NCBI GenBank assembly: GCA_001898165.1
Contig: MKTD01000062.1
Coordinates: forward strand, 1 to 46,319
Direction of reading: 5' to 3'
Length of the DNA stretch: 46,319 nucleotides
Source of the DNA: Bacteroidia bacterium 43-41
Lineage (GTDB): Bacteria; Bacteroidota; Bacteroidia; Bacteroidales; Dysgonomonadaceae
Made by a program: the position numbers and the translations under genes. Positions 1-46,319 of this stretch are shown one piece after another. The notes under the pieces were generated by a model that did not search any database, was not told where the DNA came from, and was given only the letters and a program-made list of their open reading frames with translations. How positions within the stretch are numbered: position 1 is the stretch's first letter; every line of letters starts with the position of its first letter.

Positions 1-130
1 ATATTGTTTTCTTTTAGAGGGGTCAATAACCGCCGGAATGTCAGTTAAAACATACCTGTTAAACCTGATTTCCAGGGGGGGGTCAGTATGCCCGGAATAG
101 GGGGTCAGTATGCTCCAAAATATCCAACTC
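1..130. mobile_element. Terminal repeats of an IS21-like insertion sequence (end only)
   Basis: Three short direct repeats beginning GGGGTCArTA are seen at 19, 79 and 101; the first two run on to CCGGAAT. Multiple short repeats near the tips are typical of IS21-family elements, and GGGTCAGT-type ends are familiar from Bacteroidales members of that family. No istA/istB reading frame lies inside the window, so only one end is visible or the rest lies to the left. The family call rests on recall of the end sequence, not on a search. Confidence 0.5.
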
Positions 131-192
131 TGCTATTTGTTAAAGTTTGAAGATCATTTTATTTAAAAAATTGTTTTTGTTAAGTTTGCAAT

Positions 193-1338
193 GTGAAAAC
201 AAGGGTTGAAAATATAAATAGAGAAATTATTGAATGGGCTATTATCAGGCATGGTAAGAGCCTAGAAGAATTTTATGCTCAAAACCCTGAAGTAGAAAGT
301 TGGACTAAAGGAGAAAAACTACCGACGGTTAAACAACTCGAAGAGTTTACCCATAAGGTGCATGTACCCTTTGGTTATATGTTTCTACCAGATCCTCCTG
401 AAGAGAGTATTCCGATGCCTTTCTTTAGAACCGTTCAGAAAACAAGTACAAATAAAGTTAGTTTGAATGTTTACCACACCATTCAAATTATTCAGAATAG
501 ACAAGAATGGTTAACCCAATATTTAAAAGATTTGGATTTTCCTGTTTTGGATTTTGTCGGGAGGTTTGATGCATATAGCAACTATAAGACTATCGTTAAT
601 GATATAAGGGGTTTTCTTCAATTAGATCCGGATTGGGGCGCTGGGCTGAAAAATTGGGAAGATGCTTTAAATTTCCTGACGGACAAGATAGAGGATGCAG
701 GCATTATTGTAACTTTCAATGGAGTTGTAGGAACAAATAATTACAGGCCTATTGATGTGAAAGAATGTCGTGGATTTGTTTTAGTGGATAGAAGAGCTCC
801 CTTCATGTTCATTAATGCTGCTGATGCCAAAGCAGCTCAAATTTTTACTCTTATTCATGAGTTGGCGCATGTATGGTTAGGTGAGAGTGCCGGTTTTGAC
901 AATCAAAATCTATTGCCGGCAAATGATCCTATAGAAATTTTATGTGATAAGGTTGCTGCTGAATTGTTAGTTCCTGAAAGTTCTTTCCATGAAAAATGGA
1001 AAATCACTCAAGATTATAAAGTCCTGAGTAATATATTTAAAGTCAGTCCCATCGTAATTGCAAGAAGAGCCTTGGATTTGGGTTTTATCAACTTAGATCA
1101 TTTCTTTGATTTCTACAATGAATATATGGCTGATTTTAAAAGAAAAAAAGCAAGACAAAGCCAGAAACCGGGCGGCGACTTTTATGCAACTGCGAGGAAA
1201 AGAGTGAGCGTGAGGTTTGCCGCTTTTGTCAACAATGCCGTAAAAGAGAATAAGCTGCTATATCGTGATGCCTATAAATTAACTAATCTCAAAGGCAATA
1301 CATACAACACATTTGTGACTGAACATCTTTATCAGTGA
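193..1338 (+). CDS. ImmA/IrrE family metallo-endopeptidase with N-terminal HTH-like region
   Basis: 381 aa with a GTG start; the ATG two bases upstream runs straight into TGA. The N-terminal ~80 residues resemble the XRE-like helix-turn-helix usually fused to this family (SWTKGEKLPTVKQLEEF followed by VPFGYMFLP). The zinc site is visible as HELAH (H222, E223, H226), with a likely third ligand at E257 in CDKVAAE. Family members cleave repressors or antitoxin-like regulators (ImmA, IrrE). The stop overlaps the next gene's GTG by four bases, so the two are translationally coupled. Together with DUF4411 this makes a recurring accessory two-gene module, probably toxin-antitoxin or phage-response. 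The substrate cannot be told from sequence. Confidence 0.85.
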   Translation: MKTRVENINREIIEWAIIRHGKSLEEFYAQNPEVESWTKGEKLPTVKQLEEFTHKVHVPFGYMFLPDPPEESIPMPFFRTVQKTSTNKVSLNVYHTIQIIQNRQEWLTQYLKDLDFPVLDFVGRFDAYSNYKTIVNDIRGFLQLDPDWGAGLKNWEDALNFLTDKIEDAGIIVTFNGVVGTNNYRPIDVKECRGFVLVDRRAPFMFINAADAKAAQIFTLIHELAHVWLGESAGFDNQNLLPANDPIEILCDKVAAELLVPESSFHEKWKITQDYKVLSNIFKVSPIVIARRALDLGFINLDHFFDFYNEYMADFKRKKARQSQKPGGDFYATARKRVSVRFAAFVNNAVKENKLLYRDAYKLTNLKGNTYNTFVTEHLYQ

Positions 1339-1832
1339 AGAAATATTTATTAGATACCAACATTTTCATTCAAGCGCATCGATTATATTATCCATTTGAT
1401 GTAGTACCTACCCTATGGAGAAAATTTATTGAACTATCTGATAGAGAATTAATTTACAGCATTGATAAAGTTAAGAAAGAGATTTGTAATCCAAGTGATC
1501 CAGATGCCTTGGCTTTATGGTGCTTGAACGATCTGGATAATAATTTTTTTTTAGATTCATCATCGTGCTTGGACTTCTATGCAGAAATTGCAAAGTGGGT
1601 ATATTCGAATCAACATTATACTCCATTTGCAAAGAGTATCTTTTTAGAAACTGATTTAGCTGATCCCTGGTTGATCGCCTATGCGAAAGGACATGATTTT
1701 ATTTTGGTCTCTGAGGAGACAAGTGAACCTCTAAGAAGAAATAAAGTTAAAATACCGGATGTCTGTACTCATTTTGGCGTCAAATGTATAACAACGATGC
1801 AAATGTTCAGGGAGTTAGGTGAAACATTTTGA
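1335..1832 (+). CDS. DUF4411 family PIN-like protein (putative VapC-type RNase)
   Basis: 165 aa, GTG start inside the stop of the metallopeptidase gene (GTGA). The N-terminus YLLDTNIFIQA gives the first PIN acidic residue (D7). Further candidate metal ligands are E49 and the acidic cluster D107/D110 in ETDLADPWLIAYA, with D121 after it. This pattern and the FW/LW-rich N-terminus fit DUF4411, a member of the PIN ribonuclease clan. As a partner of an ImmA/IrrE protein it would be the effector (RNase) half of the module, the peptidase/HTH protein being regulator or antidote. RNase activity is inferred from family, not shown. The flanks are an IS end and a pseudogene, which fits horizontal acquisition. 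Confidence 0.8.
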   Translation: MKKYLLDTNIFIQAHRLYYPFDVVPTLWRKFIELSDRELIYSIDKVKKEICNPSDPDALALWCLNDLDNNFFLDSSSCLDFYAEIAKWVYSNQHYTPFAKSIFLETDLADPWLIAYAKGHDFILVSEETSEPLRRNKVKIPDVCTHFGVKCITTMQMFRELGETF

Positions 1833-2112
1833 CAGTTCAGTTTTACAATAACATCGGCATAAGGCAGAGGCATATGTTGTACTCCGCGGCAGCATCCGGG
1901 TATTGTTTTGCTGGTAAAACGCCCTCAACGTGAGATCTGTGAAGAGCTCCATAACAGACACTAATTATCAAAAAGTTACAAGGAGCAATCTGACTCCAAG
2001 GAAATGGATTATGGCGCTCCAGGGCGCATGGAAAGTAGAATATATCAAAAACGACCGATAATTTAGCAATTACAAATAGATTTCTACCTTTATAAAATAA
2101 CAAAGCATTGAT
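1833..2112. other. Intergenic stretch without a recognisable gene
   Basis: No frame gives a protein I recognise. A minus-strand open frame of 86 codons exists but has no family resemblance. The stretch joins the DUF4411 gene to a collapsed ATPase gene and is probably decayed accessory DNA. Confidence 0.4.
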
Positions 2113-2312
2113 ATGGAATATCTAAAACGGATCGCTGATGGGCAACTGATTATGTGAGTGCATTGGAAAAACTTTTTGTCATTGAAGATATTGAAGCGTG
2201 GAGCCCTGCCATTCGGTCAAAAACCGTTATCAGAACCGGAAACAAACATTGCTTTGTTGACCTTTCCATTGCTGTAGCAGCCATGAATGTTTCTCCGCAC
2301 TATAAAACTTAA
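2113..2312 (+). pseudogene. Remnant of an AAA ATPase/DUF4143 protein (middle deleted)
   Basis: The first codons read MEYLKRIAD, matching the usual N-terminus of DUF4143-type ATP-binding proteins. After a frame change near 2139 the sequence continues as a C-terminal segment of the same family: ALEKLFVIEDIEAW, SPAIRSKTVIRT and FVDLSIAVAAM, ending at TAA 2310-2312. The Walker A/B ATPase core that should lie between is absent, so this looks like a gene reduced by an internal deletion plus a frameshift. Family recognition is by recall of the conserved SPAIRSK and DPSIAVAA motifs (here DLSIAVAA). Confidence 0.55.
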
Positions 2313-2341
2313 ACCAACGAATCAGTTTATCAATAATTGTT

Positions 2342-2349
2342 TATCTTTG
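2342..2349 (+). promoter_or_regulatory. Putative -7 box TATCTTTG for the 2378 lipoprotein
   Basis: Matches the Bacteroidota -7 consensus TAnnTTTG, about 30 bases before the GTG start. No clear -33 TTTG is seen. Confidence 0.5.
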
Positions 2350-2377
2350 CATCCTAATAACTTAAAAACAAGTTACC

Positions 2378-2821
2378 GTGAGAAAAGAAAAGAGATTCTT
2401 GATGGTTTTAATCCTGGTAACGGGGGGAGTATGCTTTAGCGGATGTGACAAAGACAACGAAGAGGATCTGCCGGGAGCTTCCAGACCTGATTACAATATG
2501 CTGTCCGATTTATCGAAAGGCGAAAGCAGTTTATACCTGACCGAATGGGAATGGATCAATACATCCGGAGTTACGATGAAACTCAGTTTCGACAGGCAGG
2601 AGTGTACCTACACTTACCAGGAAAACACTGCCGGCAACAAGACTACTATAAAATATACATACAACTTCACCTATCCAACCGTTGTTCTGACTCCGGAGAA
2701 AGAGGACGAAAGCGTGATAACCGGAACAATTGTGAGTGGCAGAATAACTCAGGCAGATGAAGCTACTTTTGTGAACGCGCAGGAAAAACCGGTCTGGAAG
2801 AAGCTGACCCGAAAGAAATAA
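2378..2821 (+). CDS. Small hypothetical lipoprotein
   Basis: 147 aa from a GTG start placed about 30 bases after a TATCTTTG box. The N-terminus has a basic stretch, a hydrophobic run (FLMVLILVTGGVCF) and a lipobox ending SGC at about residue 23, followed by the acidic DKDNEED typical of surface-exposed Bacteroidota lipoproteins. The rest is a short beta-rich domain with repeated Thr/Tyr-rich strands (CTYTYQENTAG, IKYTYNFTY), resembling the small lipocalin-like lipoproteins of this phylum. No specific family is recognised and function is unknown. It converges on the transglycosylase gene, whose stop is only 3 bases away. Confidence 0.75.
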   Translation: MRKEKRFLMVLILVTGGVCFSGCDKDNEEDLPGASRPDYNMLSDLSKGESSLYLTEWEWINTSGVTMKLSFDRQECTYTYQENTAGNKTTIKYTYNFTYPTVVLTPEKEDESVITGTIVSGRITQADEATFVNAQEKPVWKKLTRKK

Positions 2822-2824
2822 CCG

Positions 2825-4204
2825 TTACTTCACTTTTTCTTTATACGCCTGCCAGCGGCTTATCACATCCCGGACATACTCCGCCGTTTCGTCGCCGCGG
2901 AAATACCCGGCTTTACAGACCGGATCCTTATAGTATTGCTCCAATCGCTTTAGCAGGACATATTTCTCCACGTTCCCCTCCCACACGTTTTTATCGGCTT
3001 CGTATTTTTCGGCCAGCGCGCGCGCATCGGCGATATGCCCGATTCCGCCGTTGTAAGACGCCAGCGCCATTTTTATCCGCTCCGTCTCGTTTTCGATGGA
3101 AGAGAACATTCCGATCAGTTTTTTCAAATATTCGGCTCCGGCCTTTATATTTGTTTCGGGGACAAAAATATCGTTGCCTGTCAAGCCCAAAACTGCCGCC
3201 GTGGCAGGCATCAATCCCATTAAACCACCGGCGCCGGCCCACGATTGCCCGTCGGGATCAAACGTGGATTCGTGATACGACACGGAAGCCAGCAATCGCC
3301 AATCAACACCGAACTGCTTGCCATATTGTTTAAAATATTTATCCCATGGGGAAATTTGTCCGGGAGCAAACATCGTTGCAAAAGTGGATTGATTGTCGGA
3401 ATGAAAACCTTTGGCCTCTTCAAAATACCGCTTCGTCAGCCGCAGATAATGGGGTGCCCTATTGGCCCGGCTGAACCAGGCATTAAGCGAATCGGCAAGA
3501 ACAGGCGTATCTTTTCGGACCACCCACGATGTCCGCTGATCAAAACTAACCTTCAGGTCCACATTTATATTCCTGAAGTAGGTATGGTTCAACCGCGCCA
3601 CATGTTCATCGGCAACGGTGTACTTGATGTCACCCCCCGAAACCATGCGGATCAGGTCTTCCACCACAAGCGTATCTTTATCCGCATATTTGAGGCGTAA
3701 CCCACCTCCCAACTCCTGATTCAGGTTGTTCATCCGCTGCTCGTATTTGGAATCGCGCAACACGTAAACATCCTTACCGATCAGTTCCGTTACATCCTGC
3801 AATATCGTATCGTTAGGTTCGGCCCGCTGCACCAGTACCTGATGGGAGATCTCCGACAGACCGCAATAGAGGACCGGGTCTTTCCTCGCATTTTCCACCG
3901 GAACGCCGTAAGCAACCACATCGCCGATGTTATCGCGAAGCATCCGGGTGAGCGCCGAGGAGTTTTGCGCCACAATAATTTTCAGTTCCAGCCCGTGCTC
4001 ATCGGCAAAGCTCTTTATCATCTCGTAATGGTATCCCATCTCCTGGTCACGGTAAATAAAATAGGACGTGGACGTGTTGAGCGTGATGACCCGAAGCGTA
4101 TCTTTCGCCACAATCTGCGGAAAATCATAGGCAGCTTCCTGCGATCTTTTACAGGATAACAGCGCTACAGTGAAGATGAATAAAATCCGGCCGAATTTGG
4201 ACAT
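2825..4204 (-). CDS. mltF: MltF-like membrane-bound lytic murein transglycosylase
   Basis: 459 aa, two-domain protein. A signal sequence with lipobox (LLSC near residue 18) is followed by a periplasmic solute-binding-protein family 3 domain (about residues 35-265, DTLRVITLNTSTSYF and later GDVVAYGVPV). A C-terminal soluble lytic transglycosylase domain starts at about 295. In the latter the catalytic Glu is in SYHESTFDP, with the GLMGLMPATA and MALASYNGG motifs behind it. This is the MltF architecture: outer-membrane-anchored enzyme cleaving the MurNAc-GlcNAc bond with 1,6-anhydro product formation. The upstream neighbour on the same strand is a Ca/Na antiporter about 30 bases away, so co-transcription is possible. 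Conserved sites look intact. Confidence 0.9.
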   Translation of the reverse strand: MSKFGRILFIFTVALLSCKRSQEAAYDFPQIVAKDTLRVITLNTSTSYFIYRDQEMGYHYEMIKSFADEHGLELKIIVAQNSSALTRMLRDNIGDVVAYGVPVENARKDPVLYCGLSEISHQVLVQRAEPNDTILQDVTELIGKDVYVLRDSKYEQRMNNLNQELGGGLRLKYADKDTLVVEDLIRMVSGGDIKYTVADEHVARLNHTYFRNINVDLKVSFDQRTSWVVRKDTPVLADSLNAWFSRANRAPHYLRLTKRYFEEAKGFHSDNQSTFATMFAPGQISPWDKYFKQYGKQFGVDWRLLASVSYHESTFDPDGQSWAGAGGLMGLMPATAAVLGLTGNDIFVPETNIKAGAEYLKKLIGMFSSIENETERIKMALASYNGGIGHIADARALAEKYEADKNVWEGNVEKYVLLKRLEQYYKDPVCKAGYFRGDETAEYVRDVISRWQAYKEKVK

Positions 4205-4233
4205 ATAATTCAGTGAAAAAAAACGACTCTGTA

Positions 4234-5169
4234 TTATAATGCTGCAAATTTAATAAAAAAATAAGCCAGATAAACCCCAATAAAAATCATTCCCTGCCAG
4301 CGCCTTATCCGGGTGCCTATTTTCATAAAGAACCACAACAACGCGCTGACGCCAACGACAAACAAGCTGTCCAGAACATTGATGTCGGGAGTTTCAATCG
4401 GATAAATAATGCCGGCAACACCTAAGATCAACAGAAGATTGAAAATATTGGAGCCTACCACGTTCCCGATAGCAATATCGGAGCGTTTCTTTATGGCGGC
4501 CACCACCGACGTGGCCAATTCCGGCATGCTGGTGCCTGCAGCAACAATGGTCAACCCGATCAAGGCCTCGGACATCCCCAATTTCTGAGCAATGACCACG
4601 GCATTCACAACCAGTAAGTTTGAACCGTAAACCAGTCCCGCAAGCCCCAAAAGAATCAACAACACATCAATTATCCAATGCTTGTGCCGTTTTATGACTT
4701 CATCTTCCTCAACTGTCTTCTTTTTATTTTTAAATGAAGTGACAAAAAGATAAGTCATATAGGCTGCGAAAAGCAATACGAAGAGACAAGCTTCGGGAAA
4801 AGAAATTTTTCCGTCGAGAAACAAAATTAAAAACAGCACCGACGTGAGCACCATCACCGGAGCGTCGAATTTCAACAGCTGCCTTCTGACTGCCAGCGGA
4901 TAAATGATGGCCGAAATACCCAAAATTATTCCGATATTGAATAGATTGGAGCCCAAGACATTCCCTATCGACAGAGCGCTTTGCCCGTTCATCGCGGCTT
5001 TTACACTTACCACCAACTCGGGGGCGCTCGTCCCCATGGAAACAATAGTAAGCCCGATAATCAGCGGGCTGACGCCCAACCTTGCCGCAAAAGAAGATGC
5101 GCCCGACACGAGCCATTCGGCTCCAAAATAAAGTATTACGAGTGAAATCAACAACCAGACAACTTCCAT
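4234..5169 (-). CDS. Calcium/sodium antiporter (CaCA family, YrbG-like)
   Basis: About 311 aa from ATG at 5169. A longer frame from 5229 would begin inside the perfect terminator hairpin of the gene before it, so I prefer the inner start MEVVWLL. Around ten membrane segments are arranged in two inverted halves, each with the CaCA alpha-repeat signature: MGTSAPELVVSV in the first half and AAGTSMPELATSV in the second, plus GNVLGSNLFN and GNVVGSNIFN. These residues form the ion-binding site in NCX/YrbG proteins. The halves are joined by a basic/acidic cytoplasmic linker (KNKKKTVEEDE). It likely exchanges Ca2+ for Na+ (or H+) across the inner membrane. Confidence 0.9.
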   Translation of the reverse strand: MEVVWLLISLVILYFGAEWLVSGASSFAARLGVSPLIIGLTIVSMGTSAPELVVSVKAAMNGQSALSIGNVLGSNLFNIGIILGISAIIYPLAVRRQLLKFDAPVMVLTSVLFLILFLDGKISFPEACLFVLLFAAYMTYLFVTSFKNKKKTVEEDEVIKRHKHWIIDVLLILLGLAGLVYGSNLLVVNAVVIAQKLGMSEALIGLTIVAAGTSMPELATSVVAAIKKRSDIAIGNVVGSNIFNLLLILGVAGIIYPIETPDINVLDSLFVVGVSALLWFFMKIGTRIRRWQGMIFIGVYLAYFFIKFAAL

Positions 5170-5228
5170 TAACAGGTATTTTATATGAGTAAAAAACGAC
5201 GCATCGCCGCACAGATGCTTATAACGCA

Positions 5229-5259
5229 AAAAGACCTCTTTGGTTCAAAGAGGTCTTTT
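5229..5259 (-). terminator. Rho-independent terminator after the ECF sigma gene
   Basis: Perfect 13-bp stem (AAAAGACCTCTTT with its complement) and a 5-base loop. It starts about 20 bases downstream of the sigma factor stop on the minus strand, and its stem ends in a T run in either direction. Confidence 0.85.
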
Positions 5260-5279
5260 GTATGTCCGCATCCGATCTG

Positions 5280-5798
5280 TTATTCCGTATAGAATCTGAA
5301 ATCCTTCAGCATCTCCTGCAGACGCTTGCGGGCGAAGAAGATCCGGCTTTTAACCGTTCCGATGGGAAGCCCCAGGTGTTGTGCAATTTCTTCGTACTTA
5401 TATCCTGAAACGTGCATCGAGAAAGGGACTTTATATTCATCGGTGAAACTGGCTATTGCCTTGTTTATCTCTTTAATGGTGTATGCGCCGTCGGGTGTGT
5501 TGAAACCGGAATCCTGCGGAAGATTCAAATGATACAAATTTTCCGTTTTATCGATAATGGTCTGACTCCTGACAATTTTACGGTAGTTATTCACAAATAT
5601 ATTGTGCATAATGGTAAAAACCCATCCTTTGAAATTTACATTTTCGTAATACTTTTCCCTGTTATCTAAAACGCGGAGAGTGGTTTCCTGCAAAAGATCT
5701 TTTGCGTCTTCCCTGTCAGCAGTCAATGTTAGCGCGAAGTTAAACATATTATCCTGCAAGCCCAGTAACCTGTTTTCGAAAGAACTTTTTGACTTCAT
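5280..5798 (-). CDS. RNA polymerase ECF-type sigma factor
   Basis: 172 aa, usual length for an ECF sigma. Region 2 is visible at about residues 10-80 (LTADREDAKDLLQETTLRVL and FKGWVFTIMHNIFVNNYRK), and region 4 helix-turn-helix at about 120-165 (YKYEEIAQHLGLPIGTVKSR). Between them is a short linker with no extra domain. No anti-sigma gene is adjacent on either side, which is unusual for stress ECFs but common for the Bacteroidota group that resembles this protein. A TATATTTG box at 5831-5838 on the minus strand lies about 33 bases before the start. A perfect terminator follows, so it is probably transcribed alone. Confidence 0.92.
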   Translation of the reverse strand: MKSKSSFENRLLGLQDNMFNFALTLTADREDAKDLLQETTLRVLDNREKYYENVNFKGWVFTIMHNIFVNNYRKIVRSQTIIDKTENLYHLNLPQDSGFNTPDGAYTIKEINKAIASFTDEYKVPFSMHVSGYKYEEIAQHLGLPIGTVKSRIFFARKRLQEMLKDFRFYTE

Positions 5799-5830
5799 AG
5801 CTTTAATTTTTTTGATTGTGTTGTCTTTTG

Positions 5831-5838
5831 CAAATATA
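5831..5838 (-). promoter_or_regulatory. Putative -7 box TATATTTG for the ECF sigma gene
   Basis: Fits TAnnTTTG on the minus strand and lies about 33 bases before the ATG at 5798. Confidence 0.45.
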
Positions 5839-5950
5839 ATAACATAATCCGCTACATGAATATTTTTTTATTTCAAAAACAATTAATTAGTGTTAACAAA
5901 TCCCTACTATAATACAATTACACTCATAATCAAAGCATTGTGAATAATCT

Positions 5951-5973
5951 ATGTGTGGATTTCCTCCACACAT
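5951..5973. other. Short perfect hairpin in the sigma/htpG intergenic region
   Basis: Nine-bp inverted repeat ATGTGTGGA/TCCACACAT with a 5-base loop. It has no T run directly after it, so terminator function is doubtful. It lies between two divergent genes and could be a protein-binding dyad. Confidence 0.35.
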
Positions 5974-6005
5974 GATCTATAAATAATTTTTATAACACGT
6001 TCTCG

Positions 6006-6057
6006 CCAGACGATTTAGTCGCAATCATATAGCTTGCGAAAGTTCAGTCAGGTTATT
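6006..6057 (+). repeat. Partial copy of the palindromic repeat (right end only)
   Basis: About 50 bases nearly identical to 6226-6279 and in the same orientation: GATTTAGTCGCAATCATAT, then CTTGCGAAAGTTCAGTCAGG. It duplicates the right end of the full element that follows immediately. Confidence 0.8.
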
Positions 6058-6058
6058 C

Positions 6059-6265
6059 AACTTTCGCATGTTTTCCAAGATAGTATATGCGACTAAATCA
6101 GAGACATTTAGATATTTTACGGGGTACCCATAGCTCACGATGAACGTAAAAAAGAGTAGTTGTTTGAGCGAAGCGAGTTCTACTCTTTTAGTGACGTGAG
6201 CGAGAATGGGTCGTAAAATATCGTCAGACGATGATTTAGTCGCAATCATATAACTTGCGAAAGTT
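6059..6265. repeat. Long palindromic interspersed repeat, copy 1
   Basis: A 207-bp element bounded by AACTTTCGCA and its complement TGCGAAAGTT. A second pair of arms lies inside (TGCGACTAAATCA and TGATTTAGTCGCA), then a third (GATATTTTACG and CGTAAAATATC, with GCTCACG and CGTGAGC), then AAAAGAGTAG with CTACTCTTTT around a centre containing GAGCGAAGCGAG. The whole can fold as one long interrupted hairpin. A second copy lies at 38677-38884. No transposase is encoded, so it is MITE- or REP-like and non-autonomous. It ends about 110 bases before htpG. Confidence 0.85.
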
Positions 6266-6324
6266 CAGTCAGGTTATCGGGGCAGGTTTTGGGTTTAACA
6301 AGCAGGACTGGCAGATATTCTTTA

Positions 6325-6339
6325 TGGCATACTATTTGC
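6325..6339 (+). promoter_or_regulatory. Possible sigma-54 type promoter of htpG
   Basis: TGGCAT, five bases, then TTGC gives the GG-N10-GC spacing of -24/-12 promoters. It sits about 37 bases before the htpG ATG, which would give a leader of about 25 bases. A degenerate TAnnTTTG box (one base too long) overlaps the same bases and is the alternative reading. Confidence 0.35.
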
Positions 6340-6375
6340 GTATAAATTGAAAGACTAAAAAAACTCAACATAATT

Positions 6376-8265
6376 ATGATAAAAGAAGGACAAATTGGGG
6401 TGACAACCGGAAATATTTTCCCCATCATCAAGAAATTTCTTTACAGCGATCACGAAATTTTTCTTCGTGAAGTCGTTTCAAACGCGGTGGATGCCACACA
6501 AAAACTGAAAACGTTATCGGTTGTAGGAGAATTCAAAGGAGAATTGGGTGATTTATCCGTCAGGATACTGATAGATAAGAAAGCCAAAACACTGACTATC
6601 TCCGATTGCGGGATCGGGATGACGGCCGACGAAGTGGATAAATACATCAATCAGATTGCGCTCTCCTCGGCAAATGATTTCCTCGATCAGTACAAAGATA
6701 ACGCCAATGCCATTATCGGGCATTTCGGACTTGGTTTTTATTCCTCATTCATGGTGTCGAAAAAGGTGGAGGTCGTTACGAAGTCTTACAAGGATGAACC
6801 TGCCGTAAAATGGTCATGCGAAGGTGATCCGGAGTATAAAATGGAAAAATCCGATAAAACCGGCCGGGGCACAGACATTATTCTCTACATCGATGAAGAG
6901 AACAAAGAGTTTTTGGAAAAGGACAAAATCGAATCGCTGTTGAACAAATACTGTAAGTTTTTACCGGTTCCCATCGTTTTCGGGAAAAAGCAGGAATGGA
7001 AAGACGGGAAATACGTTGACACTGAAGAGGACAACGTGATCAACGATGTTAATCCGCTTTGGAAACAAAAACCGGCCGGATTAAAAGATGAGGATTACCG
7101 GGAATTTTACCGCAAGCTCTATCCGATGAGCATGGACGAGCCGCTCTTCTGGATTCATTTGAACGTAGATTATCCGTTTCACCTGACAGGGATTCTTTAT
7201 TTTCCGAAAATCAAAAACAACATTGAGTTGCAACGAAATAAAATCCAGTTGTACAGCAACCAGGTTTTCGTGACCGATTCGGTTGAGGGAATTGTTCCTG
7301 AATTTTTGACCCTGCTCCACGGCGTCCTCGACTCGCCCGATATTCCGCTCAACGTATCGCGTTCTTACCTGCAAAGCGATAATAACGTGAAGAAAATTTC
7401 GAACCACATCACCAAAAAAGTGGCGGATAAGCTCGAGGAGATCTTCAAAAAAGAGCGTACCCAGTTCGAAGAGAAATGGGACAGCCTGAAAATTTTCGTT
7501 GAATACGGAATGCTTACCGAAGAGAAGTTTTACGACCGGGCATCCAAGTTTGCGCTGCTCAGGAACACGGACGATAAATATTTCACGCTTGAGGAATATA
7601 AAACGCTTATCGAAAGCAACCAGACCGATAAAAATGGCACATTGGTTTACCTGTACGCCAATAACAAGGAAGATCAGTACGCGTTTATCGATTCCGCCAA
7701 AGAAAAAGGTTACGATGTGCTGATGATGGACGGGCAGTTGGATGTTCATTGGGTCGGCCTTCTCGAGCAAAAGTCAGGGAAAATCCGGTTTGTCCGTGTT
7801 GACAGCGACACGGTGGAGCACATCATTGAGAAAGAAGAAAAAACTTCCGTGGAGTTATCGGAGAAGGAGAAGGAGAACCTGACGGAAGCCATCAAGTCGC
7901 AGCTTCCGAAGATCAACAAAACAGAATTCAACGTCGATTTCAAATCGCTGGGTGAAAATACAAGGCCGGTCCAGATCACGCAGGATGAATTTTCGCGAAG
8001 GATGAAGGAGATGTCCGCCATGCAGCCCGGGATGGCTTTTTATGGAGAGATGCCCGATATGTTCCAGCTGGTTTTAAATATGGATCACCCCGTTGCCAGG
8101 CAGCTCCTGAACGATACAAAAGATAAATCGAAGGAAGAGGCTGCAGCTTTGGCGTCGGAAAATGCCAAACTCAAACAGGTGATCGATCTGGCGCTACTCT
8201 CCAACGGAATGCTTAAGGGCGAAGCCTTGAGTAACTTCATTAAAAGGAGTATAGAGATGCTATAA
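6376..8265 (+). CDS. htpG: Molecular chaperone HtpG (Hsp90)
   Basis: 629 aa. The N-terminal GHKL ATPase domain shows SNAVDATQKL, the ATP-contacting DCGIGMT and the lid/G-box GHFGLGFYSSFMV. The middle domain carries the client/catalytic loop region with PLNVSRSYLQ, the conserved Arg contacting the ATP gamma-phosphate. The C-terminal dimerisation domain ends NGMLKGEALSNFIKRSIEML. Like other bacterial Hsp90s it lacks the charged linker and the EEVD tail of eukaryotic forms. It is cytosolic, homodimeric and assists folding under stress. The gene is preceded by the palindromic repeat and a possible -24/-12 promoter, and is followed by coaA 43 bases later. Confidence 0.98.
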   Translation: MIKEGQIGVTTGNIFPIIKKFLYSDHEIFLREVVSNAVDATQKLKTLSVVGEFKGELGDLSVRILIDKKAKTLTISDCGIGMTADEVDKYINQIALSSANDFLDQYKDNANAIIGHFGLGFYSSFMVSKKVEVVTKSYKDEPAVKWSCEGDPEYKMEKSDKTGRGTDIILYIDEENKEFLEKDKIESLLNKYCKFLPVPIVFGKKQEWKDGKYVDTEEDNVINDVNPLWKQKPAGLKDEDYREFYRKLYPMSMDEPLFWIHLNVDYPFHLTGILYFPKIKNNIELQRNKIQLYSNQVFVTDSVEGIVPEFLTLLHGVLDSPDIPLNVSRSYLQSDNNVKKISNHITKKVADKLEEIFKKERTQFEEKWDSLKIFVEYGMLTEEKFYDRASKFALLRNTDDKYFTLEEYKTLIESNQTDKNGTLVYLYANNKEDQYAFIDSAKEKGYDVLMMDGQLDVHWVGLLEQKSGKIRFVRVDSDTVEHIIEKEEKTSVELSEKEKENLTEAIKSQLPKINKTEFNVDFKSLGENTRPVQITQDEFSRRMKEMSAMQPGMAFYGEMPDMFQLVLNMDHPVARQLLNDTKDKSKEEAAALASENAKLKQVIDLALLSNGMLKGEALSNFIKRSIEML

Positions 8266-8278
8266 AGGAAAACTGTCT

Positions 8279-8286
8279 TATCTTTG
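8279..8286 (+). promoter_or_regulatory. Putative -7 box TATCTTTG for coaA
   Basis: Exact TAnnTTTG match between htpG and coaA, 22 bases before the coaA ATG. It suggests coaA has its own start in addition to any read-through. Confidence 0.5.
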
Positions 8287-8308
8287 CACCAAGAAAACAG
8301 TATCCTTT

Positions 8309-9262
8309 ATGATTTTTAAACCTTACGATGTTACTTATTCGCCGTTCCGAAGCTTTACCCGCCAGGAATGGAGCATGCTCGAAGATCATCCCGAGTTTCC
8401 AATTGCCGGCATCGATCTGACACAGTTGCAAGCCCTTAATGAGCCGCTCACTATGGAAGAGGTGGAGGATATCTATATCCCGCTCATCCGATTGTTGCAA
8501 ATTCATATCACGCATTATCGCAACCTACACCACCAGCGTGAAGAGTTTTTCAAGAATCCGAGCCAGACCATTCCTTACATCATCGGCATAGCGGGAAGTG
8601 TGGCAGTGGGCAAGAGCACCACTGCCCGGGTTTTGCAAAAGCTGTTATCGATGCTTCCTGAAAAACCGAAAGTAGAGCTGATCACCACCGATGGGTTTTT
8701 ATATCCGAACGCAGAGCTCGAAAAGCGCGGAATTTTAAATAAAAAGGGATTTCCCGAGAGTTACGACGCCAAGAACCTGCTCGCTTTTCTGGCAGGTGTA
8801 AAATCGGGGAGGGAAACATTGGAAGCTCCCGTCTATTCGCATCTCTATTACGATATTATTCCCAACGAAGTCCAGCGGATAGAGAAGCCCGATATACTTA
8901 TTGTGGAAGGCATCAACGTTTTGCAGGTATCGCTGAATAAAAAGCCCCGCAGGCGGGTTTTCGTCTCCGATTTTTTTGATTTTTCCATTTATGTGGATGC
9001 CGCCGAAAAAGATATCCGCCAATGGTATCTCGACCGTTTCAAAACGCTTCAAAAAACTGCTTTTACCAATCCCGAATCCTATTTTCATCAATATGCCTCG
9101 TACAAGGAAGAGGATTTGATGAGGTTCGCCAACGAAGTATGGGAAGAAATAAACCTGTCCAACCTGGAACAAAATATCCTCCCCACCCGTTTTCGTGCCG
9201 ATCTGATTTTAGAAAAGGGTGAACACCACTTTGTAAGGGGAGTGCGTATTAGAAAGATATAA
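8309..9262 (+). CDS. coaA: Type I pantothenate kinase
   Basis: 317 aa, normal length for prokaryotic type I PanK. The P-loop is at about residue 96 in GIAGSVAVGKSTTARVL, the signature of this family. TTDGFLYPN and KKGFPESYD, which shape the pantothenate/ATP site, follow, and ILIVEGINVLQ completes the phosphoribulokinase/uridine-kinase-like fold. It phosphorylates pantothenate, the first and usually rate-limiting step of coenzyme A synthesis. The C-terminus converges with the HIT gene, with a 14-base overlap of the two 3' ends. Confidence 0.95.
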   Translation: MIFKPYDVTYSPFRSFTRQEWSMLEDHPEFPIAGIDLTQLQALNEPLTMEEVEDIYIPLIRLLQIHITHYRNLHHQREEFFKNPSQTIPYIIGIAGSVAVGKSTTARVLQKLLSMLPEKPKVELITTDGFLYPNAELEKRGILNKKGFPESYDAKNLLAFLAGVKSGRETLEAPVYSHLYYDIIPNEVQRIEKPDILIVEGINVLQVSLNKKPRRRVFVSDFFDFSIYVDAAEKDIRQWYLDRFKTLQKTAFTNPESYFHQYASYKEEDLMRFANEVWEEINLSNLEQNILPTRFRADLILEKGEHHFVRGVRIRKI

Positions 9263-9656
9263 GATCAATTTTGCCTCTTATTTTTTCGGCAATCTCCTCA
9301 AACTCTTCTTTTGAGAGCTTTACACGCGGATTTGCCAAACTCATATCGGTCTCTTTCCGAATGGGGATCAGGTGTATGTGGGCATGCGGCACTTCCAGTC
9401 CAAGCACCATCACCCCCACCCGGTTACATGGAATTACGGCCTCTATTCCTGCCGCCACTTTTTTGGCAAAAACGGCCATCTCGCCCAACAGCTGATCATC
9501 CAGATCAAAGATATAATCGGTTTCCTGTTTCGGAACTACCAGAGTGTGCCCTTTTGCCATCGGGTTAATATCGAGAAAAGCAAAAAACTTATCGTTTTCG
9601 GCTATTTTGTACGATGGAATTTCTCCCGCTATAATCTTGCTAAAAATCGTTGCCAT
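9249..9656 (-). CDS. HIT family (histidine triad) nucleotide-binding protein
   Basis: 135 aa. The histidine triad is seen as HAHIHLIPI near residue 98, with the N-terminal FSKIIAGEIPSYKI typical of HinT/PKCI-like proteins and NPMAKGHTLVVPK in the core. Members hydrolyse adenosine phosphoramidates or AMP-lysine and form homodimers. It follows greA on the minus strand across a 100-base spacer containing short purine-rich repeats. Its 3' end overlaps the convergent coaA gene by 14 bases. Cellular substrate is not predictable from sequence. Confidence 0.92.
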   Translation of the reverse strand: MATIFSKIIAGEIPSYKIAENDKFFAFLDINPMAKGHTLVVPKQETDYIFDLDDQLLGEMAVFAKKVAAGIEAVIPCNRVGVMVLGLEVPHAHIHLIPIRKETDMSLANPRVKLSKEEFEEIAEKIRGKIDLISF

Positions 9657-9756
9657 TTTTTTAGATTGTTTGATTTCAACGTTGAAAGTTCAAAGTTTTC
9701 ATACTTTAAGACCGTCTTTGTTCTTCACTCTTGGCTCTTGCCTCTTGCCTCTTCGT

Positions 9757-10227
9757 TCAAATTGAAATATCCAAAACCTCAAAGCTCAACATTCCCGACG
9801 GCACCTGAATATCTACCTTATCGCCTACTTTCTTTCCCAGTAAACCTTGCGCAATGGGCGTATTCACGGCAATCTTTCCGCTTTTCAAATCTGCTTCACT
9901 TTCCGACACAAGCATATAGGTCATGTCTTTTTTAGTTTTCAGGTTCTTGATGGTAACCCTGTTCATAATCTGAATCTCATCGGTGCTGATAGCGCTCTCA
10001 TCGATAACGCGGGCGGTAGCGATCAAACTTTTCAGTTGTGCAATCTTCCCTTCCAGCATTCCCTGAGCCTCTTTGGCAGCGTCGTATTCTGCATTTTCCG
10101 ACAGATCACCCTTATCCCGTGCCTCAGCAATCTGACGCGAAATCTCCGGCCTTTGTATGGATTCCATATGCACGAGTTCTTCTTTTAGCTTTCGAAGACC
10201 TTCTTCGGTCATATAAGTAATTGCCAT
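9757..10227 (-). CDS. greA: Transcription elongation factor GreA
   Basis: 156 aa, normal length. The N-terminal antiparallel coiled coil carries TEEGLRKLKEEL and the acidic tip loop DLSENAEYDAAKEAQG, which enters the RNA polymerase secondary channel and stimulates cleavage of backtracked transcripts. The C-terminal FKBP-like domain shows SPIAQGLLGK-type residues (TPIAQGLLGKKVGD). It is encoded on the minus strand between the thioredoxin-like lipoprotein gene, separated by a terminator, and the HIT gene. Confidence 0.96.
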   Translation of the reverse strand: MAITYMTEEGLRKLKEELVHMESIQRPEISRQIAEARDKGDLSENAEYDAAKEAQGMLEGKIAQLKSLIATARVIDESAISTDEIQIMNRVTIKNLKTKKDMTYMLVSESEADLKSGKIAVNTPIAQGLLGKKVGDKVDIQVPSGMLSFEVLDISI

Positions 10228-10269
10228 ATTTTACTCTCCTCTATTTTTAAATGTTTGACACCGATATGG

Positions 10270-10309
10270 ATTAAAGAAAAAGAATTCCGGCTGCTTTACA
10301 GACCGGAAT
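10270..10309 (-). terminator. Rho-independent terminator after the DUF4369 gene
   Basis: Read on the minus strand, ATTCCGG, a 12-base loop and CCGGAAT are followed at once by TCTTTTTCTTT. It lies between the stop of the 10385-11545 gene and the start of greA. Confidence 0.65.
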
Positions 10310-10384
10310 CCCCTTTGTTCAATCTTTTACGTTTGGTGCAAAGATACTGTTTTCTCCGGGATTAAAAAAACTTTTTGTCAAATT

Positions 10385-11545
10385 TCACATTACTTTCCCC
10401 ACTTCGTTCGAAAGGGTTGTGTAATTTTCCACACGCGCCACCACATCGCCCTCCCTGTCGATTACGAATGCAACAGGTATATCTCGGACATTATACATGG
10501 AGAGCAGGCGGGAATATACGCTTTGCGGATCACGAACCGTAATCCAGGGCAGGTTACTTGCCGCATTCTTCCAAAAATGTTCGTCCGAATCGAAAGAAAC
10601 CTGATAGATCTCCAACCCTTTAGCTCTGTGTTGAGTGTATATTTTGTTCAGGTCGATATTATGCTTGGGCGAAAATTCCGATTTATACACGGTGAAGTCA
10701 AGTATAACCACCTTTCCTTTTTGCGAGGAGAGGGATGTTTTTTCTCCGTTAACTCCCGGCAGGACGATATCCGGCAACGATGACCCGGTAACAACCGGAG
10801 CATTTTCCAACAATGCAGCCTGCTGTTCCTGCCGTTTCCTTGTTTTCAGGGCATTCATCGTGAAATCGTATAAATGTTTCGAACGGGGCGTCCCCTGATA
10901 ATAACGGTCCCACGATGTGGCCACGGCACCAAACATAGCATAGTCCTGTTTGCTGTACGGATCAAAAATCAAATAATCGTTCACTTTCTGAAAGACGGCA
11001 TAATAGGCCGCCGCACCCGAAGGGTTGCCCAGTATCAATTTGGATATCTCTGTTTTGTATCCTTTCAGGACAGAGTCGAGTTCCGCCAGATAGGTAACGT
11101 CATCGATAGCTTTGGCCGCATGTTTTTTCTCCGCCTCATTTATCCGGGTTTTGACTATTCGGGTTTGGGAATCGATCTGTTTAATTTGCTCGTTCGCGGG
11201 GGAGTTTTCAATTGAAAAAGTATTTGCAAGGTCTTTCACATCACCTTTAACATGCAATGTTTCTAACGAATCAACGGCAAAGGCGGCAACCTGATTTTCT
11301 ATCCTCAACTGGTAAAACTCAGGGTTCGCGGGAGCTTTTTCTTTAAATTTAAACATTCCGTTTCCTTTAAGCCTTACCGAATCGAGCAACTCAATCCCAC
11401 CCAGTCCGCGATGTTCCAAATACAGGGTCTGGCCCTCGGCAGAGGATAGTTCGCCTTTTATCTCAAAGGTTTTCTCCGATTGACAGGACAACAGGACGGT
11501 GGCCGTCAACAACACGGCGGATAACAAAAAAAAGTATTTCTTCAT
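10385..11545 (-). CDS. DUF4369/thioredoxin-like lipoprotein lacking the CxxC active site
   Basis: 386 aa. A signal peptide with lipobox (LLSC, residue about 21) leads into a DUF4369 beta domain (IKGELSSAEGQTLYLEHRG). A helical linker follows, then a TlpA/AhpC-TSA thioredoxin fold from about residue 260 (LPDIVLPGVNGEKTSLSSQKGKVVILDF). Where TlpA proteins have WCxPC this one has FTVYKSEFSP, with no cysteine, while the cis-Pro region (VRDIPVAFVIDREG) is kept. It therefore cannot act as an ordinary disulfide reductase and may be a binding or scaffold protein at the cell envelope. It is transcribed away from hpt and ends in a terminator. Confidence 0.85.
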   Translation of the reverse strand: MKKYFFLLSAVLLTATVLLSCQSEKTFEIKGELSSAEGQTLYLEHRGLGGIELLDSVRLKGNGMFKFKEKAPANPEFYQLRIENQVAAFAVDSLETLHVKGDVKDLANTFSIENSPANEQIKQIDSQTRIVKTRINEAEKKHAAKAIDDVTYLAELDSVLKGYKTEISKLILGNPSGAAAYYAVFQKVNDYLIFDPYSKQDYAMFGAVATSWDRYYQGTPRSKHLYDFTMNALKTRKRQEQQAALLENAPVVTGSSLPDIVLPGVNGEKTSLSSQKGKVVILDFTVYKSEFSPKHNIDLNKIYTQHRAKGLEIYQVSFDSDEHFWKNAASNLPWITVRDPQSVYSRLLSMYNVRDIPVAFVIDREGDVVARVENYTTLSNEVGKVM

Positions 11546-11635
11546 ATCAAAAATTGCATAAGGATTTCAGAGCACAAACTTAACTATTTTTCATCAATTT
11601 TGGAAGAATGTCCGGTTTTAAACTAAAAAAAGCGC

Positions 11636-11643
11636 TACTTTTG
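11636..11643 (+). promoter_or_regulatory. Putative -7 box TACTTTTG for hpt
   Basis: Exact TAnnTTTG match, 20 bases before the hpt ATG, within the 118-base divergent region shared with the DUF4369 gene. Confidence 0.5.
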
Positions 11644-11663
11644 TGGTTTAAATTCCACAACAG

Positions 11664-12203
11664 ATGAGTGAAGTAGTAACTATTAAGGACAAGCAGTTTG
11701 AAAAATTCATTGAATTCCGGCAAATTCAAACCGCTATCAACCGGATTGCCAGAGAAATGGATGATGATCTCCGCGATAAAAATCCTCTTTTTATCGCCGT
11801 ACTCAACGGAGCTTTCATGTTTGCCGGAGAGTTGATGAAAGAAGTCACCGTTCCCTGCGAAATAACTTTTGTACGCTTAGCTTCCTATCAGGGAACATCT
11901 ACTACCAATAAAGTCCGGGAAGTGCTGGGCCTGAACGAAAGCATCGGGGGCCGCACGGTTGTGATTGTGGAAGACATAGTAGATTCGGGGAACACTATGG
12001 TGGTGCTTAAAGAAGAGCTCAACAAATTTAGTCCCAAAGAGATAAAAATTGCCACGCTGCTACTGAAGCCGGACGCTTTGAAACAGGAGATACACCTGGA
12101 TTATGTCGCACTTGAAATTCCTAACGATTTTATTGTGGGCTACGGCTTGGATTATGACGGCTACGGCAGAAATTTAAAAGATATTTATAAGATTAAAATT
12201 TGA
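11664..12203 (+). CDS. hpt: Hypoxanthine phosphoribosyltransferase
   Basis: 179 aa, the usual size. The PRPP-binding loop is seen as VVIVEDIVDSGNTM (about residues 97-110), with the PPi loop region LFIAVLNGAFMFAGEL upstream. IPNDFIVGYGLDYDG, the purine-contacting segment of HPRTs, lies near the C-terminus. It salvages hypoxanthine (and guanine) to IMP/GMP using PRPP. It stands alone with a TACTTTTG promoter box and is followed by 440 bases without a conventional gene. Confidence 0.95.
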   Translation: MSEVVTIKDKQFEKFIEFRQIQTAINRIAREMDDDLRDKNPLFIAVLNGAFMFAGELMKEVTVPCEITFVRLASYQGTSTTNKVREVLGLNESIGGRTVVIVEDIVDSGNTMVVLKEELNKFSPKEIKIATLLLKPDALKQEIHLDYVALEIPNDFIVGYGLDYDGYGRNLKDIYKIKI

Positions 12204-12644
12204 CGTAATTAAACGACACATTTGTCGGGACTCAATTCAAAATTTATCCAACGAACTGTTAAAATTGAGATATATTAATCGTTTATCGATGTATTTTATT
12301 TCTATTTAATGTTAAAATCAAAAAACGGGTTGCATTTTGATATTTATTAGCTAAACAAAATGGCGGTATTGCAGTCTAATTTGTACATTTGAGGTAAGTT
12401 TCAACCCTTAAAAATGTAATGTTATGGAGCAGATGAAACCTTTAGGGGAAGGGGTGTAGGCTATCCATTCAGGATCGCCGGATAAAATGGAATTTTCGAA
12501 GGTCTTTGATTAATTTAACAAGAAAATGACTTTTTTTGAGAATTTTATCGACAAATAATGACAGTATAAGAAAAAAATGTCTATTTTTGCACCCGATGTC
12601 GTGGGCATATTCAGTCAGTAAAACAGATAAAAAGATGAATTAAA
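12204..12644. other. Long AT-rich intergenic region with promoter boxes and a mini-ORF
   Basis: A TACATTTG box (12384-12391) is followed about 30 bases later by an 11-codon frame, ATG 12423 to TAG 12458, encoding MEQMKPLGEGV. Nearer tonB there is a TATTTTTG box at 12582-12589. No RNA family or longer gene is recognised. The first box could drive a short leader or small RNA, but that is inference. Confidence 0.35.
12582..12589 (+). promoter_or_regulatory. Putative -7 box TATTTTTG for tonB
   Basis: TAnnTTTG match followed by CACC, about 55 bases before the tonB ATG. Confidence 0.45.
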
Positions 12645-13340
12645 ATGAATGATGAAGTAAAAAAATCACCCAAAGCGAATATAGAAACGCATAAGCTGAC
12701 TTCTATCCTGATGGGGATTGTAGTGGCGGTAGCTTTGCTATTTTTCGCTTTCGAATGGTCTTCTGAAACCAAGAAGCTGGACGAAAACGTTGTCGTTCAA
12801 GACGTTTTGGCAGAAGAGGAAATCGAAATCACCCGTCGTGATCCGCTTCCGCCTCCGCCTCCGCCACCACCAGCACCGGAAACTCCGGAAATCATTGAGG
12901 TAGTGCAGGAGAAGGTGGAAACGAAAATCGTGATCAACACCGAGGACGATGCAAGCAAGAGACAAATGGAAGCATATGTTCCGCCACCACCACCAAAACC
13001 AAAAGTAGAAGAAGTAACCGAAGAAATTTTCGTTGTGGTTGAAGAACAGCCTGAATTTCCGGGCGGAAATACGGCCATGATGAAGTTCTTAAGCGACAAC
13101 ATCAAATATCCGGTTATTGCCCAGGAAAACGGAATCCAAGGACGTGTCATCACCAATTTTGTGGTAGAGAAGGACGGAAGTATTACCGATGTCCAGGTAG
13201 TTCGCGGTGTGGACCCATCACTCGATAAAGAGGCTATCCGCGTTATCCAGTCGATGCCGAGATGGAAAGCCGGGAAACAACGCGGTTCCGCAGTGCGTGT
13301 GCGCTTCACGCTGCCTGTAGTATTCCGCCTGCAACAATAA
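12645..13340 (+). CDS. tonB: TonB energy-transducing protein
   Basis: 231 aa. A short cytoplasmic N-terminus is followed by one membrane anchor (about 22-42, LTSILMGIVVAVALLFFAF). A periplasmic spacer comes next with proline runs (PLPPPPPPPPAP and YVPPPPPKPK) and Val/Glu-rich repeats. The C-terminal TonB domain covers about 135-231: EFPGGNTAMMKFL, KYPVIAQENGIQGRV, then MPRWKAGKQRG. It would couple the proton-motive force through ExbB/ExbD to outer-membrane SusC/TonB-dependent receptors. exbB/exbD genes are encoded 3 kb downstream. A strong hairpin terminator follows, so it is a single-gene unit. Confidence 0.93.
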   Translation: MNDEVKKSPKANIETHKLTSILMGIVVAVALLFFAFEWSSETKKLDENVVVQDVLAEEEIEITRRDPLPPPPPPPPAPETPEIIEVVQEKVETKIVINTEDDASKRQMEAYVPPPPPKPKVEEVTEEIFVVVEEQPEFPGGNTAMMKFLSDNIKYPVIAQENGIQGRVITNFVVEKDGSITDVQVVRGVDPSLDKEAIRVIQSMPRWKAGKQRGSAVRVRFTLPVVFRLQQ

Positions 13341-13367
13341 TCTGATACAATCATTTTTGAGATACCG

Positions 13368-13400
13368 AAAGCTGCCTTTTGATTAAAAGGCAGCTTTTGT
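13368..13400 (+). terminator. Rho-independent terminator after tonB
   Basis: Perfect 13-bp stem AAAGCTGCCTTTT with its complement, a 4-base loop and a trailing TTTTGTT. Confidence 0.85.
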
Positions 13401-13425
13401 TCTAAATTATATTTTCATAAACTTT

Positions 13426-14403
13426 ATGTTATACAGCATTGATGCATTAAGCAAGAAAATAGAGGAAGCCATCCAGCACATCTCTTTCGGTTCGAAACCC
13501 GGGAGCCTTTACGATCCCATAAGCTATGCCCTTTCAGTGGGGGGGAAAAGAGTGCGTCCGTTGCTTGTTTTGCTGGCCGCGAATATGTTTGGCGGAGAGG
13601 TGGACAAATCGCTGAAGCCGGCTATCGGGATTGAGATCTTTCACAATTTCACCCTTTTGCACGACGATTTGATGGATAAATCGGATATGCGGAGGGGGAT
13701 GCCGGCGGTCCATAAAAAGTGGGATGCCAACGCCGCCATTCTCTCAGGGGATGCCATGCTTATAGAATCGTACAGACATATAGCATCCGTGCATTCCGGT
13801 ATCCTGCCTCAAATCATTAGCCTCTTCTCTCAAACAGCCATGGAAGTATGTCAGGGGCAACAACTGGATATGGATTTTGAAAAAAGGAGTGACGTTACGG
13901 AATCGGAATACATAGAGATGATCACGCTGAAGACAGCAGTACTTCTAGCCTGTTCATCAAAAATGGGAGCACTGTTGGCCAACGCTTCCCTGAACGACGC
14001 GGAACTGCTGTATAACTACGGCATAAACATCGGATTGGCTTTCCAACTGAAAGATGACTTATTGGACGTTTATGGCGATTCTAAAACTTTCGGCAAAAAT
14101 ATCGGCGGAGACATTGTAAGCAACAAAAAGACCTATCTGCTGATAAAAGCGCTGAAAACATCCGATAAAAAACAACACTCCGAGTTACTGAAATGGATTT
14201 CTGCTGAAAAATTCGACAAAACTGAAAAAATTGAATCCGTTAAAAATATTTACAATGAATTAAATTTGAAGATTATTGCTGAAAATCTCATCGAAAAGTA
14301 TTATCTTGCAGCTTTGGATTGTCTTTCTTCGATCAATGTTGCTGACGAAAGAAAAAAAGAACTTATATCCTTATCGGAAAACCTGATGTACAGAGAAAAA
14401 TAA
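13426..14403 (+). CDS. Polyprenyl diphosphate synthase (trans-isoprenyl type)
   Basis: 325 aa. The first Asp-rich motif is LLHDDLMDKSDMRRG (about residues 82-96), the second FQLKDDLLDVYGD (about 206-218). GKRVRPLL near residue 40 and GGDIVSNKKTYLLIKA complete the pattern. The enzyme condenses isopentenyl diphosphate onto allylic diphosphates using Mg2+ held by the two motifs. The exact chain length (geranylgeranyl versus octaprenyl) cannot be assigned. It is followed 9 bases later by a Bacteroidota-specific hypothetical and then tatD, apparently as an operon. Confidence 0.93.
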   Translation: MLYSIDALSKKIEEAIQHISFGSKPGSLYDPISYALSVGGKRVRPLLVLLAANMFGGEVDKSLKPAIGIEIFHNFTLLHDDLMDKSDMRRGMPAVHKKWDANAAILSGDAMLIESYRHIASVHSGILPQIISLFSQTAMEVCQGQQLDMDFEKRSDVTESEYIEMITLKTAVLLACSSKMGALLANASLNDAELLYNYGINIGLAFQLKDDLLDVYGDSKTFGKNIGGDIVSNKKTYLLIKALKTSDKKQHSELLKWISAEKFDKTEKIESVKNIYNELNLKIIAENLIEKYYLAALDCLSSINVADERKKELISLSENLMYREK

Positions 14404-14412
14404 TTCCTGAAA

Positions 14413-15108
14413 ATGCCCTATCGCAGATTACCCAATACGGACCTGTCGCGGATCAAAGCGTTGAAAACAGCTATTGAGAAAGCATCCGGCATGGATTTTC
14501 AAGACGTAGCCATATCCATGAAAACGTTGGCAAACGCAAGGGCAGTGGTGGATAAGTTCGAACGGCTTTGCAATAAATACCAGCAAACCCTGGATACTCA
14601 GGTAAAAGCGAACATAGCCTTTCAAAGTAAAGTAAAAAATGCGAGGATGTATATCTCCCATTTCATCCAGGTTTTGTATATGAGCGTCATGCGCTCCGAA
14701 ATAAAATCGGAACACCTTGAGCTTTACGGACTGCAAGGCTCAAACTTTATAGTCCCCGACCTAAGCTCAAATGAACAACTGCTGCAATGGGGGCAAAAAA
14801 TCATTAACGGAGAGAGAAAGCGGGTAGCGCAGGGCGGTGTGCCGATATATAATCCAAGTATTGCCAAGGTGAGTGTAATGTATATCCTGTTTAAAGAGAG
14901 TTATCAAACTCAGCAAATCCATCAAAAAGTGACCGCGAGAACATTAAATGACGTTTCTCAGTTCAGAGGCGAGGCGGACAAGGTTATTTTTGATATCTGG
15001 GAAGAAGTGGAAAAATTTAATGCCGGACTACCGGTAAATGAGCGCCTGAATAAAAACAGGGAATATGGATTAGTCTATTATTACCGCAAAGGAGAAACCA
15101 TTGAATGA
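14413..15108 (+). CDS. Conserved hypothetical protein between polyprenyl synthase and TatD
   Basis: 231 aa, no signal peptide or membrane segment. It is rich in helices and charged residues, with stretches such as DVAISMKTLANARAVVDKFER and a C-terminal FDIWEEVEKFNAGLPVNERLN. I do not recognise a named domain. Similar proteins, as I recall, occur only in Bacteroidota. It starts 9 bases after the polyprenyl synthase stop and its stop overlaps the TatD start (ATGA), so it is translationally coupled to tatD. Function is unknown; cytosolic location is likely. Confidence 0.75.
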   Translation: MPYRRLPNTDLSRIKALKTAIEKASGMDFQDVAISMKTLANARAVVDKFERLCNKYQQTLDTQVKANIAFQSKVKNARMYISHFIQVLYMSVMRSEIKSEHLELYGLQGSNFIVPDLSSNEQLLQWGQKIINGERKRVAQGGVPIYNPSIAKVSVMYILFKESYQTQQIHQKVTARTLNDVSQFRGEADKVIFDIWEEVEKFNAGLPVNERLNKNREYGLVYYYRKGETIE

Positions 15109-15905
15109 GGATAGTTGACACGCACGCACACCTGTATCTGGAAGATTTCGATAATGATCTTGACGATGTGGTTGCAGAGGCCAAGTCCATTGGTGTGGAA
15201 AAAGTCTTGTTGCCCAATATAGACGAAACATCCATTGCGAATTTAAAACAAACCGTTGAGAGATACCCGTCGTTTTTTATACCGATGATGGGACTGCATC
15301 CTACAAACGTGACTGAGGACTGGGAGCAGCAATTGGAGATTATCTACAACGAGTTGAACCGCTCGGAATATATAGCTGTCGGCGAAATAGGTATCGATCT
15401 TTATTGGGATAAGAGTTCATTGCAAAGGCAAACGGCCGCTTTTGAAAGGCAACTGGGATGGAGCCTTGAAAAAAAACTGCCGGTGGCCATACATTCGAGG
15501 GATGCGATACCCGAAGTGATACGATCGATAAAAAATACCGGTGAAAAAAAACTCTTCGGCGTTTTCCACAGTTTCGGGGGGAGCGTTGATGAGTTGGAAG
15601 AGATACTGGAACTCGAAAATTTCTACATCGGTATAAACGGAGTGGTTACATTCAAAAAATCGGGATTGGCTGAGACGTTATCAAATTGCAGTTTAGAAAA
15701 AATAATTCTGGAAACCGATTCACCTTATCTTGCCCCGTCTCCGTACAGGGGCAAACGTAACGAACCGGCGTATTTATCGGAGATAATAAAAAAACTCTCG
15801 GAAATCTATGGCAAAACAGAGGAGGAAATCGGCGAGATAACTACTAAAAATGCTTATCGCTTGTTTGGCTCAAATAGTCCGCTATCATCGCCAAAACAAA
15901 TTTAA
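15105..15905 (+). CDS. tatD: TatD family metal-dependent hydrolase
   Basis: 266 aa. Metal ligands of the amidohydrolase-type TIM barrel are visible: DTHAHLYLEDF at the N-terminus, GEIGIDLYWD near residue 97, AIHSRDA, VFHSFGG, and the terminal ETDSPYLAPSPYRGKRNEP. Family members are Mg2+-dependent 3'-5' DNases or deoxyribonucleases involved in DNA repair and turnover. It overlaps the upstream hypothetical by four bases. The next gene is tRNA-Ser about 190 bases on. Confidence 0.94.
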   Translation: MRIVDTHAHLYLEDFDNDLDDVVAEAKSIGVEKVLLPNIDETSIANLKQTVERYPSFFIPMMGLHPTNVTEDWEQQLEIIYNELNRSEYIAVGEIGIDLYWDKSSLQRQTAAFERQLGWSLEKKLPVAIHSRDAIPEVIRSIKNTGEKKLFGVFHSFGGSVDELEEILELENFYIGINGVVTFKKSGLAETLSNCSLEKIILETDSPYLAPSPYRGKRNEPAYLSEIIKKLSEIYGKTEEEIGEITTKNAYRLFGSNSPLSSPKQI

Positions 15906-16094
15906 ATAATTTCTTAATATAGCGTATTATAAATAAGGGAACGAGGCATTTTTTCACTGAAAAGCGTTTTTTTTGAAATAATTCACACTCGAAGTAGCAA
16001 TTAATCGATAATTTCTGTAATTTTGCGGGATAAAAGGGGGGTAAGTAATTTTTTTTTTGTAATTTGCGCCCGTTTTTTGAAACTGTCTCCTTCA

Positions 16095-16182
16095 GGAGAG
16101 ATGCTCGAGTGGTTGAAGAGGCACGCCTGGAAAGCGTGTATACGCCAAAAGTGTATCGCGGGTTCGAATCCCGCTCTCTCCG
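16095..16182 (+). tRNA. tRNA-Ser (anticodon GGA)
   Basis: 88-base class II tRNA. Acceptor stem GGAGAGA pairs with TCTCTCC and is followed by discriminator G. Anticodon stem CACGC/GCGTG holds the loop CTGGAAA with GGA at 16129-16131. A long variable arm (TATACGCCAAAAGTGTATC) and T-loop GGTTCGAATCC are present. CCA is not encoded. Confidence 0.97.
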
Positions 16183-16296
16183 CATCAACAGTCTGACAAA
16201 TAACATATAAGATAAGGAACTAAACGTTTAAAATAAATCAAAAAAATCAATTAAAACAAAATTAAATTCATTAATCCAAAAAAAATTGAACACACA

Positions 16297-17085
16297 ATGA
16301 AAAAGTTATTTGCAATTTTAGCAATCTTCGGCCTTATGTCTGTAGGATTGCCGACAATTCTTTCAGCTCAAGATGCTCCCTCTGCGCCCGCAGTAGAAGA
16401 AACAGCTCCAGCAGCAGTATCGGTTGCCGAAACTGATGGAGGTGGATTTCACCAGGCTTTGAAAGTTAAATTTATTGAAGGTGGTGCCGGATTTATGGCT
16501 CCCATCGCTCTTTGTTTAATTCTCGGCTTGGCTTTTGCCCTCGAAAGAATTATTTATTTGAGTTTGGCAGATGTTAATCCTAAAACATTGTTGAACGGGG
16601 TTGGTGAAGCACTCGACAGAGGTGATATTGAAGCAGCAAAAGACATTTCCCGGAATACCCGCGGGCCGATAGCCTCAATTGCATATCAAGGATTACTTCG
16701 CCTGGATCAAGGCCCAGATGCCGTAGAACGCGCCATTGTTGCTTATGGTGGTGTACAAAGCGGATTACTGGAAAGAAACCTTTCGTGGATTACCCTGTTT
16801 ATCGCCCTTGCCCCGTCTCTCGGATTCTTGGGAACAGTAGTAGGTATGGTTATGGCTTTCGATGATATCCAGCGTGCAGGCGATATGAGCCCGACAATTG
16901 TTGCCGGTGGTATGAAAGTGGCTTTGATCACGACTGTGTTTGGTCTTATCGTAGCTCTTATCCTTCAGGTTTTCTACAACTATATTCTTTCAAAACTGGA
17001 AGGTATCCTCAATAAAATGGAAGATGCTTCTATCACTCTTCTCGACCAGGTAGTAAAATACAACGTTAAATACAAAAAATTATAA
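16297..17085 (+). CDS. exbB: ExbB/TolQ/MotA-type proton channel protein
   Basis: 262 aa. An N-terminal cleavable-looking hydrophobic segment and Ala/Glu-rich stretch (APSAPAVEETAPAAVSV) precede the core. Three membrane helices follow: about 65-85 (PIALCLILGLAFALERIIYL), then two near the C-terminus in the MotA_ExbB domain (WITLFIALAPSLGFLGTVVGMVMAF and VALITTVFGLIVALILQVFY). GTVVGM and the Thr-lined helices are the channel signature. With ExbD it converts the proton gradient into movement of TonB. The gene opens a four-gene unit exbB-linker-exbD-exbD with gaps of 1 to 27 bases. Confidence 0.94.
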   Translation: MKKLFAILAIFGLMSVGLPTILSAQDAPSAPAVEETAPAAVSVAETDGGGFHQALKVKFIEGGAGFMAPIALCLILGLAFALERIIYLSLADVNPKTLLNGVGEALDRGDIEAAKDISRNTRGPIASIAYQGLLRLDQGPDAVERAIVAYGGVQSGLLERNLSWITLFIALAPSLGFLGTVVGMVMAFDDIQRAGDMSPTIVAGGMKVALITTVFGLIVALILQVFYNYILSKLEGILNKMEDASITLLDQVVKYNVKYKKL

Positions 17086-17090
17086 ATAAA

Positions 17091-17570
17091 ATGGCTGTAA
17101 CTAAAATACGTAAAACCTCCAGTTTAGCCTTCCTGATTGCCATTATTATTACTTTGGTAGTACTGGGGTTATTCTTATTTGGAGGACAGGTTGCGCCTGA
17201 ACAAAAACTTGTTCCCGATATGTCTCAGCCCATATTTACCGATATGTTGCTGTATTGGGCTTACGCGCTACTTGTAATAACGATTGTAGCATTGATTGTT
17301 TTCGCTATATTTGGTTTTCTTCACTCCCTGAAGGTGAATCCCAAAGGCGCTATGCGCGGACTGATGGTTCTTGTGGCCATGGTTGTAATCTTAGGGATAT
17401 CTTACTCTTTGGGAAGCGGAGAAATATTGAATATACCGGGTTATGACGGTGGGGATAACAACCCCGGCACGCTAAGAGTGGTGGATATGTGGTTATTTAC
17501 CACGTACTTCATGCTTTTAATAACGGTTGGCGCCGTATTGATATCTCCCTTATTGAGTAGGAGAAAATAA
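17091..17570 (+). CDS. Hypothetical multi-pass membrane protein of the exb operon
   Basis: 159 aa with four predicted hydrophobic helices: SLAFLIAIIITLVVLGLFLF, YWAYALLVITIVALIVFAIF, GLMVLVAMVVILGISYSL and WLFTTYFMLLITVGAVLI. Short polar loops lie between them. It starts 5 bases after the exbB stop and precedes exbD by 27 bases. A small membrane protein in this position is common in Bacteroidales exb operons. It is presumably an accessory of the ExbBD motor, but no domain name or activity is known to me. Confidence 0.8.
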   Translation: MAVTKIRKTSSLAFLIAIIITLVVLGLFLFGGQVAPEQKLVPDMSQPIFTDMLLYWAYALLVITIVALIVFAIFGFLHSLKVNPKGAMRGLMVLVAMVVILGISYSLGSGEILNIPGYDGGDNNPGTLRVVDMWLFTTYFMLLITVGAVLISPLLSRRK

Positions 17571-17597
17571 TTGAGGGATAAATAAAGAAAAAAATTT

Positions 17598-18233
17598 ATG
17601 TCAAAGAAAAAAAGAAAAGTACCAGCACTGAATGCAAGTTCAATGGCGGACATTTCGTTTCTTTTGCTTACTTTCTTCCTGCTTGTTTCGAGTATGGATA
17701 CCGACAGTGGACTGGCAAGGCGCTTGCCGCCACCGCCACAAGACGACACGCATATGGAAACCGTCAAGGTTCAGGAGCGTAATCTGTTGGTTGTATTGGT
17801 AAATTCCAGCGACGAAACAATGGTCAAGTCACAAATTGGTACTGAATGGTATCAGAGTGATGCCGAATTGCTCGGCCGGGGGAATAAGGCGAGCCTGAAA
17901 GATAAAGTAAAAGAGTTTGTTTTAAATACAAGTAACAATCCTTTATTGCCTGAGTTGATGGAAGAAGACTTTGGCGCGCCTATCGGGACGGTACCGGTTA
18001 CGAGCGACCACGTTATCTCGTTACAAAACGACGCCACAACCAGTTACAAAACCTATATCGCGGTTCAAAACGAGCTGGTAAGGGCTTATAACGAATTGCG
18101 GCAGGAAGGAGCGAGAAAATATTTCAATTCAGATTACGAAAATCTGACCGAAGATCAAAAGGAACAGATAAATAAATTGTATCCGCAGAGAATTTCTGAG
18201 GCCGAACCTAAAAACTTTATGGGAGGAAAATAA
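17598..18233 (+). CDS. exbD: ExbD/TolR-like protein, long form
   Basis: 211 aa. A basic N-terminus (SKKKRKVPALNASSMADISF) leads into a single membrane helix (SFLLLTFFLLVSS) carrying the conserved Asp just before it, the proton-carrying residue of ExbD/TolR. The periplasmic part is longer than usual and ends in a charged helical tail (YENLTEDQKEQINKLYPQRI). It belongs to the exbB-exbD motor and is followed one base later by a second, shorter exbD. Confidence 0.9.
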   Translation: MSKKKRKVPALNASSMADISFLLLTFFLLVSSMDTDSGLARRLPPPPQDDTHMETVKVQERNLLVVLVNSSDETMVKSQIGTEWYQSDAELLGRGNKASLKDKVKEFVLNTSNNPLLPELMEEDFGAPIGTVPVTSDHVISLQNDATTSYKTYIAVQNELVRAYNELRQEGARKYFNSDYENLTEDQKEQINKLYPQRISEAEPKNFMGGK

Positions 18234-18234
18234 A

Positions 18235-18693
18235 ATGGGAAAATTTAGTAAAAGCGGCGGGCGTGAAATGCCCGAATTGAACACAGCTTCAATGCCGGAC
18301 TTGGTGTTTGCCATCTTATTCTTCTTTATGGTTACTACCACCATGCGTTCGGAGACCCTCATGGTAAGGTTAAAGCTGCCCCAGGCAAGTGAAGTACAGA
18401 AACTGGAGAAGAAGTCTCTTGTAACATACATCAACCTGGGACCGGCCATGGACGCTAAATACGGTACAGGAACCCAGATGCAGCTGAACGACAAGTTTGC
18501 CCAGGTTGAGGATATCCAGGATTACATTGCCCAGGAGAAGTCGAGCCTTAATGAAGCCGACCAGCAGCTGATGACAGTATCCATTAAAGCGGACGAAGAC
18601 ACCAGGATGCGCTACATCAGTGATGTAAAACAAGCGCTCAGAAAAGCATACGCTTTGAAGATCAGTTATTCGGCACGAAAAGCTGAAAATTAA
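18235..18693 (+). CDS. exbD: ExbD/TolR-like protein, short form
   Basis: 152 aa. The N-terminal EMPELNTASMPDLVFAILFF includes the Asp at the start of the single membrane helix, followed by a periplasmic domain ending MRYISDVKQALRKAYALKISYSA, a typical ExbD C-terminal pattern. Two dissimilar ExbDs in one operon suggests a hetero-oligomeric peptidoglycan-binding pair in the motor complex. It is the last gene of the exb unit; a shared bidirectional terminator follows. Confidence 0.92.
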   Translation: MGKFSKSGGREMPELNTASMPDLVFAILFFFMVTTTMRSETLMVRLKLPQASEVQKLEKKSLVTYINLGPAMDAKYGTGTQMQLNDKFAQVEDIQDYIAQEKSSLNEADQQLMTVSIKADEDTRMRYISDVKQALRKAYALKISYSARKAEN

Positions 18694-18711
18694 TTTGAAT
18701 GCTTAGAGATC

Positions 18712-18748
18712 AAAAAAACCGGCTCACGATGGTGATCCGGTTTTTTTT
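18712..18748. terminator. Bidirectional terminator between exbD and the sulfatase maturase gene
   Basis: AAAAAAACCGG and CCGGTTTTTTTT flank a 14-base loop. A-rich and T-rich ends make it usable on both strands, and it sits between two convergent genes. Confidence 0.8.
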
Positions 18749-19973
18749 ATTGTCTGCTCCCGACCCATTCCATTACATTTGCAGGCGGGCGCTTCGCCAT
18801 TAACTCCCGTTTCATAAAATCCATGTAGGGAGCAACGTGGTTGAAAAATTTATAATAACCTCTACAGAGGTAATTGAGTCCGGGATTACCGTACTCATCC
18901 CTGACAAAACGATTTTTTGGGCATTCGCCGTAACAGGTAAAGAGGAAGTCACACTCCCTGCATTGCCGCGGCAGCTTATCGAACTTATCATTGCCAAACC
19001 TGAGCTGCTCATCGGAATACATCATGGAAGCGAGAGGTTTGGTGTAAATATTGCCCAATCGATATTCGGGAAAAACAAAGTGGTCGCACGAATAAACATC
19101 GCCGTTGAATTCCATTACTCCTGCGTGCCCGCAGGTTTTGGCCATCGTACAAACCCCGGGTTGCTCCCCCACCCAATTAGCCAGCATAGAATCGAAAATC
19201 TGAACAAAGACCTTCCCCACATCCTCCTTTACCCATGCATCGAAAATGGCACAAAGGAAACTTCCCCATTTCTCAGGAGAGACACTAAAGGGAGCTAACT
19301 CGGTTTCGTCGTCTTTTTCTTCTGCAGTGGCAAGTTTTAATGGTGAACCTATTTTTCGTATCCGCTCTACAATCGGGGTAAACTGGATAAAACGGCTGCC
19401 GATAGTTTTAAAAAATTGATAAAACTCCAGCGGAAAATCAACATTGTAATCATTCACAACCGCCATGCAGTTGTAGTCGACATCGTGTTTCTTAAGGAGT
19501 TCAATCCCACGCATAACCTTATGAAACGATGGGCGCCCCATCTTGTCCCGCCGGTATTCATCGTGAAACTCCTGCGGGCCGTCAACGGATATGCCCACTA
19601 AAAAATTATGCTCCTTGAAAAATCGGCACCAATCATCGTTAAGTAATGTCCCGTTAGTTTGAATGGAGTTATCTATCTGCCTTCCGCCGGCATATTTTTT
19701 CTGCAATTCCACTGCTTTTTTATAAAAACTCAACGGGCGCATCAACGTTTCGCCGCCGTGCCAGGTAAACATCACCTGCGGCATGGTCTGCGATTCGATA
19801 TATTCCTTGATGAACTTCTCGAGCAGTTCTTCGCTCATGACGTGATTCTTCTTCTGCGAATAGAGGTTTGCCTTTTCGAGGTAGTAACAATAGTCGCAAT
19901 TGAGGTTGCAACACGACCCTATAGGCTTGAGCATCACATATAATGGCTTGGCGAATGGTGCAAATGTGGACAT
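18747..19973 (-). CDS. Anaerobic sulfatase-maturating enzyme-like radical SAM/SPASM protein
   Basis: About 408 aa from ATG at 19973. A TTG start six codons upstream would lie almost on the -7 box TATCTTTG (19993-20000, minus), so the inner ATG is chosen. The radical SAM cluster motif is CNLNCDYC (CxxxCxxC). FTWHGGETLM and SIQTNGTLLN follow, then the SPASM region with two further cysteine clusters: CTMAKTCGHAG...YSCDHF and PRQCRECDFLFTCYGECP. These are hallmarks of anSME, which oxidises an active-site Cys/Ser of sulfatases to formylglycine. No sulfatase gene lies in the window, so it acts in trans or on another substrate. Confidence 0.88.
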   Translation of the reverse strand: MSTFAPFAKPLYVMLKPIGSCCNLNCDYCYYLEKANLYSQKKNHVMSEELLEKFIKEYIESQTMPQVMFTWHGGETLMRPLSFYKKAVELQKKYAGGRQIDNSIQTNGTLLNDDWCRFFKEHNFLVGISVDGPQEFHDEYRRDKMGRPSFHKVMRGIELLKKHDVDYNCMAVVNDYNVDFPLEFYQFFKTIGSRFIQFTPIVERIRKIGSPLKLATAEEKDDETELAPFSVSPEKWGSFLCAIFDAWVKEDVGKVFVQIFDSMLANWVGEQPGVCTMAKTCGHAGVMEFNGDVYSCDHFVFPEYRLGNIYTKPLASMMYSDEQLRFGNDKFDKLPRQCRECDFLFTCYGECPKNRFVRDEYGNPGLNYLCRGYYKFFNHVAPYMDFMKRELMAKRPPANVMEWVGSRQ

Positions 19974-19992
19974 ATCGAATTTGTTTATCAAA

Positions 19993-20000
19993 CAAAGATA
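19993..20000 (-). promoter_or_regulatory. Putative -7 box TATCTTTG for the radical SAM gene
   Basis: Exact TAnnTTTG match on the minus strand, about 20 bases before the chosen ATG. It decides against the upstream TTG start. Confidence 0.55.
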
Positions 20001-20026
20001 AACAATTTTTGTAATGTTGAATTACA

Positions 20027-21235
20027 TTATTTATCGGTAGTCCGCATCTGTATCCTGTAAATAGTGATTGTTGCCAGGAAATAGACAGCGGTTTGGATCC
20101 ACAAGGCGACATATTCAAATTTCACTTGCGACAGTTCGGCGCCCATTGAGTTGATCTTAAGATATCCTTGAATGCCGAATGTGCTTGGAAAGAGCATCCC
20201 GAATGTTTTCCAAAACCAGGATATATTGGATTGCGGCCATGAGAATCCGCTCAGGAAAAGCAATATAAGCGAGAAAAACGGAAAAATAACCAATGCTGTC
20301 TCGCGGTTACGTATAAATACCGATACCAACATCGAAAAGAAAATAACGGCTAACAGGAACGGAGTGAAAAAACGGATAATATCCATTGGATTACCTATAT
20401 GGGGTAGTTGGAAAAATCGAGGAATCGCCAATAATACATAAGCACAAATCACCATATAGAGGGTAAAATAACACAATGTTTTACCAAAGATGGTGGGAAA
20501 GAACTTGCCACGCTGACGCATTTGCGGATCTATGACGCCCAGTCTCTCCTTACGCAACGATCCGGTCAACATGGTAATCCCGAAAAAGAGTGTTTGATGA
20601 ATAACCAGGACCAGGACGACCGGCATGAGAAAACTTGCAAACCCCATCGGTTCATTAAATAAGATATTCTTTTCGTAGCGGAAAGGGCTTAACGATACCT
20701 CGGCCGTTCTACCCGTTATTCCGGCTGCATCCAGCCGCTCTATGTTGATATCCCGGCCTGTTTCGAGTATGCTGAAATTGGACCCCAGCATCATGGTGCG
20801 GTAGTACAAAAAACTACTCATATCGCAATAGATCGATACGGTTGCCTGTTCGTTGCGATTGATTTTTTGATCAAAATCATTCGGAATATAGACGACACCA
20901 TGTATTTTGTTCCTGTAAAATGCGTCTTTTGTCTCTTCGAGATTATTGAACCGGTAAATCACCTTGAGGTCAGGCGTCGCATCTAATCGTCTCGACAGTT
21001 CGCGTGACCGGGCGGTTTGTGATGCATCCACTACAGCAATAGGCATATCGCGTACCGTTTCGTTACGATAAATAGACGAATAGAGTATTGGATAAACAAA
21101 GGTCGCCCCGAGGAAAACGACCGCCAGCCCCGAATCTTTTAAGATGATGCGGTATTCATCCAGCATAATATAGATAATCCGCCTTAACTCACGTAAAAGC
21201 CGGAGAAAAAAATTGGATTTATTGGAGTTGTTCAT
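20027..21235 (-). CDS. ABC-2 type permease (PF12698-like), second of pair
   Basis: About 402 aa from ATG 21235 (MNNSNKSNFF); an earlier start at 21268 would overlap the preceding gene further. One membrane helix at the N-terminus (GLAVVFLGATFVYPILYSSIY) is followed by a large extracytoplasmic domain (about 60-210) beginning MPIAVVDASQTARSRELSRR. Five or six helices then fill the C-terminal half, including GFASFLMPVVLVLVIHQTLF. This is the layout of ABC-2 exporters of the YhhJ/YbhR kind. It overlaps the first permease by 17 bases and closes the MarR-linked operon. No ATP-binding partner is encoded in the operon. Confidence 0.87.
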   Translation of the reverse strand: MNNSNKSNFFLRLLRELRRIIYIMLDEYRIILKDSGLAVVFLGATFVYPILYSSIYRNETVRDMPIAVVDASQTARSRELSRRLDATPDLKVIYRFNNLEETKDAFYRNKIHGVVYIPNDFDQKINRNEQATVSIYCDMSSFLYYRTMMLGSNFSILETGRDINIERLDAAGITGRTAEVSLSPFRYEKNILFNEPMGFASFLMPVVLVLVIHQTLFFGITMLTGSLRKERLGVIDPQMRQRGKFFPTIFGKTLCYFTLYMVICAYVLLAIPRFFQLPHIGNPMDIIRFFTPFLLAVIFFSMLVSVFIRNRETALVIFPFFSLILLFLSGFSWPQSNISWFWKTFGMLFPSTFGIQGYLKINSMGAELSQVKFEYVALWIQTAVYFLATITIYRIQMRTTDK

Positions 21236-22430
21236 TGAGTATACTGTTTCTTGTTTCTTCACTGTCATGATGCTCGATGGTTTTTGTCAACCGGGTATAG
21301 ACCAGGAATGGCAATATCAAAAACGCAGCCATCGCCGCAAAATAAATCAGAGAATAGCGTATATCGGCACCATTCAGTGCTTCATTCACATATATTTTGA
21401 AATAATAGCGTATGGGGAAAAACCATGAAAAAATTTGAGCTCCACGGGGCATGGCCTCTATCGGGAAGGTGAAGCCTGCAAATGTAAAACTCAATAGCCC
21501 ATAGAATACCCCTAAGCTGATGGCGTCACGCATTCGTCCGAATATGCCGATAATGAATATACCGATGGACTGATGTGCTAATACGAATAGAAACATTGCC
21601 AAAGACATCCATGCGATGCTCCCGTTCATAGGAAAATTCATGACTTTATATAGCAGGAATACCCCCATCAAACCTAATACGGTGAAGAGAAGAGTATGCG
21701 GCAATAACTTCCCCGTGAGGGATGCAAGCACCGATTCATTGCCCGTAGATAACCATTCGCGTGTGGTGTTTTGCTTTATTTCCACACCGATGCTGTAGAT
21801 GGTAAACATGATGACCAACAGTTGCAGCACACCGGGCAGCAATACATTGGACAGATAAACATTGTAGTTGGCTTGCGGATTGGCTATCTGATGCGTATCG
21901 ATGGCGATAGGCTGTACAATGGGCAGCAGATTTTCACCTCCGACAACTCCCCTTGCCTGCAGCGATTCTACCTGCATGAAGGCCGACATTAACTCGCTGA
22001 TATAGGTCAAGTCTTTATAAGAGAGTGATCCGGCCACAAGATAGACATCGTTTACATAGTAAGCGATTGCCGGTTGCCGGCTGGCAAGCAGGTCGGCCTG
22101 AAAACCGGAAGCAATATCGATGATGGCGTATATGCGTCCCTTCTGCATATCTTTGCGGGCTTCGGTAAACGTGGCATACTTGCCGACGACTTCTACCTGG
22201 GGAGAGGCTTTTATATTCTGTTCCAACATGCGTGATAAGGAGGAGTTATCACCGTCAACAATCCCGATGGGAAGTTGCTCGGGCAACCCTTCCGACATAA
22301 GCGTCAGGAAGAACAGATAGCAGAAAAGCATCGCGATCACCGAAGTTAAAAGATAGATGGGGTGTGACAATATCCGCTTCCATTCCCTGCGCGTAACATT
22401 CGTTATCTGTTGTATAATTGAATTTGACAT
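21219..22430 (-). CDS. ABC-2 type permease (PF12698-like), first of pair
   Basis: 403 aa. Architecture matches its partner: N-terminal helix (HPIYLLTSVIAMLFCYLFFL), a periplasmic domain starting LPIGIVDGDNSSLSRMLEQN, then six C-terminal helices (for example VLLPGVLQLLVIMFTIYSIG and SLGVFYGLLSFTFAGFTFP). It lies 19 bases after the HlyD gene and overlaps the next permease. A heterodimer of the two permeases is likely, receiving substrate for the HlyD/TolC conduit. Substrate is unknown; MarR control suggests a drug, phenolic or bile-like compound (inference). Confidence 0.87.
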   Translation of the reverse strand: MSNSIIQQITNVTRREWKRILSHPIYLLTSVIAMLFCYLFFLTLMSEGLPEQLPIGIVDGDNSSLSRMLEQNIKASPQVEVVGKYATFTEARKDMQKGRIYAIIDIASGFQADLLASRQPAIAYYVNDVYLVAGSLSYKDLTYISELMSAFMQVESLQARGVVGGENLLPIVQPIAIDTHQIANPQANYNVYLSNVLLPGVLQLLVIMFTIYSIGVEIKQNTTREWLSTGNESVLASLTGKLLPHTLLFTVLGLMGVFLLYKVMNFPMNGSIAWMSLAMFLFVLAHQSIGIFIIGIFGRMRDAISLGVFYGLLSFTFAGFTFPIEAMPRGAQIFSWFFPIRYYFKIYVNEALNGADIRYSLIYFAAMAAFLILPFLVYTRLTKTIEHHDSEETRNSILNEQLQ

Positions 22431-22449
22431 CTTGATGGGTTTCCAATAA

Positions 22450-23466
22450 CTACAAATTATTATTGTATTTCACATTCATGACCAATGCCGACATTCCCGG
22501 ACGCAGGTCCTTAATGGGTTCTACCGGTTTGGCCCGGATCTCAAATGTTTTCAGGTCGAAATCACCGGTGGTTTTTGTGGCCTTCCAGGTAGCAAACGAA
22601 GCCATCGCTTTTATGTAGGTAATTTCTAATTTGGCTTCCATATTACCTAAGGCCGGAATCTTTACGGTGATCTCCGCACCTTTCTTCATGTCGTTGAGCA
22701 AGTCTTCACGTACATTAAAAGTAAACCAAATATCATTCATATCCACAATATTCAGGATCGGCGCTCCTGTACCAACCAACTCTCCCTGCTTAGGAAAAAT
22801 CTCCGTCACTTCTCCCGAAACCGGAGCGGTGAGGACGGTTTCTTTCATATAGGCTTCCACCTCTTGTACAGCGCCCTGGGCACGATCCACCAACGCCAGT
22901 GCGGCGGCCTTGTCCTCTATTTCGGCGCCGTTCTTAGCCATGTCGTATTGTGATTTGGCCGCAGCGGCCTGCGCAACGGCTGCCTGATACTGTGCTTCGG
23001 CTTCATCCCGTTTTTGAGCCGGAACGACTCCTTTATCGAACAGGCGTTGTACACGGTCGTACGACTTCTTGGCGATATCGACGCCCACTTCGGCTTTTTG
23101 CCACATCTCATACGCGCCCTGGATCACTTCGGTACGCGCTCCTTTTTGTGCTTTGCGGTCTTGCGCCATTGCCGCGTTTTGTGCCGCTGTAGCTTGTGCC
23201 AATTTAGCATGTATTTCGGGACTGTCTATGAGCACCAGCGTGTCTCCCCGTTCAACGCGCTGCCCTTCTTCTGTTAAAAACTGCTGGATACGGCCGGGTA
23301 TTTTTCCCGAGACACGTACCTCGCTGGCTTCGGCGGATCCTTGAATAATAACCGGCTCCGGTTTATAAATGATCCATCCGATAATAAAAAGAATAACTAT
23401 CACAACGATGAGCCCGACCAAAGCAATTTGCAGATTGCGTATGTTTTCTGTTTTTTCTTTTTCCAT
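22450..23466 (-). CDS. HlyD/EmrA-like membrane fusion protein
   Basis: About 338 aa from ATG 23466 (MEKEKTENI); a 12-codon longer form is possible but less likely. One membrane anchor (about 14-37, ALVGLIVVIVILFIIGWIIY) is followed by a biotinyl-lipoyl half (SGKIPGRIQQFLTEEGQRVERGD). An alpha-helical hairpin rich in Ala/Gln comes next, then the second lipoyl half (VLTAPVSGEVTEIFPKQGELV) and a beta-barrel domain. It links the inner-membrane permeases to TolC across the periplasm. It is placed between tolC and the permeases with short gaps. Confidence 0.92.
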   Translation of the reverse strand: MEKEKTENIRNLQIALVGLIVVIVILFIIGWIIYKPEPVIIQGSAEASEVRVSGKIPGRIQQFLTEEGQRVERGDTLVLIDSPEIHAKLAQATAAQNAAMAQDRKAQKGARTEVIQGAYEMWQKAEVGVDIAKKSYDRVQRLFDKGVVPAQKRDEAEAQYQAAVAQAAAAKSQYDMAKNGAEIEDKAAALALVDRAQGAVQEVEAYMKETVLTAPVSGEVTEIFPKQGELVGTGAPILNIVDMNDIWFTFNVREDLLNDMKKGAEITVKIPALGNMEAKLEITYIKAMASFATWKATKTTGDFDLKTFEIRAKPVEPIKDLRPGMSALVMNVKYNNNL

Positions 23467-23531
23467 TTGAGTATATGTATATTGTTTTAATAATGATTGC
23501 AACTTCTGATCCCTGATCTCTATATTTTCTC

Positions 23532-25058
23532 TTAACGAAGATTTCCCGTTGATTTCTTTAGATACAAGTTATTTAATTTTACATCGATCGCCGCATCGAG
23601 ATATTCCGATTCGGCCGATAACCAAGCGGTTTGTGCCATCAGCAAATCGGTAGAGGTTATGACTCCCGCATCAAAACCCTCTTGGGCGTAAAAAAGGTTT
23701 TCTTTGGCTTTTTCCACATTCTGACGGGTCGTTTCCTGTTTTTTCAGACTTTCGTTGATGCGATAGCTGTTTTGATATATTTGTAGTTCTATCTTTTCTT
23801 TCGCATCTTCCAGTTCTAATTTTGCTATCACGGCCTGAGAGCGCGAAGCATTGAGCGTATGTACCTTCTCCCCAAAATGAAACAGGGGAATGACTGCATT
23901 CACCCCGAAGGTAAACATGCCGTCGAATTTTTTATTGTATCCATTGAAAATGTTGGGGTTTGTTGTGTTATATCCTCCGGTGAGAGCGATGGTGGGCATA
24001 AAACGTGAAGCCATGATCTTATTGTTGGCTTCGGCTATGCTGCCCGCTTGCGTCAACATCTTAATTTCCGGCCGGTTTGCCCACGCCTGTTCAATGGAAA
24101 CAGGGGGTTGCACTTCGATTGGCTCCTTCAAATCCGTATCTTTCAATTCGGTAGGCTTATCCAATGGCAACCCGCACAATTGATTCAGTGCCATTCGCGA
24201 GAGATTCAACCCATTCTCGGCCTTCGTCAGCGAGACATCCGCTTCGTTCAACTTGACTTTTATCTTCAGTGCATCTGCTTTTGTAGCCAATCCCTCCTCC
24301 TGAAGTGCTTGCATGTTCTTGTCGAGTTCAGCAACAAGCTTGCGATACTCTTTTGCCAATTGTACTTTGTTTTCTAACGATACTACACGCCAATATGCTT
24401 CATCGACATTCACTAAAAGCTCGTCGGTTTTCTCCTGAACGCGTGCTTCCGCTATTTTTTGATTAGACTTCGCAATATTGTTGAGCTGAACAATTTTACC
24501 ACCCATAAAGAGCGGCTGTACGAAACTGATGCCTCCCACAAAGATGTTATGGATATCGAACTCCATCGCGTCTTTCGGAAGGAGTGCATAATTTCTCCAC
24601 TGCAGGTTTTCCGGATTTTTTCCGGGATCGAACGGTTTTCCTTGCGCGTCCAATGGAACAGGTTTCCCGTCGATTAACGTGAATTTATTATTAATAGCCG
24701 ATTCTTCAAAAGTAAATGTGCCGTCAGCATTGGGAGTAGGAATGGAGGTTGAAGTGATACCGGTACCAAAATTACCGTTCCCATCCAGGACACCTACCGG
24801 CAAATGAGCATCTGACTCCAGGAGAGAAAGGTTTTTTTGATTGTACAGATATGATCCATAAGCCGATATATTTGGAAAAAATTGCGCAAATGCAGCCTTT
24901 GACAAGGATTGGGCTGCACGCACATTTTCTTCGGCTATTTTTAAACTCTTATTGTTCTCCAGCGCTAATTGCCGACATTCTGGCAAATCCATCGGTTTTT
25001 GTGCATGCAGGTAAGGAATACAGCAGACACACCAGGTAATGAGTAGAATTTTCTTCAT
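23532..25058 (-). CDS. TolC family outer-membrane efflux protein
   Basis: 508 aa. A signal peptide (MKKILLITWCVCCIPYLHA) is followed by two OEP repeats with long coiled-coil helices (LALENNKSLKIAEENVRAAQSL; later KLELEDAKEKIELQIYQNSYR). Predicted beta strands for the trimeric barrel lie between them. The second half ends GFDAGVITSTDLLMAQTAW, the conserved tip of TolC-like helices. It is the first gene of the MarR-linked efflux operon. A dyad matching the one before marR lies just upstream of its start. Confidence 0.92.
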   Translation of the reverse strand: MKKILLITWCVCCIPYLHAQKPMDLPECRQLALENNKSLKIAEENVRAAQSLSKAAFAQFFPNISAYGSYLYNQKNLSLLESDAHLPVGVLDGNGNFGTGITSTSIPTPNADGTFTFEESAINNKFTLIDGKPVPLDAQGKPFDPGKNPENLQWRNYALLPKDAMEFDIHNIFVGGISFVQPLFMGGKIVQLNNIAKSNQKIAEARVQEKTDELLVNVDEAYWRVVSLENKVQLAKEYRKLVAELDKNMQALQEEGLATKADALKIKVKLNEADVSLTKAENGLNLSRMALNQLCGLPLDKPTELKDTDLKEPIEVQPPVSIEQAWANRPEIKMLTQAGSIAEANNKIMASRFMPTIALTGGYNTTNPNIFNGYNKKFDGMFTFGVNAVIPLFHFGEKVHTLNASRSQAVIAKLELEDAKEKIELQIYQNSYRINESLKKQETTRQNVEKAKENLFYAQEGFDAGVITSTDLLMAQTAWLSAESEYLDAAIDVKLNNLYLKKSTGNLR

Positions 25059-25064
25059 AATGTG

Positions 25065-25086
25065 AATAGTTAGTTAAACAACTATT
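25065..25086. promoter_or_regulatory. Putative MarR operator upstream of tolC
   Basis: TAGTTA, six bases (GTTAAA), CAACTA; the outer arms extend to AATAGTT/AACTATT. It shares TAGTT, TAAA and CAACTA with the dyad before marR and sits 7 bases upstream of the tolC start codon. Confidence 0.6.
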
Positions 25087-25203
25087 TATTTAAATAAAAT
25101 CTTATATATAATATGTCAATAACCTAAAAAACAGTCTAATATATATCAATGCTTTGTCTTAAAATCGGGTTGAAAACATGTGATCGATAACCTGATATAC
25201 AGC

Positions 25204-25644
25204 CTAGTATATTTCTAAGTTATGCATGATCCGTAGTAAAACGTTTTTAGCCCGAATCAGTTCGTCATCCGATATGCCTTCTAATGCATGATTGACAATA
25301 CCATGTACAACTCGGGTTGTTTTTTGCTTTAGCGCGGTTCCCTGAACTGAGAGGTGGATGAGATTGTTACGCCGGTCAGTCGGATCGGATATCCGTTTGA
25401 CCAAATTCTTTTTTTCCAGATTGTCAATCAACCGAGTGACGCTTGGCTTGTCTTTTTGAGTAAGATCGCAAATCACCTGTTGTATGATCTTATCTTTGTC
25501 CCATAAGCAGGATAATACTGTCCATTGTTCGGTTGTAATATCGATACCTTCCCGGGAAAATGCCTTTAGTACGGTACGATTGATTGATCCGGAAATCTTT
25601 CCGGAAAGGATATCGAATATTTCTCTCTCTGTTACTTTTATCAT
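25204..25644 (-). CDS. MarR family transcriptional regulator
   Basis: 146 aa, winged-helix MarR fold. The recognition region is IIQQVICDLTQKDKPSVTRLIDNLEKKNLVKRISDPTDRRN, including the conserved wing DPTDRRN, flanked by helices for dimerisation at both ends. It is expressed from a TATCTTTG promoter (minus, 25685-25692) with an inverted repeat just downstream. A matching inverted repeat precedes the tolC operon 145 bases further on, so it most likely represses both itself and the efflux genes and responds to a small molecule. Confidence 0.92.
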   Translation of the reverse strand: MIKVTEREIFDILSGKISGSINRTVLKAFSREGIDITTEQWTVLSCLWDKDKIIQQVICDLTQKDKPSVTRLIDNLEKKNLVKRISDPTDRRNNLIHLSVQGTALKQKTTRVVHGIVNHALEGISDDELIRAKNVLLRIMHNLEIY

Positions 25645-25658
25645 AAAATAAATAGATA

Positions 25659-25676
25659 TAGTTGCATAAACAACTA
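25659..25676. promoter_or_regulatory. Putative MarR operator upstream of marR
   Basis: Perfect 6-bp inverted repeat TAGTTG, CATAAA, CAACTA, between the -7 box and the marR start. It closely matches the dyad at 25067-25084. Confidence 0.65.
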
Positions 25677-25684
25677 ATTGGGCG

Positions 25685-25692
25685 CAAAGATA
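25685..25692 (-). promoter_or_regulatory. Putative -7 box TATCTTTG for marR
   Basis: Exact TAnnTTTG match on the minus strand; the marR operator lies 9 bases downstream, about where transcription would start. Confidence 0.55.
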
Positions 25693-25810
25693 TATTTTTC
25701 ATTGAATAGTTGTTCTCGATTTGGAATTATTTATCCTGTTTTAACTTTTTACTGGATATTGAATGGCAAAAAAGCGAGGAAAGATAGCGTGATTTGTGAA
25801 AATTTGCAAT

Positions 25811-25915
25811 AAAAAAGGGTAAGCTTACTATATCGCGCCGCTACAACCAAATACCCTTGCTTCGGTCAAGACCTGGGGGATTCAATGGGAGCTGGCCGTA
25901 TAGGACTTACCCGGC
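25811..25915 (-). ncRNA. ffs: Small signal recognition particle RNA (4.5S-like)
   Basis: Read on the minus strand, the ends pair (GGGTAAG near the 5' end with CTTACCC near the 3' end). The domain IV core is recognisable: CCCCCAGGTC, an apical region TTGACC, then GAAGCAAGGGTA, corresponding to the conserved CCAGG / AGCAAGGGTA sides that bind Ffh. The 3' end is followed by a run of T residues (intrinsic termination). A TTTG, 18 bases, TATCTTTG promoter lies directly upstream. Length of about 100 bases fits the short bacterial form without the Alu domain. Confidence 0.82.
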
Positions 25916-25917
25916 TG

Positions 25918-25947
25918 CAAAGATAGGGATTTTTTTTTAGTTACAAA
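25918..25947 (-). promoter_or_regulatory. Promoter of the SRP RNA
   Basis: On the minus strand TTTG (25947-25944), 18 bases, then TATCTTTG (25925-25918): a full Bacteroidota -33/-7 pair with transcription starting a few bases later. Confidence 0.7.
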
Positions 25948-25984
25948 ATGGTTCATTTGATTTTCTGAAATAAAAGGCTTTTGC

Positions 25985-25992
25985 TATCTTTG
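25985..25992 (+). promoter_or_regulatory. Putative -7 box TATCTTTG for pepT
   Basis: Exact TAnnTTTG match 17 bases before the pepT ATG, giving a very short leader. Confidence 0.5.
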
Positions 25993-26009
25993 CGGTTAAA
26001 AGAAAAACT

Positions 26010-27233
26010 ATGAACGTTGTTGAAAGATTTATCAAGTACGTAAAGATTGACACCCGGTCTGACGAAAATAATCCTCAAACGCCCAGTACACAAAAACAAT
26101 TTAACCTGGCAAGAGAGGTTGAACGCGAAATGATTGAAATGGGTTTAACAGACGTTTCTCTCGACAATAACTGTTACCTGATGGCAACCCTGCCGTCCAA
26201 CATCGACAAAAACGTACCTACCATCGGATTTATCGCACACTTTGATACAAGTCCCGACATGAGCGGAGAAAATGTGAATCCGCGTATCGTAAAGGACTAC
26301 GACGGAAAAGAGATTGTATTGAACGAAGCTCAACATATAGTTTTATCACCCGACGATTTTCCCGAGCTGTTGAAATTTACAGGCGACGATATTATCGTAA
26401 CGGACGGGACCACCTTGCTTGGGGCAGACGATAAAGCAGGGATCGCCGAAATTATGACCGCCATGGAGTATTTGATCGCGCATCCCGAAATCAAGCACGG
26501 GAAAATACGTATAGGATTCACGCCTGACGAAGAGATTGGCCGCGGAGCAGATAAATTTGATGTGGAAAAATTTTGTGCAGAATGGGCTTACACGATGGAC
26601 GGCAGCGAGGTTGGCGAATTGGAATACGAAAATTTCAATGCTGCATCGGCAAAAATATCAATCCAGGGAAGGAATGTCCATCCCGGATATGCTAAAAATA
26701 AAATGATAAACGCTTTGCACGTGGCCAACGAGCTCGTACAGATATTGCCCGTTAACGAACGTCCCGAATACACGGAAAAATACGAAGGGTTCTTCCACCT
26801 CACCGCGATCAACGGAACGGTGGATGAGGCATCGGTATCGTATATCATCCGCGATCACGACAGGCAGATTTTTGAAAATCGCAAAAAAGAGATGGAAAGA
26901 GCCGTAGCGTTCCTGAACTCCCGTTACGATAACAGGTTGAAGTTAGAGATGCACGACCAATACTATAACATGCGCGAAAAAGTAGAACCCGTAAAGCATG
27001 TGGTGGATTACGCTTTCAAGGCCATGGAGGAAGTAGGTATAACGCCTGTTGTGAAACCCATTCGCGGCGGGACGGATGGCGCAAGACTCTCTTTTATGGG
27101 CCTGCCTTGCCCGAATATTTTTGCCGGAGGCATGAATTTCCACGGCCGTTACGAGTTCATACCCATCCGGGCGATGGAGAGAGCAACGGAGGTGATCGTA
27201 AAAATTGCCGAACTGGTAGCTAAAGATGCATAA
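26010..27233 (+). CDS. pepT: Peptidase T (tripeptide aminopeptidase)
   Basis: 407 aa, M20B family, normal length. Di-zinc site motifs are all present: [39 protein letters not shown] with the catalytic Glu pair, [16 protein letters not shown], and the C-terminal [18 protein letters not shown] with [10 protein letters not shown]. The lid/dimerisation domain lies at about 205-320. It releases the N-terminal residue from tripeptides in the cytosol. gcvT follows 18 bases later, so the two are probably co-transcribed. Confidence 0.97.
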
Positions 27234-27251
27234 CTTTTAACACGTAACGAT

Positions 27252-28337
27252 ATGAAAAAAACACCTTTTACAGACACACACATCGCGCTGGGCGCGAAAA
27301 TGCATGAATTTGCAGGCTACAACATGCCTATCGAGTATTCAGGTATAATTGAGGAGCACCAGACCGTTGTGAACGCAGTAGGCGTCTTCGATGTTTCCCA
27401 TATGGGTGAATTTTGGGTGAAAGGCCCAAAAGCACTGGAGTTTGTTCAGAAAGTAACTACCAACGACGCATCGAAACTGGAAGTGGGAAAAATACAATAC
27501 ACCTGTTTTCCGAACGAGAAAGGCGGTATAAAAGATGACTTCCTGCTCTATCACTTCGAACCCGAAAAATACCTGATGGTGGTAAACGCTGCTAACATTG
27601 AGAAGGACTGGGAATGGTGTCAAAAGCAAAACACGATGGGCGCCGAGATTGAAGATGCATCCGGGCACACCGCTTTGCTGGCCGTGCAAGGGCCGAAGGC
27701 CATAGACACGTTGCAGAAAATCACCGATGTTGATTTGTCCGCCATTCCTTACTACACGTTTGTCACCGGAAAAATTGGAGGAGTGGACAATGTGATCATC
27801 TCCAATACCGGCTACACCGGTGCAGGAGGTTTTGAACTCTACTTCTATCCGGAGTACGGATTAAAGATATGGGAGGCCATTTTTGATGCCGGAGCAGAAT
27901 TCGGGATCAAACCCGTAGGGTTGGGCGCGCGCGACACGCTACGCCTCGAAATGGGCTTCTGCCTTTACGGGAATGACCTCGACGAAACCACCACTCCACT
28001 GGAAGCAGGATTGGGCTGGATCACCAAATTTACAGAGGGCAACAACTTTGTTGCAAGAGAGTTGCTCGAGAAGCAAAAAGCCGAAGGCGTTACACGTAAG
28101 CTTTGTGGCTTCACGCTGTTGGACAAGGGGATTCCACGCCACGGATATGAAATTGTAAATGCAGATGATGAGCCCATCGGGTCCGTAACATCGGGGACTA
28201 TCTCACCCCTATTGAAAGCAGGAATCGGGCTGGGTTATGTGAAACCCGAATATGCAAAGGCCGGGAGCCGGATTTATATAAAGGTGCGCAACAAGAACCT
28301 GGAAGCTGAAGTTACTAAACTGCCTTTCAGAAAGTAA
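27252..28337 (+). CDS. gcvT: Aminomethyltransferase (glycine cleavage T-protein)
   Basis: 361 aa. Recognisable motifs run in family order: [41 protein letters not shown], and [20 protein letters not shown] followed by [10 protein letters not shown], the folate- and substrate-contacting segments. It transfers the methylene group from aminomethyl-lipoyl H-protein to tetrahydrofolate, releasing ammonia. The other glycine-cleavage genes (gcvH, gcvP) are not in the window, as is common in Bacteroidales. It lies directly behind pepT. Confidence 0.97.
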
Positions 28338-28377
28338 TTCACTTAACTACGCTCGTGTAATTTGGCTATGCCATTAT

Positions 28378-29382
28378 ATGCTTCATCTTATGAGTAAGAC
28401 CAAGATAGCCACCGATCTGTTTTTTCTGCTCGGTTTGATCATATTGGGTTTCATGATCTATAAAATCGGGCTACCCGTCATCTGGAATAACATAAAACTC
28501 ACCAATTGGTGGTTTGCCGCCATTATAGGTATCTGGGCTGTAGTTTATTTCATCAATGCCATTGCGTTCCACACTATTATTCGCGATGGCAGCCCCGAAG
28601 CAAAGTCCGTCGGTTTTCTTAAGACACTGAAGCTGACCATTAGCGGATACGCCATTAACCTCATCACGCCTTTCGGCCTGATGGGTGGAGAGCCCTATAA
28701 AATCATCGAACTGCAGCCTCTCCTGGGCATTCAGAAAGCGACCTCCTCGGTGCTGCTTTACATGATGATGCATTTAGTGTCGCACTTTATCTTCTGGACG
28801 GTCTCCATTCCCCTCCTATTTCTTATCGTGCCCAACGTGGCCGTTTCCGTCAGAATCATCCTTGCCGTAGCAGGAGCCGCATCGCTCCTGTTGCTTTGGT
28901 GGTCATTCACGGTTTATTCCAAAGGATTTGTGAGCAAGGCCCTTTCCATTACCGGGAAATTGCCCTTTGCGGGGAAAAGGGTAAAGGCTTATAAACAAAA
29001 GCACATGGAGAAGATCACACAAATGGACTTCCTGATCGCCGACCTGTACAAAAACCGGAAAAAAGATTTTGTCACATCGCTCTCGCTGGAACTTCTGTCG
29101 CGATTTGTCCTTTGTACGGAAATTATATTTATGATGCATGCCATCAAATTTCCTGTTACTTTTGCTCAAAGCGTGATTATTGAATCCATTCAGTCGATGG
29201 TGGGCAATTTGTTCTTTTTTATGCCGATGCAGTTAGGTGCCCGGGAAGGGGGATTTATCCTGGTTTTTGGCATTCTGTCGCTTCCTGCGGCACACGCGGT
29301 TTACGTGAGCTTATGTATCCGCATTCGCGAATTTTTCTGGACCCTGTTCGGATTAGGACTGATAAAGGTTGGACAGAGGTAA
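28378..29382 (+). CDS. UPF0104/lysylphosphatidylglycerol synthase-like membrane protein
   Basis: 334 aa; ATG 28378, with a second ATG at 28390 equally possible. About eight membrane helices (LFFLLGLIILGFMIYKIG, WWFAAIIGIWAVVYFINAIAF and others). Family motifs are KLTISGYAINLITPFGLMGGEPYKI in the middle and MQLGAREGGFILVFGIL near the C-terminus, typical of the flippase-like domain (YbhN, MprF N-terminal half). The soluble aminoacyl-transfer domain of true MprF is absent. A lipid-translocation role is inferred from the family only. Confidence 0.85.
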   Translation: MLHLMSKTKIATDLFFLLGLIILGFMIYKIGLPVIWNNIKLTNWWFAAIIGIWAVVYFINAIAFHTIIRDGSPEAKSVGFLKTLKLTISGYAINLITPFGLMGGEPYKIIELQPLLGIQKATSSVLLYMMMHLVSHFIFWTVSIPLLFLIVPNVAVSVRIILAVAGAASLLLLWWSFTVYSKGFVSKALSITGKLPFAGKRVKAYKQKHMEKITQMDFLIADLYKNRKKDFVTSLSLELLSRFVLCTEIIFMMHAIKFPVTFAQSVIIESIQSMVGNLFFFMPMQLGAREGGFILVFGILSLPAAHAVYVSLCIRIREFFWTLFGLGLIKVGQR

Positions 29383-29397
29383 ATCGTAAATTATCAT

Positions 29398-29405
29398 TAT
29401 CTTTG
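29398..29405 (+). promoter_or_regulatory. Putative -7 box TATCTTTG for rlmN
   Basis: Exact TAnnTTTG match 20 bases before the rlmN start. Confidence 0.5.
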
Positions 29406-29425
29406 CAGCTGTAAAACGAAAGTCA

Positions 29426-30442
29426 ATGGATCAACAACACCTGCTGGGTATGACGCTTTCCGAAATTCAAAAAACAATTTTGGAGCTGGGCCTGCCTAAA
29501 TTCACCGCCAAACAAATTGCCGATTGGATTTACGTGAAACGCGTGAAAAGTATCGATGAAATGACCAATATCTCCGTACGTAACCGGGACATTCTTAAAA
29601 AGCGCTTCGATGTAGGGCGTGTTGAACCCATAGACGTAAAAACATCCGTTGACGGAACACAAAAGATGCTGTTTCCCGTAAAAAACGGCAAGTTCATAGA
29701 ATCGGTAAATATACCCGAGGAGGAGCGCCTGACAATCTGTGTCTCATCGCAGGTGGGCTGTAAAATGGACTGCAGTTTCTGTATGACGGGGAAAATGGGT
29801 TTTCTGGGAAGCCTTACAGTAAACGAGATTCTGAATCAGGTCTATTCAGTCCCCAACGCCGATGCGCTCACCAACCTGGTCTTTATGGGCATGGGCGAGC
29901 CGTTGAACAATTTCGATAACGTTATGAAAGCCATTGAGGTGCTCACTGCGGATTACGCGCTGGCGTGGAGCCCTAAACGCATCACACTCTCCACCATTGG
30001 GGTAATTCCTAATCTGAAGAGATTTCTCGACGAGAGCAAATGCCATCTTGCGATAAGCCTTCACAATCCGCTTTCTGTCCAACGCGAAAAGTTGATGCCT
30101 ATTGAGAAAACTTTTAAGGCTGCCGATATAATAGAACTGCTCCGAGAATACGACTGGAGCCACCAGCGGCGTTTATCGTTCGAATACATCATGTTTGACG
30201 GAGTGAACGATTCCCAGGTGTATGCCCGCGAGCTGGGCAAACTTTTATCGGGACTGGATTGTCGCGTCAACCTTATCCGTTTTCACAAAATACCCGGCAG
30301 TGATCTTTCGCCATCCACGGAAGAAACGATGGTCAAGTTTCGCGATTTCCTTACTGCTAAAGGGTTTACCTGCACTATCCGTGCATCGCGCGGTGAAGAT
30401 ATCTTCGCTGCCTGCGGCATGTTGTCGACATCAAAATTATAA
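29426..30442 (+). CDS. rlmN: Dual-specificity 23S rRNA/tRNA adenine C2 methyltransferase
   Basis: 338 aa. The radical SAM cluster is CVSSQVGCKMDCSFCMTG (CxxxCxxC). An N-terminal HhH-like region contains FTAKQIADWIYVK. VFMGMGEPLNNFDNV (SAM contacts) and a C-terminal RASRGEDIFAACGML are present; the Cys in AACG is the one that accepts the methyl group in RlmN. It methylates A2503 of 23S rRNA and A37 of some tRNAs. Own promoter box at 29398. Confidence 0.97.
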   Translation: MDQQHLLGMTLSEIQKTILELGLPKFTAKQIADWIYVKRVKSIDEMTNISVRNRDILKKRFDVGRVEPIDVKTSVDGTQKMLFPVKNGKFIESVNIPEEERLTICVSSQVGCKMDCSFCMTGKMGFLGSLTVNEILNQVYSVPNADALTNLVFMGMGEPLNNFDNVMKAIEVLTADYALAWSPKRITLSTIGVIPNLKRFLDESKCHLAISLHNPLSVQREKLMPIEKTFKAADIIELLREYDWSHQRRLSFEYIMFDGVNDSQVYARELGKLLSGLDCRVNLIRFHKIPGSDLSPSTEETMVKFRDFLTAKGFTCTIRASRGEDIFAACGMLSTSKL

Positions 30443-30489
30443 ATAATCATAAATAGAAACGATTTGTTTCATTTACAATCAAATAATCG

Positions 30490-30497
30490 TAATTTTG
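30490..30497 (+). promoter_or_regulatory. Putative -7 box TAATTTTG for the DUF4837 gene
   Basis: TAnnTTTG match 27 bases before ATG 30525. A TTTC 19 bases upstream may serve as -33. It rules out a TTG start at 30495, which would fall inside the promoter. Confidence 0.5.
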
Positions 30498-30524
30498 TTA
30501 CACATAAATCCTAAAGAAAATATT

Positions 30525-31511
30525 ATGAGACGAATTCATTTACTTCTGTTGCCAGTTTTGGCAATACTCATATTCACCTCGTGCAACGGTGGCGGTTTCC
30601 TGTCGGCATCTTCCCTGTCGAGCGAGGTGTTGGTGATTATGGACAAAGACGACTGGGAAGGTGAAACAGGGCGCGCGCTCTACGACGTGCTGAATTCACC
30701 CGCCAAGGGATTGCCTCAATTTGAACCGAATTTCAAGGTTATACAGCTCACGCCGGAGAACTTTACCAGTACTTTTAAAGTTGCCCGGAACATCATCATA
30801 CCCGAAATTTCAAATATCTACAGTGTTGCAAAACTCTCATCCGAACTCGATAAATACGCATCGGGACAAGTTATTATGACCGTCAGAGCCCCGGACACCA
30901 CAGCGTTTATCAATTTTCTGAAAGAGAACAAAGAGGGGATTGTCAACTACATCCTGAACAAAGAGATGGAGCGTACCGCCCAATGGCTCATCAAGGATTC
31001 AGGAACGCCTCAATCGCATATTAAACAGGTGTTTGGCTTTAATATTTACTATCCGAAAGGATTATCCAACATTTCCGAACATCCCAACTTTTTTTGGGCT
31101 ACCAACAACGCCGGCAGATCCAGAAAAGACATTGTAATTTACCAGTTCCCTTACACTTCCGCATCCGTTTTTGAAAAAGATTCACTCATCGCTATCCGCA
31201 ACCGGGTATTGGGAGAATACATTACCGGGTCTTTCGATTCGCACATGACAACCGCTACACATGCCTATGATCCCGATTACCGGAAAATGGAGCATAACGG
31301 CCTTTTTCGTGCCGAATTGCGCGGATTGTGGGAAATGACCAGCGACATGATGGGCGGACCGTTTGTCTCGCAGGCCTTTGTGAATCAAAACACCAATATG
31401 GTAGTAGTGGTCGATGTTTTTGTTTTTGCTCCCGAAGCCGACAAACGCAACCTTATGCGCAGTATGGAAGGTGCGCTTTACACCATCACTGTTCCCAAGG
31501 AGAAGAAATGA
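30525..31511 (+). CDS. DUF4837 family lipoprotein
   Basis: 328 aa from ATG 30525 (MRRIHLLLL). Signal peptide with lipobox FTSC at about residue 20, then SSEVLVIMDKDDWEGETGRALYDVL, the opening of DUF4837. The domain continues with PEFEPNF-like LPQFEPNFKVIQLTPENF and ARNIIIPEIS, and ends with AFVNQNTNMVVVVDVFVFAPEADKRNLM. The family is confined to Bacteroidota and of unknown function; it is probably attached to the periplasmic face of a membrane. It precedes pdxA by about 60 bases. Confidence 0.88.
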   Translation: MRRIHLLLLPVLAILIFTSCNGGGFLSASSLSSEVLVIMDKDDWEGETGRALYDVLNSPAKGLPQFEPNFKVIQLTPENFTSTFKVARNIIIPEISNIYSVAKLSSELDKYASGQVIMTVRAPDTTAFINFLKENKEGIVNYILNKEMERTAQWLIKDSGTPQSHIKQVFGFNIYYPKGLSNISEHPNFFWATNNAGRSRKDIVIYQFPYTSASVFEKDSLIAIRNRVLGEYITGSFDSHMTTATHAYDPDYRKMEHNGLFRAELRGLWEMTSDMMGGPFVSQAFVNQNTNMVVVVDVFVFAPEADKRNLMRSMEGALYTITVPKEKK

Positions 31512-31572
31512 ATCCGGCGGTTAGCCAGTTTGTTATCAGCAAAACCGGACTACTAAATATATTAGAAAAAAG

Positions 31573-32670
31573 ATGTCAGAACAAATAAAAGTGGGTATCA
31601 CACACGGAGATATTAACGGGGTGGGATACGAGATATTACTGAAAGCCTTTGCCGACGAGCGCCTTCAAGAACTTTTCATACCGGTAATCTACGGTTCTTC
31701 CAAATCGGCCTCCTATCACAGGAAAGTGCTTGACTACAGCCCCATCAACTTTCATGTTATCAATCATGCCGATGAGTGCAGCTACGGAAAGATCAACCTG
31801 ATCAACTGCGTTAAGGAAGAAGTGAAGATTGAATTGGGAACGGCAACTGCCGAAGCAGGGGAAGCGGCGTTTATCGCTCTCGACAATGCGGCAAGAGACC
31901 TTGCGGCAAAAAAGATTGATGTTTTGGTAACGCTGCCCATCAATAAGGATACCATACAAAATGATAAGTTCCATTTTCCGGGACATACCGAATTCTTGCA
32001 GGACCGTTTTGCGGAAAACACCAAAGCGCTGATGATCCTGGCCTGTGATTCGTTACGGATTGCATTGGCAACCACTCATATCCCCATTGCTGAAGTTTCG
32101 GAAAAAATATCAAAGGAGCTTATAACCGAAAAACTTACAACACTCAACTTCTCTCTTAAGCGCGATTTTCGCATAGAAACGCCCCGTATCGCTGTATTGG
32201 GCCTGAACCCTCATGCGGGAGAAAACGGATTGTTGGGAAAAGAGGAACTCCGGGTAATTGCCCCTGCCGTAAAAGAGTCGCAGGACGCGGGAGTACTATG
32301 CGTGGGGCCTTTTGCAGCCGACGGCTTCTTCGGAACCGGAAAGTACCGGGAGTTTGATGCTGTCCTGGCCATGTATCATGATCAGGGACTGATTCCGTTT
32401 AAAACCATCGCCATGGACTCGGGGGTGAATTTTACTGCCGGGCTACCCATCGTGCGCACATCTCCCGATCATGGCACGGCATACGATATTGCAGGAAAAA
32501 ACAGGGCATCTGAGGAATCTTTCCGGCAGGCAATCTATATGGCTATGGACATTTTCACCAATCGCCGCGCATACGATGAAGCACTCGCAAATCCGCTACG
32601 CAAAATGTTCTTCGACAGGGGAAAAGATGACGTGAAGTTAGATCTGACGGAAGAGGAAACAGAAGAGTAA
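31573..32670 (+). CDS. pdxA: 4-hydroxythreonine-4-phosphate dehydrogenase
   Basis: 365 aa. Motifs: GITHGDINGVGYEI at the N-terminus, LVTLPINKDTI, FPGHTEFLQDRF (metal-binding His), LGLNPHAGENGLLG, YREFDAVLAMYHDQGLIPFK and VRTSPDHGTAYDIAGK. It oxidises 4-phosphohydroxy-threonine with NAD in the deoxyxylulose-5-phosphate-dependent route to pyridoxal phosphate. It is slightly longer than the E. coli enzyme, with a charged C-terminal tail. A terminator hairpin follows. Confidence 0.96.
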   Translation: MSEQIKVGITHGDINGVGYEILLKAFADERLQELFIPVIYGSSKSASYHRKVLDYSPINFHVINHADECSYGKINLINCVKEEVKIELGTATAEAGEAAFIALDNAARDLAAKKIDVLVTLPINKDTIQNDKFHFPGHTEFLQDRFAENTKALMILACDSLRIALATTHIPIAEVSEKISKELITEKLTTLNFSLKRDFRIETPRIAVLGLNPHAGENGLLGKEELRVIAPAVKESQDAGVLCVGPFAADGFFGTGKYREFDAVLAMYHDQGLIPFKTIAMDSGVNFTAGLPIVRTSPDHGTAYDIAGKNRASEESFRQAIYMAMDIFTNRRAYDEALANPLRKMFFDRGKDDVKLDLTEEETEE

Positions 32671-32712
32671 CATACCATTCCACAACACGATGCTGTGGCG
32701 TCCCTAAAAAAC

Positions 32713-32740
32713 AACGGCTAACTTTTAAGTTGGCCGTTTG
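32713..32740 (+). terminator. Probable terminator after pdxA
   Basis: AACGGCTAACTT and AAGTTGGCCGTT form a 12-bp stem with one G-T pair, followed by TTG. The loop is only two bases, so the top pairs probably open. Confidence 0.6.
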
Positions 32741-32821
32741 TGATTATCCTGCATGAATAGTGAGAAACAACAAAACAATGTTAATAATTCGGAAAATCAC
32801 GTTAAATAATTAAGATCCCTC

Positions 32822-32870
32822 TTGACTTTTGTAATTTCGTCACTACATTTGTGAGTGATTATTCACTTAC
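32822..32870 (+). promoter_or_regulatory. Promoter with TetR-type operator, copy A
   Basis: TTG (32822-32824), 19 bases, TACATTTG (32844-32851), then the dyad GTGAGTGATT/ATTCACTTAC (32851-32870) covering the expected transcription start. The same layout recurs at 35420-35468. It precedes the 33143-35408 operon with a leader of nearly 290 bases. Confidence 0.7.
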
Positions 32871-33142
32871 TTTCTGAAGTGTAAATTATTTGAATGTTGT
32901 CTTCGTATTCATCTTGCGTTGGGATCTCTAAGAATAAAAAAAGTAGTTTTGCTTCTAACAGATGTACCCGTTTTCTTGAATTAGCCCTGAAAAAGTTGGT
33001 AATATGTAGAAACTACCGATCGTTTCCAAGATAAATGTGAATTTAATAATCTAGGTTCCACGTATATTCGATTACGGCTAAATTTATGAGTAGTTGACAC
33101 ATGCGAAAGTTGAGTTAATAATAATATTACAACAGCATTTCT
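32871..33142 (+). other. Long untranslated leader before the thioredoxin-fold gene
   Basis: No gene is seen. The AT-rich leader contains CATGCGAAAGTTGA (about 33098-33111), the exact complement of the left tip of the palindromic repeat copy 1, possibly a decayed fragment. It also shares a TTTCCAAGATA string with that repeat. Confidence 0.35.
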
Positions 33143-33580
33143 ATGTCGTATAAAGTCTTTCAACTAGAACCCTGGCATTTCATTGTCGCTACAGTGATGT
33201 TTTACATCCTTACCGTGATTATTTCCGAGGTCAGGATGAAACAAATGCCTTTGGCATCAGCGGAAACAAATTTAATTGAACTGAATGGAATAAAATTTGA
33301 AGACGATAACATTCGTTTTGTTTTTTTCCATGACAGCAACTCGATACTTTGCAGGAAAATGAGATTCAATATTGAACAGCTCGTTGATAATGAACCTGAT
33401 ATAATTTATTTTTACTCGATAGACATAAGCAAATACCCAAAAGCTTTTTACGAACACAATGTATCCGGCATTCCTAATATATTGGTTTTTAAGGGAAATA
33501 GAGAAATAAAAAGAATTATGGGAATAGTGTCTTATGAAAATTTAAAGATGATTGTGCAAACATTAAAAGAAGACGTATGA
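33143..33580 (+). CDS. Membrane-anchored thioredoxin-fold protein with SxxC site
   Basis: 145 aa. One N-terminal membrane helix (about 12-29, FIVATVMFYILTVIISEV) is followed by a thioredoxin-like domain. The active-site loop reads FFHDSNSILCRKM: compared with the usual WCxxCKKM the first cysteine is Ser, leaving SILC. The cis-proline segment SGIPNILVFKGNREI is intact. A lone resolving Cys would not support normal dithiol exchange, so it may bind partners or act with another thiol. It is the first gene of an operator-preceded three-gene unit; its stop overlaps the next start (ATGA). Confidence 0.75.
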   Translation: MSYKVFQLEPWHFIVATVMFYILTVIISEVRMKQMPLASAETNLIELNGIKFEDDNIRFVFFHDSNSILCRKMRFNIEQLVDNEPDIIYFYSIDISKYPKAFYEHNVSGIPNILVFKGNREIKRIMGIVSYENLKMIVQTLKEDV

Positions 33581-33813
33581 AGCGAGCATATGCGTTTTTA
33601 AAAGAAAATTTATTTGCCCTTTTATTTACGGTGTCAGGAATAATAATAGCCTACATTTACTGGGTTAACTGGGGTATGTATTACGGCACGCTCCCTCTCT
33701 CTTCGGAGTGTTGGGTAAATTGTACCTATGGGGGATTAATTGGCGGATTATTGGGGAGCAATCTTGCACGACACAATGAGCAGTTGCAAAAACAGAAAAA
33801 TAAGCATGCATGA
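33577..33813 (+). CDS. Small DUF6132-like membrane protein
   Basis: 78 aa with two membrane helices (LFALLFTVSGIIIAYIYWV and YGGLIGGLLGSN). Between them GTLPLSSECWVNCTYGG aligns by eye with the GTCPITSNP..YG loop of DUF6132 proteins, but the usual cysteine after GT is Leu and two cysteines appear later instead. The C-terminus is basic and cytoplasmic. Both ends overlap neighbours by ATGA, so it is co-translated with the thioredoxin-fold protein and the glycosyltransferase. Function unknown. Confidence 0.65.
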   Translation: MKRAYAFLKENLFALLFTVSGIIIAYIYWVNWGMYYGTLPLSSECWVNCTYGGLIGGLLGSNLARHNEQLQKQKNKHA

Positions 33814-35408
33814 AGAATAAATATATCTATTTAATCTGGTTTATCGCCCTGTTACCCACGATGATTTTACGCGATTTCACACCCAAAAATGAGTTGCGTT
33901 ACTTAAGCATTGTCGATGAAGCACTTCGCAATGGGAATATCTTCACTTTTACCAACCAGAGTGAAATTTACGCGGATAAACCTCCTCTCCATTTCTGGCT
34001 GATGATGATCGGGAAGATAATTTTGGGTGAACACCGGATGTGGTATTATTCACTGTTATCGATTATCCCGGCATTTGTTGTACTGATAACCCTGTCGAAA
34101 TGGATCCGCAGAGAAGACGAGAAAAGCGGCCTGATTAAGAATAGTGGAATAACAACCTCGCTGATGCTGATGACTACAGGGTTATTTACCGGTGTCACCC
34201 TGGTCGTCCGTATGGATATGCTGATGAACATGTTCATTGTTTTATCCTTGTACACTTTTTATAAAATGTTTCAGGGAGAAGGCCGGAAGCGAGACGAATG
34301 GCTGTTTCCGGTGTTCGTTTTTCTGGCACTTTTTTCAAAAGGGCCATTGGGCATTTTGATTCCTTTTGTTTCAACCACCCTGTTTTTACTTTATCGTAAG
34401 AGATTATCCAATTTTAAAAAGTACTGGGGATGGAAGAGCCTTCTGATTATTTTGACAGGCTGCATTATCTGGTTCGCGGGAGTCTATCTTGAAGGCGGAA
34501 ACGAATACATCAATGACCTGTTGGTCCACCAGACTATAGGCCGGGGAATCAACTCTTTTCACCATAAAGAACCTTTTTACTACTATGCGATTTCTATTTG
34601 GTATTCATTGGCACCCTGGTCACTATTAACAATAGGGCTCATTGTTGCCGGTTTATATAAAAAAAAGATAAACAGTGTGTCGGAGAAATTTTTTGTTACA
34701 ATAATCCTATCTACACTGGCGTTGTTGTCCCTAATCAGCTCTAAACTGGAAGTCTATTCACTACCGGTAATTCCCTTTATCATAGGCCTCTCCGTCTTAC
34801 TTATTAAAAAATTCAACCTGCAAGGCCGATGGATCAGATTAACTATAGCCATTCCAGCAGTGGCGTTGGCCTTTTCACTTCCGGTTGTTTTTTATCTAAA
34901 CGTTGCCAAAGGGATGCAATATCTGGGTAATTGGCTCATTTATGCAGGAGCAGGGATATGCACGCTCACCGGACTATTCTCCTTTTATCTTATGTATCTG
35001 AAAAGAGATACCTACAAATCCATAAATACCCTGGCATTGGGGCTCTTGTTGACCGTCTTCATCATCGGATGGTCTATGCCGCAACTGAACAGCCAGCTTG
35101 GATGGAGAAATCTGTGCGAAAAAGCGGGAGAATTATCGAAGGAGCGTCAAATTCCGGACTATTGGGTGTATAACATCTCACGTGCCGAAAACATGGATGT
35201 TTACCTCGGAAAAGACATTATAAAAAAAAGCAGGGAGGATATCCTCAAAGGGCCGCTAAAAAACAGGCTACTCATACTACAGTCCAAAGATATAAAAAAA
35301 GATCCGGAGATACGCTCTGCCGTACAGAACGGAGAACAATACAGGATAGGAAGGTACAGGATTGTGGTCTTTTACAACGTTAATAAACCGGAAAGTTGCG
35401 TTAAATAA
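33810..35408 (+). CDS. ArnT/PMT-like (GT39/GT83) integral membrane glycosyltransferase
   Basis: 532 aa. About 11-12 membrane helices in the first 430 residues, then a soluble C-terminal domain. The first periplasmic loop has FTPKNELRYLSIVDEAL and YADKPPLHFWLMM, matching the (D)E..RY and KPPLYYWL motifs of ArnT-type transferases that use polyprenyl-phosphate-linked sugars. The Asp normally preceding the Glu is Asn here, which I believe is usual in Bacteroidota homologues. It probably adds a sugar to lipid A or another envelope lipid from the periplasmic side. It is the last gene of the operator A unit. Confidence 0.85.
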   Translation: MKNKYIYLIWFIALLPTMILRDFTPKNELRYLSIVDEALRNGNIFTFTNQSEIYADKPPLHFWLMMIGKIILGEHRMWYYSLLSIIPAFVVLITLSKWIRREDEKSGLIKNSGITTSLMLMTTGLFTGVTLVVRMDMLMNMFIVLSLYTFYKMFQGEGRKRDEWLFPVFVFLALFSKGPLGILIPFVSTTLFLLYRKRLSNFKKYWGWKSLLIILTGCIIWFAGVYLEGGNEYINDLLVHQTIGRGINSFHHKEPFYYYAISIWYSLAPWSLLTIGLIVAGLYKKKINSVSEKFFVTIILSTLALLSLISSKLEVYSLPVIPFIIGLSVLLIKKFNLQGRWIRLTIAIPAVALAFSLPVVFYLNVAKGMQYLGNWLIYAGAGICTLTGLFSFYLMYLKRDTYKSINTLALGLLLTVFIIGWSMPQLNSQLGWRNLCEKAGELSKERQIPDYWVYNISRAENMDVYLGKDIIKKSREDILKGPLKNRLLILQSKDIKKDPEIRSAVQNGEQYRIGRYRIVVFYNVNKPESCVK

Positions 35409-35419
35409 TTCAAAATATG

Positions 35420-35468
35420 TTGCATTTTTTAATTTCGATTGTATCTTTGTGAGTGATTGCTCACTTAC
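35420..35468 (+). promoter_or_regulatory. Promoter with TetR-type operator, copy B
   Basis: TTG (35420-35422), 19 bases, TATCTTTG (35442-35449), then dyad GTGAGTGATT/GCTCACTTAC (35449-35468). Spacer, -7 box and operator align base for base with copy A, including the shared TAATTTCG in the spacer. It precedes the operon that contains the tetR gene. Confidence 0.75.
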
Positions 35469-35543
35469 TTATTACGAAATAAATTAATCGACCGTCATTT
35501 TATGCTTGAAATCAGGAGAATAAGAAAAATAATCGGAATTTTA

Positions 35544-35563
35544 GTTAGTGGTTATTCACTTAC
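35544..35563 (+). promoter_or_regulatory. TetR-type operator, copy C
   Basis: GTTAGTGGTT/ATTCACTTAC dyad, 95 bases downstream of copy B and within a tandem duplication. The adjoining -7 position reads AATTTTAG, so this copy has probably lost promoter function while keeping the binding site. Confidence 0.6.
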
Positions 35564-35604
35564 TTTATACGATATAAATTATTCATCCATCAGTTTATGT
35601 TTGC

Positions 35605-35955
35605 ATGTTGAAAATGGAGAAAAATAATCGGGATATGATTGAAAGGAAAGCATTCTTTATTTCCGGGGAGAGACTCACCAGTATTGAGCACAAGAAAAAG
35701 ATACTGGTCATTTTTGATATGAGCCAGGATGTGGTCGTTGGTGTAGAGACCGTTGATATAGAGGACAAATTCGTTTCAACCGAAGAGCTGTTGCTCTTTC
35801 TTCAAAAAAAATATATTCGCGTAATTTATGTTTCGGAAATAGACAGTAAAACGGAAAATTTATTTTTAGACTCCGGCCTGGTCGTGAAAACGTCCTTGAC
35901 GATAAAGAACGACAAACTGTTTAATTCGCTCTATTTATCTCCTCCGATTTTCTGA
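35605..35955 (+). CDS. Hypothetical 116-aa protein, possibly NifX/NifB-C-like fold
   Basis: 116 aa; alternative starts at 35614 and 35635. No signal peptide. An alternating beta/alpha pattern ends ELLLFLQKKYIRVIYVSEIDSKTENLFLDSGLVVKT. This resembles the part of dinitrogenase-cofactor-binding (NifX/NifB C-terminal) folds in which a helix precedes a V-I strand and a final glycine-containing turn. Resemblance is weak and no Fe-S or cofactor ligands are obvious. It is the first gene after operators B and C; its first codons lie in the duplicated segment. Confidence 0.6.
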   Translation: MLKMEKNNRDMIERKAFFISGERLTSIEHKKKILVIFDMSQDVVVGVETVDIEDKFVSTEELLLFLQKKYIRVIYVSEIDSKTENLFLDSGLVVKTSLTIKNDKLFNSLYLSPPIF

Positions 35956-36036
35956 AAATATATAAACAGTATAGAAATAAAATTTCCGGTATATAAATCA
36001 ACTTATTCAATTATTAAAAAAAAATCAAAAGTCTCA

Positions 36037-36681
36037 ATGAACACTACGATCTTACAAAGTACGCTTCTGGCATGGGTTGTCTTCTTCGGTACAAATCTAT
36101 CTGCCCAAACCGAGGAGTGGAAAACCGCACTCAGTAAAAATGGCAAAATAACGACGAAGTACAATTTTTCGTCGCGGATAAATGAAGACAACGATAAAGT
36201 CCCTGTAGTAAAAACTATTACAACAACAACAGAAAATATCGGTATTGACAACTGTATCGCATTAATGAAAAATATTGCAAAGCATAAAGATTTCCGCGGA
36301 GAAAAGTCAAGTAAGCTCATCAACAAGATCTCAGAAAATGAATGGTCCATCTATTATTATAGCGATGGAACGCTGCTTACCCCGGCAGTGGATGGTTCCT
36401 ACCGAATGATTTTTGTAGAAGACAGGCAAAATAAAACGGCCACGTTTACTCTTACGGCAGACCCGACATTGATTGAAAAGACGGACATGGTCCGTTTGAC
36501 TTATGCAAAAGAGATCTATTCATTTAAAGAGGTAGGAGGGAATCAATTGGAAATAACCATCAAAACTACGGTTTCGCCGGGATTTAAAGTACCGTCTATG
36601 ATGTTGAAAAAGGCATTTCCCAAAAAATCTCTCGAAAATATGGAAAAATTCCTTGAAGCGGCAAAAAAGGAAATACCTTGA
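36037..36681 (+). CDS. Secreted START-like lipid-binding domain protein
   Basis: 214 aa. Signal peptide cut after LSAQ (about residue 24). The mature part begins EEWKTALSKNGKITTKYNF and continues with TTTTENIGIDNCIALMKNIAKHKDF, then ENEWSIYYYSDGTLLTPAVDGSYRMIF. This follows the order of START domains (W..KNGI..Y, a helix, then the wet YY..PWPV-type strand), and it ends in a long amphipathic helix. START domains bind single lipids in a helix-grip cavity. A periplasmic lipid carrier for the exporter encoded downstream is inferred. The stop is close to the tetR gene start. Confidence 0.6.
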   Translation: MNTTILQSTLLAWVVFFGTNLSAQTEEWKTALSKNGKITTKYNFSSRINEDNDKVPVVKTITTTTENIGIDNCIALMKNIAKHKDFRGEKSSKLINKISENEWSIYYYSDGTLLTPAVDGSYRMIFVEDRQNKTATFTLTADPTLIEKTDMVRLTYAKEIYSFKEVGGNQLEITIKTTVSPGFKVPSMMLKKAFPKKSLENMEKFLEAAKKEIP

Positions 36682-36740
36682 TTGTGGGACTTTTGACGGG
36701 CAGGGATTGGATAATTTTTATACATACTCTAAAAGAAGGA

Positions 36741-37346
36741 ATGATGATAGTACCAATGAACATTAAACCGAGGCAGTTGGAAATTATTGAAGCAACCGGA
36801 AAGCTGCTTACAACATCCGGTATAAACGGCCTGACAATAAAAAACCTGGCCTATGAAATGAATTTCTCGGAGAGCGCTCTTTACAGGCATTTTTCCAGCA
36901 AAGAAGAGATCATTGTCACTCTGTTGAACTATTTAAATGAAAATGTAAACAAAATCTTTAAAGAGTCTCCCATATCGGGTGTTTTTGAAAAAGATTTTAC
37001 TGCTCTTTTCAAGGAACTGACGTACTACTTTAAAGAGAATCCGTTCTATGTTGTCGTAGTATTTTCAGAAGGCCTTATAAATGAGAGTGCCCGGATAGGT
37101 GAAAAGATTATACAATTAATGGATAGCCTGACAAAACACGCCCAGGCAATTATAAAGGAAGGGCAGGAGAAGGATCTGATAACCCGTTCGCTTACGTCGG
37201 AACAGGTCGTGCAAATCATCATCCCCGCATTCCGGCATCAAATGTTCAGATGGAAGATAAGCAATTTTGAATCGGACATAACACAGAGCATTGAATCCTT
37301 GTCCGGTTCATTGTTGGAACTTCTGAAGAGACGCTCAGAACAGTAA
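36741..37346 (+). CDS. TetR/AcrR family transcriptional regulator
   Basis: About 201 aa from ATG 36741; ATG 36744 and 36756 are also possible, and AAGAAGGA ends right before 36741, favouring 36744 or 36756. The DNA-binding domain is clear: IIEATGKLLTTSGINGLTIKNLAYEMNFSESALYRHFSSKEEII. The ligand domain is all-helical (about 75-195) with FKENPFYVVVVFSEGLINE. It probably binds the dyads at 32851, 35449 and 35544 and so controls its own operon and the glycosyltransferase operon. Inducer unknown. Confidence 0.9.
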   Translation: MMIVPMNIKPRQLEIIEATGKLLTTSGINGLTIKNLAYEMNFSESALYRHFSSKEEIIVTLLNYLNENVNKIFKESPISGVFEKDFTALFKELTYYFKENPFYVVVVFSEGLINESARIGEKIIQLMDSLTKHAQAIIKEGQEKDLITRSLTSEQVVQIIIPAFRHQMFRWKISNFESDITQSIESLSGSLLELLKRRSEQ

Positions 37347-37384
37347 TACGCTCATTACAATAACCAAATAAAACAGATAAAAAT

Positions 37385-38665
37385 ATGAACTTAAAAACAT
37401 TCCTCTTATTGGTGGGATTGATCGGACTAAACAGCATGCTTGTACCTGCCCAGGTCATCACACTGAATGAGATTCAAAAGATGGCGGAAGCAAATTACCC
37501 GGCCATAGCGCGATACGACATCATTGAGAAAACAAAGGATTTCAGCATCGCGAATGCTAACCGGGGGTTTCTGCCGCAGGGCACAGTGAGTGCCCTGGCT
37601 ACCTGGCAGTCAGACGTAACCCATATCGATATTGATTTGCCGGAAGGGATGCCGCCCCTCGAAATTCCCGTTCCCGACCAGGATCAATACCGGGTGGTAG
37701 CCGAACTGAACCAGCTTATATGGGACGGAGGCAATATCTCAGCCCAGAAAAAAAGTCTGAAAGCCGGTGCGGAAGTAGAAAAGAAGCAGTTGGACACAGA
37801 GGTTTACGCCCTGAGGGAGCGGGTAAATAATCTCTATTTCGGCATTCTGCTGATGAAGGGAAACCTGCAGCAACATGAGATCCTGGAAAATGAACTGCAG
37901 CGCAACTACGATAACGTGCAAACCTATGTGCAAAACGGCGTAGCTAACGAGGTTGACCTGAGTACAGTAAAGGTAGAACAGCTGAAAGCAGGACAACAAC
38001 GGATTCAGTTGGAATCTACGTTAGATGCTTATATACGGATGTTATCCGTGCTCACCGGAGAACCGCTCGAAAAGAATACGACATTTGTAAAACCAAATCC
38101 CGAAGTAGAATTGATATCTCCCATCATCAATCGTCCCGAGTTAAAGATGTTCACCGCACAGGAGGAGGCCGCTGAATCGCAAAAATCGCTCCTGAAAGCC
38201 AAAAATATGCCGAAGTTGTCCGCCTTTGCACAGGGAGGTTACGGAAAACCGGGACTCAACATGTTCGACACCAAATTTTCCCCCTACTTTTTGGGAGGGA
38301 TCCGCCTCTCATGGAACATTGGCAATCTATATACATACAGTAACGATAAGAAGAAGATCGATCTGCAAAAACAGTCGGTGAACACGCAAAAGGAGACTTT
38401 CCTGTATAATCTGAAAGTACAGATACCGCAGCAGCAGTTGGAGATTGAAAAATATAAAAAGACCATGCTGGACGATGACGAGATCATACGCCATCAAACG
38501 CTGATCCGTGAAGCTGCCGAGGTGAAAGTGGAAAACGGCACCCTGACGGTATCCGACCTGATGAAGGAAATCAATGCCGAGGAGGCAGTCAAACAAGCGA
38601 AAACATTGCATGAAATTCAATATCTCATGTCGATCTACTCACTGAAACATACAATAAATCAATAA
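37385..38665 (+). CDS. TolC family outer-membrane channel protein
   Basis: 426 aa. Signal peptide (MNLKTFLLLVGLIGLNSMLVPAQ), then two helical-hairpin repeats (LNEIQKMAEANYPAIARYDII; later KSLLKAKNMPKLSAFAQGGYG) with barrel strands between them. The end of the second repeat reads VENGTLTVSDLMKEINAEEAVKQAK, the TolC tip. It supplies the outer-membrane exit for the ABC exporter encoded next. Between this gene and hlyD lies copy 2 of the palindromic repeat, starting 12 bases after the stop. Confidence 0.9.
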   Translation: MNLKTFLLLVGLIGLNSMLVPAQVITLNEIQKMAEANYPAIARYDIIEKTKDFSIANANRGFLPQGTVSALATWQSDVTHIDIDLPEGMPPLEIPVPDQDQYRVVAELNQLIWDGGNISAQKKSLKAGAEVEKKQLDTEVYALRERVNNLYFGILLMKGNLQQHEILENELQRNYDNVQTYVQNGVANEVDLSTVKVEQLKAGQQRIQLESTLDAYIRMLSVLTGEPLEKNTTFVKPNPEVELISPIINRPELKMFTAQEEAAESQKSLLKAKNMPKLSAFAQGGYGKPGLNMFDTKFSPYFLGGIRLSWNIGNLYTYSNDKKKIDLQKQSVNTQKETFLYNLKVQIPQQQLEIEKYKKTMLDDDEIIRHQTLIREAAEVKVENGTLTVSDLMKEINAEEAVKQAKTLHEIQYLMSIYSLKHTINQ

Positions 38666-38676
38666 AATAATCTTTC

Positions 38677-38884
38677 AACTTTCGCAAATATCCTTGGATA
38701 GTGCATGCGACTAAAACAGAGACCTTTAGATATTTTACGGGGTACCCATAGCTCGCGATAAACGTAAAAAAGAGTAGTTGTTTGAGCGAAGCGAGTTTTA
38801 CTCTTTTAGTGGCGCGAGCGAGAATGGGTCGCAAAATATTGTCAGACGATGATTTAGTCGCAATCACATAACTTACTAAAATTC
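38677..38884. repeat. Long palindromic interspersed repeat, copy 2
   Basis: A 208-bp element aligning over its whole length with 6059-6265 in the same orientation. Left tip AACTTTCGCA is intact, the right tip has decayed (ACTTACTAAAATT). Inner arms GCTCGCG (38751-38757) and CGCGAGC (38813-38819) pair perfectly; in copy 1 the same arms are GCTCACG and CGTGAGC, a compensated A-T to G-C change. The core GATATTTTACGGGGTACCCATA is nearly unchanged. It is located in a polycistronic unit between tolC and hlyD. Confidence 0.85.
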
Positions 38885-38904
38885 AATAAAAACAACATTA
38901 AACT

Positions 38905-39801
38905 ATGAAACTATTTAAATTACTAACAACATTATCCGCCTTGCTCCTACTCTTTTCATGCAGCAACGGCAAAGGCGACTATGACGCTACCGGATCGTTT
39001 GAAGCAACGGAAATTATCGTCTCATCACAGGCGAATGGACGCATTTTAGAGCTGGGGCTGAATGAGGGAGATCAGCTGGAACAAGGGCAAGAAGTGGGAC
39101 TCATCGACAGCACCCAGCTCTATCTGCAAAAAATGTCCTTGCTCTCCAACGCGAAAGGTGTCCGTGCCCAGCAGCCCGATATAAAAGCGCAGACGGCAGC
39201 ATTACAGGAGCAAATCAAATCATTGGAGCGGGAAAAAGCACGGTTAGGGAGATTGGTTACCGCCAATGCCGCCAATCAGAAACAGCTGGACGACATTGAC
39301 TCCCAATTGGAGGTTGTGAGGAGGCAGCTATCGGCGCTGACATCCACATTACAAAAAAGCAGTGATAATATTTCCGCACAAAGCTCCACGCTCGATATTC
39401 AGGTCGCACAACTGGAAGATCAACTGGACAAGACCCGTATCGTCAGCCCTATTTCGGGGACCGTACTCAACAGATATGCAGAGGCAGGTGAGCTGGCTAC
39501 CATAGGTACTCCCCTATTCAAAATTGCCGATACCGGAATCCTATTCCTGAGGGCCTACGTGACAAATGATCAGCTGGCACAAATCAAACTGAACGGTGAG
39601 GTGACGGTACGGGTTGACGACGGGCACGGCGGAATGAAGTCATACAAGGGCCGGATCAACTGGATATCCGATAAATCGGAGTTTACTCCCAAGACCATTC
39701 AGACCAAGAATGAACGGGCTAACTTAGTGTATGCGCTGAAAATTGCCGTCCCGAACGATGGTTTCCTGAAGATCGGCATGTATGGAGAGGTTAAGCTTTA
39801 A
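38905..39801 (+). CDS. HlyD/YbhG-like membrane fusion lipoprotein
   Basis: 298 aa. Signal peptide with lipobox LLLFSC (about residue 20). The split lipoyl domain is seen as SSQANGRILELGLNEGDQLEQGQ and RIVSPISGTVLNRYAEAGELATIG. The intervening helical hairpin is rich in Gln/Leu heptads (about 75-170), and a beta-barrel domain with FLRAYVTNDQLAQIKLNGEV follows. Lipid attachment replaces the membrane helix of classical HlyD. It bridges the ABC permeases and TolC. It begins 20 bases after the palindromic repeat and 12 bases before the first ATPase gene. Confidence 0.9.
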   Translation: MKLFKLLTTLSALLLLFSCSNGKGDYDATGSFEATEIIVSSQANGRILELGLNEGDQLEQGQEVGLIDSTQLYLQKMSLLSNAKGVRAQQPDIKAQTAALQEQIKSLEREKARLGRLVTANAANQKQLDDIDSQLEVVRRQLSALTSTLQKSSDNISAQSSTLDIQVAQLEDQLDKTRIVSPISGTVLNRYAEAGELATIGTPLFKIADTGILFLRAYVTNDQLAQIKLNGEVTVRVDDGHGGMKSYKGRINWISDKSEFTPKTIQTKNERANLVYALKIAVPNDGFLKIGMYGEVKL

Positions 39802-39813
39802 TTTGCAACAAAA

Positions 39814-40719
39814 ATGATTGAAGTAAAGGATTTACATAAAAGTTACGGCAGGCAGGGTAAGGTGAATGCCCTGAACAGCATCTCTTTCACAGTAGATGAC
39901 GGGGAGATATTCGGTGTGATTGGTCCGGACGGTGCCGGGAAATCGTCGCTCTTCCGGATCCTGGCATCGCTGATCCTGCCCGATAGCGGTTCGGCAATAA
40001 TGAATGGGCACGACGTGGTGAAGGATTACCGGAAGATACGACAGATTATCGGTTACATGCCGGGCCGGTTCTCACTCTATCAGGATCTGAGCGTGGAGGA
40101 GAACCTGGTATTTTTCGCCACGCTCTTCAATACAACCGTAGAAGAGAACTACCACCTGATCAAAGATATTTACCAACAAATCGAGCCCTTTAAAAAACGG
40201 CGTGCCGGAGCGCTCTCGGGCGGAATGAAACAGAAGCTGGCCCTTAGCTGCGCACTGATCCATAAACCGGAGATCCTGATCCTGGACGAGCCTACCACAG
40301 GGGTAGACCCGGTCTCAAGAAAGGAGTTCTGGGATATGCTGGGGCGGCTGAAGGAGCAAGGGATCACCATTCTGGTGTCGACAGCATATATGGATGAAGC
40401 GAGCCGTTGCGACAGGATAGCGCTGATCCGTGAAGGGGAATTTATTGGAAGCGACACCCCGCAAGGAATCATTGATGATTATCCGGAGATACTCTGGGCA
40501 GTGGAAGGAACCGGCATGTCGGCACTGCTCGGTGAGCTGCGCGCTCACGATAAGGTAAAGAGCAGTTTCGCGTTTGGCGACAAGATTCACATCACCGTAG
40601 AAAAAAGCCTGCAGACGGAAGAGTTGAAGCGATACCTGGCGAACAAAAAATTCAACGACGTACGTATCGCTCCCATAGCACCCACTGTGGAGGATTGTTT
40701 TATGGCATTGACAAGTTAG
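39814..40719 (+). CDS. ABC transporter ATP-binding protein (YbhF N-half-like)
   Basis: 301 aa. Walker A is GPDGAGKSSLF (Asp in place of the usual Asn), signature LSGGMKQKLALS, Walker B ILILDEPTTGVDP, and the H-loop region reads STAYMDEASRCD, with Ala-Tyr where the switch His is usual. A C-terminal extension of about 70 residues follows the nucleotide-binding fold. The same Walker A and switch variants are, from memory, found in the N-terminal half of E. coli YbhF. Here the two halves are separate genes; this one precedes the second ATPase by three bases. Confidence 0.92.
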   Translation: MIEVKDLHKSYGRQGKVNALNSISFTVDDGEIFGVIGPDGAGKSSLFRILASLILPDSGSAIMNGHDVVKDYRKIRQIIGYMPGRFSLYQDLSVEENLVFFATLFNTTVEENYHLIKDIYQQIEPFKKRRAGALSGGMKQKLALSCALIHKPEILILDEPTTGVDPVSRKEFWDMLGRLKEQGITILVSTAYMDEASRCDRIALIREGEFIGSDTPQGIIDDYPEILWAVEGTGMSALLGELRAHDKVKSSFAFGDKIHITVEKSLQTEELKRYLANKKFNDVRIAPIAPTVEDCFMALTS

Positions 40720-40722
40720 GAC

Positions 40723-41466
40723 ATGAGCAAAAAAGTTATCGAGGTATTCAACCTGACAAAAAAGTTTGGCAATTTCACGGCCGTGGACCGCATCTCTTTT
40801 GATGTGAAGGAAGGTGAGATTTTTGGTTTTCTGGGTGCCAACGGCGCGGGCAAAACCACTGCCATGCAAATGCTTTGCGGTATCAGCATGCCGACGGCAG
40901 GAGAAGGAACCGTGGCTGGTTATGATATCATTAAAGAAAATGAACGGATTAAACGGAATATAGGATACATGAGCCAGAAATTCTCCCTGTACGAAGACCT
41001 GAAAGTTTGGGAGAATATCCGCCTGTTCGGGGGTATCTACGGGTTGTCTGATAAAACAATTGCGGAAAAGACGAACGAGTTGTTGAAGCAATTGGATTTT
41101 GAACAGGAGCGCAACACCCTGGTGAAATACCTCCCGTTGGGATGGAAACAAAAACTAGCTTTTTCCGTGGCCATCTTTCATGAGCCCAGGATTGTCTTTC
41201 TGGATGAACCTACGGGCGGAGTTGACCCGGCCATGCGTCGGCAGTTCTGGGAGATGATCTACGATGCGGCCGACCGGGGGATCACCGTTTTTGTAACCAC
41301 GCACTACATGGACGAAGCAGAGTACTGCAACAGGGTATCGATCATGGTGGATGGCCGTATCGACGCCTTGGACACACCGGCCGAGTTGCGCCGCAGGTTC
41401 AGCGCCGACTCCATGGATGAGGTATTTCGACAATTGGCACGTAAAGCAAAGAGGGGGGACCAATGA
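40723..41466 (+). CDS. ABC transporter ATP-binding protein (YbhF C-half-like)
   Basis: 247 aa. Walker A GANGAGKTTAMQ, Walker B IVFLDEPTGGVDP and switch His in VTTHYMDEAEYC are canonical, but the signature loop is YLPLGWKQKLAF rather than LSGGQ. That variant is shared with the C-terminal half of YbhF. Combined with its neighbour it would form a heterodimer with unequal sites. The stop overlaps the start of the first permease gene (41463-41466, ATGA). Confidence 0.92.
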   Translation: MSKKVIEVFNLTKKFGNFTAVDRISFDVKEGEIFGFLGANGAGKTTAMQMLCGISMPTAGEGTVAGYDIIKENERIKRNIGYMSQKFSLYEDLKVWENIRLFGGIYGLSDKTIAEKTNELLKQLDFEQERNTLVKYLPLGWKQKLAFSVAIFHEPRIVFLDEPTGGVDPAMRRQFWEMIYDAADRGITVFVTTHYMDEAEYCNRVSIMVDGRIDALDTPAELRRRFSADSMDEVFRQLARKAKRGDQ

Positions 41467-42569
41467 AACAATTTATAGCATTTGTAAAAAAAGAGTTCCG
41501 GCATATCATCCGGGACAACAGGACCTTGCTGATAATCCTGGGGATGCCTGTAGTGGAGATACTGTTGTTCGGCTTTGCCGTAAACATGGAGGTACAGAAC
41601 ATTCGTGTGGCCGTCTACGACCCCACTCCCGATGCTTTCACCACGGGCATCGCGGAACGGATACGGCAGAACTCCTACTTCAATTATCGGGGAAGCGTTC
41701 AAACCATGGATGAAATGGAAGAGTCGATGCGGAAAGGTGAGCTCGATCTGGCAGTGGTCTTTCAGCAAAACTTCCAGGAGGAGTTGGTGCACTCGGGAGA
41801 AGCTGACGTACAACTGCTTTCCAACAGCTCCGACCCAAACCGGGGCTCCATCGCGGCAACCTATGCCACGGCTATCATAGCGGGATTTCAACGGGAACAA
41901 ACCGACTTGATACAGATACCGTTTCAGATCCAGACTGAGAACCGGATGATCTACAACCCCCTGATGAAATCATCCTATATGTTTGTACCAGGCATCATGG
42001 GGTTGGTACTGATGATCATTTGCACCATCATGACCTCGGTGTCAATCGTCCGTGAAAAAGAGAGAGGGACCATGGAGGTACTCCTCGCATCGCCGTTGAA
42101 ACAGGGAACCATGATCTTCGCAAAGACCATTCCCTATATGGTGATCTCTTTTATCGACTTTGTCATTATTCTGCTTCTGAGCTATTTTGTGCTGGACGTG
42201 CCTGTCAACGGCAGCCTCCTGTTGCTGTTTTTCGTTGCTATCCTCTACATAACCCTGACTTTGTCATATGGATTGACCGTTTCCACACTGGTAGACAAAC
42301 AGGTCAACGCAGTCATCTTCTCGGCTATCACCGCCATGATTCCCGTGCTTATGCTCTCAGGGATGATCTTCCCGGTAGATAACATGCCCGGGGCATTGCA
42401 GGCACTGTCGGCCATAGTACCAGCACGTTGGTTTATTGAAGCCGTGAGAAAAGTGATGATCCAGGGACTGGGAGTGACCATAGCCTGGAAAGAAATGCTC
42501 GTATTGACCGGAATGACGCTGTTCCTGCTGGGAGTTACCATTATGAAGACTAAAAAGAGGCTGGAGTAA
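41463..42569 (+). CDS. ABC-2 type permease (YbhS-like)
   Basis: 368 aa. N-terminal helix (LLIILGMPVVEILLFGFAVN), a periplasmic domain (about 45-170, IRVAVYDPTPDAFTTGIAER), then five helices. The latter include the conserved IMTSVSIVREKERGTMEVLLASPL segment that contacts the ATPase, and a C-terminal IPVLMLSGMIFPVDNMPGAL re-entrant signature. It is paired with the next gene to make the transmembrane part of a YbhFSR-type exporter. Translationally coupled to the second ATPase. Confidence 0.92.
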   Translation: MKQFIAFVKKEFRHIIRDNRTLLIILGMPVVEILLFGFAVNMEVQNIRVAVYDPTPDAFTTGIAERIRQNSYFNYRGSVQTMDEMEESMRKGELDLAVVFQQNFQEELVHSGEADVQLLSNSSDPNRGSIAATYATAIIAGFQREQTDLIQIPFQIQTENRMIYNPLMKSSYMFVPGIMGLVLMIICTIMTSVSIVREKERGTMEVLLASPLKQGTMIFAKTIPYMVISFIDFVIILLLSYFVLDVPVNGSLLLLFFVAILYITLTLSYGLTVSTLVDKQVNAVIFSAITAMIPVLMLSGMIFPVDNMPGALQALSAIVPARWFIEAVRKVMIQGLGVTIAWKEMLVLTGMTLFLLGVTIMKTKKRLE

Positions 42570-42583
42570 AAAATAGAATCCTT

Positions 42584-43720
42584 ATGAAGACATTAAAATT
42601 CCTCATCGAAAAAGAATTTAAACAGATGTTCAGGAATCCGTTGATTCCAAGGCTAATCGTGTTGTTTCCCACCATGGTGTTGCTGGTTTTCCCGTGGGCA
42701 GTAAGTTTTGAGATAAAAAATATCCGTGTGGATGTGGTTGATCACAGCAAAAGCGTCTATTCCAAAAGACTAACCGACAAAATAGCTGCTTCACAGTACT
42801 TTATTTTGCACGACACCCCACCCGATTACAATGCGGCGATGCTGAATATGGAAAACGACGAAACCGATATGATCGTGGAGATACCCGCTTCGTTTGATGT
42901 GGATCTGGTGAAAAGAAGAGAGTCGGGCGTAGGGGTTGCTGTGAACTCGGTAAACGGGACTCAAGGGCTGTTGGGCAGCAATTATGTCATGCAAATCGTG
43001 AACGATTTTTCGTCGGAGCTGCGCGGGGAATTGACGCAGACACTGCCGCCCCAAACACGGGTGTCCTTCATGCGCCTGAAGAAGATGAATATTGTCCCGC
43101 AGTACAAGTACAACCCCGCACTGGATTACAAAAAATTTATGATCCCGGGCTTCATGGTACTGTTGCTTACGATTCTGTGTGGCATTCTGCCGGCACTCAA
43201 TATCGTAATGGAGAAAGAGAACGGCACCATTAACCAGATCAATGTAACGCCGATAAGCAAGATGAACTTCATCCTTGCCAAACTGATACCTTACTGGGCC
43301 GTCGGCCTCGTTGTGATGATCATTTCCATTACCCTGTCGTTTCTGATCTACGGCCTATGGCCCGGCGGAGGAGTGGTGGCAGTGCTTATTTCGTCCATTG
43401 TCTTTATCCTCTCCGTGTCGGGCCTGGGAATCATTATTTCCAACTATTCGGAGACCATGCAACAGGCCAGTTTCCTGGTGATGTTCTTTATCCTGATCCT
43501 GGTCCTGCTGGGAGGCATGTTCACCCCGGTCTCAAGCATGCCCGCATGGGCTCAGGCAATCGCGGCCATCAACCCTTTCAACTACCTGACGACAGCCTTC
43601 CGAATGCTTTACCTGAACGGCAGCAGCCTGGCTGATGTCTCCGGGAACCTGCTGGCATTGGGAGCAATAGCCGTAGTATTGAATGGATGGGCAGTATTCA
43701 GTTATAAAAAGAGAGGATAA
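42584..43720 (+). CDS. ABC-2 type permease (YbhR-like)
   Basis: 378 aa. Same fold as its partner: N-terminal helix (RLIVLFPTMVLLVFPWAVS), periplasmic domain starting IRVDVVDHSKSVYSKRLTDK, coupling segment ALNIVMEKENGTINQINVTPIS, and a C-terminal five-helix bundle with LVLLGGMFTPVSSMPAWAQ. It lies 14 bases after the first permease. Substrate unknown; the YbhFSR class is linked to export of drugs and cations in E. coli, but the lipid-related neighbours here suggest an envelope lipid or lipophilic compound. Confidence 0.92.
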   Translation: MKTLKFLIEKEFKQMFRNPLIPRLIVLFPTMVLLVFPWAVSFEIKNIRVDVVDHSKSVYSKRLTDKIAASQYFILHDTPPDYNAAMLNMENDETDMIVEIPASFDVDLVKRRESGVGVAVNSVNGTQGLLGSNYVMQIVNDFSSELRGELTQTLPPQTRVSFMRLKKMNIVPQYKYNPALDYKKFMIPGFMVLLLTILCGILPALNIVMEKENGTINQINVTPISKMNFILAKLIPYWAVGLVVMIISITLSFLIYGLWPGGGVVAVLISSIVFILSVSGLGIIISNYSETMQQASFLVMFFILILVLLGGMFTPVSSMPAWAQAIAAINPFNYLTTAFRMLYLNGSSLADVSGNLLALGAIAVVLNGWAVFSYKKRG

Positions 43721-43725
43721 CGTGG

Positions 43726-45156
43726 GTGTATAGATCGATACTGACATATTGCGTGTTGCTGGCCCTACCACTTTACGGGCAGGGCAGGACAGACAGCGTT
43801 GCCGAGAAAAACAAGGGCAAGTCTGTCTCTATCAACGTAGGTTTGAACATGGTGATGAGAGGGTTCAACCGGATCATCCTAAAGGATGAATACGCCCAGA
43901 TCAATTTAAGGTCGATGCGGACCAATTTAAAGACATGGCCTGTATGGGATACAAACAGGTTCTCCACAAACTTTATCGGACATCCCTACCACGGGTCAAT
44001 GTATTTCAACAGTGCAAGGACAAACGGGTTGGGGTTTTATCAATCTTCCTCTGTCAGTATGGCCGGCAGCCTGATGTGGGAATACCTGATGGAGACAAAA
44101 CCGCCTTCCCGCAACGACCTGTGGGCGACGACGGCGGGAGGAACAGCTTTGGGAGAGGCCTTGTTCCGGTTTTCCGATCTGATACTGGACAACCGGGCAA
44201 CGGGACTGGAGCGTGTAGGCAGGGAGCTGCTTGCAGGTATTCTGGCTCCTACCCGGCTCATCACCCGGCTTACCACGGGTGAAGCATGGAAAACAGGGCG
44301 ATTCAAAGGGAATATTCTTTATGCATCTCCTTATTCGTTGGAACTGTATTTCGGAGAGACAACGACAGGTGTTGCCGATCGAGACTTGAACCTATGGAGG
44401 TCTGCCATGGGAACCGAACTGCAATATGGCGAACTGTTTGAAACCATTGTCGAAAAGCCATATGAATGGTTCCGGTTAGCGGGAGAAGCCCATATAGGGA
44501 ACGGTTGTTTTCGCCTGTCGCAGGTCAATACCATCGGGCTTCTGTTCAACAAAGAACTGTTTCACAACAACGAAACATGGGTAACGGCGGGCCTGTTCCA
44601 ACACTTCAACTACTACGACCTGAACCGGGTGTTAAATAAAGATGGGGTAATACCGCTTTATCTCTCCGAAGCAGCATCAATAGGCCCGGGAATAATTATC
44701 CAAAAAAGAAAGGACAGAAGAAAAGCCCAAATCGAAGTTCATTTAAGCGGAATTATCCTGGGTGCCGGCACCTCAGATCATTTTAAGCTCGAAGATAGAG
44801 ATTACAATTTCGGGAGCGGGTTCAGCCTGAAGTTATACAGTTCATTGGAGTTCAAACAGAAGCTAACAATCTCTTTATTCTCTGAAAATTATCTCCTTTT
44901 TTCGTGGAAAGGTGTAGATGACTACGAAGTGCTGGAGCATCTGACTATAAATGAAATTGATTTCCTCAATGTACAAGGTGATAAAAGCAGCAGCAGACTC
45001 TGTTTACTGGGATTGAACATGAAATACCGCCTGAACGAAAGGACACATATAATACTCAAAGCCAGACATCTCACCCGGGACACAACGTATAAATATTTCC
45101 CAAACGTGAATTACAGTTCAAATGAACTTTTTTTCGGAATCGGCATGAATGTATGA
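43726..45156 (+). CDS. DUF3943 domain outer-envelope protein
   Basis: 476 aa from GTG 43726, five bases after the permease stop. Signal peptide (YRSILTYCVLLALPLYGQG). The DUF3943 core is FSTNFIGHPYHGSMYFNSAR, then SLMWEYLMETKPPSRNDLWA and GGTALGEALFRFSDLIL. The C-terminal half alternates aromatic and hydrophobic residues in many short strands and ends FGIGMNV, as for an outer-membrane beta barrel. Known only as a domain of unknown function, seen in Bacteroidota and Proteobacteria. Its place between an exporter and a phospholipase suggests an outer-membrane lipid-related role. Confidence 0.82.
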   Translation: MYRSILTYCVLLALPLYGQGRTDSVAEKNKGKSVSINVGLNMVMRGFNRIILKDEYAQINLRSMRTNLKTWPVWDTNRFSTNFIGHPYHGSMYFNSARTNGLGFYQSSSVSMAGSLMWEYLMETKPPSRNDLWATTAGGTALGEALFRFSDLILDNRATGLERVGRELLAGILAPTRLITRLTTGEAWKTGRFKGNILYASPYSLELYFGETTTGVADRDLNLWRSAMGTELQYGELFETIVEKPYEWFRLAGEAHIGNGCFRLSQVNTIGLLFNKELFHNNETWVTAGLFQHFNYYDLNRVLNKDGVIPLYLSEAASIGPGIIIQKRKDRRKAQIEVHLSGIILGAGTSDHFKLEDRDYNFGSGFSLKLYSSLEFKQKLTISLFSENYLLFSWKGVDDYEVLEHLTINEIDFLNVQGDKSSSRLCLLGLNMKYRLNERTHIILKARHLTRDTTYKYFPNVNYSSNELFFGIGMNV

Positions 45157-45212
45157 ATGAATAGTGAAAAATGAAAAATTACGAATTAAAAATTATGAAT
45201 TATGAATTATTT
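45157..45212 (+). repeat. AT-rich short repeat before the phospholipase gene
   Basis: Tandem-like units based on AATTATGAATTA/AATTACGAATTAAA fill the spacer and run into the start codon region. Such degenerate AT repeats are frequent between Bacteroidales genes. No operator is seen. Confidence 0.5.
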
Positions 45213-46107
45213 TCTCTTCGTTACCCTGATGGTGTTTTTATCCATACCTGAGATAAAGGCACAATCAGAAGCCGCTCTCCCCGACACGACCAAGCGATCG
45301 CTTAAGAGCCTGATCGAGGGCATAAAAACCAAAATAGAACATGATAGGCAGGGCCTGGCCATGTCGGAAGATGAGATCATAAGCTATATGGACGGTTTAC
45401 CACCCTTTTCCATCTATAAAGACAACTATTTTATTACCGGCGTTCCACTGAACCGTGAAATTGACGGAGAAACAGCCGATGCCAAATTCCAGATTAGCAT
45501 AAGGCACAGGCTTACCCGGAGCAGATTGCCCTTTAATACATTCCTCTACCTCACCTATACCCAAAAATCGTTTTGGGATATCTACCGGGACTCTGCACCG
45601 TTCAAGGACAGTAATTATAACCCGGGGATTGGATTAGGAAGATATGTCATTGTTAACAACAGGCTTACAGGGGCAATCTTCCTGCAGTTGGAGCATGAGT
45701 CCAACGGCCGCGACAGCCTCGAGTCGAGAGGTACCAACTGGGTTGGCCTCTCCGGAAAATATTTTCTCACCTCCAATCTCGCCGCCAGCTTCAAGATAAC
45801 TGTCCCCTTTATGACAGATAGCAACACCGAAGACCTATACGATTACAGGGGAACCGGCTATTTTACGGCCGATTACAAGACACCGGACAATAAATGGTGG
45901 CTTTCAGGAACTTACAGTCTCAGAAAGAGCGTAAGAGCCATCAATCTCAAATTTACCGCCGGTTATAAAATATCAGAGAGGTTTAATCAATATATTTTCG
46001 GCGAACTATACAGCGGTACCGGCGACAGCATGCTCGAATATAAACGAAAAGATCTACAGCTGCGCGTAGGGATTTGTATCAAGCCCGATTTTTACAATGT
46101 GTTTTAG
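45202..46107 (+). CDS. pldA: Outer-membrane phospholipase A (OMPLA/PldA-like)
   Basis: 301 aa. Signal peptide (MNYFLFVTLMVFLSIPEIKAQ), then a helical stretch and a 12-strand barrel pattern. Family motifs are present: FLYLTYTQKSFWDIYRDSAPF, NPGIGLGRYVI, and the catalytic LEHESNGRDSLESRGTNWV, in which His-x-Ser of HESNG and a downstream Asn (TNW) correspond to the OMPLA triad. The enzyme hydrolyses phospholipids that have reached the outer leaflet. It follows DUF3943 by 45 bases and is the last gene of the TetR operon. Confidence 0.9.
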   Translation: MNYFLFVTLMVFLSIPEIKAQSEAALPDTTKRSLKSLIEGIKTKIEHDRQGLAMSEDEIISYMDGLPPFSIYKDNYFITGVPLNREIDGETADAKFQISIRHRLTRSRLPFNTFLYLTYTQKSFWDIYRDSAPFKDSNYNPGIGLGRYVIVNNRLTGAIFLQLEHESNGRDSLESRGTNWVGLSGKYFLTSNLAASFKITVPFMTDSNTEDLYDYRGTGYFTADYKTPDNKWWLSGTYSLRKSVRAINLKFTAGYKISERFNQYIFGELYSGTGDSMLEYKRKDLQLRVGICIKPDFYNVF

Positions 46108-46319
46108 CACGACAAAGAATAAGTTGTCCCACTTCCATATACTCCCGAAAACGGATATCATAGCCGGGAAGGAAAATTTCAGAAACTATGCGATGCTTAT
46201 ACAAACAGGTGATGAAAATGAATGAACAGAAATATTCCTTATCGAATTAACTAAATTTAATTTATTGAATTACTAATCTAAATTGTCTTATGGTATGAAA
46301 AGAAAAACAATTAATCTAT
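46108..46319 (+). other. Downstream region with the possible start of another gene
   Basis: No complete gene. A 42-codon frame (46097-46225) has no family resemblance. At 46295 an ATG opens MKRKTINL and runs off the window; the basic start would suit a signal peptide of a secreted or TonB-dependent receptor protein, but eight codons cannot decide this. Confidence 0.3.

Follow-up and report, generated by a model that had tools for sequence, protein, structure and literature searches.

The closest described systems come from Escherichia coli and Bacteroides fragilis. In E. coli, the regulator CecR (YbiH) has its own cecR-ybhGFSR operon (as outlined in PMC7190983) and rhlE as targets, according to PMC8249747 and PMC6790063. 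In B. fragilis, BmeR5 is presented in PMC4790292 as the TetR repressor of bmeABC5. In addition, the nucleoid occlusion factor SlmA is credited, in PMC3116907, with about 50 sites that lie mainly in coding DNA.

The window, that is, the whole stretch of 46,319 nucleotides analysed here, comes from an anaerobic bacterium related to Petrimonas, and the kind of regulation it suggests is conventional. As in the accounts of CecR, a TetR regulator lies inside an HlyD/ABC-2 exporter operon and one further, predicted target lies outside it. By description, the window operon differs from the E. coli one: its ABC ATPases are two separate proteins, it includes a TolC partner, and its proposed second target is trx-p78-arnT (Table 1); no CecR model is among the NCBIfam matches listed for the window TetR. 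BmeR5, again compared by description, is likewise a Bacteroidales TetR that represses an adjoining tripartite efflux operon. Similarly, relatives of the window TetR precede OEP-HlyD-RND-size genes in nine of the 12 order-level loci that were opened (at L166, RND and OEP were confirmed by Pfam), whereas the exporter in the window is of the ABC-2 type.

Table 1. Features of the window, with the evidence for each
Feature	Position	Strand	Evidence or remark
Promoter-operator-leader module A	32779-32943	+	Homologous to the tetR-operon promoter of the Petrimonas relative G048
-33-type TTG, promoter A	32822-32824	+	19 bases ahead of TAnnTTTG
-7 element, promoter A	32844-32851	+	TACATTTG
Operator dyad A	32851-32870	+	GTGAGTGATTATTCACTTAC; putative operator; matrix score 29.6
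trx, thioredoxin-like protein	33143-33580	+	PF00085, E 1.5e-6
p78, 78-aa protein	33577-33813	+	Membrane-like by eye; no Pfam/NCBIfam match
arnT, ArnT-like glycosyltransferase	33810-35408	+	PF13231, E 6.9e-9
Last nine arnT codons	35379-35405	+	In G048 and G049 the corresponding DNA is non-coding and forms the upstream edge of the promoter module
-33-type TTG, promoter B	35420-35422	+	Predicted from sequence
-7 element, promoter B	35442-35449	+	TATCTTTG
Operator dyad B	35449-35468	+	GTGAGTGATTGCTCACTTAC; putative operator; matrix score 29.9
Operator-like dyad C	35544-35563	+	GTTAGTGGTTATTCACTTAC; 95 bp behind B; matrix score 24.0
116-aa protein, first gene behind B	35605-35955	+	No Pfam/NCBIfam match; has relatives
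214-aa protein	36037-36681	+	Secreted-type by eye; no Pfam family
TetR-family regulator, proposed repressor	36741-37346	+	PF00440
TolC-type outer membrane efflux protein	37385-38665	+	PF02321
HlyD-type membrane fusion protein	38905-39801	+	PF13437, PF16576
Two ABC ATPases	39814-41466 (39814-40719, 40723-41466)	+	PF00005
Two ABC-2 permeases	41463-43720 (41463-42569, 42584-43720)	+	PF12698
DUF3943 protein	43726-45156	+	PF13084
Phospholipase A1 family protein	45202-46107	+	PF02253

The original prediction had placed three 20-bp dyads in the window and a tetR gene behind the second. All three dyads were found at their coordinates, and the gene product carries a TetR_N helix-turn-helix (38 bits against a cut-off of 24). 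With up to three mismatches, the pattern GTNAGTGNTTNNTCACTTAC occurs at three places in the window, namely A, B, and C (six matches with both strands counted); shuffled windows gave a mean of 0.24 matches, and none of 100 attained six. Across the 3.6-Mb genome, a scan at up to two mismatches returned the same three places as the only exact ones, one place with one mismatch and one with two, each of these last two within a mechanically called reading frame, and the reversed control gave two matches per strand. At this level the dyad is not scattered through the genome; random scatter is what the original prediction had named as refuting it. The weight rests on near-exact sites only, since a symmetric version of the pattern, at up to two mismatches, was rarer in the genome (55 per strand) than its reversed control (116).

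Two positions in the left arm set dyad C apart from A and B. When scored with the same matrix, which was built from eight relatives only, the relatives' own sites reach 25.2-30.6. Ten of the further candidate sites from the genome scans were scored as well (C70, C2, C50, C26, C55, C11, C31, C18, C66, and C72); the best were C70, which belongs to a TetR paralogue (19.4), C2 (18.0), C50 (17.5), and C55 (17.4), and those on C2, C50, and C26 fall within reading frames. There may be an additional weak target elsewhere in the genome.

At both A and B the predicted promoter consists of TTG, 19 bases, and TAnnTTTG (the consensus used for the -7 element is that in PMC7366714), with the dyad beginning on the final G. 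Dyad B therein overlaps the promoter, recognized from its letters only, of tetR's own operon. Sequence inspection found no promoter element belonging to dyad C, so that the arrangement holds for A and B and not for C. In 22 of 26 sites in the window or beside TetRs of the same subfamily, the first base of the dyad is the last G of TAnnTTTG, a motif that occurs at 36 of 46312 window positions. The spacing to TTG in these 26 sites is 19 in only seven, 21 in ten, and 18 in one, and eight have no TTG.

It is the comparison with relatives that ties the dyad to the regulator. The operon promoter carries the dyad in all eight non-window orthologous loci (six exact, two with one mismatch to GTNAGTGN6CACTNAC). 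In 101 genomes of the family, exact GTNAGTGANNNNTCACTNAC was found at 11 sites across 10 genomes, against two sites for the reversed control; a tetR homologue is present in 12 genomes and both tetR and dyad in eight (Fisher 1.0e-7), and two of the 11 sites (G036 and G075) have no subfamily TetR alongside. The 393 Bacteroidales genomes hold 24 exact dyads versus four for the reversed control. Of the 22 exact dyads outside the window, 14 have a subfamily TetR no more than about 0.5 kb away, six of these 14 at places absent from the earlier protein search; the other eight have no such TetR beside them.

Approached from the protein side, 20 of 24 order-level TetR loci have a dyad (up to two mismatches) within 700 bp upstream and four do not. 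For all 40 TetR loci tested the figure is 25, versus 2.1% of 800 shuffles. Please note that this 700-bp rule skips orthologues in which two genes separate operator and tetR, and that these were judged by locus comparison instead. A second control, the 700 bp downstream, contained dyads at up to two mismatches in 11 of the loci and is not clean, because some loci (L173 and L175) have a further dyad behind tetR. Around each of the genome's four remaining TetR_N genes, about 3 kb held no dyad at up to one mismatch, and seven stretches ahead of other TetR-type genes in relatives held none under three mismatches. An apparent link between N versus Q/K in the recognition helix and T versus C in the left arm was contradicted by G043 and was rejected. 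The original prediction likened the dyad to TetR operators in general; instead, it is tied to one TetR subfamily in Bacteroidales. A search of open PMC literature, covering titles and the openings of abstracts, found no description of this operator.

The history of the sites can be read from the same relatives. Module A aligns with the tetR-operon promoter of G048 over 165 bp (79%, E 1.4e-34, blastn); both arms of A equal those of the G048 operator, in contrast to drifted flanks, where 38 of 48 positions match on one side and 65 of 81 on the other. Moreover, the final nine residues of arnT are encoded by upstream-edge DNA of module B. Judged from these alignments, A and B did not arise independently but are copies of a single promoter module, and promoter A is a duplicate placed before trx-p78-arnT; a tetR-operon promoter would have been copied together with its operator and come to precede these genes, and trx-p78 lies directly behind tetR in three relatives (G054, G057, and G081). 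The leader stretches following B and C are identical at 55 of 69 positions, and the counterpart of dyad C has decayed in G045 and G049. Dyad C is probably a tandem-duplicated, accessory operator.

We infer that the organism's own TetR repressor very probably docks at the palindrome. We are fairly confident that this TetR is an autorepressor of the exporter operon, acting via GTnAGTGA-N4-TCACTnAC, and that it also rules trx-p78-arnT through the copied promoter A. When no inducer is present, a TetR dimer would sit on the start sites of promoters B and A and block RNA polymerase. Repression at B would cover its own operon, from the 116-aa and 214-aa proteins and tetR through the TolC/HlyD/ABC-2 exporter to the DUF3943 protein and phospholipase A1, and repression at A would cover trx-p78-arnT. 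Release would come from a ligand, perhaps an envelope lipid or a substrate of the exporter, and C would act as a second, probably weaker operator derived from tandem duplication of the leader. The comparison, which links dyad, TetR subfamily, and both gene sets, supports the original proposal that one repressor serves both. The separateness of its two operons is another matter: a terminator pattern scan found no terminator-like site between arnT and B other than dyad B itself, and both may therefore read through. The ArnT-like protein scores 70.7 bits against NF009784, far under the cut-off of 567.

Because that scan flagged B, the dyads might be regarded as RNA hairpins, either terminators or leader structures, instead of protein operators. 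We reject this reading as extremely improbable: the T-rich tail after the dyad is only loose, the B and C regions gain no folding stability over shuffles (z -0.88 for B and -0.30 for C), and a dyad that begins inside the -7 element, as in the 22 sites above, would be transcribed in part only. Equally improbable is a SlmA-like, chromosome-organising TetR with many sites, to which promoters A and B would be incidental. SlmA is indeed the nearest NCBIfam model to the window TetR and its structure 4gct the second-best PDB match (E 4e-9, behind 3vpr at E 5.5e-10), and the half-sites have GTGAGT in common. However, the score of 66.5 bits is far under the NF007015 cut-off of 120, GTGAGTACTCAC is absent from the genome at up to one mismatch, and the three near-exact sites here are all intergenic, in contrast to the number and placement reported for SlmA; this reading was likewise rejected.

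A third alternative concerns the paralogue. G000:C70:19404, which lies before ATP synthase genes and is 48% identical, has almost the same recognition helix as the window TetR (the two read NFSESALYRHF / NFSESAIYRHF) and a related dyad with two mismatches on its own TATCTTTG promoter, and could compete, so that it or both TetRs would bind the dyads and the regulon be shared or cross-regulated. We consider this unlikely, given that its dyad scores well below the roughly 30 of A and B and that the ATP-synthase-linked paralogues of three congeners (G045, G048, and G049; 51-52% identical) have no dyad within 700 bp, the best showing four mismatches. Those paralogues also mean that membership of the subfamily does not guarantee a site. 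Less probable still is that B and C serve TetR in autoregulation and A is an unresponsive relic of duplication, with trx-p78-arnT constitutive or otherwise controlled. Having been copied within a 165-bp module, the dyad of A could be passive baggage, and in no other opened locus does an exact dyad of that locus precede a trx-p78-arnT operon; yet its arms are unchanged despite the drifted flanks, its score is on par with the relatives' sites, and trx-p78 follows tetR elsewhere. We retain as the best reading an autorepressor that would also govern promoter A.

More tentatively, and with more doubt than belief, one may picture a Bacteroidales-wide TetR subfamily whose operator stayed the same as its members diverged deeply and whose cargo was exchanged, with RND-size pumps in other families and, here, an ABC-2 exporter plus phospholipase A1. 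Its regulons would grow by promoter-operator copying ahead of new envelope genes. TetR at B might then also road-block read-through from A, so that export and ArnT-type glycolipid modification would be switched in two steps.

For one TetR subfamily of the Bacteroidales, this analysis provides a specific predicted operator whose place within the promoter is exactly defined, and from it export regulons can be predicted across the order. It also offers a clear case of a regulon that gains a second transcription unit via promoter-operator duplication, and not through a site that arose by chance. If the repressor works as proposed, one signal would govern an ArnT-like transferase and a phospholipase A1 as well as the tripartite exporter.

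The original prediction placed three 20-bp dyads (A, B, and C) in the window as operators of the TetR encoded behind B, and the sequence bears out the coordinates of all three. Scanning the window for the shared dyad pattern at up to three mismatches gave no further match. The genome-wide scan it had called for (3.6 Mb, up to two mismatches allowed) returned A, B, and C as the sole exact matches, with one further place at one mismatch (contig C50) and one at two (contig C26), both within mechanically called reading frames; a reversed control pattern gave two matches per strand. The looser symmetric pattern GTNAGTGNNNNNNCACTNAC occurs at 55 places per strand at up to two mismatches, versus 116 for its reversed control, and at zero mismatches only at A, B, and C. 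The promoter predicted at A and B (TTG, 19 bases, TAnnTTTG) is present at both, and its last G is also the first base of the dyad; C has no such arrangement in front of it. The Bacteroides fragilis promoter consensus, as given in PMC7366714, has TAnnTTTG at -7 and TTTG near -33, the latter element not being seen in Flavobacterium.

Dyads, genes, and other features of the two proposed transcription units
Feature	Position in window	Unit	Remark
Dyad A	32851-32870
Dyad B	35449-35468
Dyad C	35544-35563
Hairpin	32713-32738		region z -2.0; not flagged in terminator scan
Stretch aligned with the G048 promoter and leader	32779-32943
Thioredoxin-like protein (trx)		behind A
78-aa protein (p78)		behind A
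ArnT-like PMT_2 transferase (arnT)	stop at 35408	behind A	last nine codons 35379-35405
116-aa protein	35605-35955	behind B and C	no Pfam family or NCBIfam match
214-aa protein		behind B and C	no Pfam family
TetR	36741-37346	behind B and C
TolC-type OEP		behind B and C
HlyD		behind B and C
Two ABC ATPases		behind B and C
Two ABC-2 permeases		behind B and C
DUF3943		behind B and C
Phospholipase A1 (pla1)		behind B and C

Comparison across genomes supports well the reading of the dyad as an operator and of this TetR as its owner; binding, repression, and ligand are predicted. The nearest record to the window TetR is from a Porphyromonadaceae MAG (91%), and among records named to genus that of Petrimonas sp. 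IBARAKI (Dysgonomonadaceae, Bacteroidales; 82%) comes closest. Outside the window, an orthologous TetR (at least 65% identical) is encoded at eight loci: G045, G048, G049, G053, G054, G057, G081, and G079, where a contig end cuts the TetR. All eight have a dyad in front of the operon, exact in six and with one mismatch in G053 and G079. In G043, with a TetR 51% identical, an exact dyad precedes pla1, a homologue of the 116-aa protein, DUF3943, and tetR. The 116-aa protein itself is conserved in six aligned loci, each with a window-type TetR nearby.

Among 101 Dysgonomonadaceae genomes, a search for exact GTNAGTGANNNNTCACTNAC gave 11 sites, spread over 10 genomes (two sites with the reversed pattern), and 12 genomes have a tetR homologue at E 1e-10; eight genomes have both (Fisher 1.0e-7, or 6.9e-7 with the window's own genome left out). 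The two genomes with a dyad and no tetR are G036 and G075, the site in G075 lying within a reading frame. Across 393 Bacteroidales genomes, a TetR match at E 1e-25 is present in 23, own genome counted. Within 700 bp upstream of the 24 order loci outside that genome, the dyad occurs at 20 with two mismatches or fewer, at 12 with one or fewer, and at nine with none; L150, L152, L153, and L155 lack it at two or fewer over this distance. For all 40 loci (16 family, 24 order), upstream dyads number 10, 15, and 25 at zero, one, and two mismatches, against 0, 0.13%, and 2.1% in 800 shuffles. Downstream stretches of the 40 loci, used as a second control, hold dyads in 2, 3, and 11, and this control is not clean because some loci carry a further dyad behind tetR.

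Exact GTNAGYGANNNNTCACTNAC occurs at 24 sites in 21 of the 393 genomes (control, four sites) and accompanies the E 1e-25 TetR match in 10 (Fisher 1.3e-8). Leaving out A and B, 22 of these sites remain: 14 have a TetR of the window subfamily within about 0.5 kb (profile match E 1e-40 or better; 13 from the profile search plus G395:C493, found when order loci were opened) and eight do not. Eight of the 14 were already known from the protein search, the TetRs of three of these having gone into the profile, and six are new (G155, G172, G198, G222, G227, and G236). Of 26 sites compared for promoter position (three in the window, nine in the family, 14 in the order; dyads without an adjoining TetR left out), 22 have the final G of TAnnTTTG as the first base of the dyad, the exceptions being C, G043, L180, and L192; TTG spacing is 19 in 7, 21 in 10, and 18 in 1, with TTG absent in 8.

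The genome has six TetR_N genes. Within ~3 kb around those other than the window tetR and its paralogue, no dyad was found at one mismatch or fewer, the best having two to four. Seven stretches before other TetR-type genes of relatives, taking in genes that precede the same exporter (six confirmed as TetR_N, that of L122 assigned by position), held no dyad below three mismatches. A second, unrelated TetR stands before the same ABC-2 exporter in relatives (L119:16126-16914, minus strand; L039, L040, L129, and L130); upstream of it, as read in L119 and L130, a TTTAAAC/GTTTAAT-rich repeat takes the place of the dyad. The paralogue (G000:C70:19369-19982; L044:8570-9192), 48% identical to the window TetR, lies directly before ATP synthase genes, as do counterparts at L045, L046, and L047 (G045, G048, and G049; 51-52% identical). 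Among these four genomes, only the window's own has a related dyad (two mismatches) on the paralogue promoter.

Several comparisons place A in the same regulon as B. The 165 bp around A align at 79% (E 1.4e-34) with the promoter and leader that G048, a genome probably of the window's genus, has at its tetR operon. The leader behind A agrees with that of G048 at 65/81 positions (score 44.5, against at most 23 in 1000 shuffles), but its match to the B leader of the window scores 13.5, no better than chance (shuffle mean 11.8); the B leader matches that of G049 at 59/69. A is therefore a duplicate of the promoter of the tetR operon, with a leader of the type now present in G048. In G048 and G049 the upstream edge of this module (GTTAATAAACCGG...GTTAAATAATT) is non-coding; in the window such DNA makes up the final nine codons of arnT, and the last 11 ArnT residues are missing in 9/9 aligned homologues (eight from relatives, one the genome's own second copy).

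In G045, G048, and G049, terminal-oxidase-like and patatin-like genes (named by eye) occupy the place of trx-p78-arnT, and a search for trx at E 1e-8 in the nine other genomes of the genus gave no match. In G054, G057, and G081, trx and p78 lie directly behind tetR under a single dyad, followed by a second, different TetR that precedes the exporter with its own upstream region. G057 and G081 also have an arnT homologue ~3 kb past pla1 on the same strand, an opposite-strand gene in between, in a cluster laid out as on contig C39 of the window's genome (GT2, LAB_N, arnT, epimerase); G083 and G058 have a cluster of this kind directly before the exporter, under another TetR. These gene sets therefore sit near each other in several arrangements. 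By itself arnT is weak evidence, since it is common in the family (43/101 genomes), mostly without a window-type tetR. Trx homologues 60-61% identical also follow OEP-HlyD-RND-size genes begun by an unrelated TetR in G053 (L121, accompanied by a p78 homologue) and G088 (L123); G050 (L122) resembles this layout, its trx missed by the reading-frame caller. A degenerate dyad (flipped L123, 9693-9712; two mismatches) just upstream of the G088 trx may be chance.

We take C to be a real but accessory site. The stretch that follows it is a repeat of the one following B, matching at 55/69 positions (score 35, against at most 20.5 in shuffles). A counterpart of C, its left arm decayed (two mismatches), lies 68 bp behind B in both G045 and G049, and a matrix built from eight relatives scores C at 24.0, A at 29.6, and B at 29.9. 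Upstream, the hairpin may separate A from the preceding pdxA. The terminator scan found no terminator-like site between the arnT stop and B except the dyad itself, so transcription from A may continue into B and there meet bound TetR as a potential road-block.

Behind tetR, OEP-HlyD-RND-size genes are present in 9/12 opened order loci (not L168, L169, or L177), and a gene of about 112 aa lies between dyad and tetR in 8/12; by Pfam, one of each tested, the L168 112-aa protein is a cupin and the L166 pump belongs to the AcrB family. From these gene contents, the subfamily appears to regulate tripartite export in Bacteroidales, the exporter being of ABC-2 type in Dysgonomonadaceae. At L171, L174, and L175 (G462, G122, and G322) two neighbouring TetR genes precede RND-size pump genes; in each pair the second shares 26-27% identity with the window TetR.

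Among curated protein models, that of the nucleoid occlusion factor SlmA comes nearest to the window TetR, with a score well below the model cut-off; SlmA-type sites are absent from the genome. The arrangement is of the same kind as two known systems: Escherichia coli CecR, a TetR in the YbhGFSR exporter operon that also targets rhlE (PMC8249747, PMC6790063; operon also in PMC7190983), and B. fragilis BmeR5, repressor of bmeABC5 (PMC4790292). A search of open-access literature, in the portions available, found no description of the dyad operator. The regulatory logic is ordinary; the operator is cleanly defined for a Bacteroidales TetR subfamily, and promoter A would be a clear case of a regulon growing through promoter-operator duplication.
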